This document shows positions 1-64,000 of a stretch of 64,000 bases of DNA, piece after piece. The notes under the pieces were generated by a model. The model did no database searches and was not told the origin of the DNA. It saw only the letters and a list, made by a program, of their open reading frames with translations. Made by a program: the position numbers and the translations under genes. The DNA is from Yersinia kristensenii (GTDB lineage Bacteria; Pseudomonadota; Gammaproteobacteria; Enterobacterales; Enterobacteriaceae). The stretch is taken from assembly GCF_900460525.1 (NCBI RefSeq), contig NZ_UHIY01000001.1, forward strand, positions 3,348,001 to 3,412,000. Reading direction: 5' to 3'. Every line of letters starts with the position of its first letter. Position 1 is the first letter of the stretch.

Positions 1-390
1 CCAGGCAAGGCCATTTTGCGTATGATTTAATGGAAAATCACTATTATCATCGGTAGCGTCTTTTTTCAGCATCAGATGTGAGAAACCGAGTAATAAGCTT
101 TAAGTTCAGAAAAACTGACCACCTGAGCCAGAATTAAGTGATTTGGCGATATCTTGTTACCCAACGATTAGGCTTAGCCCCATAATGAAATTCTCAGACC
201 TATCCTAAAAATTGTGTAAATGCCTATCTCGCCGCTAAGATTTAGGTTAGAAACTATCAATCTCTGCTTAATAACCAAAGGTTCTGATGAATAATTTCAG
301 ATTAGAATGTGACTTAATTTGCGTGAAAAATTGGCAGTGTCAATGCTGGTTAAAATCAACCCTGAAAAATCAAAGGGCTGACGCTACGCC
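1..390. other. Non-coding left edge, possible IS remnant
   Basis: No convincing gene is visible before the diguanylate cyclase. The motif TGTGTAAATGCC near position 210 resembles the terminal inverted repeat of IS256-family (mutator) insertion sequences. No transposase reading frame accompanies it, so at most this is the decayed end of an element lying outside the window. Confidence 0.25.
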
Positions 391-1509
391 ATGAGTGAAT
401 TAGATTCTTTGTTAATGTTATATCAAGATGCTTGTGTAACCTATGCCACACTCTCTATCTGTTATTTTTCCCTCAGTAAAAACAGTGCGTTTTCCTATAA
501 TGGAGAGGTTTGGAAACGTATTCTTTTTGGTCTGGTCTCGGGGCTGGTTTCACTTTACCTCAATCAAGATAAATGGATTATTTCTGGCTCTTTCTTCTAC
601 AGTTTCGAGTTGATCCCCATTATTTTGGTTACATTTTATGGCGGTTGGCTAAGCGGCTTAACTGCACTGGTGATAAATTTTACGTTTACCGGTTGGGCCA
701 CTTTAGACAACCTATTAATAGCAATCGTTTTTATTCCACTCTTGTTCTCCAAAGTATGGGAGAACAAGAGTAATCGTATTTTTTATATCACTATTATCTT
801 AATCGCTGTTTATCGAATTTTTACTGCGACTTTATTGGCTCCCAATACACATACTTTGACACAGGTTGTGGTGTATCAATTGTGTTCTGCTCTTTGTTTA
901 GCTATTTGTTATCACGCACTAAACTTTAAAGAACGACATATTTATGCTTACTTTGCGATGAAGAGTCGGGCTAATATCGACAAACTAACCCAGTTGAACA
1001 ACCGGGCAAGTGTTGAATATCGGCTGGCGACCATTCATAGCACTCGGCAGGCATGTGGTTTATTGATTTTGGATCTCGACCATTTTAAATTGGTTAACGA
1101 TACCTACGGCCATGATGGGGGAGACATTCTGTTAACTGAGGTTGGCAGGTTATTGATGTCAGTAACTAGAGATGAGGATTTTGTGGGGCGTTACGGTGGT
1201 GAAGAATTTATTATTATTACACATAGCCATGACCCACAAACTATTAAAGCAGTAGCCGAGCGAATTCGGCAGTGTGTTGAAAACTTAGAAGTACAATTAG
1301 CCGATGGACGAAAAATTAAGGCGACAACCTCAATAGGGGCGTCTCTGTATTTACCTGGAATGTCGATGTTAAAAGCATTGAAAATGACCGATGAAGCGTT
1401 GTATCAGGCCAAGGGGCAAGGTCGGAATCGGGTGGTTTATAGCCGATTAATGCCATTTTCTCCATTGGGTGATCGTATAGTGAAAGACCGGCGTCGACGC
1501 TCTTTTTAA
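391..1509 (+). CDS. Membrane-anchored diguanylate cyclase (GGDEF)
   Basis: A 372-residue protein predicted to make cyclic di-GMP from two GTP at the inner membrane. Residues 1-180 hold about five or six hydrophobic segments, resembling a membrane sensor module. Residues 196-352 form a GGDEF domain: DKLTQLNNR at 197-205, the metal-binding DLDHFK at 228-233 and an intact GGEEF signature at 269-273. RDED at 260-263 lies five residues before GGEEF, the right place for an RxxD inhibitory site, so product feedback inhibition is expected. There is no EAL domain. The ligand of the membrane part is unknown. The ribosome-binding site is weak, so the start is only moderately certain. The gene stands alone. 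Confidence 0.9.
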   Translation: MSELDSLLMLYQDACVTYATLSICYFSLSKNSAFSYNGEVWKRILFGLVSGLVSLYLNQDKWIISGSFFYSFELIPIILVTFYGGWLSGLTALVINFTFTGWATLDNLLIAIVFIPLLFSKVWENKSNRIFYITIILIAVYRIFTATLLAPNTHTLTQVVVYQLCSALCLAICYHALNFKERHIYAYFAMKSRANIDKLTQLNNRASVEYRLATIHSTRQACGLLILDLDHFKLVNDTYGHDGGDILLTEVGRLLMSVTRDEDFVGRYGGEEFIIITHSHDPQTIKAVAERIRQCVENLEVQLADGRKIKATTSIGASLYLPGMSMLKALKMTDEALYQAKGQGRNRVVYSRLMPFSPLGDRIVKDRRRRSF

Positions 1510-1539
1510 TCAACAGATCCCGGTATGTGAGCCAAAGAA

Positions 1540-1567
1540 AAAGGCCCTGACTTTCGTCAGAGCCTTT
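1540..1567 (-). terminator. Rho-independent terminator of the first tRNA-Ser gene
   Basis: The hairpin pairs AAAGGC-n-CTGAC with GTCAG-n-GCCTTT around a TTTC loop. On the minus strand a T-rich run follows, so it should end the tRNA-Ser transcript. It also lies just past the diguanylate cyclase stop codon and may act in both directions. Confidence 0.7.
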
Positions 1568-1577
1568 CGCTCGAATA

Positions 1578-1667
1578 TGGCGGTGAGAGAGGGGTTCGAA
1601 CCCTCGATACACTTACGCGTATACACACTTTCCAGGCGTGCTCCTTCAGCCACTCAGACACCTCACC
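1578..1667 (-). tRNA. tRNA-Ser (anticodon GGA), copy 1
   Basis: Read on the minus strand, the gene begins GGTGAGG and ends with an encoded CCA. It has the long variable arm typical of class II serine tRNAs and the anticodon loop CTGGAAA, anticodon GGA. The T-loop GGTTCGAACC is standard. It decodes UCC/UCU. The last acceptor-stem pair is a G-U wobble where copy 2 has G-C. The variable arm differs from copy 2 by paired changes. Confidence 0.97.
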
Positions 1668-1806
1668 GTTTGTTACCGCGCTATGCACTGCAACGGGGCG
1701 GTACTATAGTGAGCGGCAGACAGATGGTCAAGCAGTATTTACCTGTCGCTTATCATCTGGTTATTCCGCGCGCATATAGGGTGAATCACAAACAAATTAT
1801 GTTTGT

Positions 1807-2691
1807 TTAATGCCAATATCTTGCCGCGGCAGGGGAGTCGACCATCACATAATCTGCTCCCAGATATTCAGCTATTTGGTAGTCTTCATTCGAATTTATA
1901 CCTATCAGCAGTATTTTAGTACTGTGGTTCCGCTTAAAGCAGGTCATGGCTTGTGGGCTCCAAACTAATTGCGCTCGTGATGTGCCTCTGCCGAGGGTGA
2001 ATTTCTCAACGACTTTCACATCGCGCCTTAATTCGAAAGCATGATATTTATCTGAGTGACTACTCAATTGTTTGCTGTGGTTTTTAGGCATTTTACAGTC
2101 ATTTGCCATAACGGCATTGGCGAGAATTTTTCGGGTCAAATTCCGTGTCTCAAATTTATTCAACTCCTTGGGTAACGCATCCAGATATTCTGTTTGGGTA
2201 GAATAAAATCTTACTCTTTCACTGGATTCTGTTTCTTTTATTATTTTTCCAAGTATTGCAGCAATAACCTTTGGATTAGCATCGGGTGATTTAATATCAA
2301 GGAAAAATTCCGTATGAGGATAAGACAGAATTACTTGTTGCAATGAGGGTATTTTTACTCCTCGGCCACGGAAGATATACTGGTCTTGGAGTTTATAGTG
2401 ATAAGCAGCATCTAATAATGTTAACTGTTGCCAAGTATAGCTTGATACTGGCCCACTACCGTTAGTCAGAGTATTAAGATCACTGGGGCGATATAATACG
2501 GGAACCTCATCTTTAGTCAGTTGAATACTGAGCCAGATAACGTTGGCTTCATTTTCTATCGCCTTTTCAATGGCCTGTCGAGTATTTTCTGGGTAATCAG
2601 CGGTACCCCCTCGATGAGCGACTATCAAGGGGGAGGCCAATGAATTTTGCAGATAAAATAGAAGTGATAATAAAAGAAAAGATATTTTCAT
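1807..2691 (-). CDS. Exported GDPD-like (glycerophosphodiester phosphodiesterase fold) protein, degenerate active site
   Basis: A 294-residue protein starting MKISFLLLS, with an AAGGG ribosome-binding site in front and a clear signal peptide ending near NSLA. The mature protein opens with VAHRGG and ENT, the first active-site block of the GDPD family, and later has FFLDIK. The rest of the expected metal site is missing. Where GlpQ-type enzymes have E-x-D followed by HD, this protein reads WLSIQLTKDEVPVLYRP, so Glu, Asp and His-Asp are replaced. It may be a pseudoenzyme or act on an unusual substrate. It lies between two tRNA-Ser(GGA) genes on the same strand. Confidence 0.75.
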   Translation of the reverse strand: MKISFLLLSLLFYLQNSLASPLIVAHRGGTADYPENTRQAIEKAIENEANVIWLSIQLTKDEVPVLYRPSDLNTLTNGSGPVSSYTWQQLTLLDAAYHYKLQDQYIFRGRGVKIPSLQQVILSYPHTEFFLDIKSPDANPKVIAAILGKIIKETESSERVRFYSTQTEYLDALPKELNKFETRNLTRKILANAVMANDCKMPKNHSKQLSSHSDKYHAFELRRDVKVVEKFTLGRGTSRAQLVWSPQAMTCFKRNHSTKILLIGINSNEDYQIAEYLGADYVMVDSPAAARYWH

Positions 2692-2910
2692 ATTGTATGC
2701 CCTTGTGGTGTATATCTCAGAGTCGAAATACTCAACACGTTGTAACATGTGATGATAAAGGGCAGCATAATCAATTAATGATAAACGCTATTTGTCATTG
2801 CTGGGTGGCTTATTGTTTTATCTTAATATGGATTTAACACAGTGATGAGGTTAGTACTGCCGTACGCTAGAATGCTTGGAAAGCAGTACATTATAAATAG
2901 CAGAAATGAA

Positions 2911-2937
2911 AAAAGCCCACGAATCTCATGGGCTTTT
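2911..2937 (-). terminator. Terminator of tRNA-Ser copy 2
   Basis: A 9-bp stem AAAAGCCCA/TGGGCTTTT surrounds a 9-nt loop. On the minus strand it is followed by T-rich sequence, just downstream of the second tRNA-Ser. Confidence 0.75.
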
Positions 2938-2947
2938 CACTTTAATA

Positions 2948-3037
2948 TGGCGGTGAGGGAGGGGTTCGAACCCTCGATACGCTTACACGTATACACACTT
3001 TCCAGGCGTGCTCCTTCAGCCACTCAGACACCTCACC
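2948..3037 (-). tRNA. tRNA-Ser (anticodon GGA), copy 2
   Basis: It has the same size and anticodon (GGA) as the copy at 1578-1667, an encoded CCA end, a perfect 7-bp acceptor stem GGTGAGG/CCTCACC and a class II variable arm. Both copies lie on the minus strand with the GDPD-like gene between them. Their few differences keep base pairing intact, so both look functional. Confidence 0.97.
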
Positions 3038-3256
3038 GTGTTACTTCTCTACTGTCATCCGCCGCGTTTACGTGGTCGACCGGCGTAATGTAGGCAAAAG
3101 TGTGCCCAGCGTCAACCCTCTTATGCATGCTTTGTTACTGTTTAGCGAAAGTTCCCGCAGTTTGCTGATTTCATCGGCATTTCGTGCGAGTAGCACTTGC
3201 ATCTGCGCGTTAATCGCGGAAGTCTATTCAGTACTTTCGTAAGGAGCTGGCAAGTA

Positions 3257-4198
3257 ATGAATATTATTTTTTACCATCCATTCTTTGATGCAAAACAGTG
3301 GTTGTCAGGGCTACAGTCGCGTTTACCTACAGCGAATATCCGGCAATGGCGGCGTGGTGACACGCAATCTGCGGATTATGCGCTGGTTTGGCAGCCGCCT
3401 CAGGAAATGCTTGCCAGCCGTGTTGAATTGAAAGGGATTTTTGCTTTGGGTGCGGGGGTGGATGCTATCTTGGATCAAGAGCGGCGTCATCCTGGGACAT
3501 TACCTGCTGGAGTGCCGTTGGTTCGGTTGGAAGATGCCGGAATGTCGTTGCAGATGCAGGAATATGTGGTTGCGACGGTATTACGCTATTTTCGCCGCAT
3601 GGATGAATATCAACTGCAACAACAGCAGAAACTGTGGCAACCACTGGAGCCGCATCAGCACGATAAATTCACGATAGGTATCCTGGGCGCAGGCGTGTTA
3701 GGGAAAAGTGTTGCTCACAAATTGGTCGAGTTTGGTTTTACCGTTCGTTGTTGGAGCCGCACACCCAAAAATATTGATGGTGTTACCAGCTTTGCCGGTC
3801 AAGAAAAATTGCCAGCATTCATTAAAGGGACACAATTGCTGATTAACCTGTTGCCTAATACCCCAGAGACTGCCGGTATCCTTAATCAGTCACTCTTTTC
3901 ACAATTAAATGCCAATGCATATATCATCAATATTGCTCGGGGAGCGCATTTGTTAGAGCGAGATTTATTAGCTGCAATGAGTACGGGTCAAATAGCCGCC
4001 GCAACATTAGATGTGTTTGCTGAAGAGCCTTTGCCTTCGATGCACCCTTTCTGGAGCCATCCTCGGATTACTATTACCCCACATATTGCTGCTATCACTT
4101 TACCAGACGTGGCAATGGATCAGGTGGTTGCCAATATCCAGAGCCTCGAAGCGGGAAGGGAACCGGTTGGATTAGTTGATGTGAGCCGAGGTTATTGA
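3257..4198 (+). CDS. ghrA: Glyoxylate/hydroxypyruvate reductase A
   Basis: A 313-residue cytoplasmic D-2-hydroxyacid dehydrogenase that reduces glyoxylate to glycolate and hydroxypyruvate to glycerate with NADPH. The Rossmann motif GILGAGVLG lies near residue 140. The family signature continues through NLLPNTPET and NIARGAHLL, to the Glu of the FAEEPLP segment and the catalytic His in TPHIAA. Length matches E. coli GhrA (312). The start MNIIFYHPFF was chosen because AAGGAG lies 10 bases upstream and matches the family N-terminus. An open frame runs further upstream without support. It is followed by ycdX and ycdY, as in E. coli. Confidence 0.95.
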   Translation: MNIIFYHPFFDAKQWLSGLQSRLPTANIRQWRRGDTQSADYALVWQPPQEMLASRVELKGIFALGAGVDAILDQERRHPGTLPAGVPLVRLEDAGMSLQMQEYVVATVLRYFRRMDEYQLQQQQKLWQPLEPHQHDKFTIGILGAGVLGKSVAHKLVEFGFTVRCWSRTPKNIDGVTSFAGQEKLPAFIKGTQLLINLLPNTPETAGILNQSLFSQLNANAYIINIARGAHLLERDLLAAMSTGQIAAATLDVFAEEPLPSMHPFWSHPRITITPHIAAITLPDVAMDQVVANIQSLEAGREPVGLVDVSRGY

Positions 4199-4343
4199 TT
4201 TAAGCATTTCCACAGCTTGATGGGGTTAACAATAGCTGGCAAGGTTTTAGCGCTGCTGATGAGAAGAATTCCTGCTATCATTAGCGGACTATGCTTTGCC
4301 TGCAAAAAAGCTATCCCGCCTCAAAAGACTTTGTGGAGTAGTC

Positions 4344-5081
4344 ATGTATCCTGTTGATTTACATATGCATACCATTGCCAGCACCCATGCTTACAGTACC
4401 CTGCACGATTATATCGCCGAAGCTAAGCTAAAAAATATCAAACTGTTCGCCATTACTGACCATGGCCCAGATATGGCTGATGCTCCCCATTATTGGCACT
4501 TTATGAACATGCAAGTATGGCCGAGGCTGGTTGATGGCGTAGGGATTTTGCGTGGTATTGAAGCCAATATTAAAAATTTGGCAGGTGACATCGATTGTAC
4601 TGGCCCGATGCTTGATGCTATCGATTTGTTGATCGCCGGTTTCCATGAGCCAGTGTTCCCGCCGCAAGATAGAATGGCTAATACCCAAGCGATGATAGCC
4701 ACTATGGCGCAGGGGAATGTGCATATCATTAGCCACCCGGGGAATCCTAAGTATCCAGTTGATATTAAAGCGATTTCCGAAGCTGCAGCACATTACAATG
4801 TTGCGCTAGAATTGAACAACTCATCATTTACACATTCACGTAAGGGGAGCGAAGCGAATTGCCGGGCAATTGCTGAAGCGGTGCGGGATGCGGGTGGATG
4901 GCTAGCCTTGGGATCGGATTCCCATATTGCTTATTCACTGGGGATTTTTGAGCATTGTGAGCGCATTATTGCTGAAGTGGATTTTCCGCAAGAGCGTATC
5001 TTAAATGTTAGCCCACGGCGCTTACTGAATTACCTCGAGCAGCGTGGTCGCCCACCGATACCCGAGTTAGCCGATCTGTGA
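4344..5081 (+). CDS. ycdX: PHP-family phosphatase YcdX
   Basis: A 245-residue protein, the same length as E. coli YcdX, a trinuclear-zinc PHP-domain phosphatase. The metal-binding HxH is in the first line ([10 protein letters not shown]). Further ligands are seen in ITDHGPD, GFHEPVF, ISHPGNP and the C-terminal GSDSH. The start MYPVDLHMH was chosen by family alignment and a GGAG site 6 bases upstream. The gene lies between ghrA and the TorD-like chaperone gene ycdY, the E. coli order; YcdY has been reported to help load zinc into YcdX. The physiological substrate is not clear from sequence. Confidence 0.93.
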
Positions 5082-5085
5082 TTTT

Positions 5086-5102
5086 TTGTGACACTGTCAC
5101 AA
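5086..5102. promoter_or_regulatory. Perfect dyad upstream of ycdY, possible operator
   Basis: The 17-bp perfect palindrome TTGTGACACTGTCACAA lies between the ycdX stop and the ycdY start. It contains TGTGA-N5-TCACA, one base short of the CRP spacing of 6. It could bind a dimeric regulator. The cognate protein cannot be named. Confidence 0.4.
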
Positions 5103-5153
5103 CTTTAATTTCAAAAAATAAGTTAAAAATACATAAGAAACAGGATGTTAAAA

Positions 5154-5714
5154 ATGAACGATTTTTCTCTGATGTGTCGCATCTTGGGATCACTTTTTTA
5201 TCGCCCGCCTCAAGACCCACTGTTGGAGCCTCTTTTTACCTTGATAAGCCAGGGAAAATTGGAGCAGCATTGGCCGCTAGAACAAAGTGAGTTACTGGCG
5301 CGTTTGCAACAAGATTATCAGCCCGAAGCTCTGGTTGCTGATTATAACGCTCTGTTCGTTGGTGACGAACGCAGTGTTTCACCTTATGGGGCCGATTATG
5401 AAGATGCTCGCTCAGAAGCAGAAGTTAGAGCTTTTCTTCAGCAACGTGGTATGCCACTAGGTGAAGGGCCCACTGACCACTTTGGCGGTTTATTACTTGC
5501 AGCTTCCTGGCTTGAAGATCAAGCAGCTGAAGATGAAGTGGCGGCACAAATTGAACTGTTTAACGACTATTTACTGCCTTGGTGTGGCCGTTTCCTTGGC
5601 AAAGTAGAAGCTCATGCCACCAGTGGTTTTTATCGCACTTTGGCACAGTTGAGTCGCGAGGCATTACAAGCTATGTGGGATGAATTGTCAGAAAGTTGTG
5701 ACACGGAGGAGTAA
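5154..5714 (+). CDS. ycdY: TorD-family chaperone YcdY
   Basis: A 186-residue all-helical protein of the TorD/DmsD redox-enzyme-maturation chaperone family. Recognisable segments are MNDFSLMCRILGSLFYRPPQDPL, in shortened form the family N-terminus, then DYNALFVGD, the EGPTDHFGGLLLAASWLEDQ region and LPWCGRFLGKVEAHATSGFY near the C-terminus, all close to E. coli YcdY. The start was set at the ATG of MNDF because AGGA lies about 9 bases upstream; an ATG nine bases earlier would overlap that site. It is 72 bases after ycdX, with a dyad in the gap. It probably assists YcdX folding or metal loading. Confidence 0.92.
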   Translation: MNDFSLMCRILGSLFYRPPQDPLLEPLFTLISQGKLEQHWPLEQSELLARLQQDYQPEALVADYNALFVGDERSVSPYGADYEDARSEAEVRAFLQQRGMPLGEGPTDHFGGLLLAASWLEDQAAEDEVAAQIELFNDYLLPWCGRFLGKVEAHATSGFYRTLAQLSREALQAMWDELSESCDTEE

Positions 5715-5760
5715 TCTCCCCCGTCATCATCATCAATGTAAATTAAATGCTCTGTGCCAA

Positions 5761-6324
5761 TTAGTCCGTTAGTGGGATGACTAATTGGCCCGGTTTTACT
5801 TCTAAACCTTTTGCCAGTTTTTTCGCCATGGCTTCCGCTTTACTCTTTTCGCCATCCAGCACATACACGGGTTGCTGATCAAAATAAGATTTCAGTGACT
5901 GATTCAAATATGGCGTCAGTGCTTTCATCACTGAATTCATTTTCTCCGGTGTCACTTTGTAGTCTGTCAATTCCATATCTTTTAGGAAGATAGCGCCTTT
6001 TTCGCGATCAAATGTTGGCTGAGCTTTTAAGGTTAATATCATATCAGCTGTTTGCGGGCCAAGAATCGATGAAATATCCACTTTGGCATTGCCGGTTAAT
6101 GTGACTTTGCCGGGTTCAGCGCGACCAATCTGACTTTGCAATTGTGTCAAAGTGATATGTGCATCAACCAGTCCTGGGATACCAATCTGTTTTTCATAGT
6201 TATTATGTTTTTGCAGATAATCATTAACTTCTTGTTCGCTCAGGGTGTACTGAGTCAATTGGTTGCAGCCGACCAGTATCGCAGTCATCACCAGCGCCGC
6301 TGCGCCCCACATTAATTTATTCAT
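5761..6324 (-). CDS. yceB: DUF1439 lipoprotein YceB
   Basis: A 187-residue predicted lipoprotein. The signal peptide ends in the lipobox LVGC at residues 17-20, so the mature protein should start with a lipidated Cys followed by Asn-Gln, consistent with sorting to the outer membrane. The rest is a DUF1439 domain (YceB/tubular lipid-binding-like fold, function unknown) with the conserved YTLSEQEVNDYL start and DMELTDYKVTPEKM segment. Length matches E. coli YceB (186). Transcribed opposite to ycdY. It lies downstream of mdtH on the same strand, separated by 226 bases and a probable terminator. Confidence 0.9.
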   Translation of the reverse strand: MNKLMWGAAALVMTAILVGCNQLTQYTLSEQEVNDYLQKHNNYEKQIGIPGLVDAHITLTQLQSQIGRAEPGKVTLTGNAKVDISSILGPQTADMILTLKAQPTFDREKGAIFLKDMELTDYKVTPEKMNSVMKALTPYLNQSLKSYFDQQPVYVLDGEKSKAEAMAKKLAKGLEVKPGQLVIPLTD

Positions 6325-6516
6325 TAAAGCCTCGTAACAATATGTGCAACAACATTAAACAAAATGAATTTGCTTAATAGTAACCGGTTAATTTGCTGTT
6401 TTGTATTATTTACCGCGTTTGTTCAACAGCGGTTTGGGTTGGGGAATAGTGGAGCAGAGTTTAGTCATTGCCAATCAGATAACCCTGAATCCAATATTGA
6501 GTGGACAAAAGGAAGA

Positions 6517-6543
6517 CTCGCCGGAGAAGGCCGATCCGGCGAG
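6517..6543 (-). terminator. Probable terminator of mdtH
   Basis: A GC-rich hairpin CTCGCCGGA/TCCGGCGAG with a 9-nt loop lies immediately after the mdtH stop codon. A moderately T-rich run (TCTTCCTTTTG) follows on the minus strand. Confidence 0.6.
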
Positions 6544-6550
6544 AGACAGG

Positions 6551-7756
6551 CTAGCTACCACTCAACATGGCTGACTCAATACGGCGTTGATTGAATTGCC
6601 AGTACAGCCCAACGAGCGTCATTAAACCAATAATGCCAAGCAGGAACCAAGGTAATTCCGGCATTTCCAATGTTCGGCCGGTATCATACATCCAACCCCC
6701 ACCGGTATAGCCTAATGCCCCCCCCAGCGCCAGCCCAAGGCGGCTAAACCCCATATAGCTTCCCCGTGCCCGTGAATCAGCCAGTGAAGCACTCAGTGTT
6801 TCTCTGGCGGGTTCGGCAATAATTGAGCCTATATAGAAGAAGCAAATAAACATAAATAAGGTTTGCAGATGGGAAATCAGGCCCACTGGGAACAAGCTTA
6901 ATGTCATTATCAGCAAACCAAACATGAGACGCTGCTCAAGGCGAAAACGTTTCTCACTCCAACGTGCAATGGGGTACAGCAATGTCAGTGAGATTGCGGC
7001 CTCAATGGCATACATCCATTTGACGGCGGCAGGTGAACCGGCAATTTCATTGACCACAATCGGCAGCATTAGCATGACTTGTACTGATAGCATGTAATAA
7101 CCGGTCAATGTGAGTACATAGGTGACAAAACGGCGGTCACGCAGCACGCGCATTAAGCCTTCTTTCATTGGCGCGCGCACCGTCGATATTCGATAAGCCG
7201 GTAGCAACCAGAGGTTCCAGCCTGCGGCCAATATAAAGATAAATGCACCTGTCCAGCAGACAAAATGGAAGTCATATTGCAGTAGCCAACTCCCTATCAG
7301 TGCGCCGATAACCGCGCCAGCGCTGTCTTGCATCATCAACAGGGAGTAGAAACGGCCACGCTCATGAGGGCGGGTTAACTTGATAACCAAAGCCGTGCGC
7401 GGAGGGTCAAATAGGGTTCCCCCTAAGCCAGAGAGTGCGCAGGCCAACAATAATATCCAGGGTTCATCTGCCATCGCCATAAACGCGAAGCCCGCAGCGC
7501 GCATCAACATGCCAGTGACTATCATGGGTTTAGCGCCAAAACGGTCAGCGATAGCACCACCGAAGATCCCGAGCCCTTGCTGAACTAACTGCCTTAATCC
7601 TAAAGCAAGGCCAACCAGCACCGCAGCCCAACCCAATTGATCGACAAATCGGATAGAAATAAGGGGGAAAACGACGAAGAAGCCCAATACAACTAATAAG
7701 TTATCAAGCAATAAAAAGTACTTACCCAAGCTACGAGCTTGCGAGACCAAGGCCAT
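6551..7756 (-). CDS. mdtH: MFS multidrug efflux transporter MdtH
   Basis: A 401-residue inner-membrane protein with 12 predicted transmembrane segments, a major facilitator superfamily proton-coupled drug exporter. The motif A region [19 protein letters not shown] sits in the loop after the second helix near residue 72. Length and sequence match E. coli MdtH (402), which is linked to quinolone resistance on overexpression. In E. coli mdtH is also close to rimJ and yceB, as here, with mdtH and rimJ divergent across about 290 bases. No regulator lies next to it. Confidence 0.94.
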
Positions 7757-8045
7757 GCTTCACCGTCAGAAATCAAAAAAGAGGAAATAGAAAATACGCC
7801 CATAGTCTGTACCCAAATTGTCAGAAACGATAGAGGCTAGATTGATAATATTTTTTTATCGTCAATACGTTACCTCATAGACAATTTCATAATAAAATGC
7901 ATTTTTGCTCTTTAGTTGCGTAATTTTGCTGTATTTATGGGGGCAAAGAATACAGCTGCGGTTTTACCTGGCAGCCAGACAACAGGTATATTGAATAAAA
8001 AAATTGCTGCTAAATTAAGTGCAACGCATAGCCCAAGGGGAGCAG

Positions 8046-8630
8046 ATGTTCGGCTATCATTCAGCAACACCTAAAATACGCCTTACAACAGACCGTATGT
8101 CATTACGGCTGGTTAATGAGCGTGATGCTTATCGCATGGCGGAATATTACGCCGAAAATCAGGCGTTTCTCAAACCATGGGAGCCGGTGCGCGATCAAAG
8201 TCACTGCATGCCTTCAGGGTGGCAGGCGAGGCTCGGAATGATTATGGAGCTGCAAAAACAGGGCAGCGCTTACTATTTTATTTTGTTAGATCCAGAAGAA
8301 AAAGAAGTCCGTGGGGTGGCGAATTTTAGCAATGTGCTGCGCGGTTCTTTTCATGCCTGTTTTCTCGGTTATTCATTAGGCGAACGCTGGCAGGGTCAGG
8401 GGCTGATGTTTGAAGCTCTGCAACCCTTGATTCGTTATATGCAGCGGCAAGAGCGAATGCACCGTATCATGGCTAACTATATGCCGCATAATCATCGCAG
8501 CGGTAACTTGCTTGAACGGCTTGGATTTGAACGCGAAGGCTACGCCAAAGACTACTTACTGATTGACGGTCAATGGCGCGATCATGTGCTAACGGCTTTG
8601 ACTAACCAAGAATGGACGCCAACTCGCTGA
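8046..8630 (+). CDS. rimJ: Ribosomal protein S5 alanine N-acetyltransferase RimJ
   Basis: A 194-residue GNAT-family enzyme that acetylates the N-terminal alanine of ribosomal protein S5 with acetyl-Co[21 protein letters not shown] in the first third and the acetyl-CoA-binding [14 protein letters not shown] segment are typical of RimJ. Length equals E. coli RimJ (194). The start MFGYHS was chosen over an upstream ATG because AAGGGGAG lies just in front and E. coli RimJ begins MFGY. It is followed by yceH after 7 bases, so the two are probably cotranscribed, with yceM and murJ next. Confidence 0.95.
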
Positions 8631-8637
8631 GGTCAGG

Positions 8638-9279
8638 ATGAAACACAGTTTAAATGCACAAGAAGCCAGAGTGATTGGCTGTTTGCTGGAGAAACAAGTG
8701 ACAACGCCGGAGCAATATCCGATGTCACTTAATGGCGTGACCATCGCCTGTAATCAGAAAACCAACCGTGAACCGGTGATGGAGTTATCTGAATCAGAAG
8801 TGCAACAAACGCTCGATTTCTTGCTAAAAAAACACCTTATCCGCACTCAAAGTGGCAATCGGGTGATGAAATATGAGCACCGTTTTTGCAATTCTGAGTT
8901 TGGCAATCTTAAGTTCTCTCCTGCTGAATTTGCTGTCATTACCACACTATTATTGCGCGGCGCGCAGACTCCGGGGGAGTTGCGCACTCGCACCAGCCGG
9001 CTGTATGAGTTTGCGGATGTCGCTGAAACAGAACAGGTTCTCACTCAGTTATCCTTACGCGAAGATGGGCCATTTGTGGTGCGCTTAGCTCGTGAACCCG
9101 GGAAACGAGAAAGTCGCTTTATGCATCTATTCAGTGGTGATGTTGCGCCAACCTCCTCGGCAGAAGAAAGTGCGCCAGAGGGGGATAGTGCCCTTGAAGC
9201 CCGAGTTGCTCAGCTGGAGCAGCAAGTTATTGCGCTGACTCGCCGCTTAGACGAAGTGTTGATACAACTGGACGATTAA
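8638..9279 (+). CDS. yceH: DUF480 protein YceH
   Basis: A 213-residue cytoplasmic protein of the UPF0502/DUF480 family, made of two winged-helix-like domains, function not established. Residues 1-90 carry the conserved [12 protein letters not shown] and QYPMSLN segments, and residues 95-170 the second domain with [15 protein letters not shown]. The C-terminus is a short coiled coil ([24 protein letters not shown]). Length matches E. coli YceH (215). It starts 7 bases after rimJ and is 15 bases from yceM, which suggests a rimJ-yceH-yceM operon. A DNA-binding role is possible from the fold but unproven. Confidence 0.92.
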
Positions 9280-9294
9280 TTTAATAAGGGTGCT

Positions 9295-10236
9295 ATGAAA
9301 CAGCTCAGTGTTGATAAAAAACTGCGAGTTGGCATTGTGGGTCTTGGCGGTATAGCGCAAAAAGCTTATTTACCCATATTGGCTCAAGCGCAAGACTGGC
9401 AATTGGTAGGGGCGTTTTCTCCTAATCAAATAAAAGCACAACCGGTATGTGACAGCTATCGCATGAGGTATTTCTCTCGGCTGGATACATTAGCGGCTGA
9501 ATGTGATGCCATTTTTGTCCACAGCAGTACCGCCAGCCATTTTCAGGTAGTGAGTGAGCTATTGCAGGCCGGTATTCATGTTTATGTCGATAAACCCTTG
9601 GCCGAAACGCTGGAGCAATCTGAGCAATTGATCGCTCTGGCGGCAAAGCAAAAACTGGCGCTAATGGTGGGTTTTAATCGCCGTTTTGCACCTTTGTATC
9701 AACAGCTTAAACAGCAAATGATTCACCCTGCGTCTCTGCGTATGGAGAAGCATCGGCACAACAGTATCGGGCCAAAGGATGTTCGCTTTACCTTGCTTGA
9801 TGATTACCTGCATGTGGTGGATACCGCGCTGTGGCTTGGCGGCGCTGCAGCAAAACTTATCACTGGCACGGTGCAAACAAACGCACAAGGGCAGATGTTA
9901 TATGCCGAACACCATTTCCAAGCTGGCAATGCTCGGATAACCACCAGTATGCACCGCCAGGCGGGAACGCAGCGCGAAAGTGTGCAGGCTGTTAGCCCTG
10001 GCGCCTGCTATCAGATTACTGACATGCGCCAGTGGCAGCAGGAGTCCGAGGGGCAAGTAATAAACTTACCTGCGCCTGGTTGGCAAACGACGTTGGAGCA
10101 ACGAGGGTTTAGTGGTGCTGTTCATCACTTTATTACCGCGGTCAGTAACCAAACTGCGCCACAAGTCTCAGGTGAAGAGGCCATCCTTGCGCAGCGAATG
10201 ATAGAAATTCTGTTACAACAGCAGGTAGCGGAATAA
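9295..10236 (+). CDS. yceM: Gfo/Idh/MocA-family oxidoreductase YceM (MviM)
   Basis: A 313-residue putative NAD(P)-dependent oxidoreductase. The N-terminal Rossmann motif VGIVGLGGIAQKAYLP covers residues 12-27. It is followed by FVHSSTASHF and YVDKPLAET, whose Lys-Pro is the family's catalytic and cofactor element, and by MVGFNRRFAPLY. The C-terminal half is the GFO/IDH/MocA substrate domain. The substrate is unknown. A GGGTG site precedes the ATG. It lies between yceH and murJ, the E. coli order; the old name mviM comes from the neighbouring mviN (murJ), not from a proven role. Confidence 0.93.
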   Translation: MKQLSVDKKLRVGIVGLGGIAQKAYLPILAQAQDWQLVGAFSPNQIKAQPVCDSYRMRYFSRLDTLAAECDAIFVHSSTASHFQVVSELLQAGIHVYVDKPLAETLEQSEQLIALAAKQKLALMVGFNRRFAPLYQQLKQQMIHPASLRMEKHRHNSIGPKDVRFTLLDDYLHVVDTALWLGGAAAKLITGTVQTNAQGQMLYAEHHFQAGNARITTSMHRQAGTQRESVQAVSPGACYQITDMRQWQQESEGQVINLPAPGWQTTLEQRGFSGAVHHFITAVSNQTAPQVSGEEAILAQRMIEILLQQQVAE

Positions 10237-10284
10237 CCTGCCAGTACTGGTACACTCCCAAGCTCATCTCAATCGTGGTGAGGC

Positions 10285-10394
10285 GATACTCGAAATAATT
10301 CGAGTTGCAGCGGCCTCGCAGAGGCGGGGCCCATGGGCGGGCCGAGTCATGACCGCAACCAACACGTATGCCACTTGAAGTATGACGAGTATAC
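10285..10394. repeat. Divergent ERIC-like repeat with GC-rich core
   Basis: The left end (TCGAAATAATTCGAGTTGCAG) is given here only in part as AAATAATTCGAGTTGCAG, and the right end is CTTGAAGTATGACGAGTATA; both match ERIC termini. The interior is replaced by a GC-rich module. Twenty bases of it (10329-10348) recur with one mismatch, inverted, at 63684-63703. Confidence 0.65.
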
Positions 10395-10482
10395 ATTGGG
10401 TAGAAGCCGCGCCTGCTGACAGCAGGCGTTGATATTTACAGCATATTTAAAAAACAGATCGGAAAACAGATCAGAAAAACCT

Positions 10483-12018
10483 ATGAATCTATTGAAATCA
10501 CTGGCAGCCGTCAGTTCTATGACCATGTTTTCCCGCGTATTGGGTTTTGCTCGTGATGCGATTGTCGCGCGGGTTTTTGGCGCAGGCATGGCAACAGACG
10601 CCTTTTTTGTGGCATTTAAATTGCCTAATTTATTACGGCGCATCTTTGCTGAGGGGGCATTCTCGCAGGCTTTTGTGCCAATTTTGGCTGAATATAAAAG
10701 CCAGCAAGGTGAAGAAGCAACACGGACATTTGTGGCGTATGTCTCCGGCTTACTAACGCTGATTCTGGCGGTGGTCACGGTATTGGGGATGCTGGCCGCA
10801 CCTTGGGTTATTTTTATTACTGCGCCCGGGTTTACCGATACACCAGACAAGTTTGCGTTAACTTCGGCACTGCTGCGGGTGACTTTCCCCTATATATTGC
10901 TGATTTCATTGGCCTCGCTGGTAGGGGCGATTCTTAATACCTGGAACCGTTTCTCTATCCCGGCCTTTGCGCCGACCTTTCTGAATATCAGCATGATAGG
11001 TTTTGCTCTCTTCGCTGCACCTTATTTTAACCCGCCAGTCATGGCGCTGGCTTGGGCGGTGGTGGTCGGCGGGGTATTACAATTGGGCTATCAACTGCCT
11101 CATCTGAAAAAGATAGGGATGCTGGTGTTACCTCGGTTGTCATTGCGTGATGCCGGTGTTTGGCGGGTGATGCGCCAAATGGGGCCCGCGATTCTCGGGG
11201 TGTCAGTGAGCCAGATCTCCCTGATTATCAATACTATTTTTGCTTCGTTCCTGGTCTCAGGTTCGGTGTCATGGATGTATTATGCTGACCGTTTAATGGA
11301 GTTCCCCTCTGGGGTACTGGGTGTAGCATTGGGTACTATCTTGTTGCCTTCACTGGCCAAAAGTTTCTCCAGTGGCAACCATGATGAATACTCTAAATTG
11401 ATGGATTGGGGCCTGCGGCTCTGCTTCTTGCTAGCATTGCCCAGTGCAGTGGCCTTGGGCATTCTCGCTAAGCCTCTGGTTGTTTCATTATTCCAATACG
11501 GGAAATTCAGCGCTTTCGATGCACTGATGACACAACGTGCACTGGTGGCTTATTCCGTCGGGTTAATGGGGCTCATTGTGGTGAAGGTGCTGGCTCCCGG
11601 TTTTTACTCACGCCAGAACATTAAAACCCCGGTTAAAATTGCCATTATTACGCTGATAATAACCCAAGTAATGAATCTGATATTTATCGGGCCGCTTAAA
11701 CATGCCGGCTTATCACTGTCGATTGGTTTGGGTGCCTGCCTAAATGCCAGCTTGTTATATTGGCAGTTGCGTAAGCAGCAAATTTTCCACCCGCAACCGG
11801 GTTGGGCGGCATTTCTGACTAAATTAGTGATTGGCGTCGTGGTGATGTCCGTGGTGTTGTTGGGATTATTATGGGTGATGCCAGCCTGGGATGTCGGTGG
11901 CATGGCTTATCGCCTGCTACGGCTTTCTGCTGTTGTCATTGCGGGGGTTATTGCCTACTTTGCAGCACTTGCTTTGCTTGGATTTAAATTGCGCGATTTT
12001 GCTCGCAGAACGAACTGA
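10483..12018 (+). CDS. murJ: Lipid II flippase MurJ
   Basis: A 511-residue inner-membrane protein of the MOP superfamily with about 14 transmembrane segments. It moves lipid II across the inner membrane for peptidoglycan synthesis and is essential in E. coli. The N-terminus [21 protein letters not shown], truncated here to [12 protein letters not shown], is nearly identical to E. coli MurJ, and the length is the same (511). Conserved [12 protein letters not shown] and the cavity-lining arginines are present. The start was set by that N-terminus; no strong ribosome-binding site is visible. It follows yceM across an ERIC-like repeat and ends at a bidirectional terminator shared with argS. Confidence 0.97.
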
Positions 12019-12030
12019 TTTTTTAGTAAA

Positions 12031-12056
12031 AAAAAAGGCCCTGAGGGGCCTTTTTT
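12031..12056. terminator. Bidirectional terminator between murJ and argS
   Basis: An 11-bp stem AAAAAAGGCCC/GGGCCTTTTTT with a short TGAG-type loop has runs of A and T on each side. It serves convergent murJ and argS. Confidence 0.92.
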
Positions 12057-12074
12057 GTGTTGTCGTAATAAAAA

Positions 12075-13805
12075 TCACATGCGCTCAACAGTTTGAATAC
12101 CTAAGGTATCCAGACCTTGCTTGAGGGTTTTTGCTGTCAGCATGGCTAATTTTAGGCGGCTTTGGCGACTCTCTTCACTTTCCGCATTCAGGATTTGGCA
12201 ATGCTCGTAGAAACTGGAGAATAAACCAGCCAGATCATACAAATAAGAGCACATCACATGCGGTGTCCCTTCACGAGCCACAGTAGTAATGACCTCTTCA
12301 AACTGCAACAGACGTGTTGCCAGTGCGGCTTCGCGGTCTTCTGTAATCACTAACGGCAAGGTCAGACTGCTTTCATCAATACCGGCACGTTTAAAGACTG
12401 AAACCACTCGGGTATAAGCATATTGCATGTAAGGCGCAGTATTGCCATCCAACGCCAGCATGTTATCCCAGTCGAAGATATAGTCCGTGGTGCGGCTTTT
12501 TGACAAATCGGCATATTTCACGGCACCAATGCCGACGGCGTCCACCACTTGCTTGAGCTCATCCGCAGGCATATCCGGGTTTTTCTCGGCAATCAGTTTA
12601 CCCGCGCGCTCGATAGCTTCATCCAGCAAATCAGAGAGTTTTACCGTGCCGCCGGAGCGGGTTTTAAATGGCTTGCCATCTTTACCCAGCATCATGCCAA
12701 ACATATGGTGCTCTAGTGGCACAGACTCTGGCACATAACCGGCTTTGCGCACGATAGTCCAGGCTTGCATCAGGTGCTGGTGCTGACGGCTATCGATGTA
12801 ATACAACACGCGGTCTGCACCCAGCGTTTCATAGCGGTATTTGGCGCAGGCGATGTCGGTGGTGGTGTAGAGGTAACCGCCATCCTTTTTCTGGATAATG
12901 ACGCCCATCGGCTCGCCATCTTTGTTTTTGTATTCATCCAGATACACAACTGTCGCGCCTTCACTTTCCACTGCCAGCCCTTTGGCTTTCAGATCAGCCA
13001 CAATACCCGGCAACATCGCGTTATACAGGCTTTCACCCATCACATCGTCTTTGGTCAGGGTGACATTCAGGCGGTCGTAAGCAATCTGGTTTTGCGCCAT
13101 GGTGATATCCACCAATTTACGCCACATCTGACGGCAATATTCGTCACCGCTTTGCAGTTTCACCACATAAGCGCGGGCGCGTTGGGCAAATTCTTCATCT
13201 TCATCATAGGTTTTTTTGGCTTGCTGATAGAAAAGCTCCAAATCCGATAAGCCCATGTCACTGGCATTCTCGTTTTGCATTTTTTCCAGATAAGCAATCA
13301 GCATACCGAACTGGGTGCCCCAATCGCCGACGTGGTTGGCGCGAATAACACGGTGGCCTAAGAACTCTAAAGTTCGTGCCGCTGCATCACCGATGATGGT
13401 CGAACGCAGGTGGCCGACGTGCATCTGTTTGGCCACATTCGGAGCGGAGTAGTCAATCACGATAGTTTGTGGCTCAACCGGCTGCACGCCCAGTTTCGGT
13501 GCTTTCAGTGCCTCGTCAACTTTGCTGGCAACCCATTGGCGGTCAAGAAAAATATTGATAAAACCGGGGCCGGCAATCTCGATTTTGCTGGCAATGCCGT
13601 CAAGGTTGAGTTGTTCAATGACTTTTTCTGCCAGTTGTCGGGGTTGCATGCCAAGTTTTTTGGCAATGGCCATGACGCCGTTAGCTTGATAATCGCCAAA
13701 TTGTGCTTTAGCCGATTGGCGAACTTGAGGTTCGCTCCCTGCTGGAGCACCTGCTGCAATCAGCGCCTGGCTGACTTTATCTGAGAGAAGAGCCTGAATA
13801 TTCAC
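12075..13805 (-). CDS. argS: Arginyl-tRNA synthetase
   Basis: A 576-residue class I aminoacyl-tRNA synthetase that charges tRNA-Arg. The N-terminal arginyl-tRNA synthetase domain (residues 1-90) recognises the tRNA D-loop. It is followed by the HIGH-type motif HVGH inside [15 protein letters not shown] at about residue 126, the Rossmann catalytic core and the C-terminal anticodon-binding DALR domain (about 455-576) ending in ERM. Like most ArgRS it lacks a canonical KMSKS. Length equals E. coli ArgS (577) within one residue. It is convergent with murJ. A GTTACC-rich leader of about 480 bases separates it from divergent yecM. Confidence 0.98.
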
Positions 13806-14056
13806 CGGGTTACCTTAATTACGCACAAAAAACACATTAATGACGCACACGAGCATCTCTGTGTCAGTTAATCCACACGGGGCCAAATAACCACATCGTA
13901 CAAGCAGAGGACGGGTTTAGCAGAACGTGAGTCACAAGATGGCAGGATTTATACCATATTTGACCCGCGACGTCAGCATCAGGCCGGAGGTTACTGTAGC
14001 AAATTGATCAACAGAATATTTTATTAGCACAGGTGGCCCCGGCAGCACAAATCAGT
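13806..14056. other. Intergenic leader between argS and yecM, nothing recognised
   Basis: This stretch should contain the argS promoter. No small gene, RNA or clear operator is seen; the remainder of the gap is an ERIC-like repeat. Confidence 0.5.
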
Positions 14057-14203
14057 TATATCCGTCATACTGCAAGCTGCATGAGTGTTAGTTAGCACCG
14101 CCATGAGTCTCGCCCTACGGGCTAACATAAATGCTGTTCAAATAGGTTCTCGACCGATTTGTTTCTCAGTTGCCGCCTGCCCGCAACGCGAATTATTTAG
14201 GGA
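14057..14203. repeat. Diverged ERIC-like repeat, about 147 bp
   Basis: It starts TATATCCGTCATACTGCAAGC and, quoted within limits, ends CGCGAATTATTTAGG, both ERIC termini. The middle differs from the consensus and includes GAGTCTCGCCCTACGGGC, a weak match to the GC-rich module in two other repeats here. Confidence 0.6.
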
Positions 14204-14287
14204 TGGATTAAATATGGCTGATTAGCACTAATAACTGTAGATTATGTCCGCTTAAATACGCGGAATAACAGTTTAATAGGAGAATAA

Positions 14288-14848
14288 ATGAGCAGCCTGA
14301 AAGGTATCGTCGAATTATCGGACTTATTAACAGACTTGCCGCGCTTTGAACAAAAACTGGTTATTTTCGCGGCTAAATTAAATCTGGATTTGACACAATT
14401 CAGCGCTGACCATATTTCATTGCGTTGTCATCAAACAGAAACGGCACAACGCTGGCGTCGTGGTTTACAACAATGTGGCCATTTGATGTCCGAGACACAA
14501 ATTAATGGTCGGCCAATTTGCTTGTTCGATTTAACCCCAGCGCTGGTTATTGGGCCCTGGCAAATAGACTGTGTTGAGTTACCCTATCCGGGGAAAACGC
14601 ATTATCCACATGAAGGATGGGAGCATGTGGAGCTGGTTCTGTCCGGCGACTCACAAACCTTGATGCAGCGCGCCCGTGCCTTATTACCTGCAACCTTGCC
14701 AGATGGAGTGACTATCAAGTTTAGCTCTCCACAAGGGGAGCATGAGAGGTTAGCCAATCCGACTTTGGCGGTGAGTGATGGCGAAGTCACTATTAAGTTT
14801 CACCCCTATACTTTGCGGCAAATTATAGATAGTGAGCGCAATGGCTAA
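14288..14848 (+). CDS. yecM: YecM-family protein (VOC-like fold)
   Basis: A 186-residue cytoplasmic protein matching E. coli YecM (188 residues), which has a structure related to the vicinal-oxygen-chelate/isomerase superfamily and binds metal. The His in ADHISLRCH, Glu in HEGWEHVELVL and the C-terminal TIKFHPYTLRQII are in conserved positions, so a metal site is plausible. No reaction has been proven for the family. The start has a good AGGAG site 7 bases upstream. It is divergent from argS, and its neighbour is cutC on the same strand, as in E. coli. Confidence 0.9.
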   Translation: MSSLKGIVELSDLLTDLPRFEQKLVIFAAKLNLDLTQFSADHISLRCHQTETAQRWRRGLQQCGHLMSETQINGRPICLFDLTPALVIGPWQIDCVELPYPGKTHYPHEGWEHVELVLSGDSQTLMQRARALLPATLPDGVTIKFSSPQGEHERLANPTLAVSDGEVTIKFHPYTLRQIIDSERNG

Positions 14849-15095
14849 CGTATATGGGTTATTTATTTCAATACCGACTATCACTTATGGTTATCACTGT
14901 GACTGACATCTACTTGTGGATCCCAAATGAGTGCCATAGTGAATGCTTCGGCCAGCGGGATTAAATTTTTTTAGCTTGAGATCATTATTCGGCAGTTTAT
15001 TTATTCAACAGTAGAATTATTAAATTATCATTTATATGCCCATAAATAATTAGGGTATGACTGCCGCAGTGGCATCCGTCAAACGGGGGAAGAGA

Positions 15096-15863
15096 ATGAC
15101 TACATTGGAAATATGTTGCTATAGCGTCGATTGCGCACAGATAGCAGAAAAGGCAGGAGCCGACCGGATTGAATTATGCTGCGGTCAGTCCGAGGGAGGC
15201 TTAACGCCGAGTATTGGTGCGTTAATGCAGGCCAGGGAGACGGTCACCATTCCGGTGCATCCGATTGTCCGCCCGCGCGGCGGCGATTTTTGCTACAACG
15301 ATAATGAGTTTGCCATCATTAAGAATGATATTGCCCGTATTCGCGATATGGGTTTTGCGGGTGTGGTGGTGGGCATTCTGGATGTTGACGGCCACATTGA
15401 TTTGCCTAGGATGCGGGAGATTATGTCCATCAGTGGATCATTGGCGGTCACTTTCCATCGTGCATTTGATATGTGTCAGAACCCAATGATTGCCTTGCAG
15501 CAATTGGCGGATCTGAATGTGGCGCGGATTTTAACCTCAGGCCAGCAGCAGAATGCTGAGTTGGGGTTGGCATTATTATCAAATTTAGTCCTGGCCACTC
15601 AGCGTCAAGGGCCGGTTATTATGGCCGGAGCCGGTGTTCGCACCGCCAACATACAAAAATTTATTGATATTGGCATCCGTGAACTGCACAGTTCTGCTGG
15701 TCGAACGGTACCTTCAACCATGAAATACCGGAAAGCGGGCGTAACCATGTGCGCAGACAGTGATGTTGATGAGTTTGCTCATTATTGTGTCGATGGTGAA
15801 GTGGTCAAAGACATGAAGAATTTGTTGGAAATGATGGGAGCGCCGTTGTCTCAACCCGCTTAG
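15096..15863 (+). CDS. cutC: CutC family protein
   Basis: A 255-residue TIM-barrel protein of the CutC family, about the length of E. coli CutC (248). Conserved segments are [22 protein letters not shown] (shown here in part as GADRIELC), [24 protein letters not shown] and LTSGQ. It was originally tied to copper tolerance; later work questioned this, so the exact role is uncertain. The start MTTLEICC was chosen because GGGGGAAGAGA lies directly upstream and matches the family; an in-frame ATG 39 bases earlier lacks a site. It is followed by a terminator and the converging cmoAB pair. Confidence 0.93.
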
Positions 15864-15897
15864 TTTTTTGTGTATCTAAGTGACGACGTTGTTAGTA

Positions 15898-15922
15898 CCC
15901 CGGCCAATCAGACCGGGTTTTT

Positions 15923-15924
<2 letters not shown>
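15898..15924 (+). terminator. cutC terminator
   Basis: Stem CCCGG/CCGGG with a 9-nt loop is followed by seven T. It overlaps the 3' end of convergent cmoB by two bases. Confidence 0.8.
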
Positions 15925-18286
<2,362 letters not shown>

Positions 18287-18478
18287 TTTCAACTCCATTG
18301 CCCAACCATAGACTGGCTTAATGATGATAACCGCCTACCGGGCTACTGTCGCTAGAAAAATGGTGGGAATCACATTTCTTGATACTCGGTTTAGTGTTGG
18401 GAAAGATGAACTTGCGAAACAATGATCGACATTGCCTGCTGATAGTGATGCATTCGGCTGAAAAATGTACAAGCAGGC

Positions 18479-19294
18479 CTAAAACAGAGTGTCTTGCTCT
18501 GGCCAATCAGGAACTGGCGGTAAGTTGGCAATGACGGTGGCTAATTGTTGCCAAATCTTTTGCGCCTGCAGGGGGGAGTCACTGTTATCAGGCGTATGAA
18601 TGAAAACATAGGGTTGATATTGCTGTTCCCACAGCGGCAGTTTTTGTAGCCAAGGTGCAAATAGCGCTAAATTATCATCTAATTGATCGCCACCGATAAA
18701 GCGTACCAACGGTTGACGGCCAGTGACGATAGCATGTACCGGCAGGCGCGGCTTCTTGCTTTGTGCCTCCCGAACGGCTTCAGTGTGGGGTTTGGCTGCA
18801 TGAATCGGGCGGCTATCGAGCATCACTCGGTTGACTGCTCGCTGGTGTAAGCCCTGATTGAGTGCGCGTTCTGCATCCCCTTTGGCAAAAAAATCGGGGT
18901 GACGGACTTCCACGCCATAATGGAAACCTGTCGGTAATTTATCGAGAAATTGCCATAAACGGGTGAGCTGATTTGGCCCGAAAGCCGCGGGTAACTGCAA
19001 CCATAATTGGCCAATACGGTCATGCAAGGGAGAAAGGCATTGGTAAAAAGCCTGTAGCTCTTTATCGCAATCGCGCAGGGCCGCCTGATGGCTGATTGTC
19101 GCGGGGAATTTAAAACAAAAATGGAAGTTTTCGTGCGTCATATCGCGCCAGCGCTGCACAATCTCCGGTCGGGGCAATGCATAAAAAGTGGTGTTCCCTT
19201 CAACACAGTTAAAGTAGCGGCTGTAATCAGCCAAGTCCTTGATCCCCAACCGGTTCCAGGTTGGGTGGTGCCATTGCGGCAGTCCAATATACAT
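18479..19294 (-). CDS. yecE: DUF72 protein YecE
   Basis: A 271-residue cytoplasmic protein of the DUF72 family with a TIM-barrel-like fold, no known reaction. Typical segments are YIGLPQWHHPTW, HFNCVEGNTTFYALP-like FNCVEGNTTFYALP, CFKFPATISHQAAL, YGVEVRHPDFF and YVFIHTPDN. Length matches E. coli YecE (272). The upstream region toward yecD is filled by two tandem copies of an intergenic repeat starting 5 bases from the start codon, so its own promoter or ribosome-binding site may lie within repeat DNA. Confidence 0.92.
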   Translation of the reverse strand: MYIGLPQWHHPTWNRLGIKDLADYSRYFNCVEGNTTFYALPRPEIVQRWRDMTHENFHFCFKFPATISHQAALRDCDKELQAFYQCLSPLHDRIGQLWLQLPAAFGPNQLTRLWQFLDKLPTGFHYGVEVRHPDFFAKGDAERALNQGLHQRAVNRVMLDSRPIHAAKPHTEAVREAQSKKPRLPVHAIVTGRQPLVRFIGGDQLDDNLALFAPWLQKLPLWEQQYQPYVFIHTPDNSDSPLQAQKIWQQLATVIANLPPVPDWPEQDTLF

Positions 19295-19298
19295 CTTT

Positions 19299-19556
19299 TA
19301 CCCTTCTTACTTGGCGCTACAGCGTTGTTAGCTGCATTCACGCACCCGAATCACTGACTTGTGTCAGTTCATCGGGATTTATTCATTTGCTGCCTAGCTG
19401 TAACACCAATTAATTTGGGTAAACCTTCCTGGCGCTACAGCGTTGTTAGCTGCATTCACGCACCCGAATCACTGACTACCCGTTGATCTTAAAATAAATA
19501 GACTCATCGGGATTCACTTACTTGCTGCCTAGCGGTAACGCCAATTAGTTTGGATA
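19299..19556. repeat. Two tandem intergenic repeats between yecE and yecD
   Basis: A 47-bp segment (19313-19359) recurs exactly at 19431-19477, 118 bp apart. Each copy continues through ACTGACT, TCATCGGGATT, a TTGCTGCCTAGC segment and CCAATTA-TTTGG. The pattern matches half of an ERIC-like element, with a unique 20-bp insertion in copy 2. Confidence 0.75.
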
Positions 19557-19602
19557 TTCCATTGCTACCAGACGTTGCCGCGTTGTTAGCACAAATTTAA
19601 CG

Positions 19603-20178
19603 TTAAGCGCTTAGGGCTGCAAGGATCTCGGTGCTGCTGCGTACGCGGGAGATGCGCGGGAAGATTTTTTCAACCGCGAACTGCTGCATTTCGGTGCTGG
19701 CGGTACTGCAACCATCTTCTGCAATCACTAACTCATAACCGTGTTCCCAAGCGGCACGGGCGGTGGATTCGACACCAATATTGGTGGCAATTCCTGCCAG
19801 TACGATGGTTTTGATCCCCCGGCGACGTAGCTGTAAATCTAAATCGGTACCATAAAACGCGCCCCACTGATGTTTTACCACTTTAATATCTTCATCTGTG
19901 ACCGCGAGTTCCTCCGGAAAAGTCCACCACGACTCAGGTAAACCACCGGCCGGGCTTGGGCTTGGCTGGTCGACCGGTTGTTTCAGTGCTTCAGCAAATG
20001 AATCTGACCAACCGACGCGCACGAAGACCACCGGTGCACCGAGCTGGCGAAATCGTGCTGCCAGGTGAGCATTGGTCGCGATAACCTGTTCGGCACTGTA
20101 CGGGCCTTTGGCGTAGGGTAAGATCCCCTGCTGTAAATCAATCAATACCAGCGCGGTGGTTTTTGCATCAAGTTTCAT
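19603..20178 (-). CDS. yecD: Isochorismatase-like hydrolase YecD
   Basis: A 191-residue cysteine hydrolase of the isochorismatase superfamily. The triad is visible: Asp in [13 protein letters not shown] near residue 14, Lys in [17 protein letters not shown] and the nucleophile region in [17 protein letters not shown]. In this last segment the usual Cys position is A-T, as also in E. coli YecD (GISTNIGV), so thiol catalysis is doubtful. The start [10 protein letters not shown] has GAGG about 10 bases upstream and matches E. coli. The in vivo substrate is unknown. Confidence 0.9.
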
Positions 20179-20481
20179 GGTGTTATGCCTCGATATCATT
20201 TGGGTAAATTCCGGATGACAGACTTAATCTGCTGACCAGTTTATGCCAACATATGTTATCGGGTAGCCCCTATGAGGGGATAATTTTGTTAAATGATGTG
20301 TGAAAACCGTCCCGAAAGAGATTTTGTCGTGCCAGAGCGCTACGTTCGCTCTTATCTACGCCATGAATTTCCTTTATAATGACTCACTTTTTTCAACACT
20401 TTTTAATCCAGAATACCTAAGAAAACAGCCGCACGGACAGTACATAACGCGTGCGGCATCGGCTGAGTAAAAGGATATCGT
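20179..20481. other. Intergenic region before aspS
   Basis: This is the divergent promoter region of yecD and aspS. No small gene or recognisable operator was found. A GC-rich inverted element AGCGCTACGTTCGCTC lies at about 20336. Confidence 0.4.
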
Positions 20482-22278
20482 ATGCGTACTGAGTATTGCG
20501 GGCAGTTGAATCTGTCTCATGTAGGCCAAGAAGTGACACTTTGTGGTTGGGTTAACCGTCGTCGTGATCTCGGTGGCCTGATTTTTATTGATATGCGCGA
20601 CCGTGAAGGCATTGTTCAGGTATTCTTCGATCCCGATCATAAAGCCGCTTACGAACAAGCTTCTGAACTGCGTAATGAATTTTGTATCCAGATTACCGGT
20701 ACCGTGCGCGCACGTCCTGACAGCCAAATCAATAAAGATATGTCTACCGGTGAAGTAGAAATTTTTGCCAATGCACTGAATATTATTAACCGTTCAGAAC
20801 CATTGCCACTGGACTCTAATCAGACCAACAGTGAAGAACAGCGCCTGAAATATCGCTATCTGGATTTGCGCCGCCCTGAAATGGCCGATCGCTTGAAAAC
20901 TCGCGCAAAAATCACCAGCTTTGTCCGTCGCTTTATGGACAGCCATGGTTTCCTTGATATTGAAACCCCGATGCTGACCAAAGCAACGCCGGAAGGCGCT
21001 CGTGATTATTTAGTGCCAAGCCGCGTACATAAAGGCAAATTCTATGCATTGCCACAGTCACCACAGCTATTCAAACAACTGCTGATGATGTCCGGCTTTG
21101 ACCGCTATTATCAGATTGTAAAATGTTTCCGCGATGAAGATTTACGTGCTGACCGTCAGCCAGAATTTACCCAGATAGATGTTGAAACCTCTTTCATGAC
21201 CGCCGATCAAGTGCGTGAAGTGATGGAGAAACTGGTGCGCGAATTGTGGCAGGAAACCAAAGGTGTGGATCTGGGTGATTTCCCGGTAATGACCTTTGCT
21301 GAAGCTATGCGCCGTTACGGCTCTGATAAACCTGATTTGCGTAACCCAATGGAATTAGTGGATGTCGCGGACCTGGTGAAAGAGGTTGAATTTAAAGTCT
21401 TCTCCGGCCCGGCCAATGATGCCAAAGGCCGCGTAGCGGCACTGCGAGTACCGGGTGGCGCACAGGTAACGCGTAAGCAAATTGATGAATACGGTCAGTT
21501 TGTCAGCATCTATGGCGCGAAAGGTTTGGCATGGTTGAAAGTCAATGACCGTGCTGCGGGTGTTGAAGGTGTACAAAGCCCAATTGCAAAATTCCTCAGT
21601 GCAGAGGTGTTGGAAGCTATTCTGGCCCGTACTCAGGCTGAAAGCGGCGATATTCTGTTCTTTGGTGCTGACAGCTACAAAATTGTGACTGATGCCATGG
21701 GGGCATTGCGCCTGAAAGTGGGCCGCGATTTGGCATTGACTAAGTTGGGGACATGGGCACCGCTGTGGGTTGTAGATTTCCCAATGTTCGAAGATGACAG
21801 CGAAGGCGGCTTGACCGCAATGCACCATCCGTTCACTGCGCCGAAAGACATGAGTCCGGAGCAATTGGCCGCGGCACCGACTACCGCCATCGCCAATGCT
21901 TACGATATGGTGATTAACGGTTACGAAGTTGGCGGCGGTTCTGTGCGTATCCACCGCACTGAAATGCAGCAGCAAGTGTTTGGTATTCTGGGCATCAATG
22001 AACACGAACAGCGCGAGAAGTTTGGCTTCCTGCTGGATGCATTGAAATACGGGACACCGCCACATGCCGGTCTGGCTTTTGGTCTGGATCGCCTGGTGAT
22101 GCTGTTGACCGGCACGGATAACATTCGCGATGTTATTGCCTTCCCGAAAACTACCGCTGCGGCTTGTCTGATGACGGACGCGCCAAGTTTTGCTAATCCA
22201 GCTTCACTGCAAGAGCTGTCTATCAGCGTGGTAGCGAAGAAAGGGGCAACGGATAGCACGGAAGAAGAGAATCAGTAA
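20482..22278 (+). CDS. aspS: Aspartyl-tRNA synthetase
   Basis: A 598-residue class IIb synthetase (E. coli 590) that charges tRNA-Asp. The N-terminal OB-fold anticodon domain (about 1-105) contains [22 protein letters not shown] in the family form. The catalytic core carries [11 protein letters not shown], motif 2 [19 protein letters not shown] and motif 3 [15 protein letters not shown]. The bacterial GAD insertion domain occupies about 290-420. AAAGGATATC precedes the start. An ERIC element begins 9 bases after the stop codon and runs into nudB. Confidence 0.98.
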
Positions 22279-22287
22279 TGAATTATA

Positions 22288-22414
22288 TATACCCAATAGA
22301 TTTCAATATGCAGGAAGGCGGCAAGCAAGAGAAACCCGATGAGCTTACACCGGTAAGTGATTCGGATGATTGAGTGCAGCCAACACACTTGCAGTTTGAA
22401 AGATGACGGGTATA
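22288..22414. repeat. ERIC element between aspS and nudB
   Basis: Exactly 127 bp from TATACCC to GGGTATA, with the central GATGAGCTTACACCGGTAAG portion and the TTGAAAGATGACGGG end. It lies in the aspS-nudB gap, and its right end overlaps the first codons of nudB. Confidence 0.92.
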
Positions 22415-22848
22415 AGCGGCCCGAATCAATACTGGCGGTGATCTACGCCAAAAACAGTGGTCGGGTGCTGATGCTGCAACGGCGTGATGATCCTGATTTT
22501 TGGCAGTCGGTCACCGGCAGCCTGGAAGGTGATGAAACCCCGTTGCAAACCGCGCAGCGCGAAGTAAAGGAAGAAGTCGGCATTGATATACTGGGTGAAA
22601 ATCTGGAGCTGTTCGACTGCCAGCGCTGTGTGGAATTTGAACTCTTTGTGCATTTGCGCCGTCGCTATGCGCCGGGTGTTACGCGTAATAAAGAACATTG
22701 GTTCTGTTTGGCGTTACCCGAAGAGCGAGATGTGGTGATTACCGAACATCTGGCTTACCAGTGGTTAGATGCTGCGGATGCCGCAGCATTGACCAAGTCC
22801 TGGAGCAATCAGCAAGCGATAGAAGAGTACGTTCTTTATTCAGTCTAG
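22396..22848 (+). CDS. nudB: Dihydroneopterin triphosphate diphosphatase NudB
   Basis: A 150-residue Nudix hydrolase that removes pyrophosphate from dihydroneopterin triphosphate early in folate synthesis. The Nudix box runs from GSLEGDETP through REVKEEVGI. A TTG at 22396 gives MKDDGYKRPESI, aligning with E. coli MKDKVYKRP and giving exactly the E. coli length of 150. Those first codons are the right end of an ERIC element. An ATG start 30 bases upstream, inside ERIC, is also possible and would add 10 residues. No clear ribosome-binding site precedes either. yebC follows after 26 bases. Confidence 0.93.
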   Translation: MKDDGYKRPESILAVIYAKNSGRVLMLQRRDDPDFWQSVTGSLEGDETPLQTAQREVKEEVGIDILGENLELFDCQRCVEFELFVHLRRRYAPGVTRNKEHWFCLALPEERDVVITEHLAYQWLDAADAAALTKSWSNQQAIEEYVLYSV

Positions 22849-22874
22849 TTAGACTATTTTGGAGATACTGATTT

Positions 22875-23618
22875 ATGGCAGGTCATAGTAAATGGGCCAA
22901 CACAAAACACCGCAAAGCGGCACAGGATGCCAAACGCGGTAAGATTTTTACTAAAATTATTCGTGAGCTGGTAACCGCGGCCCGTTTGGGTGGTGGTGAT
23001 CCCGGTGCCAACCCGCGTTTGCGTGCGGCTATTGATAAAGCGTTGTCGAATAACATGACACGCGACACCCTGAACCGCGCTATTGCCCGTGGTGTGGGCG
23101 GTGACGAAGATAACAACATGGAAACCATCATCTACGAAGGCTATGGCCCCGGCGGCACTGCCGTGATGGTTGAATGCTTGAGTGATAATCGTAACCGTAC
23201 CGTATCTGAAGTTCGCCATGCATTCACCAAAACCGGTGGTAACCTGGGGACTGATGGTTCTGTTTCTTATCTATTCACCAAAAAAGGTGTCATTTCATAC
23301 GCACCGGGTTTAGAAGAAGATGCGGTGATGGATGCGGCATTGGAAGCCGGTGCTGATGATATCGTGGTCTATGATGACGGTGCTATTGATGTGTTTACCG
23401 CTTGGGAATCTCTCGGGGCGGTGAAAGATGCACTGGATGCCACTGGTTTGGTCGCGGAAGGCGCTGAAGTCTCTCTTATCCCATCAACTAAAGCCGATTT
23501 GGATGCAGAGACTGCACCAAAACTGCTGCGCTTGATTGATATGCTGGAAGACTCGGATGATGTGCAAGAGGTTTACCATAACGGCGAGATCTCTGATGAA
23601 GTGGCAGCAACCCTGTAA
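22875..23618 (+). CDS. yebC: YebC/TACO1-family protein
   Basis: A 247-residue protein of the YebC/PmpR family. The conserved N-terminus [14 protein letters not shown], with [14 protein letters not shown], is present, followed by [11 protein letters not shown], the EGYGPGG loop and the acidic C-terminal domain. Family members have been described as DNA-binding regulators, and more recent work points to a role in translation of difficult sequences such as proline stretches; the sequence alone does not decide. A GGAG site lies upstream. It sits between nudB and ruvC as in E. coli and ends 2 bases longer than E. coli YebC (246). Confidence 0.95.
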
Positions 23619-23629
23619 TTCAGTCTGAT

Positions 23630-23667
23630 TTTAGGTCTATTGCAGCTTGAAATATGACGGGCATAAC
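23630..23667. repeat. Truncated ERIC remnant between yebC and ruvC
   Basis: Only the two ends remain, fused: ATTTTAGG next to TTGCAGCTTGAAATATGACG. It looks like an ERIC element with its centre deleted. Confidence 0.55.
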
Positions 23668-23727
23668 ACTGGCTGCGTTTTGTGGCCAGTGTCATTAGCA
23701 GTACTTGAACAAGGTGAATAAACTGGT

Positions 23728-24249
23728 ATGGCGATCGTATTAGGCATCGATCCCGGTTCTCGTGTCACCGGTTATGGCGTCATCCGCCAACAAGGTCGCC
23801 AGCTTACTTATCTGGGCAGCGGTTGTATTCGCACTGTCGTTGACGATATGCCGACTCGCCTGAAGTTGATTTATGCCGGTGTTACTGAAATTATCACCCA
23901 GTTTCAACCCGACTTTTTTGCTATCGAACAAGTGTTTATGGCAAAAAACCCGGATTCGGCTTTAAAACTGGGGCAAGCGCGCGGCGCGGCGATTGTCGCG
24001 GCAGTCAACTTGAATTTGCCGGTTTCCGAATATGCGGCTCGGCAGGTTAAACAGACCGTGGTTGGCACTGGCGCGGCGGAAAAAAGCCAGGTTCAGCACA
24101 TGGTGCGCTCACTGTTGAAACTCCCTGCGAACCCTCAGGCTGATGCCGCCGATGCATTGGCCATTGCCATAACTCATTGTCACCTTAGCCAAAATACCTT
24201 GCGACTGGGTAATGACCAAATGGTGCTGGCGCGTGGTAGGCTCCGTTGA
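23728..24249 (+). CDS. ruvC: Holliday junction resolvase RuvC
   Basis: A 173-residue endonuclease, the same length as in E. coli, that acts as a dimer to cut Holliday junctions delivered by RuvAB. The four acidic catalytic residues are present: Asp8 in GIDPGSR, Glu67 in FAIEQVF, and Asp139 and Asp142 in ADAADALA. A potential GGTGAATAAACTGG leader precedes the ATG. The gene is separated from ruvAB by a complete ERIC element and a LexA box, so ruvC is likely expressed independently of the SOS-induced ruvAB transcript. Confidence 0.98.
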
Positions 24250-24279
24250 CTGGTATTTTAATGCGAGCAGATTAACTGT

Positions 24280-24406
24280 TATACCTGTCATCTTTCAAGT
24301 TGCAGGTGTGTTGGCTGCGCTCGATAACCCGAATCACTTACTTATGTAAGCTCATCGGAATTATCCCGCTTGCCGCCTTCCTGCATCTTGAAATCTTTTG
24401 GGTATA
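24280..24406. repeat. ERIC element between ruvC and ruvA
   Basis: Exactly 127 bp, TATACCTGTCATC to GGGTATA, with a central CTTACTTATGTAAGCTCATC dyad. Its right end abuts the ruvA LexA box and contributes a TATACT hexamer. Confidence 0.92.
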
Positions 24407-24411
24407 CTGTA

Positions 24412-24431
24412 GGCTGGATATCCATCCAGCC
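24412..24431. promoter_or_regulatory. LexA (SOS) box of ruvAB
   Basis: CTGGATATCCATCCAG (24414-24429) is a LexA-type operator, CTG-N10-CAG, nearly the same as the known E. coli ruvAB box (CTGGATATCTATCCAG). It lies about 70 bases before the ruvA start. Confidence 0.88.
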
Positions 24432-24496
24432 TTTTTTATGCTATAAACAGCCATTATGTTTATACCCGAATGTGGGTAAACGAGGAGAAAGTCAAC

Positions 24497-25114
24497 GTGA
24501 TAGGGCGCCTCAGAGGTATCATTCTGGAAAAACAGCCACCCTTGGTGCTGCTGGAAACAAACGGTGTTGGCTATGAAGTCCAACTGCCAATGACCTGTTT
24601 TTATGAGCTGCCAGACTTGGGGCAGGAAGCCATTATCTTTACCCAGTTTGTGGTGCGCGAAGATGCCCAATTGCTGTACGGTTTCAATGATAAGCAGGAA
24701 CGGGCGCTGTTTCGTGAGTTGATAAAAGTGAACGGTGTGGGGCCAAAACTGGCGCTGGCCATTCTCTCTGGCATGTCAGCACAACAGTTTGTGGCGGCGG
24801 TTGAACGGGAAGATATCACCACTCTGGTGAAATTACCGGGTGTCGGCAAGAAGACAGCTGAGCGCTTGGTGGTTGAAATGAAAGACCGCTTTAAAGGCCT
24901 CAATGGTGACTTGTTCAATAATACGGGTGATATTCAGTTACCCGCCAGTAGTTCGTCACAAATCTCTGATGCCGATATCGAAGCAGAAGCCGCTTCTGCG
25001 CTGGTGGCTTTAGGTTATAAACCACAAGAAGCCAGCCGTTTAGTGAGCAAAATCGCTAAACCGGGCGCTGATTGTGAAACCCTGATCCGTGATGCTTTGC
25101 GTGCCGCGTTATAG
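24497..25114 (+). CDS. ruvA: Holliday junction DNA-binding protein RuvA
   Basis: A 205-residue protein (E. coli 203) that forms a tetramer holding the four arms of a Holliday junction while RuvB drives branch migration. The start is a GTG ([12 protein letters not shown]) with GAGGAG 10 bases upstream, in agreement with E. coli; no ATG fits. The N-terminal OB fold is residues 1-62, followed by helix-hairpin-helix motifs [12 protein letters not shown] and [13 protein letters not shown], then a flexible linker and the RuvB-binding C-terminal domain (about 155-205). An SOS box precedes it and ruvB follows after 13 bases. Confidence 0.97.
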
Positions 25115-25127
25115 GTAGAGGTAGATA

Positions 25128-26132
25128 ATGATTGAAGCAGACCGCCTGATTTCTGCGGGTGTTATCAGTGATGAAGAGAGTATTGATAGGGCTATTCGCC
25201 CGAAACTATTGGCAGAATATGTCGGGCAGCCCCATGTCCGTGAGCAAATGGAAATCTTCATTCAGGCGGCGAAACAACGCGGTGATGCGCTGGATCATGT
25301 GCTGATATTTGGCCCCCCGGGACTAGGCAAAACCACCTTGGCAAATATTGTGGCGAATGAGATGGGGGTGAATCTGCGTACCACCTCAGGCCCGGTATTG
25401 GAAAAAGCGGGTGACTTAGCTGCCATGCTGACCAATCTTGAGCCGCATGACGTATTATTTATTGATGAAATCCATCGGTTATCACCCGTGGTTGAAGAAA
25501 TCCTCTATCCGGCAATGGAAGATTATCAATTAGATATCATGATTGGTGAAGGCCCGGCGGCGCGTTCAATCAAACTTGATTTACCGCCATTTACCTTGAT
25601 TGGCGCGACGACCCGTGCAGGGTCATTGACCTCTCCATTGCGCGACCGATTTGGTATTGTTCAGCGGCTTGAATTTTATCAAGTCGCTGACTTAGAACAC
25701 ATTGTGGCGCGCAGTGCTAAGTGCTTAGGTCTGGAGCTAACCGCGGAAGGGGCACATCAATTAGCTCGTCGCTCACGCGGGACACCGCGTATCACCAACC
25801 GCTTGTTACGGCGCGTGCGTGATTTCGCTGAGGTCAGGGCTGATGGTGCTATCAACGGAGATGTAGCGATGAAAGCACTGGATATGCTGAATGTCGATGC
25901 CGAAGGTTTTGATTTTATGGACCGCAAACTCTTGCTGGCCGTTATCGATAAATTTATGGGCGGCCCTGTGGGGTTGGATAATCTGGCGGCGGCGATTGGT
26001 GAAGAACGAGAAACTATCGAAGATGTGCTGGAGCCATATTTAATCCAACAAGGGTTTATTCAGCGCACCCCCCGCGGGCGTATTGCCACCAATCATGCTT
26101 ATAAACATTTTGGTATCATCCGCGAAGAGTAA
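25128..26132 (+). CDS. ruvB: Holliday junction branch-migration helicase RuvB
   Basis: A 334-residue AAA+ ATPase motor that works as hexameric rings on RuvA-bound junctions. Walker A GPPGLGKT is at residues 62-69, Walker B with DEIH at 113-116, and sensor 1 in [10 protein letters not shown]. The Arg finger region is in [15 protein letters not shown]. The C-terminal winged helix carries [12 protein letters not shown]. Length is close to E. coli RuvB (336). It is cotranscribed with ruvA from the LexA-controlled promoter. It converges on znuB with no obvious terminator hairpin in the 93-base gap. Confidence 0.98.
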
Positions 26133-26225
26133 GCCTCTTTAATGCCGGGTTGTGCGATGGACAGCCCTGATGAAGGTTATTTTCAAGCAACAGTCTTCTC
26201 AATGAGCACTGTATTTATCACTCGG

Positions 26226-27011
26226 CTATCCGCGTGCCTTTTGTGACAGACTCAGGATGAACATCACAGCGGCACAAAGCACGACGGAAGGGCCTGCTGG
26301 GGTGTCATAGAAAGCAGAGAAAGTTAAACCGCCTGTCACCGCGACAATGCCAATAGCAATAGCAATAGCGGCCATTTGTTCTGGTGTTCGGGCAAAACGA
26401 CGTGCGGCAGCGGCTGGGATTATCAGCAGGGAAGTGATAATCAGTGCGCCGACGAACTTCATCGACAACCCTATGGTCAGCGCGGTCACCAGCATCAGTA
26501 GCATCCGAACACGCTCTAAGTTCACACCGTCCACATGGGCCAGTTCCGGGCTGATGGTCATTGATAGCAATGATCGCCATTGCCAGCACAATATCCCCAG
26601 CACCACGACTACTCCAGCAGCAATGAGCCCGATATCACTCAGCGTCACGGAAAGCAGGTCGCCAAACAGATAGGCCATTAAATCGACTCGCACGTTATGC
26701 ATCAGGCTAACCACCACCAGGCCTAAAGATAATGCGCTATGAGCCATAATTCCGAGCAGCGTATCGACAGCTAACTGTGGGCGGCGTTCTAACCACACCA
26801 GAATGAGTGCCAGTACCATGGTCATCACGATCACGGCATAAAATGGGTTCACATCGAGCAATAAACCGAATGCAACACCCAATAATGATGCATGCGCTAA
26901 GGTATCGCCAAAATAAGACATCCGCCGCCAGACGACAAAAGACCCCAGAGGGCCAGCCGCCGTTGCCAGCAACACACCTGCTAACCAGCCAGGCAGCAAT
27001 AATTCAATCAT
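26226..27011 (-). CDS. znuB: Zinc ABC transporter permease ZnuB
   Basis: A 261-residue inner-membrane permease (E. coli 261) with about eight or nine transmembrane helices, the ABC-3 family channel for Zn(II) uptake. The conserved [24 protein letters not shown] coupling segment is near residues 19-42. The start overlaps the znuC stop by 4 bases (ATGA), so translation is coupled. It works with ZnuC (ATPase) and the periplasmic ZnuA encoded divergently, and is probably repressed by Zur at the shared operator. Confidence 0.97.
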
Positions 27012-27766
27012 GCGTCCCGGCTCCCATTGTTTTTCAAAATAATCTTTCCGTGCAAATCGTGGCGATGATTATGGTGATGACGGTAAACCGCTAATTGCTC
27101 TGCTCCGCGATTACCAAACATGGCGATAAACTCAGGATGAGTGGAAACCACTTCTGGTGCACCGGAACAACAAATATGTTGGTTAAGACATAATACTTCG
27201 TCAGTTTTAGCCATCACTAAATGCAGGTCATGGGATACCATCAAGACGGCGCAGCCGAGTTCTCTGCGTAGCTGCTCAATTAAGTCATACAGTGCTAATT
27301 GACCATTAACATCAACGCCTTGTGTTGGCTCATCTAACACTAATAACTGTGGACGATTCAATAATGCACGGGCTAAGAGAACACGTTGGTTTTCACCGCC
27401 GGACAGTTTTTGCATCGGTTGGTCTAATAGGTGTGCAGCATGTACTCGTTTCAGAGCCGGTAAAATATCGACTTTCTTAACACCCGGTTTCAAGCGCATA
27501 AAGCGGCTCACTGTTAGCGGCAAGGTCGCATCCAGATGAAGCTTTTGTGGAACATAGCCAATGCGCAAACCTGGCTCACGAACAAGAGTGCCACTGGTGG
27601 GGGCAATTAACCCCAATACCACGCGAACCAGTGTTGATTTGCCCGCGCCATTTGGGCCAAGCAGGGTGAGAATTCTTCCTGGGCGCAGCGAAAGGGAAAT
27701 ATCATTTAATACCCGTCGACTATCGAAAGTGACGGATATTTTATTTAGTGTGACCAATGTGGACAT
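27008..27766 (-). CDS. znuC: Zinc ABC transporter ATPase ZnuC
   Basis: A 252-residue ABC ATPase that powers Zn(II) import. Walker [10 protein letters not shown] lies near residues 37-45, the signature [16 protein letters not shown] in the middle and Walker [13 protein letters not shown] after it. The ZnuC-specific C-terminal tail is His-rich ([14 protein letters not shown]), plausibly binding zinc. The gene is 75 bases from divergent znuA, with a Zur-type dyad between them, and overlaps znuB by 4 bases. Confidence 0.97.
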
Positions 27767-27790
27767 TATGATTACGTTTGCAGAACCGAG

Positions 27791-27812
27791 TGAATGTTAT
27801 AATATTACGCCT
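27791..27812. promoter_or_regulatory. Zur operator in the znuC-znuA divergent promoter
   Basis: The AT-rich dyad ATGTTATAATATTAC fits the gammaproteobacterial Zur consensus (ATGTTATA-n-TATCACAT) well. It lies about 35 bases before znuA and 30 before znuC. It would repress both transcripts when zinc is plentiful. Confidence 0.78.
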
Positions 27813-27841
27813 TAGCGATCCAAACGTCGAGAGTTCATATT

Positions 27842-28798
27842 ATGTTACATAAAAACAAGTGGTTGAAGCGGGCAATTTTGGGCAGTGTAATTTTAGCGGC
27901 CAGCCCATTTAATATTGCCTCTGCTGCGGTCGTTACATCAGTGCGTCCGTTAGGTTTTATCGCCGCAGCCATTGCTGATGGCGTATTACCCACTGAAGTA
28001 TTGCTGCCCGATGGCGCATCGCCACATGATTATGCTCTGCGTCCATCAGATGTCCAGCGGTTACGCAGCGCTGACCTGGTTATTTGGGTTGGGCCGGAAA
28101 TGGAAGCTTTTTTAGCAAAACCGTTGACGCAAGTTGCTGATAACAAAAAGATATCCCTGGCACAGTTACCTTCAGTTACGCCTTTATTGATGAAAGGTGA
28201 TGAAAATGGGGATCATGAAGGGACAGATGAAAGGCATGATCATGATCATGCAAAAGATAATCATAGTGATGAGCACCGCCACGGTGAATATAATATGCAT
28301 ATTTGGTTGTCCCCAACCATCGCTAAACAATCTGCAATTGCTATTCACGACAGATTATTGGAACTTATGCCACAAAATAAGGACAAACTAGATGCAAACC
28401 TGCGCCGATTCGAGGATCAACTAGCGCAAAATGAAAAAAATATTGCTACTATGCTAAAGCCTGCCCAAGGTAAGGGATACTTCGTTTTTCATGATGCTTA
28501 TGGCTACTTTGAAAAACATTTTGGCTTGAGCCCGTTGGGGCATTTTACAGTCAATCCCGAAATTCAACCTGGTGCGCAGCGTTTACATCAAATTCGAACA
28601 CAGTTGGTTGAGCATAAAGCGGTATGCGTTTTTGCTGAGCCACAATTCAGGCCAGCCGTCATTAATGCTGTCGCCAAAGGAACAGACGTGCGTTCAGGCA
28701 CCTTAGATCCTTTGGGGAGTGGCATAGTATTAGGCAAGGACAGCTATGTGGACTTTATGTCTCAGTTGTCGAACCAATACGTGAGCTGCCTGAAGTAA
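27842..28798 (+). CDS. znuA: Periplasmic zinc-binding protein ZnuA
   Basis: A 318-residue cluster A-I solute-binding protein. The signal peptide ends near residue 28 (IASA). Predicted zinc ligands are His62 (SPHDY), His153 (MHIWLSP) and His217 (FHDAY). Between the first two ligands is a charged His-rich loop (about 119-150) with [17 protein letters not shown], typical of ZnuA and thought to aid zinc capture. Two Cys near the C-terminus (AVCVF and VSCLK) match the E. coli disulfide. A Zur-type operator lies upstream. mepM begins 20 bases after the stop. Confidence 0.97.
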
Positions 28799-28818
28799 GA
28801 TTAAAAGGATACTCATAA

Positions 28819-30135
28819 GTGCAGCAGATAGTCCGAACTATCACTTTGGCATATAACAATCTCCCTCGACCCCACCGCATCATGCTGGGGTCGTTGACTG
28901 TAATGACACTGGCCGTAGCCGTTTGGCGGCCTTTTGTTTATCATTCTGAGCATGAACCTGTCGCTAAAAGTGTTGTATTAGATACCAGCCAAAGCCGTGT
29001 TTTACTTCCCGAAGCCAGTGAACCTATTGATCAGCCAACCCCTGATGATGAAATCCCACAAGACGAATTAGATGCTAAAGATGTCAGTGAAACTGGCGTT
29101 CATGAGTACGTGGTCTCGACTGGCGATACTCTCAGCACAATTCTTACCCAATATGGCATTGATATCTCTGATGTTTCCTTGTTGGCGACTCAAAACCGTG
29201 ATTTGCGTAATCTGAAGATCGGACAACAAATCTCCTGGACAGTCAATGACACTGGTGATTTGCAGCGCCTGACATGGGAAGTTTCTCGTCGTGAAACCCG
29301 CACATATGACCGCGTAGGTAATAACTTCAAAGAAACAAAAGAGTTACAGAAAGGTGAGTGGACCAATGCGGTTCTCACCGGTCGGCTTGACGGTAGTTTT
29401 GTGACCAGTGCTAAAAAGGCCGGTTTGACGGGCGCAGAGATTCGCGCTGTGACAAAAGCATTACAATGGCAGTTGGATTTTGCCAAACTGCGTAAAGGCG
29501 ATCAGTTCGCAGTGTTGATGTCCCGTGAAATACTGGATGGCCGCAGTGAGCAAAGTCAACTGGTTGGGGTGCGTATGCGCTCTGGTGGCAAAGATTATTA
29601 CGCTATCCGCGCCGACGACGGTAAGTTCTATGATCGGCTAGGTTCTGGGCTGGCGCGTGGTTTTATGCGTTTTCCTACGATGAAGCAATTCCGGGTCTCG
29701 TCTAACTTCAACCCTCGCCGGATTAACCCGGTAACAGGGCGCATTGCACCGCATAAAGGGGTGGATTTTGCGATGCCGGTGGGCACCCCGGTGCTTGCCG
29801 TGGGTGATGGCGAAGTTGTTATTGCTAAACGCAGTGGCGCAGCGGGTAACTATGTTGCTATCCGTCATGGCCGCCAATACACCACGCGTTATATGCATTT
29901 GAAAAAATTACTGGTGAAGCCAGGCCAAAAAGTGAAACGTGGTGATCGCATCGCATTGTCAGGTAACACCGGTCGTTCTACTGGCCCGCATCTGCATTAT
30001 GAATTTTGGATGAACCAGCAAGCTGTTAACCCATTGACCGCTAAGTTACCGCGTTCAGAAGGATTAAGTGGTAAAGATCGCAGCGATTATCTGGCCATTG
30101 CCAAGCAGGTCATTCCGCAGTTGCAACTGGATTAA
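28819..30135 (+). CDS. mepM: Murein DD-endopeptidase MepM
   Basis: A 438-residue envelope enzyme (E. coli 440) that cuts D-Ala-mDAP cross-links so the wall can expand. The start is GTG at 28819 with AAAGGAT upstream; the N-terminus MQQIVRTITLAYNNLPRPHR matches the family up to the signal anchor (about 22-40). A LysM domain (HEYVVSTGDTLSTILTQYGI, about 95-140) binds peptidoglycan. The C-terminal M23/LytM peptidase holds HKGVDFAMP, RYMHL and HLHYE as zinc ligands. It is 20 bases from znuA, so possibly read through from the Zur-controlled promoter; in E. coli zinc and mepM are also linked by position. Confidence 0.97.
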   Translation: MQQIVRTITLAYNNLPRPHRIMLGSLTVMTLAVAVWRPFVYHSEHEPVAKSVVLDTSQSRVLLPEASEPIDQPTPDDEIPQDELDAKDVSETGVHEYVVSTGDTLSTILTQYGIDISDVSLLATQNRDLRNLKIGQQISWTVNDTGDLQRLTWEVSRRETRTYDRVGNNFKETKELQKGEWTNAVLTGRLDGSFVTSAKKAGLTGAEIRAVTKALQWQLDFAKLRKGDQFAVLMSREILDGRSEQSQLVGVRMRSGGKDYYAIRADDGKFYDRLGSGLARGFMRFPTMKQFRVSSNFNPRRINPVTGRIAPHKGVDFAMPVGTPVLAVGDGEVVIAKRSGAAGNYVAIRHGRQYTTRYMHLKKLLVKPGQKVKRGDRIALSGNTGRSTGPHLHYEFWMNQQAVNPLTAKLPRSEGLSGKDRSDYLAIAKQVIPQLQLD

Positions 30136-30140
30136 TAGCT

Positions 30141-30171
30141 CGCCGGTAGCCATAAATTTGCGCTACCGGCG
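30141..30171 (+). terminator. Probable terminator after mepM
   Basis: A 10-bp perfect stem CGCCGGTAGC/GCTACCGGCG with an 11-nt loop lies after mepM. The following T run is weak (GTTTAT). Confidence 0.55.
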
Positions 30172-30224
30172 CGTTTATACCCCGCGGTATATTATTAGCT
30201 CACCGCCCATTCCAAGAGTTTCCC

Positions 30225-31187
30225 ATGCATAAAGAGAAAAACGACGCAGCTGGTTTTATTCCGGTATTTAAGAAATCTTTCCTACATCCCCGTTTTTGGG
30301 GGGTGTGGTTAGGGGCTGGGGCAATGGCAGCAATGGCTTATGTCCCACCGAAAGTGCGTGATCCGTTATTGGCTCGGGTCGGGCGTCTTGCGGGTAAATT
30401 TGCTAAAAGTGCCCGTCGCCGAGCGCGCATTAACCTTCTTTATTGTATGCCTGAGCTGCCAGAAGCAGAGCGCGAACATATTATTGATCAAATGTTTGCG
30501 ACCGCAGCCCAGCCTTTAATGATGATGGCCGAACTGTGTTTTCGTGATCCGAAGAAAGTGTTATCTCGAGTTCATTGGCATGGGCTAGATATTCTTGACG
30601 GCCTGCAACAGCAGGAGCGCAATGTTATTTTATTAGTGCCCCATGCCTGGTCGATAGATATTCCCGCCATGTTGTTAGCTGAGCAAGGTAAGCCGGTTGC
30701 TGGCATGTTCCATCATCAACGGAATCCATTAATTGATTACTTATGGAACAGTGCGCGCTTGCGGTTTGGTGGTCGTATTCATGCTCGAGAGAGTGGTATT
30801 AAGCCGTTTATTAGCTCAGTGCGTCAGGGTTTTTGGGGATATTATTTGCCCGATGAGGATTATGGCCCAGAGCAAAGTGAGTTTGTTGATTTCTTTGCGA
30901 CCTATAAAGCGACGTTACCGGCCGTCGGGCGGTTGATGAAAGTCTGTCGTGCGGCGATTGTCCCCATGTTCCCAGTCTATAATTATCGTGAACATCGGCT
31001 TGATATCTATATTCGTCCACCAATGGATGATTTGACTGGTGCCGACGATGTTTATATCGCGCGCCGGATGAATGAAGAAGTTGAGTTGTTGGTTAAACCG
31101 AATCCGGAACAATATACCTGGATTCTAAAACTACTGAAAACACGGCGAGAAGGCGAGATAGAGCCCTATGTCCGTAAGGATCTCTAA
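30225..31187 (+). CDS. lpxM: Lipid A acyltransferase LpxM (MsbB)
   Basis: A 320-residue inner-membrane acyltransferase of the HtrB/MsbB family that adds a late secondary acyl chain to Kdo2-lipid A. One N-terminal transmembrane segment lies at about 22-40. The catalytic HX4D motif is His140-Asp145 in [23 protein letters not shown] is also conserved and separates LpxM from LpxL. Length is near E. coli LpxM (323). In Yersinia lipid A acylation is temperature dependent; nothing in the sequence shows how this gene is controlled. It is flanked by mepM and the convergent pykA terminator. Confidence 0.95.
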
Positions 31188-31212
31188 GGTCGCTAGTTGA
31201 ATTTAGTTGAAT

Positions 31213-31257
31213 AGAAACAAAAAAAGCCCGCTATTGATGAGCGGGCTTTTTGTTTCT
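31213..31257. terminator. Bidirectional terminator of lpxM and pykA
   Basis: Stem AAAAAGCCCGCT/AGCGGGCTTTTT with a 7-nt loop, extended by AGAAACA/TGTTTCT, has A and T runs on both sides. Confidence 0.93.
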
Positions 31258-31266
31258 AATTAAAGA

Positions 31267-32709
31267 TTACTCAACGCGGATGATGCGGCTGGTATTGGTG
31301 GTACCAATCGTCCCCATAACATCGCCTTGTGTGACGATAACTAAATCGCCAGATACCAGGAAACCTTTATCTTTCAGTCGATTAACTGCTTCGGTTGCGG
31401 CAAGAATGCCATCAGTATGGGTATCGCAATACACTGGCGTGACACCGCGATAAATAGCCGTCAGGTTCAAAGTATGGTCATGACGCGACATTGCAAAGAT
31501 TGGCAAGCCGGAACTGATACGTGACATCATCAACGCCGTGCGGCCTGATTCAGTCATCGCAATAATCGCTGTGATGCCTTTCAGATGGTTTGCTGCATAC
31601 ATGGTCGACATCGCAATCGCTTCTTCGACATTGTCGAATTGCACATCAAGGCGGTGTTTGGACACATTGATACTTGGGATTTTTTCTGCACCGAGACAAA
31701 CACGCGCCATGGCGGCAACCGTTTCAGCCGGATACTGGCCCGCTGCCGTTTCGGCTGACAACATGACCGCATCTGTGCCATCCAATACGGCGTTAGCCAC
31801 GTCCATCACTTCTGCGCGTGTTGGCATTGGGTTGGTTATCATTGACTCCATCATCTGGGTTGCAGTGATAACCGCGCGGTTTAGCTGGCGAGCCCGGCGA
31901 ATCAGTTTTTTCTGAATACCGACTAACTCAGGGTCACCGATTTCGACACCCAAGTCACCACGGGCAACCATCACGACATCTGAGGCTAGAATGATATCGT
32001 CCATGGCTTCATCTGTCGCCACGGCTTCAGCACGCTCAACTTTTGCGACAATTTGCGCATTGCAGCCGGCATCACGGGCCAAACGGCGAGCATAATTTAA
32101 ATCTTCGCCGGTACGAGGGAAAGAGACCGCCAGGAAATCCACACCAATTTTGGCGGCAGTAATAATGTCGGCTTTATCTTTTTCTGTCAGTGCTTCGGCA
32201 GACAGGCCGCCACCTAACTTATTGATACCTTTGTTATTAGAGAGCGGGCCGCCGACAGTCACTTCGGTGAACACTTTCATGCCCTGAACTTCAATAACTT
32301 TTAATTGTACGCGGCCATCGTCCAGCAACAGGATGTCACCAGGAACAACATCTGCCGGTAATCCTTTATAATCGATACCAACTTTGTCTTTATCGCCTTC
32401 GCCTTTTGCCATATTGGCATCAAGCAAGAATTTATCGTGCACGTTAAGGAAGACTTTTCCTTCCTTAAAAGTAGATACCCGGATCTTAGGACCCTGTAAA
32501 TCGCCAAGAATAGCTACATGGCGCCCCAATCGGGCAGCAATCTCACGGACTTTATTGGCCCGCAATTCATGATCTTCAGCACTACCATGGGAAAAATTCA
32601 GGCGGACTACGTTAGCACCCGCAATAATAATCTTTTCCAGATTATTGTCGCGGTCAGTAGCCGGCCCCAGTGTAGTAACAATCTTGGTCCTTCTGAGCCG
32701 TCTGGACAT
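31267..32709 (-). CDS. pykA: Pyruvate kinase II
   Basis: A 480-residue enzyme, the same length as E. coli PykA, converting phosphoenolpyruvate and ADP to pyruvate and ATP. The N-terminal [13 protein letters not shown] substrate loop, VRLNFSHG, the [10 protein letters not shown] segment and the signature [23 protein letters not shown] all fit. The C-terminal effector domain lacks the fructose-bisphosphate pattern of PykF, consistent with the AMP-activated isozyme. A HexR-type operator is about 70 bases upstream, and hexR itself lies 415 bases further upstream on the same strand. Confidence 0.97.
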
Positions 32710-32776
32710 CTCTTACTCCGTTGACTGATGAAGCATGGTGTTGTTAAAACAGCGGATAATCAATCCGATAGTAAAA

Positions 32777-32791
32777 TGTAATTAAGTTACA
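32777..32791. promoter_or_regulatory. HexR operator upstream of pykA
   Basis: TGTAATTAAGTTACA has perfect TGTAA/TTACA arms around 5 bases, matching the HexR consensus (TGTAATtaaATTACA). The same pattern is upstream of zwf (34307-34321). Confidence 0.8.
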
Positions 32792-33124
32792 AATTTTACG
32801 ACGATGCATTTGTGACAGTTATGTTTGCGATAACAACTTTTTACAACAACGTATTACCACAACATAGTGTCATTTATGTTATCCGCTTGCGACTGTAAAA
32901 CAATTGATGCGCAAAATGGCCCATGCGGATTCCATTTACACATCAATGACCACATTACAAAAGCGAGCTGTTTAGGACTTGTTGACTCCAATGTTTTAAG
33001 AGTCAAACACATATTATCTTTTAATGGTACGTCAAACTTTCACCACAGAAGATGCGCTAACACAAAACAAAGCAACTTCTGTCTTCAATGCTCTTTACTT
33101 TTTGACTGGTTTAACTTTTTAAGG
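32792..33124. other. Gap between pykA and hexR
   Basis: Apart from the HexR box at its edge and the likely pykA promoter, no small gene or hairpin terminator for hexR is evident. Confidence 0.4.
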
Positions 33125-33994
33125 TTACTCGCCACTATTGACCCGTGGTGAACCTTTGTCGAAACGCGACTCTTTCAATGCGTCTTTCACTCGCTTCAGG
33201 TTATCCCTGAATTTAGCCCCACGACGCAGAGTAAAACCGGTTGCCAACACGTCAATTAAGGTCAATTGAGCAATACGGGACACCATTGGCATATACATAT
33301 CAGTATCTTCCGGCACGTCCAGTAACAGCGGTAATGTTGCTTCATTAGCCAGCGGAGTATCGCGCGAGGTAATGGCAATCACTGTGGCATCGTTTTCACG
33401 GGCGAGTTGTGCCAGCTCAACCAGGCTTTTTGTGCGCCCAGTGTGAGATATCAATACCACCACATCACCTTCGTTGGAATTCATGCAACTCATGCGTTGC
33501 ATTACGATATCATCGAAATAAATTACTGGGATATTAAAGCGGAAGAATTTATTCATGGCATCATGGGCTACAGCGGCCGATGCGCCAAGGCCGAAGAACG
33601 AAATTTTCTTCGCTTGTGTCAATAAATCGACCGCTCGGTTGATCGCGGCAATATCTAAATTATTTTTCGCCATATCCAAGCTGGCCATGGTCGATTCAAA
33701 TATTTTCCCCGTGTAAGCGGCTACACTATCATCCTCTTCGACGTTCCGGTTCACATAAGGTGTGCCATTTGCCAGACTTTGTGCCAAATGAAGTTTAAAA
33801 TCAGGAAAACCTTTGGTGTCTAGTCGACGGCAAAAGCGGTTTACCGTGGGTTCGCTGACATTCGCCAATTTGGCCAGTGTGGCAATACTTGAGTGGATGG
33901 CAGTTTGTGGGGAGGCGAGGATCACCTCGGCGACTTTCCTTTCCGATTTGCTCAGGAGGTCCAGATTATTTTGGATATTTTCCAGCGTATTCAT
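33125..33994 (-). CDS. hexR: HexR, RpiR-family regulator of central carbon metabolism
   Basis: A 289-residue repressor/activator, the same length as E. coli HexR. The N-terminal RpiR-type helix-turn-helix (about 1-75) includes SVSEPTVNRFCRR-like NVSEPTVNRFCRRLD. The SIS sugar-phosphate domain (about 125-255) includes FFGLGASAAVAHDAM and LISHTGRTK. HexR senses the Entner-Doudoroff intermediate KDPG (2-keto-3-deoxy-6-phosphogluconate) and controls zwf, pykA, eda and similar genes. The start MNTLENIQ was set by alignment; two upstream in-frame ATGs lack support. Its targets zwf and pykA flank it, each with a box. Confidence 0.95.
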   Translation of the reverse strand: MNTLENIQNNLDLLSKSERKVAEVILASPQTAIHSSIATLAKLANVSEPTVNRFCRRLDTKGFPDFKLHLAQSLANGTPYVNRNVEEDDSVAAYTGKIFESTMASLDMAKNNLDIAAINRAVDLLTQAKKISFFGLGASAAVAHDAMNKFFRFNIPVIYFDDIVMQRMSCMNSNEGDVVVLISHTGRTKSLVELAQLARENDATVIAITSRDTPLANEATLPLLLDVPEDTDMYMPMVSRIAQLTLIDVLATGFTLRRGAKFRDNLKRVKDALKESRFDKGSPRVNSGE

Positions 33995-34306
33995 ATAACG
34001 AGAGTCACCCATGGGTTTTACCGATTTCATTTAAAGGAGAAATCTATGTCGGTTTAATGAAAATATACTACGAGCTGGAACCCGTTGGCAGAGACATCTG
34101 GTGAGAAGTCACTCTTTTTCACCAGAATATGACCTGTGTCTAATTTTCATAATGGTAAATAGTTGTCAAAAACGTCATAAAATTACATTTTAAAGTTGCG
34201 CGGCCTGATTTGACGCGGCCTGCCACTCTATCGAGTGTTTTTTAACCTTTTTTGGCCCACTTTTATCTGGGTTTACTGGCTATAGTCAAAGAGAGTACAT
34301 TAGTAA

Positions 34307-34321
34307 TGTAAGAAAATTACA
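34307..34321. promoter_or_regulatory. HexR operator upstream of zwf
   Basis: TGTAAGAAAATTACA, perfect TGTAA/TTACA arms, lies 25 bases before the zwf start, where a bound repressor would block transcription or translation start. A weaker half-matching site (AAAATTACA) is near 34179. Confidence 0.78.
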
Positions 34322-34346
34322 AATATCCTGCAACGAGGAGAATAAC

Positions 34347-35831
34347 ATGGCGGTAACTAATACAGCCCAGGCAGCCCAGGCATGTGATCTGGTGATTTTC
34401 GGCGCTAAGGGCGATTTGGCTCGTCGGAAACTGTTGCCTTCCCTTTACCAATTAGAGAAAGCGGGTCACATCCACCCTGATACACGGATTATCGGCGTAG
34501 GCCGTGCCGATTGGGACAAAGACGCGTACACAGCCGTGGTAAGGGAAGCCCTCGATACCTTTATGAAAGAGACGCTGGATGATGAATTGTGGCAAAAACT
34601 CAGTTCTCGCCTCGATTTCTGTAATCTGGACGTCAATGACAGCAAACACTTTGCCAAATTGGGCAAAATGCTGGATCAAAAAAATCGCACCACCATTAAC
34701 TACTTCGCGATGCCACCGAATACCTTTGGGGCCATTTGCAAAGGGTTGGGCGAAGCGGGTCTGAATAAAGAGCCAGCACGGGTGGTAATGGAAAAACCTT
34801 TGGGGAAAGATTTGGCTTCCTCACGGGTGATTAATGATCAGGTCGCTGAGTATTTCAACGAATGCCAGGTTTACCGTATCGACCATTATTTAGGTAAAGA
34901 GACAGTATTGAACCTGCTGGCCCTGCGTTTTGCCAACTCACTGTTTGCGTCGAACTGGGATAACCGCACCATTGATCATGTGCAGATTACTGTTGCAGAG
35001 GAAGTCGGTATTGAAGGGCGTTGGGGCTATTTTGATCAGGCCGGCCAGATGCGCGACATGATCCAAAACCACTTGCTGCAAATCCTAACCATGATTGCCA
35101 TGTCGCCACCGGCAGATTTGAGTACCGACCGTATCCGTGATGAAAAAGTGAAAGTGCTGCGCTCGCTGCGCCGTATTGATCACACCAATGTGCGTGAAAC
35201 CACGGTTCGGGGTCAGTATACGGCCGGATTTGTGCAGGGTAATAAAGTCCCTGGCTATCTGGAAGAAGAAGGGGCGAATAAGAGCAGTAACACCGAGACA
35301 TTCGTTTCTATCCGGGTCGATATTGATGACTGGCGCTGGGCCGGTGTGCCGTTCTACCTGAGAACCGGTAAACGCCTGCCAAGCAAATGTTCTGAAGTGG
35401 TGGTGTATTTTAAAAACCCTGCGTTGAATCTGTTCCGTGAGTCTTATCAGCAATTACCACAGAATAAACTGACTATCCGTTTGCAGCCAGATGAAGGCAT
35501 CGAAATTGAAGTGCTGAATAAAGTACCAGGTCTTGAGCATAAGCACCGTCTGCAAACCACTAAGCTTGATCTCAGTTTCTCCAAAACCTTTAACGAGCAG
35601 CATATTGCTGATGCTTACGAACGTCTGCTGTTGGAGACGATGCGCGGTATTCAGGCCCTGTTTGTGCGCCGTGATGAGGTGGAGGAAGCTTGGAAGTGGG
35701 TTGATTCCATCATGGATGCATGGGCTGCTGATAATGAGGCTCCAAAGCCTTATCAATCTGGGACATGGGGCCCTGTGGCGTCGGTGGCCATGATTACCCG
35801 TGATGGCCGCTCATGGAATGAATTCGAATAA
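34347..35831 (+). CDS. zwf: Glucose-6-phosphate 1-dehydrogenase
   Basis: A 494-residue enzyme (E. coli 491) that starts the oxidative pentose phosphate route by oxidising glucose 6-phosphate with NADP+. FGAKGDLARRKLLP (18-31) is the nucleotide fold. RIDHYLGKE (177-185) holds the catalytic Asp-His and the active-site Lys. A good AGGAG precedes the ATG. The N-terminus has a 9-base tandem duplication (CAGCCCAGG twice, 34363-34380) that adds three residues compared with E. coli. Under HexR-type control. Eda follows, but the intervening edd gene of E. coli is absent here. Confidence 0.98.
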   Translation: MAVTNTAQAAQACDLVIFGAKGDLARRKLLPSLYQLEKAGHIHPDTRIIGVGRADWDKDAYTAVVREALDTFMKETLDDELWQKLSSRLDFCNLDVNDSKHFAKLGKMLDQKNRTTINYFAMPPNTFGAICKGLGEAGLNKEPARVVMEKPLGKDLASSRVINDQVAEYFNECQVYRIDHYLGKETVLNLLALRFANSLFASNWDNRTIDHVQITVAEEVGIEGRWGYFDQAGQMRDMIQNHLLQILTMIAMSPPADLSTDRIRDEKVKVLRSLRRIDHTNVRETTVRGQYTAGFVQGNKVPGYLEEEGANKSSNTETFVSIRVDIDDWRWAGVPFYLRTGKRLPSKCSEVVVYFKNPALNLFRESYQQLPQNKLTIRLQPDEGIEIEVLNKVPGLEHKHRLQTTKLDLSFSKTFNEQHIADAYERLLLETMRGIQALFVRRDEVEEAWKWVDSIMDAWAADNEAPKPYQSGTWGPVASVAMITRDGRSWNEFE

Positions 35832-35847
35832 ATATTTAGGTTATGAC

Positions 35848-35975
<128 letters not shown>

Positions 35976-36131
35976 TGCCGCCCACCCAAGCGCAATAATA
36001 AAGAGCCGTTAGCGACTCGCAGAATGATTCTTTATGGCCGGCGGAAAAGTAATAAATGCTCCGCCAGCCATCTTTCAACTGACACCTTCGGGTGAGTCCA
36101 TGCCAACCGGCATAAGTGGAGATAACAACGA

Positions 36132-36773
36132 ATGAAAAGCTGGAAAATGAGCGCAGAGCAGGTAATGACCGCAGGCCCTGTCGTCCCGGTGATCGTGATA
36201 AATAAGATCGAGCAAGCGGTACCGCTAGCTAAAGCCTTGGTGGCGGGTGGTGTTCGGGTGCTGGAAGTGACGTTGCGCACCTCTTGTGCTGTTGAGGCTA
36301 TTCGCGCTATTGCTAAAGAAGTTCCAGAAGCCATTGTGGGGGCGGGTACGGTGCTTAATCCTCAGCAATTGGCTGATGTGGTTGAGGCGGGTGCCCAATT
36401 TGCCATTAGCCCTGGGCTGACTGATGAACTTCTCAAAGCGGCAACTGAAGGTGATATTCCGTTGATCCCAGGAATAAGCACGGTTTCTGAACTGATGCTT
36501 GGCATGAGTTATGGCCTGCGTGAGTTTAAATTCTTCCCGGCAGAAGCTAACGGCGGTGTTAAAGCCTTGCAAGCTATCGGCGGCCCATTCTCTCAAGTGC
36601 GTTTCTGTCCAACTGGCGGTATTACACCGAACAACTATCGCGATTACCTGGCGCTGAAAAGCGTATTGTGTATCGGCGGCTCATGGTTGGTTCCTGCTGA
36701 TGCACTGGAAAAAGGTGACTACGCTCGCATTACTGAGTTAGCCAAACAAGCTGTTGCAGGTGCCACCGCCTAA
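36132..36773 (+). CDS. eda: KHG/KDPG aldolase
   Basis: A 213-residue class I aldolase, the same length as E. coli Eda. It cleaves 2-keto-3-deoxy-6-phosphogluconate to pyruvate and glyceraldehyde 3-phosphate, and also handles 2-keto-4-hydroxyglutarate. The Schiff-base Lys133 is in FKFFPAEA and catalytic Glu45 in LEVTLR. GTGGAG precedes the start. Without an adjacent edd the gene may mainly serve hexuronate catabolism, where KDPG arises from glucuronate and galacturonate; edd could lie elsewhere in the genome. A terminator follows. Confidence 0.97.
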
Positions 36774-36826
36774 GTCGCGCTAACTCCATGAACTGCTGGG
36801 AAAACCCAGTATGAGTGCTGAACAGT

Positions 36827-36858
36827 AAACCTCTGCAATGCAGGGGTTTTGTTTTTTT
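36827..36858 (+). terminator. eda terminator
   Basis: Stem AAACCTCTGC/GCAGGGGTTT with one G-U pair, followed by TGTTTTTTT. A smaller hairpin CTGGGAAAACCCAG precedes it at 36794-36807. Confidence 0.85.
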
Positions 36859-37055
36859 AAAATTACTAACTTATTATTTTTTAATCTCTTTTTATAAACT
36901 ATTTATCAAATTGATGGTTTGCTTTATAAAATTGACTGTGGTAAAAATACAGCAGTTAATTATTCCAATTTGATGAGGGTTTTAGGCGTATCGCACTGGG
37001 TTTGGCATACAAGAAAGTAGCCAAAACGTGTGTAGCTAAAAAAAAGAGATATATT

Positions 37056-37154
37056 ATGATGAAAACTAATGGAATTACTTTCAAGCCTTCTACATCCCAA
37101 CTCTTCTTGTCAGCCATTCTGGCCAGTGAGCATCACTGGTGCAGCGAGCTATAG
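37056..37154 (+). CDS. Putative mdtJI leader peptide (MdtU-like), 32 residues
   Basis: A 32-codon reading frame starting ATG ATG AAA, with GAGAT about 5 bases upstream, ends at TAG about 170 bases before mdtJ. The peptide is mixed polar and hydrophobic and ends HHWCSEL. E. coli mdtJI is preceded by a translated leader ORF, mdtU, implicated in spermidine-dependent expression. The position here fits the same role, but I cannot recall the E. coli sequence well enough to align it. Without that, it is a small-ORF candidate. Clean intergenic context and a plausible site favour it. Confidence 0.45.
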   Translation: MMKTNGITFKPSTSQLFLSAILASEHHWCSEL

Positions 37155-37322
37155 CGTCTTTCTTCTTCTGTAGTTAATAAATTTAACAAAAAATTTCTAC
37201 GCCAAGTGAGTTTCTATTTCTTACGGCCTGCGCACGTCTATTCCCTGTGAATGGGGCGTCGAATTAGGATAACCGTAATAAATAGACCTTAGCGAGCATC
37301 TATGCCTGTTAGGAGAAGAATG

Positions 37323-37700
37323 ATGATTTATTGGATATTTTTAGGTTTAGCGATTGTTGCTGAAATTATCGGCACTTTATCAATGAAATACGCCAGTGTC
37401 AGTGGTGAGATGACCGGGCATATCGTGATGTATTTTATGATAACCGGCTCATATATCTTGCTGGCTCTGGCGGTGAAGAAAGTGGCGCTAGGAGTGGCTT
37501 ATGCTCTGTGGGAAGGGATTGGTATCCTGATTATTACTGTTTTCAGTGTGTTGTGGTTTGATGAAAGCTTATCACCGCTGAAAATTGTCGGTTTAGTGAC
37601 TTTGATCGGCGGCATAATGTTAGTGAAATCAGGGACTCGTAAGCCAAAGAAACCGAACAGTCCAAGCCGAAATTCAGGTGAGCATCATGCAACAGCTTGA
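37323..37700 (+). CDS. mdtJ: Spermidine export SMR protein MdtJ
   Basis: A 125-residue inner-membrane protein of the small multidrug resistance family with four transmembrane helices, one half of the MdtJI spermidine exporter. The conserved Glu in helix 1 ([15 protein letters not shown], Glu13) and [12 protein letters not shown] are present. AGGAG 7 bases before the ATG at 37323 fixes the start MIYWIFLG; two more in-frame ATGs lie 3 and 21 bases upstream. The basic C-terminal tail is longer than in E. coli. It overlaps mdtI by 14 bases. Confidence 0.95.
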
Positions 37701-38016
37701 ATTTTATCATATTGCGTTTCTGATTTTGGCGGTGATTCTAGAAATTATCGCTAACATCCTACTGAAAATGTCAGATGGCTTTCGCCGGGTATGGTTGGGG
37801 ATTTTATCATTGTTGTCAGTGCTTGGGGCATTCAGTGCGCTGGCACAAGCGGTGAAAGGTATCGAATTATCAGTGGCTTATGCCTTGTGGGGCGGGTTCG
37901 GTATTGCCGCTACCGTGGCGGCGGGTTGGATTTTGTTCAACCAGCGGCTGAACTATAAAGGCTGGATCGGGTTGATTTTGCTACTGGCTGGTATGGTAAT
38001 GATAAAGCTATCCTAA
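37687..38016 (+). CDS. mdtI: Spermidine export SMR protein MdtI
   Basis: A 109-residue SMR protein (same length as E. coli MdtI) with four transmembrane helices, the partner of MdtJ in spermidine efflux. Conserved [18 protein letters not shown], with its membrane Glu, and [12 protein letters not shown] lie in helices 1 and 3. The start MQQLEF has AGGTGA 6 bases upstream and lies inside the 3' end of mdtJ, indicating coupling and equal expression of the two subunits. No hairpin terminator is obvious after it. Confidence 0.95.
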
Positions 38017-38148
38017 TCTGGAGTTTGGTGGGGCGACTGCACCGATGGGCGCTCCGGCGGCTTACGCCGCTACGACCCATTCGGCACATTTCCCCACCTA
38101 TTCACGTTGTGATTAGTCTGAGACAAGCCAAGGAAATTTAGCGGCTAA

Positions 38149-38493
38149 TCAAATAGCCGCAATAATTTTGATTTCAACTTTATACTTTGGATTCATTAGC
38201 TTAGCCTCTACGGTGCAGCGCACCGGTGCATTGCCATCTACTACCCAGGCATCCCACGCCGCATTCATTGCCGCGAAGTCTGCAATATCTGCCAAAAAGA
38301 TTGTCGCATCCAAAATACGGCCTTTATCTGAACCGAGTTGATTCAGCATCATATCAATGGCCGCCAATGTGTTTGCCGTCTGTGCAGTGGCGTCTGCATC
38401 CAGATTTTCCGGAACACTGGTGTAATAGATTGTATTGTTAAATACCACTGCGTCTGACCACCGTTTTTCGGGATTAATTCGCTCAATACTCAT
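38149..38493 (-). CDS. yoaB: RidA-family protein YoaB
   Basis: A 114-residue protein, the same length as E. coli YoaB, of the RidA (YjgF/YER057c/UK114) family. RidA proteins are trimers that hydrolyse reactive enamine/imine intermediates. The key Arg is present in APVRCTVEA, and the C-terminal MNPKYKVEIKIIAA has the conserved Glu. A GGAG site 6 bases before the ATG at 38493 fixes the start over an ATG two codons earlier. It is divergent from yoaA, as in E. coli. Its precise substrate is unproven. Confidence 0.92.
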   Translation of the reverse strand: MSIERINPEKRWSDAVVFNNTIYYTSVPENLDADATAQTANTLAAIDMMLNQLGSDKGRILDATIFLADIADFAAMNAAWDAWVVDGNAPVRCTVEAKLMNPKYKVEIKIIAAI

Positions 38494-38634
38494 TTTCACT
38501 CCTTCGTGTGAATGCCAATGTGAATGTAAATGTCAATTTTCACCATCAGGGTAGCATAGCCTATCGCGAGAATGTGTGGTCGCGGGCGCTTAGGCTTGGC
38601 ATAATCACCGCTGATTTCGCCCGGAAGAGAAAGT

Positions 38635-40539
38635 GTGACAGACGATTTTGCAACAGACGGCGCATTAGCGCAGGCCATTACAGGTTTTAACCCCCGAGAG
38701 TCCCAGCGCCAAATGGCTGCGGCAATCAGTGAATCTATTGATGCCAAACAACAGCTGGTGGTTGAGGCCGGTACTGGTACCGGTAAAACATTTGCTTATT
38801 TGGCTCCTGCGTTACGGGCTGATTGCAAAGTCATTATCTCCACTGGCTCCAAAGCATTGCAGGATCAACTCTATTCCCGCGATTTGCCCACTGTCGCTAC
38901 TGCTTTGAAATATAAAGGGAAATTAGCGTTGCTCAAAGGCCGTTCAAACTACCTGTGTTTGGAGCGGCTTGAGCAACAATCACTGGCGGGCGGCGAGCTG
39001 GCCAGTGAAACATTAGTGGATTTAGTGCGCTTACGCGGCTGGTCAGCAGAAACCGTTGATGGTGATATCAGCACTTGTGGTGAAGTTGCAGAAGACAGTT
39101 TTGTCTGGCCGTTAGTGACCAGCACTAATGATAACTGTCTGGGCAGTGATTGCCCGCTATATAAAGAGTGTTTTGTGGTGAAAGCTCGCCGCCGGGCGAT
39201 GGATGCCGACGTGGTGGTGGTTAATCACCATTTATTCTTGGCGGATATGGTGGTGAAAGAGAGCGGTTTTGCTGAGTTGATCCCCACCGCCGATGTGATG
39301 ATTTTCGATGAAGCCCATCAGATACCCGACATTGCCAGCCAATATTTCGGTCAGCAATTGACCAGCAGGCAACTGATGGACTTGGCAAAAGACATCATTA
39401 TTGCCTATCGAACTGAAGTGCGTGACTCAGCGCAATTGCAAAAAAGTGCTGACCGCCTGACACAAAACACCCAAGATTTTCGTTTGGTGTTGGGGGATCC
39501 CGGTTATCGCGGTAATCTGCGTGATGTGATGGAGCAACCCGCTATTCAGCGGGCGCTGTTGTTGCTCGATGATGCGCTGGAACTGTGCTACGACGTGATG
39601 AAGCTTTCACTGGGGCGCAGTGCGATGTTGGATGCGGCCTTTGAACGGGCGACGGTGTATCGCAACCGATTGAAACGATTGAAAGATGTCTCTATGCCCG
39701 GTTACAGTTATTGGTATGAATGTAACGCACGGCATTTTGTGCTGGCGCTCACGCCACTGTCTGTCTCTGACCGCTTTCGCGAGTTAATCGAAGAAAAACC
39801 CGGCACCTGGATTTTCACCTCGGCCACCCTGTCGGTGAATGACCAATTATCCCATTTCACCTCGCGGCTGGGGCTGACTAACGCCAAAACGCTGCTCTTG
39901 CCCAGCCCGTTTGATTATGCCAATCAGGCATTATTGTGTGTGCCGCGTAATTTACCCTCCGCCAATGAGCCGGGGGCGGCGCGCAAGCTGGCGGTGATGC
40001 TAAAACCCTTGATTGATGCCAATAAAGGGCGATGTTTCTTCCTGTGTACCTCGCACCAGATGATGCGCGGGTTGGCCGAAGAGTTCCGCGCCAGCATGAC
40101 ATTGCCAGTATTGGTGCAAGGGGAGACCAGTAAAGGGCAACTGTTGGCGCAGTTTGTGGCGGCGGGCAATGCGCTGTTGGTGGCGACCAGCAGCTTTTGG
40201 GAAGGTGTCGATGTGCGCGGTGATGCCCTATCTTGCGTTATTATCGACAAACTACCGTTTACCTCGCCAGATGACCCTTTGTTGAAAGCGCGTATTGAAG
40301 ATTGCCGTCTGCGCGGTGGTGACCCATTCAATGATGTGCAATTACCTGATGCAGTGATTACGCTCAAGCAAGGTGTGGGCCGTTTGATTCGTGATATTGA
40401 TGATCGCGGAGTGCTGGTTATCTGTGATAACCGGCTGGTAATGCGCCCTTATGGCGCGATGTTCCTCAATAGTTTACCACCTGCACCCCGAACCCGTGAT
40501 TTGGCGAAAGCTATCGCTTTTCTCAAGCAGCGCGATTGA
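38635..40539 (+). CDS. yoaA: DinG/XPD-like iron-sulfur helicase YoaA
   Basis: A 634-residue superfamily 2 helicase (E. coli 636). Walker [11 protein letters not shown] is at 43-52, the DEAH box at 225-228, and four Cys (108, 168, 173, 179) are placed to bind the 4Fe-4S cluster of XPD-like helicases. The C-terminal helicase domain ends with GVGRLIRD motif VI. In E. coli YoaA works with the DNA polymerase III chi subunit (HolC) in repair of replication damage. The start is GTG with GAAGAGA close upstream and the family N-terminus MTDDFA. It is divergent from yoaB. Confidence 0.96.
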
Positions 40540-40613
40540 GGGAAAAGCGAGGAGGGGTGTGCTATCATGCGCGCCCTGTGTTGAATTTATCTTCTTTTCC
40601 TGCCGAGGTTGGC

Positions 40614-41312
40614 ATGTCCACGCGAATTTTAGCGATCGATACCGCAACAGAAGCTTGTTCTGTCGCACTCTGGAACAACGGCGAAGTTCAGGCCCTATTT
40701 GAGCTTTGTCCACGAGAACACACCCAACGAATTTTACCGATGGTGCAGCAAGTGCTGGCGGAGTCGGGCTTATCTCTGCAACAACTCGATGCTTTGGCCT
40801 TTGGCCGCGGCCCTGGCAGTTTTACCGGGGTACGAATTGGGATCGGTATTGGCCAAGGGCTAGCATTGGGTGCTGACTTACCGATGATTGGCGTCTCCAC
40901 CTTGCAAACTATGGCCCAGGGGGCGTTTCGTTTGACGAGCAGCTCCCGAGTATTAGCGGCGATAGATGCGCGCATGGGAGAGGTTTATTGGGGTGAGTTT
41001 GAGCGCAATGACCAAGGCCAGTGGCTCGGCGAGGCGAGTGAGGCGGTAATGACACCAGCACAAGCGCTGGAGTATGCTCAATCATTGAGTGGTACTTGGG
41101 CAACCGTGGGTACTGGCTGGCAGACTTATCCTGACCTGATTAGCGGCAGCAGTGTGATGCTGACTGACGGCGAAATCACCTTGCCTCATGCTGAAGATAT
41201 GTTGCCGCTGGCGTTATCATCATGGGCGAATGGGCAGGTTGTTCGTGTGGAAAATGCTGAGCCAGTTTACCTGCGCAATGAAGTGACTTGGAAAAAACTG
41301 CCGGGCCGCTAG
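40614..41312 (+). CDS. tsaB: tRNA t6A modification protein TsaB
   Basis: A 232-residue ASKHA-fold protein (E. coli 231) that scaffolds the TsaBDE complex for threonylcarbamoyladenosine at tRNA position 37. Conserved [15 protein letters not shown] at the N-terminus, [27 protein letters not shown] and [10 protein letters not shown] are diagnostic. The start MSTRILAID was chosen by alignment and a GAGG site; an ATG 78 bases upstream lies beside the yoaA stop and lacks support. It follows yoaA and precedes yeaY and fadD, as in E. coli. Confidence 0.96.
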
Positions 41313-41411
41313 AACTAATCGACTCCGCGGTAGCTTGAAATATTTAACAACTTATCATCCTGATGAGAGTCTAAAATTTTAAGATAGCGATAGGATAAGG
41401 AGTGACATGCT

Positions 41412-42017
41412 ATGGCGATAAACACCTTAACAACTCAATCTAGCCAGAAAATAAGCCGTAAATGGCGGTGTGGCTGGCTAGGATTGGGCGCTTTGTTACT
41501 TTCCGGTTGTGTCACGATCCCACCAGCGATCCAGGGCACAACCGCGACACCGCAGCAAAATCTTAACTTGGTTCGGACTGATCCCAAGGCCTTTATTGGT
41601 CAGGAAGCACGTTTTGGCGGAACAGTGATTAATGTGACCAACGAAACGCACCGCACTCGGCTTGAAATTGCCAGTGTACCTTTAGATTCGGGTGCCAGAC
41701 CTATTTTGGGTGAACCTTCACAGGGCCGAGTCATTGCTTATGTGAATGGTTTCCTTGAACCCGTTGATTTCCGTGGGCACCTTGTCACTGTTGTTGGGCC
41801 CATTACCGGTGTTGAAGCGGGTAAAATTGGCCAGACACCTTATGACTTCGTGGTAATGAATGCCACGGGTTATAAGCGTTGGCATCTTGAACAGCAAGTA
41901 TTAATGCCACCCATGATGGACCCTTGGGGTTATCGTCACCCCGGGATGTGGGGGCCAGGATGGGGCGGTTGGTACAATCCGGGGCCAGCACCGATACAAA
42001 CCATTGTGACGGAGTAG
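41412..42017 (+). CDS. yeaY: Slp-family outer-membrane lipoprotein YeaY
   Basis: A 201-residue predicted lipoprotein. A basic N-region (about 1-20) and a hydrophobic stretch end in the lipobox LLSGC; the following residues Val-Thr do not resemble the inner-membrane retention signal (Asp at +2), so outer membrane is likely. The Slp domain covers about 50-160 with [12 protein letters not shown] and [13 protein letters not shown]. The C-terminus is rich in Met, Pro, Gly and Trp ([20 protein letters not shown]). The order tsaB-yeaY-fadD matches E. coli. A perfect-palindrome terminator follows. Confidence 0.9.
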
Positions 42018-42067
42018 TGAGTGGGCTCCATCACAGTGGGGCTATATAGACGATGAGGTTAATCGAG

Positions 42068-42091
42068 AAGGGCGCTGAATTCAGCGCCCTT
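42068..42091 (+). terminator. yeaY terminator
   Basis: A perfect 24-bp palindrome (AAGGGCGCTGAA/TTCAGCGCCCTT) is followed by TTTACATTTG. Confidence 0.8.
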
Positions 42092-42379
42092 TTACATTTG
42101 CTTTAGGCTATGCGGATGTAAAAGTTTTATAATCAATAGGTTAGATTGTTTTGTATTATTCACTAAAATTAATATGTTGATTTTATTGCTATTTTTTTGT
42201 CAGCATTAACTGACTTGATTATTTTTATGATCTCAGCGCCAAAAAATAGTGACGTATATCCCAACCTCAAAATTGTTTAAAAGTAAACTGGTAAGCTGAG
42301 TTAAAATATTGTTAAAGTTCTGGTGTAAATAAGTTTGCCAGCTTATCTGGCGACTAATAATAATTTCAGGAGCGCTACC
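42092..42379. promoter_or_regulatory. fadD upstream region
   Basis: An AT-rich promoter region. AACTGGTAAGCTGAGTT near 42284-42300 loosely resembles a FadR operator (core TGGTCNGACCA); only the left half matches well. No second gene is seen. Confidence 0.3.
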
Positions 42380-44074
42380 TTGGAAAAAGTATGGCTAAAG
42401 CGATACCCGGCAGATGTCCCCGCAGAAATTGACCCGGATCGCTATTCTTCTTTGGTGGAAATGTTTGAGAATGCCGCATTGCGTTATGCGGACCAACCTG
42501 CGTTCATCAATATGGGGGAGGTGATGACCTTCCGTAAGCTGGAAGAGCGTAGCCGTGCTTTTGCCGCTTATCTACAGGAAGGTCTGGGGCTGCAAAAAGG
42601 CGACCGCGTTGCATTGATGATGCCCAATCTGCTGCAATATCCTATTGCTTTGTTTGGTATTCTGCGTGCTGGCATGGTTGTGGTGAATGTTAATCCACTG
42701 TATACCCCACGAGAGCTGGAACATCAGCTCAATGATAGTGGCGCTACGGCTATTGTTATAGTTTCCAACTTTGCCCACACACTGGAAAAAGTCGTGTTTA
42801 AGACCCAAGTTAAGCACGTTATTTTAACTCGTATGGGTGATCAGCTCTCGACGGCGAAAGGGACACTGGTCAATTTCGTGGTGAAATATATCAAGCGGCT
42901 GGTGCCGAAATACTATTTGCCCGATGCCATTTCCTTCCGCACTGCCTTACAGAAAGGCCGCCGTATGCAATATGTGAAGCCGGATGTCATCAATACAGAT
43001 ATGGCATTCTTGCAATATACCGGCGGTACTACTGGCGTGGCGAAAGGGGCTATGTTGACCCACCGTAACATGCAATCGAACCTGGAACAGGCCAAAGCGG
43101 CCTATGCGCCATTGTTACAACCGGGTCATGAGCTGGTGGTGACGGCGCTACCGCTCTATCACATTTTTGCGTTGACCATGAACTGCCTGCTATTTATCGA
43201 ACTGGGTGGCCGCAGTTTATTGATAACTAACCCGCGTGATATTCCAGGCATGGTGAAAGAGCTCAGTCGCTACCCATTCACGGCGATGACCGGGGTGAAT
43301 ACATTATTTAACGCGCTGCTAAATAATGAGGAATTCACCAAATTAGACTTCTCTACTTTGCGCCTTTCTGTCGGCGGCGGGATGCCGGTACAGAAAGCGG
43401 TGGCCGAAAAGTGGGAAAAACTGACCGGGAAACATTTGCTGGAAGGTTATGGTTTAACCGAATGTTCGCCGTTAGTCACTGGCAACCCTTATGATTTGAA
43501 ACATTACAGCGGCAGTATTGGCCTGCCTGTGCCCTCTACCGATGTTCGGCTGGTTGATGATGAGGGTAACGATGTGGCTTTGGGGGAACCGGGCGAACTG
43601 TGGGTGCGTGGGCCTCAAGTTATGTTAGGCTATTGGCAGCGGCCCGAAGCGACCGATGAAGTCCTAAAACAGGGGTGGTTGGCAACCGGTGATATCGCGA
43701 CAATAGATGAACAAGGTTTTTTGCGAATTGTTGACCGCAAAAAGGATATGATTCTGGTTTCCGGTTTTAACGTCTACCCCAATGAGATTGAAGATGTGGT
43801 AGCGTTACATGCGAAAGTGCTGGAGTCTGCGGTGGTAGGGGTGCCTAATGAGGTTTCCGGTGAGACAGTAAAATTGTTTGTCGTGAAAAAAGATGCCTCA
43901 TTGACGCAGGAAGAGTTGCTAACCCATTGCCGCCGCTACCTAACAGGGTATAAAGTACCGAAAATAGTAGAGTTCCGTGATGAGTTGCCGAAATCGAATG
44001 TCGGCAAAATTTTGCGTCGGGAACTGCGTGACGAACAGATTAAGGCTAAAGCCAGCGAGCAAAACGCGGCTTAA
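42380..44074 (+). CDS. fadD: Long-chain fatty acyl-CoA ligase FadD
   Basis: A 564-residue enzyme (E. coli 561) that activates imported long-chain fatty acids to acyl-CoA at the inner membrane. The ATP/AMP signature [22 protein letters not shown] and the fatty-acyl-CoA-synthetase segment [12 protein letters not shown] with [21 protein letters not shown] region are intact. The start is TTG, with CAGGAG 8 bases upstream and the family N-terminus (M/L)[14 protein letters not shown]. coli fadD also begins with TTG. Product acyl-CoA releases FadR, whose gene is at 58363. A hairpin separates it from rnd. Confidence 0.97.
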
Positions 44075-44102
44075 CTTAAGGTGGGAGTCACTCAATCATC
44101 AT

Positions 44103-44132
44103 CAACAACGCCGGTTATCACCGGCGTTGTTG
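44103..44132 (+). terminator. Probable fadD terminator
   Basis: A 12-bp perfect stem CAACAACGCCGG/CCGGCGTTGTTG with a 6-nt loop follows fadD. The trailing T run is modest (TGTGTTT). Confidence 0.65.
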
Positions 44133-44171
44133 TGTTTGCCATAGCACTAACGACTTATAGAGAATCACGTT

Positions 44172-45293
44172 TTGAATTATCAGTTGATCACGACCGACAG
44201 TGCGTTGCAGCAGGTCTGCGAACAAGCCCGAACATATGCCCATGTTGCGCTGGATACAGAGTTTGTCAGAACCCGCACTTACTATCCTCAGTTGGGCCTG
44301 ATTCAACTGTATGACGGTGAACAACTTTCACTGATTGATCCTTTGCCTATTACGCAGTGGCAACCTTTCCGCGAGTTGCTACAAGATTTGAATGTGGTGA
44401 AGTATCTGCATGCGGGGAGTGAAGATCTCGAAGTCTTCTTAAATGCCTTTGATATCATGCCGACGCCGATGATTGATACTCAGGTATTGGCCGCATTTTC
44501 TGGCCGCACGTTATCTTGCGGCTTTGCCATGTTGGTGAATGAGTTTGAAGGTGTCGAATTAGATAAAAGTGAATCTCGGACGGATTGGATTGCTCGGCCC
44601 CTGAGTGAAAAACAGTGTGATTACGCCGCTGCGGATGTATTTTATTTGTTGCCGTTGGCCACTAAGTTGGTTGAGGCGACCGAAGCTGCCGGGCGAATGG
44701 ACGCCGCTAAAGACGAGTGTGAGCTGTTGTGCCGCCGCCGCAGTGAAACACTCGACCCCGAATTAGCCTATCGTGAAATCACCAATGCCTGGCAGTTGCG
44801 CGGCCATCAGTTGGCTTGCCTACAAAAGCTGGCATCATGGCGCTTGCGTCAAGCTCGTGAGCGCGATCTGGCCGTGAACTTTGTGGTTCGTGAAGAGAAT
44901 CTGTGGCAAGTCGCCCGTTATCAGCCAACCTCGCTGGGCGAGCTGGACTCACTAGGCTTAAGTGGACAGGAGATTCGCTATCATGGCCGCACCTTGCTGG
45001 CGCTGGTGGTTGAAGGTAATGCCGTCCCTGAGGATCAACTGCCGCCACCGGTTATTAATCTGATTGACCAGCCGGGTTACAAAAAAGTCTTTAAAGATAT
45101 TAAAGCACTTATTGTGTCTGTTAGTGAGCGCAGCGGGCTAAGCAGTGAATTACTGGCATCTCGCCGCCAAATAAACCAATTACTCAGTTGGCATTGGAAA
45201 TTGAAATTAACAGAGACTCAGCCTGAATTATTAAGTGGTTGGCGTGGTGAATTATTGTCGCCGGAATTGACTGAGATTTTACAGCAATATTAA
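44172..45293 (+). CDS. rnd: Ribonuclease D
   Basis: A 373-residue DEDDy 3'-5' exoribonuclease (E. coli 375) that trims tRNA precursors. The acidic residues are Asp28 and Glu30 (ALDTEF), Asp85 (GSEDLEVF) and Asp155 with Tyr151 (DYAAADVFYL). Two HRDC domains occupy about 210-370, with LRQARERDLAVNFVVRE and ELLASRRQINQLLSWHW. The start is TTG, aligning to MNYQLITTDSAL; the E. coli gene also uses UUG with a U-rich leader. No strong Shine-Dalgarno is visible, only CACGTTT. It lies between fadD and minE, the E. coli order. Confidence 0.96.
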   Translation: MNYQLITTDSALQQVCEQARTYAHVALDTEFVRTRTYYPQLGLIQLYDGEQLSLIDPLPITQWQPFRELLQDLNVVKYLHAGSEDLEVFLNAFDIMPTPMIDTQVLAAFSGRTLSCGFAMLVNEFEGVELDKSESRTDWIARPLSEKQCDYAAADVFYLLPLATKLVEATEAAGRMDAAKDECELLCRRRSETLDPELAYREITNAWQLRGHQLACLQKLASWRLRQARERDLAVNFVVREENLWQVARYQPTSLGELDSLGLSGQEIRYHGRTLLALVVEGNAVPEDQLPPPVINLIDQPGYKKVFKDIKALIVSVSERSGLSSELLASRRQINQLLSWHWKLKLTETQPELLSGWRGELLSPELTEILQQY

Positions 45294-45462
45294 TGGATAT
45301 TCAGGGTGGGGGAGACTTCACTCTGGGTTTTGAGTTTTAATTGATCACTCGTTTATAAATAGCCCAAATAGAGAAGAAGAATGATCTTGTCTTGGTGGGT
45401 ATATTTATAGTGGATGAATATAACGAGAATGTGACTGTATATATATCCAGTCAACCGAAAGA

Positions 45463-45494
45463 AACTCCCCCTGTAAATCAATACAGGGGGAGTT
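45463..45494 (-). terminator. minE terminator
   Basis: A 13-bp perfect stem AACTCCCCCTGTA/TACAGGGGGAGTT with a 6-nt loop is followed on the minus strand by TTTCTTTC, just after minE. Confidence 0.85.
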
Positions 45495-45506
45495 ATTGCG
45501 GAGAAA

Positions 45507-45776
45507 TCATTTAGGCGTTTCTTCCGTTTCCGGTAATGTCACGTTAAGTTCAAGTACCGAAATATCATCTCCTTTCTGCTCAAATTGCACATGCAGCATT
45601 TCAGGATCGATCTGAATATATTTACAAATAACCGCCAAAATATCGCGTTTCAAGTCAGGCAAATAGTGGGGCTCACTGTCCCCACGACGACGCTCAGCGA
45701 CGATAATTTGCAGCCGTTCCTTGGCTATATTGGCTGTCGGTTTTTTGCGGGACAGAAAAAAGTCTAACAAAGCCAT
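45507..45776 (-). CDS. minE: Cell division topological specificity factor MinE
   Basis: An 89-residue protein (E. coli 88) that drives MinCD pole-to-pole oscillation. The N-terminal [30 protein letters not shown] is the membrane-targeting and MinD-binding (anti-MinCD) part, and residues about 36-89 form the topological specificity dimer domain with [17 protein letters not shown]. It is the last gene of the minCDE operon, 3 bases after minD. Confidence 0.97.
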
Positions 45777-45779
45777 GGT

Positions 45780-46592
45780 TTATCCCCCAAAAAGGCGTTT
45801 CAGGAAGCCCTTCTTCTCTTCTTCAATGAAGCGGAAGGGACGTTCTTCTCCTAGCAAACGGTCAACGGTATCGTCATAAGCTTTACCGGCATCTGACTCT
45901 TTGTCCAGAATCACAGGCTCACCTTGGTTCGAGGCGCGCAGTACTGACTGATCTTCTGGAATAACGCCAACCAGTGGGATCCTCAGAATATCGAGGACAT
46001 CTTCCATGCTAAGCATATCGCCGCGATTAACACGCCCTGGATTGTAGCGGGTCAACAGCAGATGTTCTTTAATTGGCTCTTGGCCTCTCTCAGCCCGGCG
46101 CGACTTGGATGACAATATCCCAAGGATACGGTCTGAGTCTCGAACAGAGGAAACTTCAGGGTTAGTGGTGATGACGGCTTCGTCAGCAAAATACAGCGCC
46201 ATCAACGCGCCGCTTTCAATGCCCGCTGGCGAGTCACACACCACAAACTCGAAATTCATTTCGCCAAGATCGTTTAAAATCTTTTCAACACCCTCTTTGG
46301 TCAGGGCGTCTTTGTCTCGGGTCTGAGAGGCGGGCAGAATATACAAATTATCTGTGCGCTTATCTTTTATTAATGCCTGGTTCAAGGTTGCGTCACCTTG
46401 AATCACATTAACAAAATCGTAAACTACCCGGCGTTCGCAGCCCATAATCAAGTCCAGGTTCCGCAGACCGATATCAAAATCGATAACAACGGTTTTTTTA
46501 CCTTTTTGGGCCAAGCCGGTTGCGATAGCCGCGCTTGATGTGGTCTTGCCAACGCCCCCTTTACCCGATGTAACAACAATAATGCGTGCCAT
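45780..46592 (-). CDS. minD: Septum-site ATPase MinD
   Basis: A 270-residue ParA-like ATPase, the same length as in E. coli, that binds the membrane when ATP-loaded, recruits MinC and is released by MinE. The deviant Walker A KGGVGKT is at 11-17. Walker A' IDFDIGLRNLD and CDSPAGIE follow. The C-terminal amphipathic membrane-targeting sequence EEKKGFLKRLFGG is intact. A gap of 25 bases separates it from minC and 3 bases from minE. Confidence 0.98.
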   Translation of the reverse strand: MARIIVVTSGKGGVGKTTSSAAIATGLAQKGKKTVVIDFDIGLRNLDLIMGCERRVVYDFVNVIQGDATLNQALIKDKRTDNLYILPASQTRDKDALTKEGVEKILNDLGEMNFEFVVCDSPAGIESGALMALYFADEAVITTNPEVSSVRDSDRILGILSSKSRRAERGQEPIKEHLLLTRYNPGRVNRGDMLSMEDVLDILRIPLVGVIPEDQSVLRASNQGEPVILDKESDAGKAYDDTVDRLLGEERPFRFIEEEKKGFLKRLFGG

Positions 46593-46617
46593 GAAATGGA
46601 TTCCTTGTCAAAAGGGC

Positions 46618-47304
46618 TTAATTTAAAGGTTGTATAGTTAGTGCGTTATCCAGCAGATGTAAACGCGCAGCTTGGCCAAAATAACCACTGGGGATCTGGT
46701 CACTCAACCAGTACTGCCCTGCGATAGAGACTAGTTCAGCCCCCAGATGTGTGCAAAAAATCTGGCATTGCGCATCACCCGATGCACCTGCTAGCGCACG
46801 ACCTCGCATCATTCCATAGATATGAATATTGCCGTCGGCAATTAATTCAGCTCCGGCGCTGACACTGCTGATAACAATCAAATCGCAATTACGGGCATAA
46901 ATCTGTTGGCCGGAACGGACAGGCGTGTTGATGATTCGTGTCTTGGTAGGAACATTCTCCGGCGGGCTGATAACGGGCTCGGGTGCCACTTTCTGGCCTT
47001 TACCTTCGCTCAGTAATGGCAAGCCTGCCCGTGCTATCGCACGTTTTTGACGTTCATCCTGACAACCACTGATGCCAACAATACGCAGACCCGCTGAAGT
47101 GACAGCCTGTTGGAGATCTTTCCAGTTAGCACCGTTAGGTAACGTTGCAACGTTAATCACAACAGGGGCGTTTTTCAGGAAAGCCGGCGCTTGATCTACC
47201 TTTTCCTGTAATGCCCGACGGATTACCTCCGGTCGTGAATCATGTAAATGAATGACCGATAGGGTAAAACTACTGCCTTTTAACTCAATTGGCGATTGTG
47301 ACAT
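46618..47304 (-). CDS. minC: Septum-site inhibitor MinC
   Basis: A 228-residue inhibitor of FtsZ ring assembly (E. coli 231). The N-terminal FtsZ-inhibiting domain spans about 1-105, ending in a proline-rich linker. The C-terminal beta-helix (about 125-225) binds MinD and dimerises, with [25 protein letters not shown] in the family form and [14 protein letters not shown]. First gene of minCDE on the minus strand. Confidence 0.96.
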
Positions 47305-47676
47305 CTATCCTGACTCAGTTTCAGCTGTGTTAATCCCCGAAATATTATCCGGGGTACAATATTCTGATGTTCCTAAGCATGTTATAGGTAATATAAAAAG
47401 AAATCTATCCGTATCAATATATTGAAACTGTAACGTCATAATGACGCCGAACTTGCCAGAAATTACAGCATAACTTCTCCTTATTCGCTAGCCCCGACCA
47501 GCCTATATTTGGTGTATATCACTGCCGTGATTGAGTTGTGTATTTTTTCAGCAATAAAGTTGGCTTTATGCCGGTTAGGGAACGCCCATAAAAGCCATTA
47601 ATTTCTATCAAATGTGGTCATTTTTTTATCAAGTGAAGTTGCTTTTTATAAAATGAGGTAACGGTAGACCATTATT
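47305..47676. other. minC upstream region
   Basis: It carries the probable minC promoter and a short dyad CCCCG-N10-CGGGG at about 47334. No RNA gene or other operator was recognised. Confidence 0.4.
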
Positions 47677-47820
47677 ATGGCTTTTAAGATGATGATGAAA
47701 TGGGAAATGGAATGTGGCTATTATCGGTTCAGTGAAATACCTCGTAATATTATTTCGGAGCAATCTTACCCAATACTTTGTCAATTTGCGCAGTATGTCG
47801 AGAAAACGGATGAGTCATAA
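47677..47820 (+). CDS. Possible small protein, 47 residues
   Basis: An uninterrupted frame starting MAFKMMMKWEMECGYY and ending at TAA. It contains two Cys and a hydrophobic/aromatic middle. There is no good ribosome-binding site: GAGGTAA lies more than 15 bases upstream. It is in an otherwise empty gap, so it could be a real small protein, but chance is not excluded. I do not recognise it. Confidence 0.28.
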   Translation: MAFKMMMKWEMECGYYRFSEIPRNIISEQSYPILCQFAQYVEKTDES

Positions 47821-47889
47821 AACCCAGGAGGTTTTGTTTTTTTTACTATGAATGACATAAATCAGTTCTATATTTAATGATTGTATATT

Positions 47890-47908
47890 GAGAATGATAA
47901 TCATTTTG
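47890..47908. promoter_or_regulatory. Fur box
   Basis: GAGAATGATAATCATTTTG matches the 19-bp Fur consensus GATAATGATAATCATTATC at 16 of 19 positions. It lies 46 bases before the start of the small exported protein gene and not near any other start. Confidence 0.78.
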
Positions 47909-47954
47909 TGATATTTTGCACTTTCTGCATCAGCAAATCTAAAGGAAATCAACG

Positions 47955-48317
47955 ATGAAAAGGAATTTCGTCCCACTATCATTTATCTGTGTTATTGCCC
48001 TATCAACCCCGTTTCATGCCGGGGCTGATTTTAGCTATCACGCTGAATTACCGAAAGATAGTCAGGTTTCTACCGATTACTTGGAAAAACGTAAAGCTCT
48101 GCGAGGGGCGGCTCATGATGCTGAATCATGGCAACGGCAATTAGATGAGGAAAAAGCGCGAATGGATGCTGATGCCGCCAGACATGAAAAAGAAAAACAA
48201 ATGAAATGCCAACAGCAAGAACATCAACCTCGTCCGCGAGTGGATAATCCCAGGAGTTCCTATTTAACGCCGGATCCCTGTGCTGCCAGTATAGGCATTG
48301 ATATTCCCGTCTATTGA
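47955..48317 (+). CDS. Small exported protein of unknown function, probably Fur-regulated
   Basis: A 120-residue protein with a signal peptide (MKRNFVPLSFICVIALSTPF, cleaved near HAGA). The mature part has a charged, helical, possibly coiled-coil stretch (about 43-85, rich in Glu, Lys, Arg, Gln and Ala), then a proline-rich tail with SYLTPDPCAASIG. It has two Cys outside the signal peptide (KCQQQ and DPCAA), which could pair in the periplasm. AAAGGAA lies 9 bases before the ATG. A strong Fur box in the promoter suggests induction in low iron. I do not recognise the family. It sits where E. coli has other small exported genes between minC and ycgL. Confidence 0.8.
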   Translation: MKRNFVPLSFICVIALSTPFHAGADFSYHAELPKDSQVSTDYLEKRKALRGAAHDAESWQRQLDEEKARMDADAARHEKEKQMKCQQQEHQPRPRVDNPRSSYLTPDPCAASIGIDIPVY

Positions 48318-48361
48318 TATCTCAGATATGTGACATAGCCTGGCGTGTTATAATCATCAGT

Positions 48362-48487
<126 letters not shown>

Positions 48488-48520
48488 TTACCCTTGAATT
48501 CATCGACTAGAGTCCAGAAT

Positions 48521-48793
48521 ATGCTTTGTGCTATCTACAGAAGCCCGAAACGGGATCAAACTTACCTTTATATTGAAAAGAAAGATGATTTTTCGCGAGT
48601 GCCTGCTGAGTTACTCGCCAGTTTTGGTCAACCGCAATTTGCGATGTTGCTTTCACTCAATGAGCGAAAAAGTTTAGCTACTGCGGATATCGAAAAAGTG
48701 AAGAACGCGCTCGTTGATCAGGGCTTTTATCTACAAGTCCCGCCACCGCCAGAAAGTTTATTGAAAATGCATTTGGGTGAAACGAAAGCTTAG
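48521..48793 (+). CDS. ycgL: YcgL-domain protein
   Basis: A 90-residue protein of the YcgL (UPF0745) family, a small alpha/beta fold of unknown function. [28 protein letters not shown], abbreviated here as [19 protein letters not shown], and [15 protein letters not shown] match E. coli YcgL closely. The ATG at 48521 was chosen; a TTG 27 bases earlier keeps the frame open but lies in ERIC-flanking sequence. Only a weak AGAG site is seen. It is followed 38 bases later by the transglycosylase gene. Confidence 0.88.
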
Positions 48794-48831
48794 TTTCCTT
48801 ACTGGCGATGGCTTTACAAAGGAACGCGTCG

Positions 48832-49899
48832 ATGAAATTGTCAATGATTACAGTCGCCATTGCGGCGGTTATATCTATGGGGTGTTCCACAAAGAACACC
48901 GCTGCCCCGATACAACCACAATCTGTTACATTGCAATCTGTACCGAACCCAGTCCCTGTCGCCAATAGCAAACAAATGTTATCCGAGCAGGGGCGAGATC
49001 CGGCGCAATTTCCTGCTTATATTGAAAAATTGAAATCCCAGGCTCGTGCGCAGGGAATCACTGAGGCCACGTTGGATATCGCTTTTGCGAATATTCACTT
49101 TGTCGACCGGGTCATTCAATCGGATCGTAATCAGTTAGAAAAAAAAGTCACTTTGGATGACTACCTCGCTAAAGTTCTGACCCCGAGCAAAATAGCGCAG
49201 GGTAGAGAAATTTATCAGCGCTACCAACCTCAGTTATCACAAGTGACTGCTCGCTATGGTGTGCCAGAGCGCTACATTGTGGCACTGTGGGGTATGGAAA
49301 GTGGTTTTGGTAAAATTCAAGGCAAAGAAGATGTGATTTCGGCGCTGTCAACATTGGCATTTGAAGGGCGGCGCGAGGCCTTTTTCACCAAAGAGCTCAT
49401 GGCCGCGTTGAAGATAATTCAACAAGGTCGCGTGGAAGATCCGCAATTGAAAGGGTCTTGGGCCGGAGCTATGGGGCAAAGCCAGTTTATGCCCAGTTCT
49501 TTCCTGACCTATGGGGCTGATGGCGATGGTGACGGAAAAGTTGATATTTGGAACAATATTGATGATGTATTTGCTTCCACCGCTAACTATCTGTCTACTG
49601 AGGGGTGGAAACCAGGCATGGATTGGGGGCAAGAAGCTCAGTTACCTGAGAACTTCAATATTGCTCTTGCCGGTTTGAAAGATAGCCAAGCCAAGACAGT
49701 CACACAATGGCAGCAACTGGGAGTTATCCCTAAAGAGGGGGTGACTCACCCCGATTGGCGTGCTTGGGTGATTGTGCCCGATGATGTGCAAGGACGCGCG
49801 TTTCTGGTTTATGATAATTTCCGAACCATAATGCACTGGAACCGCTCTTACTATTTCGCTATCAGCATTGGTATGATGGCGGATAGCATTGGTCAATAA
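48832..49899 (+). CDS. Lytic murein transglycosylase lipoprotein (MltB-like, SLT_2)
   Basis: A 355-residue predicted lipoprotein with lipobox ISMGC (Cys18), so probably attached to the outer membrane. It cleaves the glycan strand between MurNAc and GlcNAc. The catalytic Glu156 is in LWGMESGFG, followed by the FMPSSF and NIDDVFASTANYLS segments of the MltB-type SLT_2 domain; the C-terminal part (about 260-355) also belongs to that family. DGDGDGKVDIW is a Ca-binding-like EF-hand loop, also known in MltB. It is not E. coli MltB itself but a paralogue of the MltB_2 type. AAAGGAA precedes the ATG. Confidence 0.92.
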   Translation: MKLSMITVAIAAVISMGCSTKNTAAPIQPQSVTLQSVPNPVPVANSKQMLSEQGRDPAQFPAYIEKLKSQARAQGITEATLDIAFANIHFVDRVIQSDRNQLEKKVTLDDYLAKVLTPSKIAQGREIYQRYQPQLSQVTARYGVPERYIVALWGMESGFGKIQGKEDVISALSTLAFEGRREAFFTKELMAALKIIQQGRVEDPQLKGSWAGAMGQSQFMPSSFLTYGADGDGDGKVDIWNNIDDVFASTANYLSTEGWKPGMDWGQEAQLPENFNIALAGLKDSQAKTVTQWQQLGVIPKEGVTHPDWRAWVIVPDDVQGRAFLVYDNFRTIMHWNRSYYFAISIGMMADSIGQ

Positions 49900-49946
49900 T
49901 GCCTGCGGTGTAGTGTCTATTAGGATGTAAATTCAAGAGAGGCAGT

Positions 49947-50603
49947 ATGTATCAACATAGAGACTGGCAAGGGGCTTTGCTGGATTTTCCAGTGAGTAAA
50001 GTGGTTTGCGTAGGCAGTAACTATGCCGAACATATTAAAGAAATGGGAAGTACAGCTTCAGCCGAGCCGGTACTGTTTATGAAACCGGAAACTGCATTGT
50101 GCGATATTCGCCAACCGGTTTCGATCCCGAAAGATTTGGGTGCTGTACATCATGAAGTTGAACTCGCTGTTTTGATCGGCACATCGTTAAAACAAGCCAC
50201 TGAAGATAGAGTGGCTCGTGCTATTGCGGGTTATGGTGTGGCATTGGATTTAACCTTGCGTGAATTACAGACTGGCTTGAAGAAAGTGGGGCAGCCGTGG
50301 GAGAAGGCCAAGGCATTTGATGGCTCGTGCCCGATTTCAGGTTTTATCCCGGTGGCTGAGTTTAGCGATGCCCAGCAGGTTGATTTATCCCTGACAATCA
50401 ATGATGAAATCCGTCAGCAGGGGAATACCCGCGATATGATAACCCCCATCATTCCATTAATAAGTTACATCAGCCGTTTCTTTACGTTGCGACCTGGTGA
50501 TGTTGTATTGACTGGGACACCGCAAGGTGTTGGCCCGATGAAATCAGGTGATATGCTAAAAATTATGCTAAATGGTAAAACATTGAACACTCGCATAATC
50601 TAA
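49947..50603 (+). CDS. ycgM: Fumarylacetoacetate hydrolase-family protein YcgM
   Basis: A 218-residue protein (E. coli YcgM 219) of the FAH superfamily, which hydrolyses or decarboxylates acylpyruvates with a metal ion. Predicted ligands are Glu70 and Glu72 (HHEVEL) and Asp101 (LDLTLRE); KPETAL and TGTPQGVG are other conserved active-site parts. Mammalian relatives are acylpyruvases/oxaloacetate decarboxylases, so this is likely here, unproven. AGAGGC precedes the ATG. ycgN follows on the same strand, as in E. coli. Confidence 0.93.
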   Translation: MYQHRDWQGALLDFPVSKVVCVGSNYAEHIKEMGSTASAEPVLFMKPETALCDIRQPVSIPKDLGAVHHEVELAVLIGTSLKQATEDRVARAIAGYGVALDLTLRELQTGLKKVGQPWEKAKAFDGSCPISGFIPVAEFSDAQQVDLSLTINDEIRQQGNTRDMITPIIPLISYISRFFTLRPGDVVLTGTPQGVGPMKSGDMLKIMLNGKTLNTRII

Positions 50604-50718
50604 GTGAATGTCTGCCGCTTGGGCCATTGCTCGGGCGGCAAAACTTGCATCTGGTAGCCAAAGCGTCTATAACCACCCGCTCATTCAATTCTATATTATT
50701 AACTACGCGGATATCGTT

Positions 50719-51165
50719 ATGTTACAACTTCCTTTTTGGCAACAAAAAACACTTGCTGAGATGTCAGACAGTGAATGGGAATCACTGTGCGACGGATGCG
50801 GCCAATGTTGTTTGAATAAACTGATTGATGAGGACACAGATGAAATCTATTTCACCAATGTGGCCTGTGATCAGCTTAATCTCAAAACCTGTCAGTGCCG
50901 TAACTATGATCGCCGCTTTGAATTAGAAGAGGATTGCATCAAGTTAACTCGCGAAAATTTAGTGACTTTTGAATGGTTGCCACCGACCTGTGCTTATCGC
51001 TTAATTGGTGAAGGTCATGACTTACCCCATTGGCACCCATTATTAGCGGGTTCAAAATCCGCCATGCACGGCGAGCGAATTTCAGTGCGCCATATTGCAG
51101 TGCGCGAGAGTGAAGTGATCGACTGGCAAAACCACATTTTGAATAAGCCACAGTGGGCTAGATAG
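50719..51165 (+). CDS. ycgN: Cysteine-cluster protein YcgN
   Basis: A 148-residue protein of the UPF0153 (YkgJ-like zinc/iron-chelating) family (E. coli YcgN 153). The cluster CDGCGQCC (Cys24, 27, 30, 31) and CQCRNYDRR probably bind a metal. The family function is unknown. The rest ([16 protein letters not shown] segment [34 protein letters not shown]) is very close to E. coli. The start MLQLPFWQQ was chosen by alignment; no good ribosome-binding site is visible, and an open frame extends 37 codons upstream to near the ycgM stop. Confidence 0.9.
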
Positions 51166-51531
51166 TCATTGATATGTAAGGTATTTATATCAGATAGCTA
51201 TTGTTTGGGGCGTCAGTGGGACATTCTCACTAAAACCAGCATTTTAAATAGCTGTCTGATCCAGGCTATTTTCAGTCATCCGTTTACCCTATACGCTGTA
51301 AATCATCGGTGTTGAACGCCCCATTTGGTTGGCGACAAAATTTGCTTTAGCCCCCCACAGCTAAGATGTAGCGTGCTGTATTTGAATATCTCACAATAAA
51401 TTACTTGGCATCAGAATATTGGCTCCAGGCGGTCCATTAGTTGTATTTTACAGCGGTTCTCTTGTGTTGAGCAGAATACCAATGAGTGAGAACTAGACGT
51501 AATCAAAGGAAGCGAGTGATATCGAAATAAC
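51166..51531. other. Gene-free gap between ycgN and the acyltransferase
   Basis: No gene, tRNA or repeat family seen elsewhere in the window is evident. It marks the left edge of the AT-rich accessory stretch. Confidence 0.4.
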
Positions 51532-51562
51532 AAATAGCGCAGTCATATGAACTGCGCTATTT
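51532..51562. terminator. Terminator of the acyltransferase gene
   Basis: A 12-bp stem AAATAGCGCAGT/ACTGCGCTATTT with a 7-nt loop lies just before the acyltransferase stop (minus strand). T-rich sequence follows on both sides. Confidence 0.82.
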
Positions 51563-51575
51563 TTTATAAGTTACA

Positions 51576-53552
51576 TTAAAATTTACTCGAGCTTAGAACT
51601 GTTTGTACACCAGTGTAAGATAAGTGTGAGCCAACATTATATAAAGCTCCATTCTTTGTTAAAATCTCACACTTTCCTGTTTTACATAAAACATCCACCG
51701 GATTAATTTTTAATAACCTTTTTTCATCAGCAAACAAAGTATCCAACTTGTCACTAAATTCCTTTGCTTGAATAAGCCCTGAGATATCTTTTTCGTAATA
51801 ACTCTCAGATATTTCAGCACTTGAAGTTCTGATGATATTAAAGAATTTATTTTTAACATCTTCTGTAACTGAGGGGATCGGGTATACAATGACAACATTA
51901 AAGCCTTTATCAAGCAGTAGAGTGATGTTGTTTTTATATGATGTCCAAGCTTCATCACTATCGACAAATTTACCGACAGTGATATTCGCTCTACCGTCTG
52001 AGATTGGATCTAATGTTTCTTCTTTCGGATAGGCAAATTGAGCATAGTTTGTTGCTATAAAAATAGTTGTCTTATTTTTATTCTGGATGTTGTCCAGAAC
52101 GTTCCAGCGCCTTTTGTTAACTTCAGGGCATTCAGCAACATTCCCGAACCAAAGACCAGAAACGAATGGACATTGTTCGTAATCCAGCGCAATTAATCCT
52201 TTACCTTCTTTTTCCAAATTGTTTTTTAGTGCATATGTGAAGCTGCCAGCATAGCTATCACCGAGGACAATAACAGAACCGTCACCAAATTTGCATGCTG
52301 AATAAGGGTCTCTCATCGTACATGAAGTAGATGGAGTGTTGCTTCTTAATTTAATACCCGCTGGGCCTACAAGCCTTTTAAATTCTGGCTGTGAATAATT
52401 TTCGTACATATCTCTTGCAAGTGGTGTTAAACGAGATGGAAGACCATTTGATTGAATGTTAACGATATAACTAGATGAAATAACAGCGATTAAAGACCCA
52501 TAAAAGACAAAGTTAGATATAGATGACGAGCTTCTTCTGAATACATTTTCTATATATGTATATGTAAGAACAGATAAAACAAAAATAAGAGACACAAGCG
52601 TTGCAAAGGAAGCCCATGTAATACTGTCATTTTGAATTCTGAAAAATGCAAAAACTGGCTGATGCCACAAGTAAAGAGAATATGATATTCCACCCACATA
52701 AACGACAGGCTTAAACCTTAGCAGGGCAGAACTTATACTGCTCTGCCAAGAGCAAACTATAAAACAACACGTCCCTACCACTGGGATTAGAGTAATAAAG
52801 GATGGATGTAATATGGAATCATCAAAATAAAAAAATGAAAATACAATTAAGCAAAGACCAAACGCTGTAATCAGTTCGCTGATTAATTTATTTTCTTGTT
52901 TTCTTACAAGCCATGTACATAGCCCCCCAGCTATCAACTCCCATGCCCTTGTTTGTAGCATGTAAAATGAATAGCTAATATCATTGTGAGCCTGATAGTT
53001 TGCAAAGTATAATGATGCGAAGAATATAACAATTAAAGGTATATATGTCTTTTCTTTAAAAACTCTATAAAAACAAAATAGCAAAACAGGGAAGATAAGA
53101 TAATATTGCCACTCAACAGAAAGACTCCATGTGTGAAGCAATGGTTTTAATTCGCTTGTACTCGATGTATACGGATCTTCGTAATAGAAAAATATATTAG
53201 ATGTGAATGATATTGCTGATAATAAAGAGTTGCTGAACTTTACCAATTCTGACGGTAGTAAGAAATAATAAGCAGCAACGGTTGCTGAAAACAGAACAAA
53301 TAACAACGCAGGGAAAATTCTCTTTATACGCTTAATATAAAACTTAATAAAAGAGAAATTTCCTTCTTGTAAAGAGTTACGGATAATATAAGTTATCAAA
53401 AAGCCTGATAAAACAAAAAAAATATCAACACCAAAAAAACCGCCTGGCAGAAGATTGTGCCCTAAGACCTGAAGCTTAGCGTGATAAAGAATAACCGCAA
53501 CTACAGCTAAGGCTCTAAGTCCATCCAGTTCCGGCCTAAATTTTACTGACAT
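51576..53552 (-). CDS. OafA-like membrane acyltransferase with C-terminal SGNH domain
   Basis: A 658-residue protein. Residues 1-365 form an acyltransferase-3 domain with about ten helices: LDGLRALAVVAVILYH (His24), FFGVDIFFVLSGFLIT, LHTWSLSVEWQYY (140-151) and WHQPV near 296. The periplasmic SGNH/hydrolase-like domain (about 400-658) has VLGDSYAGS (Ser433) and SHLS (His643), but the expected Asp three residues before the His is Val640. Such proteins O-acetylate LPS O-antigen or other glycans. The gene is clearly more AT-rich than its neighbours and probably acquired. AGGA 8 bases upstream fixes the start. The acceptor is unknown. Confidence 0.85.
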   Translation of the reverse strand: MSVKFRPELDGLRALAVVAVILYHAKLQVLGHNLLPGGFFGVDIFFVLSGFLITYIIRNSLQEGNFSFIKFYIKRIKRIFPALLFVLFSATVAAYYFLLPSELVKFSNSLLSAISFTSNIFFYYEDPYTSSTSELKPLLHTWSLSVEWQYYLIFPVLLFCFYRVFKEKTYIPLIVIFFASLYFANYQAHNDISYSFYMLQTRAWELIAGGLCTWLVRKQENKLISELITAFGLCLIVFSFFYFDDSILHPSFITLIPVVGTCCFIVCSWQSSISSALLRFKPVVYVGGISYSLYLWHQPVFAFFRIQNDSITWASFATLVSLIFVLSVLTYTYIENVFRRSSSSISNFVFYGSLIAVISSSYIVNIQSNGLPSRLTPLARDMYENYSQPEFKRLVGPAGIKLRSNTPSTSCTMRDPYSACKFGDGSVIVLGDSYAGSFTYALKNNLEKEGKGLIALDYEQCPFVSGLWFGNVAECPEVNKRRWNVLDNIQNKNKTTIFIATNYAQFAYPKEETLDPISDGRANITVGKFVDSDEAWTSYKNNITLLLDKGFNVVIVYPIPSVTEDVKNKFFNIIRTSSAEISESYYEKDISGLIQAKEFSDKLDTLFADEKRLLKINPVDVLCKTGKCEILTKNGALYNVGSHLSYTGVQTVLSSSKF

Positions 53553-53960
53553 GCTTTTAATCCTAAGAAATATGGTTCCATAGCTACCCGCTATAGAATA
53601 TATAAAGCTCGCATTTAATGCGGTGGATTTTAATCGTACAGCCCGATCGATACAAGAAGTTAAATCATGATTACAACCGAACTGATGATAGAAAGGTTTG
53701 AGGATAGTCCGCGCATATAGCGGTTGGTCAGGGATGCTTGGATACATACGGGCATTATCTTAACGTGTTAAACTGCTACGTGGTGTATCAGTCGATTTGG
53801 GTGTGATTGATGCTATAGCATATGGTGAGTGGGCGCGGATGCGGATGGAACATTCATATGGTAGTATTACGGGGCATAGTAGGGGTGAAAATTACTGCAA
53901 AGCAACTATCAGTCAGATATGGCATACTAATGCTGAAATTTAACCAAGAAACTTAAAAAA
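53553..53960. other. Gap between divergent acyltransferase and small exported protein
   Basis: The acyltransferase frame stays open for 65 codons upstream without family similarity, probably by chance. Nothing else is recognised. Confidence 0.35.
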
Positions 53961-54317
53961 ATGAAATATTCTACTTTAGCCGCCGTTATCATCGGTATAT
54001 CCGCCACATTAGGTGGTGTTTCACATCAGGTTCAGGCCGCTGGGGCTTCATTAATTAATCTTGACTGCGAATTGAAAGAGGGCGGCAACCTTTCTGCGAT
54101 ATTGGATGGGCCTAATCAACAGCTGACCATCGATAAGTCAGTATTTCAGTTTGTTAAAGTCAATCCGGAAGGTCAGGGTGAATCGCTAATCTTCCAGAAG
54201 TCCAGTAACCAAGAACATGTTATAGCGGCTCTTAACATTTCCACCATGCCCATTCGTTTGGCGATTGTCGATGGTGAGCAAGCAAGTCAATATATTTGTA
54301 CTTATAGCAAAGCGTAA
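53961..54317 (+). CDS. Small exported protein of unknown function
   Basis: A 118-residue protein with a signal peptide (MKYSTLAAVIIGISATLGG, cleavage near VQAAG). The mature protein of about 90 residues looks like a small beta-domain with two Cys at opposite ends (LDCEL and YICTY), well placed for a disulfide. No family was recognised. Upstream sequence is weak for ribosome binding (AAGAAACTTAAAAAA). It lies between the AT-rich acyltransferase and the LpxA-like gene, and is transcribed away from the former. A terminator-like hairpin follows at 54697. Confidence 0.75.
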   Translation: MKYSTLAAVIIGISATLGGVSHQVQAAGASLINLDCELKEGGNLSAILDGPNQQLTIDKSVFQFVKVNPEGQGESLIFQKSSNQEHVIAALNISTMPIRLAIVDGEQASQYICTYSKA

Positions 54318-54696
54318 TACTGGGATAATAATTTGAAACAGGGCTGCCATAGGGCGGCCTTTTTAGTAGTGTCACGGGGAGATTGATTATTTGCTTCTTG
54401 TTGGCAAGAAATAAAAAGTCCAGATTCATCTGAAATAGAAGATTATATTCAATTTGCCTTGATGAAACATTATAACACTGTATGATTATTAGTCGTAGGA
54501 AGTTAAAGTATAGCAGTATTTGCGTCTATTACAGCTAGTGACTCGTGGGATAAGATGTTTAACAGATAAGCACATTAGGGATATTTACAGTGTGTTTCTC
54601 TGTTATGCAATAGTCGCGCTTAGGCTGTGTAATGTTGGAGTGTACGACGGACGCTTGCACCATAACATGACAGCCGGGAAAGTACCGGCATCCTTT
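54318..54696. other. Gene-free gap, right of the small exported protein
   Basis: An AT-rich stretch. A frame of about 100 codons across 54520-54831 lacks a start signal and family character. Nothing else is seen. Confidence 0.35.
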
Positions 54697-54724
54697 AAAA
54701 ACCCTGGTTATGACCGGGGTTTTT
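54697..54724 (+). terminator. Probable terminator upstream of the lpxA-like gene
   Basis: Stem AAAAACCCTGG/CCGGGGTTTTT (one bulged base) with a TTATGA-type loop, followed by TATATGG. It may end a transcript from the left or attenuate the next gene. Confidence 0.6.
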
Positions 54725-54881
54725 ATATGGACGATCGAATCAGCATGACGAGCATATTCCCTTATTCCTACCTGTTTCTATCAGTAAATCCGATTAAACC
54801 AATGGATGGATTAGTCCTTAGTCAGCCTTGAAGTTACCCACAGAGCAGCAAGTGAGTCCTCCACCAGGAGAATTAAATAGC

Positions 54882-55670
54882 TTGATTGATAACACCGCGA
54901 AAATTTCTGCTTCTGCAATCATTGAGAAGGGGGCGGTGATTGGTGCGAATGTACATATTGGCCACTTTTGTTACATTGGTTCTCAAGTCACTATTGGTTC
55001 CGGCACGGTGCTTAAATCGCATATTGTGATTAATGGTATTACCGAGCTTGGATGTGACAATTATATTGGACAATTTTCCTCCATTGGAGAGGTTAATCAG
55101 GATCTTAAATACAAAGGCGAGAGCACTCGAGTTGTCATCGGCAGTCGCAATTTGATTCAGCAAAATGTCACTATTCATCGCGGTACTTTACAGGGCGGTG
55201 GGATTACACATATTGGTAATGATAATAATCTGATGAGCCATGTTCATATTGGGCATGATTGCATTGTGGGTGACCATTGTTTCTTGGCATCAAATGTGGG
55301 ATTAGCTGGGCATGTCGAAGTTGATGACTTTGCCATTATTAATGCCGGCAGCGCGGTGCATCAGTTTTGTGTGATTGGCACTCATGCCCTAGTGAATATA
55401 GGGGCTTGCGTGGTACAGGATGTACCGCCTTATGTTATTGCACAAGGGAATCGCGCAGTGCCTGTCGGGATAAGAGGCGCAGGAGTTCGGGATGATTGGC
55501 TAAATAGCCATGACCAACAGGCGGTTAAAGGCGCTTACGAACTTATTTATCATCGGGGTAAGCGGGTGGCTGAGGTGAATAAAGAAATTGAAATATTGGC
55601 TAGGGAGTGGCAAATATTGCTGCCTTATAAGCCATTTTTCAGTCGTTCTGCACGTGGCATTATTCGTTAA
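54882..55670 (+). CDS. LpxA paralogue (UDP-sugar O-acyltransferase fold)
   Basis: A left-handed beta-helix protein of 262 residues, exactly LpxA's length, if it starts at the TTG at 54882 with AGGAG 11 bases upstream. An earlier TTG at 54828 would add 18 residues. Catalytic His125, plus His122, His144, His160 and Lys76 are conserved at LpxA numbering. But the acyl-chain ruler Gly173 is Ile, and Asn198, Glu200, Arg204 and Arg205, involved in nucleotide-sugar binding, are Arg, Ala, Asp and Asp. It is not in the usual lpxD-fabZ-lpxA-lpxB cluster. I infer a different acyl chain and probably a different sugar substrate. Confidence 0.82.
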   Translation: MIDNTAKISASAIIEKGAVIGANVHIGHFCYIGSQVTIGSGTVLKSHIVINGITELGCDNYIGQFSSIGEVNQDLKYKGESTRVVIGSRNLIQQNVTIHRGTLQGGGITHIGNDNNLMSHVHIGHDCIVGDHCFLASNVGLAGHVEVDDFAIINAGSAVHQFCVIGTHALVNIGACVVQDVPPYVIAQGNRAVPVGIRGAGVRDDWLNSHDQQAVKGAYELIYHRGKRVAEVNKEIEILAREWQILLPYKPFFSRSARGIIR

Positions 55671-55718
55671 TCAATAAAGCTGTGGAGCGCGGGAATCTCA
55701 GGCGGTCAGAATATAAAA

Positions 55719-55742
55719 AAGGCGCCACATTATGGGCGCCTT
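55719..55742. terminator. Bidirectional terminator of lpxA-like and dsbB
   Basis: Stem AAGGCGCC/GGCGCCTT with an 8-nt loop and an A run to the left, giving a T run after dsbB on the minus strand. Confidence 0.8.
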
Positions 55743-55786
55743 AAATAGATAAAGATATGTGTGAAAACTGTCAACCAAATCAAAAA

Positions 55787-56317
55787 CTATCGACTAAATA
55801 GATCGCGCCTTTTCGGCTTAACAAATTGACTGATTAGCACTAATACCGCCATAAGCAGATAAGCGGCGAAAATGCCGACTAACCATTGCGGCATTTCCAG
55901 TGACAGGAATTCCCACTGTTTTACTGCACAATCGCCGCTGGCAACAAAGATAGCGGGGAACCATTTGTCTAGTGGTAACCATGACGGGAAGCTGACAAAG
56001 AAATCACAGGTTGTGAAAGGCGATGGATGTAATTGCAGCATCGTATGTACCCAGGCTAATTGAACGCCTCTCCATGCACTGTAAATCCAGATAAAAATAG
56101 CCAGATAGCGCAAAGGGGATTTAGGTGCAATGGCACCCAGCAGTGATGCTCCAAGAATACCGAATAACGCGGCACGTTCGTAAATACACATTACGCAAGG
56201 CTGAAGCAGCATTACGTGTTGAAAATAGAGCGCAACCAATTCTAATACAAGTGCAGTCAGGGCCATTAACAGCCAAGCACCGCGCCCTTTAGAGCAGCGG
56301 TTAAGAAATTGCAACAT
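55787..56317 (-). CDS. dsbB: Disulfide bond formation protein DsbB
   Basis: A 176-residue inner-membrane protein with four transmembrane helices, the same length as E. coli DsbB. It reoxidises DsbA and passes electrons to quinones. Both Cys pairs are at the E. coli positions: Cys41-Cys44 (PCVMCIYER) and Cys104-Cys130. Arg48 is conserved. The start MLQFLNRC was set by alignment; the frame stays open 16 codons further upstream with another ATG. It lies downstream of nhaB on the same strand, as in E. coli, separated by a 14-bp inverted repeat. Confidence 0.97.
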
Positions 56318-56478
56318 ATCTTTATTTTCCATGCAGTAAGCAATTGTACTGGCAGTGTAAACCAATTCATCTTTGCTGCCAGCTACCCAAAGGTAAAATT
56401 AGGCAAAATCAGCTATTTCTCGCGTCTATCGGCCATCACGAGCATCAATTTTGCTTTGGGTGAGATATTGGTTTGTTA

Positions 56479-56524
56479 TACCCGCCCATTTTAGCCTCTT
56501 TATACGGGCGAAAATGGGCGGGTA
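56479..56524. repeat. Inverted repeat between nhaB and dsbB
   Basis: Perfect 14-bp arms TACCCGCCCATTTT/AAAATGGGCGGGTA separated by 18 bases, located 19 bases past the nhaB stop on the minus strand. It could be a terminator without a strong T run, a processing site or a repeat. Confidence 0.6.
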
Positions 56525-56543
56525 CGGACGATAGTTTAAGCCA

Positions 56544-58118
56544 TCAGTGTGTAATGCTAACCCCTGCCGCGAGATGAGGCAAACTTATCCAGCCACTTTG
56601 CATCATCCACTCCGTTGCCGGCACTAATAAGTACTCCACACCGAACAGGCCGACACATGTCATCACAATAGTATAAGGGAGAGCCATATATACCATTCGA
56701 CCATAGGATAGGCGAATCAATGGGGCGAGTGCTGAGGTCAACAGGAACAAAAACGCGGCCTGACCATTAGGTGTTGCAACAGAGGGCAGGTTGGTACCGG
56801 TATTGATAGCGACGGCCAATAGTTCGAACTGCTGGAGTGAGATAATGCCCAATTCAAATGCTTTTCGGGCTTCATTGATGTACACGGTGCCGACAAAAAC
56901 ATTGTCCGAGACCGAGGATAGTAAGCCGTTAAACAGATAAAATAGGGATAATTGGGCTGACGGTGAGGATTGTAAAACAAACTGAATAATCGGGGTGAAT
57001 AAGTTTTGCTCAATAATAACTGCAACCACGGCGAAAAACACCGTAAGCAGTGCAGTGAAAGGCAATGCTTCCTGAAATGCTTTACCCAGCGCATGTTCAT
57101 TGGTGATGCCACAGAGTGAGGTAGCAAGAATAATCACTGACAGCCCGACTAAACCCACTTCGGCTAAATGCAACGCCAACGCGAGTACCAACCAGACGCC
57201 AATGAGCGCTTGCACCAGCAGCTTCACTTTCTCCTGCCGATTTCGTTTCGCGCTAGCTTGTTGGTCATAATCCGTCAGAACATGACGCACTCGCTCAGGT
57301 AGTGCCGTACCGTAGCCAAACAGCTTAAAACGCTCGACCAACACACAGACCAACAATCCGCAAAACAGCACTGGCAGGGTGACAGGCAACATCCGCATAA
57401 AGAAATCACCAAAGTTCCAGCCGGCACTTTTAGCGATAATCAGATTTTGCGGCTCACCCACCATGGTCATCACGCCCCCCAGCGCTGTTCCCACGCCAGC
57501 ATGCATCATGAGGCTGCGCAAAAACGCGCGGAATTGCTCCAGCGTTTTACGATTTTCCTGGCTGTCTATCCAACTGTCATCATTGATGTCTTTATCCGAA
57601 TGATTTGAGGCAACGTGATGATAAATAGTATAAAAACCAACGGAGACACTAATGACAACGGCGATCACAGTCAGCGCATCGAGGAAAGCAGAAAGGAAAG
57701 CTGCGGCGATACAGAATGCTAATGAGAGAACGATTTTTGAGCGGATATTCAGCAGCAGTTTGGTAAAAATAAACAATAATAACTGCTTCATAAAATAGAT
57801 ACCCGCCACCATAAACACCAGCAGCAGCAGGACTTCGAGGTTATTGGCAATTTCTTCGGCTACCTGATTCGGGCTGGTCATCCCGATAGCGACGGCTTGA
57901 ATGGCCAATAAGCCACCGGGTTGTAATGGATAACATTTTAGAGCCATTGCCAGTGTAAAAATAAACTCAATAACCAGCATCCAACCGGCGACAAAAGGAC
58001 TGACAAAGAAGAATACCAGCGGGTTAATAATGAGAAACGCTATAATTGCCAGCTTGTACCAATCGGGTGAACTCCCCAGAAAATTTCTCAGTACGGCTTG
58101 TCTAATGGTCATTTCCAT
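56544..58118 (-). CDS. nhaB: Na+/H+ antiporter NhaB
   Basis: A 524-residue inner-membrane antiporter (E. coli 513) with about 12 helices, exporting Na+ in exchange for protons. Conserved [15 protein letters not shown] at the N-terminus, [32 protein letters not shown] and [14 protein letters not shown] are characteristic. The start is the first of two ATGs two codons apart. It is divergent from fadR with about 240 bases between the starts and upstream of dsbB. The few extra residues lie at the C-terminus ([15 protein letters not shown]). Confidence 0.96.
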
Positions 58119-58303
58119 TGTGAGCTACGGTCTCCTTAATAAGTTATTATGGTGTTATTACTGTCCAAAGTTACATTTTACTTTACGTTATTCGCCTAAA
58201 AACAATATGTATAATCTGTTCATCATTACATCTGCGCCATTTTTGCAACTTTATGACTGCTTTCACCATTTGTTCGGTTCTGGAGCTATATCAGAATACC
58301 GTC

Positions 58304-58315
58304 GTCTGGTATGAT
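58304..58315 (+). promoter_or_regulatory. Probable fadR promoter (extended -10)
   Basis: TCTGGTATGATG contains an extended -10, TGGTATGAT, 47 bases before the fadR ATG. The same bases partly resemble a FadR half-site, so autoregulation is conceivable. Confidence 0.4.
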
Positions 58316-58362
58316 GAGCATACTAAATTGCTGATATGTATCGCTACGGAACGTCAAAAAAT

Positions 58363-59082
58363 ATGGTTATAAAGGCGCAAAGTCCTGCCGGTTTCGCGGA
58401 AGAGTATATTATTGAAAGTATTTGGAATAATCGCTTCCCTCCAGGCACTATTTTGCCCGCGGAACGTGAGCTTTCAGAGCTGATTGGAGTCACCCGCACA
58501 ACATTGCGCGAAGTGCTACAACGGTTAGCCCGCGATGGCTGGCTCACTATTCAGCACGGTAAACCGACGAAAGTAAACAACTTTTGGGAGACGTCCGGTC
58601 TTAATATTCTGGAAACACTGGCGCGGCTTGATCACGACAGCGTGCCACAATTGATAGACAACTTACTGGCTGTTCGAACCAATATCGCTACCATTTTTGT
58701 GCGGACGGCCATTCGCAATCATCCGGAAAAAGCGCAGGAAATTCTGGCACAAGCGCAAACGGTTGATGATAACTCTGAGTCTTTCACCGCGCTGGATTAT
58801 GGTATTTTCCGTGGTTTAGCTTTTGCTTCGGGTAACCCTATCTATGGTTTGATCCTGAATGGTTTGAAAGGGCTCTATACCCGTGTTGGCCGCTATTATT
58901 TCTCGAATCCAGAAGCGCGTAAGTTGGCACTGACATTTTATAGCAAGTTGTCGACACTCTGTGATGAGAAAGCCTACGACCAAGTGTTGGACTGCCTACG
59001 AACCTACGGTAAAGAGAGCGGGGCTATCTGGCACAGTATGCAGAGCACCATGCCAAGTGATTTGACGGAAGCGCGCCGCTAG
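58363..59082 (+). CDS. fadR: Fatty acid metabolism regulator FadR
   Basis: A 239-residue GntR-family regulator, the same length as E. coli FadR. The winged helix (about 1-75, with [31 protein letters not shown] in family form) is almost identical to E. coli, so the operator should be conserved. The acyl-CoA-binding all-helical domain (79-228) follows. It represses fad genes, including fadD in this window, and activates fab genes until long-chain acyl-CoA binds. The start [11 protein letters not shown] was chosen by alignment over an ATG nine codons upstream. Confidence 0.98.
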
Positions 59083-59108
59083 ACGAAAATGTGGTGGAGC
59101 AGAAAAAC

Positions 59109-59131
59109 AAAAGGGGCTGTTAGCCCCTTTT
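59109..59131. terminator. Bidirectional terminator of fadR and ycgB
   Basis: Stem AAAAGGGGCT/AGCCCCTTTT with a GTT loop, A and T runs on both sides. Confidence 0.9.
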
Positions 59132-59163
59132 TTACGCATTTTTATTCAGTAAGACAGCCAATA

Positions 59164-60699
59164 CTAGAGTTTATTGGTTCTGGGTGGGACGCTGTCGAGC
59201 AATTCAATACTGCCATCATCATTAAGTTGCTCCATATGGATATCAAATCCCCATAAGCGGTGGATATGTTTCATCACTTGTTGGCGGCTTTTATCCAGTG
59301 GTGCGCGGTCGTGAGGGATATAGCGCAGTGTTAGAGAGCGATCCCCGCGCAAATCAACATTCCATACCTGAATATTGGGTTCATGGTTACTCAAATTATA
59401 TTGAGCAGACAATTCATTGCGGATGGCGCGATAGCCTTCTTCATTATGAATAGCCGAAATTTCCAGATAATTATGCTTATCATCATCCAATACAGTGAAG
59501 AGACGGAAATCACGCATCACTTTTGGTGATAAGAACTGGCTAATGAAGCTTTCATCTTTAAAGTCACGCATAGCAAAATGCAGGGTATCCAACCAATCTT
59601 TACCGGCAATATCGGGAAACCAGTAATAATCCTCCTCAGTAGGGGACTGGCAAATGCGTTTAATATCCTGAAACATGGCGAACCCAAGAGCATAAGGGTT
59701 AATACCGCTATAGTAAGGGCTATTATATGGCGGTTGATACACAACATTGGTGTGGCTGTGTAAGAACTCCATCATAAAGCGATCACTGACCCGGCCTTCA
59801 TCATATAAATGGTTAAGAATGGTGTAATGCCAGAACGTCGCCCAGCCCTCATTCATCACTTGAGTTTGTTTCTGGGGATAAAAATATTGGCTGACTTTAC
59901 GCACAATCCGCAGTACTTCTCGCTGCCATGACTCGAGCAGTGGGGCATTTTTCTCCATAAAGTAAAGCAGGTTCTCTTGCGGCTCACTGGGGTAGCGCTG
60001 AGCTTGGGCTTGCACTTCTTCCCGGTCTTTTCGTGGCAATGTTTTCCACAATGAATTGACCTGGCTTTGCAGATATTCCTCACGGCTTTTCTGGCGCGCA
60101 GTTTCCTCAACCAATGAGATCTTTTGCGGGCGTTTATAGCGGTCAACGCCATAATTCATCAGTGCATGACAAGAATCGAGCAGCCGCTCAACTTCTTCCA
60201 CCCCATAGCGCTCTTCGCATTCACTGATGTAATGGCGGGCAAAGAGTAAATAATCAACAATGGAGCTGGCATCTGTCCATGCGCGGAATAAATAGTTATT
60301 CTTAAAGAAAGAATTATGACCATAGCAGGCGTGGGCCATCACCAAGGCTTGCATGGTAATGGTGTTTTCTTCCATTAAATAAGCAATACACGGATTGGAA
60401 TTAATCACAATCTCGTAGGCCAAGCCTTGCTGGCCGTGCTTATATTTTTGCTCGGTTTCGATAAACTTTTTACCGAAAGACCAATGGGTATAGTTAATCG
60501 GCATGCCAATACTTGAATAGGCATCCATCATTTGTTCTGAGGTGATGACCTCTATCTGATGAGGGTAAGTATCAAGCCGGTAATGTTTTGCCACCCGATC
60601 TATTTGATCCAAATAGACCTGTAACAATTCAAATGTCCAGTCCGGGCCGTCAGTCAGGCGCTTATCCTGCGCGGTGTGTTTCGATGTTGAAGTTGTCAT
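59164..60699 (-). CDS. ycgB: SpoVR-family protein YcgB
   Basis: A 511-residue cytoplasmic protein (E. coli YcgB 510) of the SpoVR family, named for a Bacillus sporulation gene; in enterobacteria it is a stress-related protein of unknown activity. Conserved segments include WTFELLQVYLDQIDRVAKHY-type N-terminus (WTFELLQVYLDQ), YEIVINSNPCIAYLMEEN, ACYGHNSFFKNN, NEGWATFWHYTI and NPYALGF. Several His/Glu clusters (HACYGH, EGWATFWH) suggest a metal centre, which I infer. It lies between fadR (convergent) and dadA (divergent), as in E. coli. Confidence 0.94.
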   Translation of the reverse strand: MTTSTSKHTAQDKRLTDGPDWTFELLQVYLDQIDRVAKHYRLDTYPHQIEVITSEQMMDAYSSIGMPINYTHWSFGKKFIETEQKYKHGQQGLAYEIVINSNPCIAYLMEENTITMQALVMAHACYGHNSFFKNNYLFRAWTDASSIVDYLLFARHYISECEERYGVEEVERLLDSCHALMNYGVDRYKRPQKISLVEETARQKSREEYLQSQVNSLWKTLPRKDREEVQAQAQRYPSEPQENLLYFMEKNAPLLESWQREVLRIVRKVSQYFYPQKQTQVMNEGWATFWHYTILNHLYDEGRVSDRFMMEFLHSHTNVVYQPPYNSPYYSGINPYALGFAMFQDIKRICQSPTEEDYYWFPDIAGKDWLDTLHFAMRDFKDESFISQFLSPKVMRDFRLFTVLDDDKHNYLEISAIHNEEGYRAIRNELSAQYNLSNHEPNIQVWNVDLRGDRSLTLRYIPHDRAPLDKSRQQVMKHIHRLWGFDIHMEQLNDDGSIELLDSVPPRTNKL

Positions 60700-61105
60700 T
60701 AGCGCATCCTCACGGTTTTATAACCCTGCAAAATACTGGTCACTTCAATAATCCTAGCTCAATATGAACAAATTGAGGCATGGCAAGACCTTATGTCAAT
60801 GAATATCCGTTATCTTTCAACAGAGGGCTGTTTGGGTGGGGCGTAACGGGAGTGTGGGGGGATTTTTTATTGCCAGAACCAATTGTCTTAAAAAAGATTT
60901 AATCAGGTTATTGTTCTGCATTTTCAGTGATTTTTTAGAGTAATAACCCAATAAAATTCACTTTAACAATATGCTAATTATTCATGCTGTTAATAGGTAG
61001 AATTAGGGGGTTTTTCAGTCATTCTCTCGTATAACTCGTTAAAAGCAGCATCTTATCGCTATTTCCCTCCGGCCATTGAATTGAAAAGTTATTGCGGTGT
61101 AAATT
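60700..61105. other. ycgB-dadA divergent region
   Basis: A long AT-rich control region suitable for Lrp, known to regulate dadAX in E. coli. No small gene found. The distinct CRP site is listed separately. Confidence 0.45.
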
Positions 61106-61127
61106 AATTGTGAATGTAATCACAATT
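61106..61127. promoter_or_regulatory. CRP site upstream of dadA
   Basis: A perfect TGTGA-N6-TCACA (61109-61124) extended to AATTGTGA and TCACAATT on the two sides, about 95 bases before dadA. E. coli dadAX is known to be controlled by CRP-cAMP and Lrp. Confidence 0.88.
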
Positions 61128-61220
61128 CATCATTAATATGTTGGATAGTTTTTTCTGCTGGGCTAATTTTCTGTCAACGGAATATTATGCTTTTAAGGCG
61201 TTTTGGGTGTGGGGGATGAT

Positions 61221-62522
61221 ATGCGCATTGTCATTTTAGGAAGTGGTGTGGTGGGTGTCGCCAGTGCCTGGTACTTAGCGAAAGATGGGCATGATGTTAC
61301 GGTCATTGACCGGCAGGACGGGCCCGCTCAGGAAACCAGCGCCGGTAATGCGGGCCAAATATCACCGGGTTACGCCGCCCCTTGGGCCGCCCCTGGAGTC
61401 CCATTGAAAGCCATTAAATGGATGTTCCAGCGCCATGCGCCATTAGCTGTCCATCTTGATGGCAGCGCCGCCCAGTTGCGCTGGATGTGGCAAATGCTAA
61501 GAAACTGCGATACATCCCACTATATGATTAACAAAAGTCGGATGGTGCGCCTGGCTGAATACAGCCGTGATTGTTTAAAAGATCTGCGCGAAGATACCGG
61601 TATTCAATATGAAGGGCGTCAGGGCGGAACTCTGCAATTATTCCGAACCGAACAGCAATTTAATAATGCCGCCAAAGATATTGCGGTATTGGATGATGCG
61701 GGGGTACCGTATTCATTATTAACTGCGGATCAACTGGCCAGTGTGGAGCCGGCATTGGCAAAAGTCTCATATAAACTCGCTGGCGGTTTACGTCTCCCTA
61801 ATGATGAAACCGGCGACTGTAAATTGTTTACTGAGCGGTTGGCAAAAATGGCCGAGCAAGCGGGGGTGAAATTTATCTTCAATCGCTCAGTGGATAAATT
61901 GCTGGTGGATGGAAATCAAATCGCAGGTGTGTTGTGCGGCGATGATATTATGACAGCCGATGCCTATGTCGTGGCTTTTGGCGCTTATTCTACCGCGCTG
62001 CTGGCGGGGTTGGTGTCGATCCCTGTTTATCCGCTAAAAGGTTACTCGCTAACTATCCCGATCACCAACCCGGCTGCTGCGCCATTTTCTACCGTGCTGG
62101 ATGAAACCTATAAGATTGCCATTACTCGTTTTGATGACCGGATTCGAGTGGGCGGGATGGCGGAAATCGTGGGCTTCAATACCCAATTGGAACAGGCACG
62201 GCGAGAAACTCTGGAAATGGTGGTCGGCGATTTGTATCCCGATGGCGGCAATATTAGTCAGGCCACATTTTGGACCGGTTTGCGGCCGATGACACCGGAT
62301 GGTACGCCTATTGTGGGGCGAACTTCACTGAAAAATCTCTACCTCAATACTGGCCATGGCACTTTAGGCTGGACGATGGCCTGCGGTTCAGGCCAATTAT
62401 TGGCCGATATCATGGTTGGCCGGCGTCCTGCTATTTTTGCTGATGATCTTTCGGTCTCCCGCTATAGCGCTGGCTTTCGGCCACTGAATGTCACGCCATT
62501 ACAGGATATTCATCCAGTTTAA
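61221..62522 (+). CDS. dadA: D-amino acid dehydrogenase small subunit DadA
   Basis: A 433-residue FAD enzyme (E. coli 432) that oxidises D-alanine to pyruvate and ammonia at the inner membrane. The FAD fold is [20 protein letters not shown] at the N-terminus, followed by [20 protein letters not shown] and the C-terminal [14 protein letters not shown] and [14 protein letters not shown]. The start MRIVILGSG has GGGGGATG just before it. dadX follows 66 bases later, forming the classical L-alanine catabolic pair: DadX racemises L- to D-alanine, then DadA oxidises it. CRP (and probably Lrp) control is expected. Confidence 0.97.
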
Positions 62523-62588
62523 TATAATTCTGTTGATAATAATGGCTATTGATAATAACGACTGAAGATTGTCCCAGAAGGAATAAGC

Positions 62589-63656
62589 ATGCCTCGCCCG
62601 ATATCTGCCACGCTGAATTTATCTGCACTGCACCATAATTTAAGTCTTGTTCGCCAACGAGCCAAAACAGCTAAAATCTGGTCAGTGGTCAAAGCAAATG
62701 CTTATGGTCATGGTTTAGCACGTATTTGGTCGGGGCTGGCGGCCACGGATGGGTTTGCTTTACTGGATTTAAATGAAGCCATTCTATTGCGAGAGCAGGG
62801 CTGGCACGGGCCAATTTTACTGTTGGAAGGTTTTTTCCAGCCGCAAGATTTAGTGTTGCTGGATCATTATCGACTGACCACGTCCGTCCACAGTGATTGG
62901 CAGCTGGAAGCCATTAAAGCGGCCCGCCTGACGGCTCCGCTCAATATTTATTTGAAATTCAATAGCGGTATGAATCGATTGGGATTCCCTGTTGGGCAAG
63001 CGCAGGCGGTGTGGCAATGGGCGAAAAGCCTCAGCAATGTCGGCGAAGTGACATTAATGAGCCACTTTGCCAATGCAGATAATTCTATCGGCGTAGATGA
63101 ACAGTTTACGCAGATTCAACAGGCCACGGGGCATATTCCGGCGGCGCGATGCTTTGCTAATTCGGCCGCGATATTGCGTAATCCACAGACCCATTATGAC
63201 TGGGTGCGGCCGGGGATTATTCTCTATGGGGCGTCGCCCAGTGGTGATATGGCGGATATTGCGGGCATGGGTTTGCGCCCGGTGATGAGTTTACGCAGTG
63301 AGATTATTGCGGTGCAATCATTATCTGCGGGACAACGTGTGGGATATGGTGGCCGCTATCGTGCCAGTGGGGCGCAACGCATTGGGGTGGTGGCTTGTGG
63401 TTATGCCGATGGCTATCCACGACTCGCACCCAGTGGAACCCCGATAATGGTAGACGGCATATTGACTCACACGGTGGGCGCGATTTCGATGGATATGCTC
63501 ACCGTGGATTTAACACCTTGCCCACAAGCGCAGATTGGCAGCAAAGTCGAGATATGGGGCGAAAATGTGCTGATTGATCAGGTGGCAAAGGCTGCCGGAA
63601 CCGTGGGGTATGAATTGATGTGCGCGCTGGCAAGTCGTGTTACCTGTCTGACTTGA
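62589..63656 (+). CDS. dadX: Catabolic alanine racemase DadX
   Basis: A 355-residue PLP enzyme (E. coli 356) that interconverts L- and D-alanine, feeding DadA. The Schiff-base Lys35 is in SVVKANAYGHG. The second base, a Tyr, is in QRVGYGGRY. The substrate-loop GAISMDMLTVD is conserved. AGAAGGAAT precedes the ATG. It lies in the dadAX operon. The following gap contains an ERIC-like repeat. Confidence 0.97.
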   Translation: MPRPISATLNLSALHHNLSLVRQRAKTAKIWSVVKANAYGHGLARIWSGLAATDGFALLDLNEAILLREQGWHGPILLLEGFFQPQDLVLLDHYRLTTSVHSDWQLEAIKAARLTAPLNIYLKFNSGMNRLGFPVGQAQAVWQWAKSLSNVGEVTLMSHFANADNSIGVDEQFTQIQQATGHIPAARCFANSAAILRNPQTHYDWVRPGIILYGASPSGDMADIAGMGLRPVMSLRSEIIAVQSLSAGQRVGYGGRYRASGAQRIGVVACGYADGYPRLAPSGTPIMVDGILTHTVGAISMDMLTVDLTPCPQAQIGSKVEIWGENVLIDQVAKAAGTVGYELMCALASRVTCLT

Positions 63657-63670
63657 CCCTGTGGTGGTGT

Positions 63671-63812
63671 TAGCGGCTGTTGTGACTCGGCCCGTCCATG
63701 GGCTTCGCCGCTGCAAATAGCGTTCAAATCTACACCCGAATCACTGACTTATGTCAGCTTATCGGGATGATTTCATTTGCAGCCTTGCTACAACATCAAT
63801 TCAATTGGGTAA
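63671..63812. repeat. ERIC-like repeat after dadX
   Basis: The right part (CCCGAATCACTGACTTATGT, then ATCGGGATGA, TTTGCAGCC and CAATTGGGTA) matches the repeat copies at 19299-19556. The left part contains the GC-rich module GACTCGGCCCGTCCATGGGC shared with 10329-10348. Confidence 0.65.
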
Positions 63813-63843
63813 TCGGTTTATTATTTACCATTGAAGTGACATG

Positions 63844-64000
63844 TTAGTTTATTTTCTGCAACTTACCGCGCACATGTTTACTGGCACGACGTGCCTGCCA
63901 GGCCAGTAAGCAACCCGCTAACATCACAATAGCCAATGATAATTTAGGTTCAATTGGCAAGGCCATGGCGAATAAACCTAGCCCGGCACCACCTGCCATT
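63844..64000 (-). CDS. Partial small membrane protein, runs off the window
   Basis: On the minus strand an open frame ends at TAA (63844-63846) and extends to the window edge. The last 51 residues start MAGGAGLGLFAMALPIEPKL, contain a hydrophobic segment (LSLAIVMLAGCLLAW) and end with a basic tail (RRASKHVRGKLQKIN). The ATG at the window edge could be the start, or the gene may continue beyond. I do not recognise it; the topology suggests a small inner-membrane protein. Confidence 0.55.
   Translation of the reverse strand, partial: MAGGAGLGLFAMALPIEPKLSLAIVMLAGCLLAWQARRASKHVRGKLQKIN

Follow-up and report, generated by a model that had tools for sequence, protein, structure and literature searches.

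A second LpxA-type gene in Yersinia that keeps one half-site of the LpxA active centre and changes most of the other

What does a second LpxA-type gene do in a Yersinia genome that has its ordinary lpxA in the expected place? The question is raised by an open reading frame of Yersinia kristensenii, here called lpxA2, which lies in a window of 64,000 nucleotides (the whole stretch of DNA that was analysed). LpxA starts the synthesis of lipid A (endotoxin), and the product of the second gene, LpxA2, may do a different or a supporting job, as far as its residues indicate. The automatic annotation names LpxA2 an ordinary LpxA, and genome models would count it as a duplicate enzyme, which it probably is not. 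LpxA is strongly constrained (dN/dS 0.03 in Yersinia), and a long-lived paralogue in which one half-site is frozen and the other has been released is a natural experiment on the tasks of the parts of the enzyme.

The gene, its relatives and its history

The gene, its possible starts and its two flanking genes are placed in the window as follows.

54882..55670, plus strand: lpxA2, the LpxA paralogue, 262 codons for 262 amino acids, stop included in the coordinates, TTG start, no internal stop
54852..54881, plus strand: candidate alternative start, an in-frame GTG 30 nt 5′ of the TTG, found in 14/14 orthologues
54780..54881, plus strand: leader or upstream region of lpxA2, recognisable in 14/14 orthologues
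53961..54317, plus strand: gene for a protein of 118 aa whose N-terminus looks signal-like by eye, the left flank, not part of lpxA2
55787..56365, minus strand: right flank, which we take by recognition to be dsbB

The product aligns without a gap to residues 1–262 of E. coli LpxA (1lxa, E 4.5e-93), which bears out the gap-free alignment on which the earlier note was built. The start codon is TTG in 13/14 lpxA2 orthologues and GTG in 1/14, at the same place in all of them. The use of the upstream GTG would yield a 272-aa form, as in the database protein cluster P0001; the TTG was chosen because it coincides, in the alignment, with the beginning of canonical LpxA. LpxA2 passes two models of the LpxA family, with 292 bits for NF003657 (cut-off 226) and 265.5 bits for TIGR01852 (cut-off 231.05), and stays below the models of LpxD and of the NeuD/PglB/VioB type (TIGR01853, 68.7 bits, cut-off 242.5; NF002060, 73.5, cut-off 207; TIGR03570, 75.8, cut-off 160.8).

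The whole genome (4.73 Mb, 3 contigs) also holds a canonical lpxA, G000:C1:2331448-2332230, whose product is 57% identical to LpxA2 over residues 2–262. It occupies a cluster of the order lpxD-fabZ-lpxA-lpxB, in which fabZ and lpxB are presumably the right names, given by recognition. The gene in the window had thus been placed correctly outside the lipid A operon, and the canonical copy, which the earlier note proposed to look for, rules out lpxA2 as the sole lpxA of its genome. A duplicate of the whole lipid A pathway is ruled out as well, because the genome has a single LpxC and a single LpxB. The open copy in each of 14 genomes rules out a sequencing chimera, and a role in anti-phage defence was dropped in the absence of a PADLOC match.

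Orthologues of lpxA2 are present in 14/25 Yersinia species genomes, all open and 73–100% identical. The canonical lpxA is found in 25/25, and the 24 open copies are 56–59% identical to the LpxA2 query. The carriers include, by the named loci, Y. thracica, Y. proxima, Y. pekkanenii and Y. rohdei; of four named Yersinia loci compared with the one studied, Y. thracica is the nearest, with 93.4% over 15.3 kb. In 14/14 carriers lpxA2 is flanked by the 118-aa gene and dsbB. The dsbB locus is readable in 10/11 non-carriers and contains no lpxA2 there; in the remaining one (G296) dsbB itself was not found.

The extent outside Yersinia was judged from just two protein searches, and a family-wide search (295 genomes, at least 242 with a match) served for outgroups only. 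Among the matches listed in the protein database, the best 120 of 8000 candidates, there are nine clusters of the paralogue type (P0001, P0003-P0010). Five of the nine carry a species name, always of Yersinia (enterocolitica, sp. 1652 StPb PI, pekkanenii, bercovieri, aldovae), and P0003, from Y. enterocolitica, is 87% identical to LpxA2. In the profile search, again among the best 120 of 8000 candidates, the same nine clusters reach 519–551 bits and the next ordinary LpxA 383 bits; eight of the nine are part of the profile itself, so that their scores are high by construction and the gap below them is the informative part. P0002 also ranks high there but is a duplicated E. coli-type LpxA, and it was left out of the comparisons with 110 proteins and 135 sequences described below.

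Among the matches listed for LpxA paralogues and Yersinia lpxA in open-licence papers, there is for Yersinia the annotation of YE2286 and no functional study of lpxA2. Table 3 of PMC3079665 gives Y. enterocolitica lpxA2 (YE2286) as present in strain 8081 and absent in W22703. P0003 comes from this species too and is a gene product of the same type, and YE2286 is, by its name and species, probably an orthologue of the gene in the window; that section of the paper is a presence/absence listing, with no residues, function test or distribution. In the cold-response proteome of Y. enterocolitica, as reported in part of PMC6990146, lpxA is among the genes of the detected proteins, the copy being unspecified. 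The main text of a transcriptome paper (PMC6478967) has no mention of Yersinia lpxA2.

In a tree of 51 rows, the 14 orthologues group together in a single clade (support 100/100) on a long stem (1.0 change per site). The clade joins the enterobacterial LpxA proteins outside the Yersinia canonical clade, at a node that the tree leaves unresolved; the rows included 10/24 canonical Yersinia copies, 15/110 other database proteins, 7 family loci and 4 distant sequences. The origin of lpxA2 may be either an old duplication or a transfer. A tree of neighbouring genes was made from dsbB, nhaB and fadR of 24 genomes, with the root chosen on G257, G302 and G312. With parsimony applied by eye, the distribution reads as a single gain, on the stem toward G295 and the rest, with four or more losses: in G297, in G299 with G303, in G315, and in G305 with G306. 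In G297 a piece of the lpxA2 upstream region remains, as seen by eye against G300, and this remnant points to loss there.

The selection on the two genes can be compared through their median pairwise dN/dS, which is 0.112 among 13 lpxA2 orthologues and 0.032 among 13 canonical copies (78 pairs in each set, with G311 left out on both sides). The median dS of the orthologues is 0.95, near saturation; seven lpxA2 pairs with dS of 0.07–0.47 have dN/dS of 0.07–0.17. lpxA2 is under purifying selection and looks functional, yet it is less constrained than lpxA. The reading as a pseudogene is rejected on the dN/dS values and the unchanged sugar-face codons described in the next section.

Two half-sites of the active centre

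The active site of LpxA sits between two monomers, as described in PMC7072397 (Table 1 among others). The first monomer contacts the uridine and phosphate through E. coli L116, M118, I134, I152, M170, N198, position 200/201, R204 and R205, and the same monomer contacts part of the acyl tail at 136, 137, 155, 156 and 173. The other monomer provides the contacts to GlcNAc and the catalytic base (73–76, 122, 125, 143, 144, 160–162) and the acyl contacts 140, 142 and 158 (PMC7072397). For H122, H160 and the acyl contacts, the E. coli numbers are the P. aeruginosa positions shifted by +4. The uridine is placed differently in the E. coli and P. aeruginosa enzymes (PMC7072397), so that the list of the UDP pocket is not equally firm at all positions. 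These two sets are called here the nucleotide/acyl face and the sugar/catalytic face.

The residues singled out in the earlier note, five kept (K76, H122, H125, H144, H160) and five changed (G173I, N198R, E200A, R204D, R205D), were all confirmed in LpxA2, and Q73, D74 and Q161 are kept too. The eight catalytic and GlcNAc-pocket residues (Q73, D74, K76, H122, H125, H144, H160, Q161) are identical in 14/14 orthologues. The UDP-pocket residues N198, R204 and R205 are retained in none of the 14; among other LpxA-type database proteins, G173, N198 and R204 are each present in 110/110 and R205 in 107/110. The picture of a true paralogue with catalytic residues kept and nucleotide-contact and ruler residues changed extends to 14/14 orthologues. 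The exception is position 200, where the change is real but not diagnostic, because Glu is found in only 67 of the 110 proteins and Val in 39.

The changed positions are themselves diverse. Residue 173 is Thr in seven orthologues, Ile in three, Glu in two, Met in one and Leu in one, and Gly in none. Three of the 14 orthologues have a deletion of residues 199–203, and in another one a gap of three residues follows directly behind this stretch. The sugar-side acyl contact T140, 97% invariant in the canonical set, is Gly in 14/14. Other replacements are shared by all or nearly all orthologues (A155, S/T137, C176, R191, R/K198, an acid at 204 or 205); both R/K198 and the acid are seen in 14/14. 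The conserved basic residues K55, R91, R93, R204, R205, R209 and R224 are gone in 14/14, R216 and K220 in most orthologues, and K45, K76, R100, R255, R258 and R262 are retained in 14/14. LpxA2 is thus like canonical LpxA (TIGR01852 / NF003657; E. coli 1LXA, 2JF3, 2QIA) in length, family and the residues of the sugar pocket and catalysis, and unlike it in the lack of N198, R204, R205, G173 and several conserved basic residues and in its place outside the lpx operon.

The contrast between the faces was counted against a canonical reference set of 135 sequences, composed of 24 Yersinia copies, 110 database proteins (a few also from Yersinia) and E. coli. The canonical lpxA of G311, which is in two frames in the draft, was dropped, leaving 24/25 canonical Yersinia copies in the conservation and pN/pS counts. 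An invariant column is one with a single residue in at least 98% of the set, which gives 137 columns. On the sugar/catalytic face, 12/12 invariant columns are kept in all 14 orthologues, vs 1/12 on the nucleotide/acyl face (11/12 changed); among the remaining columns, 78/113 are kept. The Fisher p is 9.6e-6 for the faces against each other, 6.2e-5 for the nucleotide/acyl face and 0.019 for the sugar face against the other 113 columns; these values are a guide only, because columns are related by descent. R205 and T140 fall just under the threshold, and with both included the kept columns are 12/13 for the sugar face and 1/13 for the nucleotide/acyl face.

The same difference is seen within the 14 orthologues. 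The sugar face has no amino-acid change at 14 codons (pN 0.000, pS 0.60), and pN/pS is 0.32 for the nucleotide/acyl face, 0.38 for the loop 199–209 and 0.18 for the remainder. Among the canonical Yersinia copies, pN/pS is 0.054 overall, and the two faces hardly vary (pN 0.000 and 0.002). By these comparisons, the sugar/catalytic half-site is kept and fixed, and most of the half-site on the neighbouring monomer, the place of the uridine, the alpha-phosphate and the acyl tail in known LpxA, is changed.

What the product may do

Two readings lead. In the first, to which a probability of roughly 0.4 is given, LpxA2 would be a working LpxA-family enzyme, derived from an LpxA, acquired a single time in Yersinia and altered chiefly on one face, with a GlcNAc-type acceptor that is not gripped via UDP in the usual way and a short or different acyl donor. 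Such a protein would form an LpxA-type trimer, in which His125 as general base would O-acylate a hydroxyl of a GlcNAc-type sugar. The acceptor could be, e.g., a sugar phosphate, another GlcNAc-bearing molecule, or UDP-GlcNAc bound mainly by its sugar. The acyl donor would be shorter than 3-OH-C14, since every residue seen at 173 has a side chain. Selection appears to act on catalysis at a GlcNAc-type sugar and not on recognition of UDP or a C14 chain of the known type. A re-specialised nucleotide pocket or a precise ruler is not favoured, because either should be conserved, and only 198 and 204/205 (with 155 and 137) are. A new acceptor of this sort, if there is one, would mean that Yersinia makes an acylated sugar not known so far.

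The activity may be an accessory one, because the gene is repeatedly lost and because a reported carrier has only 3-OH-C14 at the primary positions of its main lipid A. This carrier is Y. enterocolitica 8081, whose lipid A, according to PMC3486919, is hexa-acylated and carries four 3-OH-C14 at both 21 and 37 °C; a tetra-acyl form with three of them is also made at 37 °C. A shorter chain from LpxA2, if it is added, thus does not show in the main lipid A of 8081. Together with the variation of residue 173, this leaves one defined shorter-chain ruler, as the earlier note had proposed from G173I, not supported as stated, and a changed acyl donor is possible. Against an enzyme for a GlcNAc-type acceptor stand two facts: no pathway gene was linked to lpxA2, and its product still passes the curated LpxA models. 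A further counter-argument is that the one-face change may concern the docking of ACP rather than UDP, because C-terminal basic residues are lost and N198, R204 and R205, together with H160, Q161 and R258, may help in the binding of ACP, as suggested in PMC6408518.

The second leading reading, possible but less probable, is that LpxA2 joins canonical LpxA in heterotrimers. In such mixed trimers, a working site would arise where LpxA2 provides the sugar/catalytic face and LpxA the UDP/ruler face, and a site with the UDP face of LpxA2 would not work, which would explain why one face is fixed and the other is not. This is in line with a half-site preserved residue for residue next to one more variable than the rest of the protein, with the contribution of the two half-sites by different monomers, as in the structural account above (PMC7072397), and with the equal length and 57% identity of the two proteins. 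A precedent within the left-handed beta-helix fold is found in the plant gamma-CA/CAL heterotrimers of complex I, described in part of PMC7447434. There, as would be the case here, the sites of a trimer lie between monomers and one paralogue has partly lost its half-sites: CAL2 is without interface histidines, and only the CA1-CA2 site keeps three zinc ligands (PMC7447434). These proteins belong to the carbonic anhydrase family and are thus a precedent for the mechanism, not for membership. The mixing of subunits fits less well with the fixed new residues on the varying face (A155, R/K198, the acid at 204/205), which suggest a role of LpxA2 of its own. If it occurs, it would be a new control over entry into lipid A synthesis.

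It is unlikely that LpxA2 is an alternative lipid A isozyme which, under some condition, would transfer a shorter 3-hydroxyacyl chain onto UDP-GlcNAc. The replacement of G173 by a residue with a side chain in 14/14 orthologues would suit this role, as G173M makes E. coli LpxA a C10 enzyme according to the relevant part of PMC6408518, and so would the scores above the curated LpxA cut-offs. Temperature-responsive paralogous primary acyltransferases are known from LpxD1/LpxD2 (PMC10248169, in the part describing them). The LpxD1/LpxD2 pairs of Francisella and Leptospira, paralogous primary acyltransferases in one pathway, are comparable in this respect; they differ in being LpxD and not LpxA, the Francisella pair alters the acyl chain with temperature, and the likeness is by description only (PMC10248169). 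A second lpxA-type gene in one genome, as here, has been reported in Geobacter sulfurreducens, where the part of PMC3087551 concerned describes an independent, lineage-specific duplication; this, too, is likened by description only. Against such an isozyme speak the loss of N198, R204 and R205 in 14/14 orthologues, a variable residue 173 that is Glu in two of them, and the four 3-OH-C14 of the 8081 lipid A at the two temperatures, 21 and 37 °C.

Acyl transfer to a different nucleotide sugar through a re-specialised nucleotide pocket, as had been proposed from the changes at 198–205, is improbable. R/K198 and the acid at 204/205 could be a recognition pair, but the rest of the loop is among the most variable functional stretches, to the point of the deletion of 199–203 in three orthologues, and no nucleotide-sugar gene was recognised by eye among the neighbours of lpxA2. 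With pN/pS on this face and in the loop well above the value for the rest, the proposal is not supported as stated, and the interpretation in the earlier note is, overall, partly supported. Least probable of all is a dispensable gene on its way out with no present function, for which the four or more separate losses on the tree of neighbouring genes, a selection that is weaker than that of canonical lpxA by a factor of about 3.5 and the TTG start might speak, and against which stand the open frame in 14/14 carriers, the unchanged 14 sugar-face codons among 14 species and the low dN/dS of the seven less diverged pairs.

Neighbours and a candidate small RNA gene

The other features around lpxA2 are the following.

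51576..53747, minus strand: gene for an AT3-SGNH (OafA-like) acyltransferase (PF01757 + PF19040), GC 35% vs 47% for the window
54459..54728, plus strand: candidate non-coding RNA gene, directly 5′ of lpxA2
54459-54486, plus strand: promoter-like site of the candidate RNA
about 54588-54690, plus strand: conserved core of the candidate RNA
about 54697-54724, plus strand: hairpin followed by a T run, in the candidate RNA
55719..55742, minus strand: terminator-like hairpin between the convergent lpxA2 and dsbB

The acyltransferase gene, to which the earlier note had drawn attention as a neighbour, is real, but its functional link to lpxA2 is rejected: its GC is low, and no copy was found in the 23 other Yersinia stretches around lpxA2/dsbB, 20 of which reach the junction on the ycgN side and three of which stop short. 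Weaker relatives (35–46% identity) occur in nine other genomes, at other places or on other contigs. The gene sits between a ycgN-like gene and the 118-aa gene. Other inserts of 2–4 kb are present at the same junction in G300, G302, G304 and G313, and the junction therefore looks like an insertion hot spot. An integrase-like fragment was also noted there by eye (L121 4588-5385). The 118-aa gene is found in 24/24 Yersinia loci examined, with 37–97% identity in the other 23, and its product has no significant family match. On the other side of lpxA2, the stretch of the terminator-like hairpin was looked for in 10 genomes without lpxA2; it is clear in four of them (G297, G299, G303, G315), weak in three and absent in three.

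To judge from its folds and conservation, the DNA that separates lpxA2 from the 118-aa gene resembles a small RNA gene. It is present in 9/14 carriers of lpxA2 and 0/11 non-carriers (9/25 genomes). Its predicted fold is more stable than 200 shuffles (z -4.3), and its core is highly conserved. Promoter-like matches in the region are no more frequent than by chance (5 found vs 3.7 expected), and the terminator scan lists none in it; the hairpin and T run are visible in the folds. The candidate belongs to no Rfam family, with nothing near a gathering score, and its alignment has no compensatory changes.

Three observations concern other genes of the set. G299, which is without lpxA2, has a second LpxC-type gene (G299:C1:2859495-2860316, 346.7 bits); the other 24 genomes have one. 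In the Y. rohdei draft G311, which does carry lpxA2, the canonical lpxA (L152, G311:C128:17000-20000) is read in two frames near codons 201–211, perhaps through a draft error. The dsbB of G312 (G312:C1:2419445-2420020) contains one in-frame TAG.
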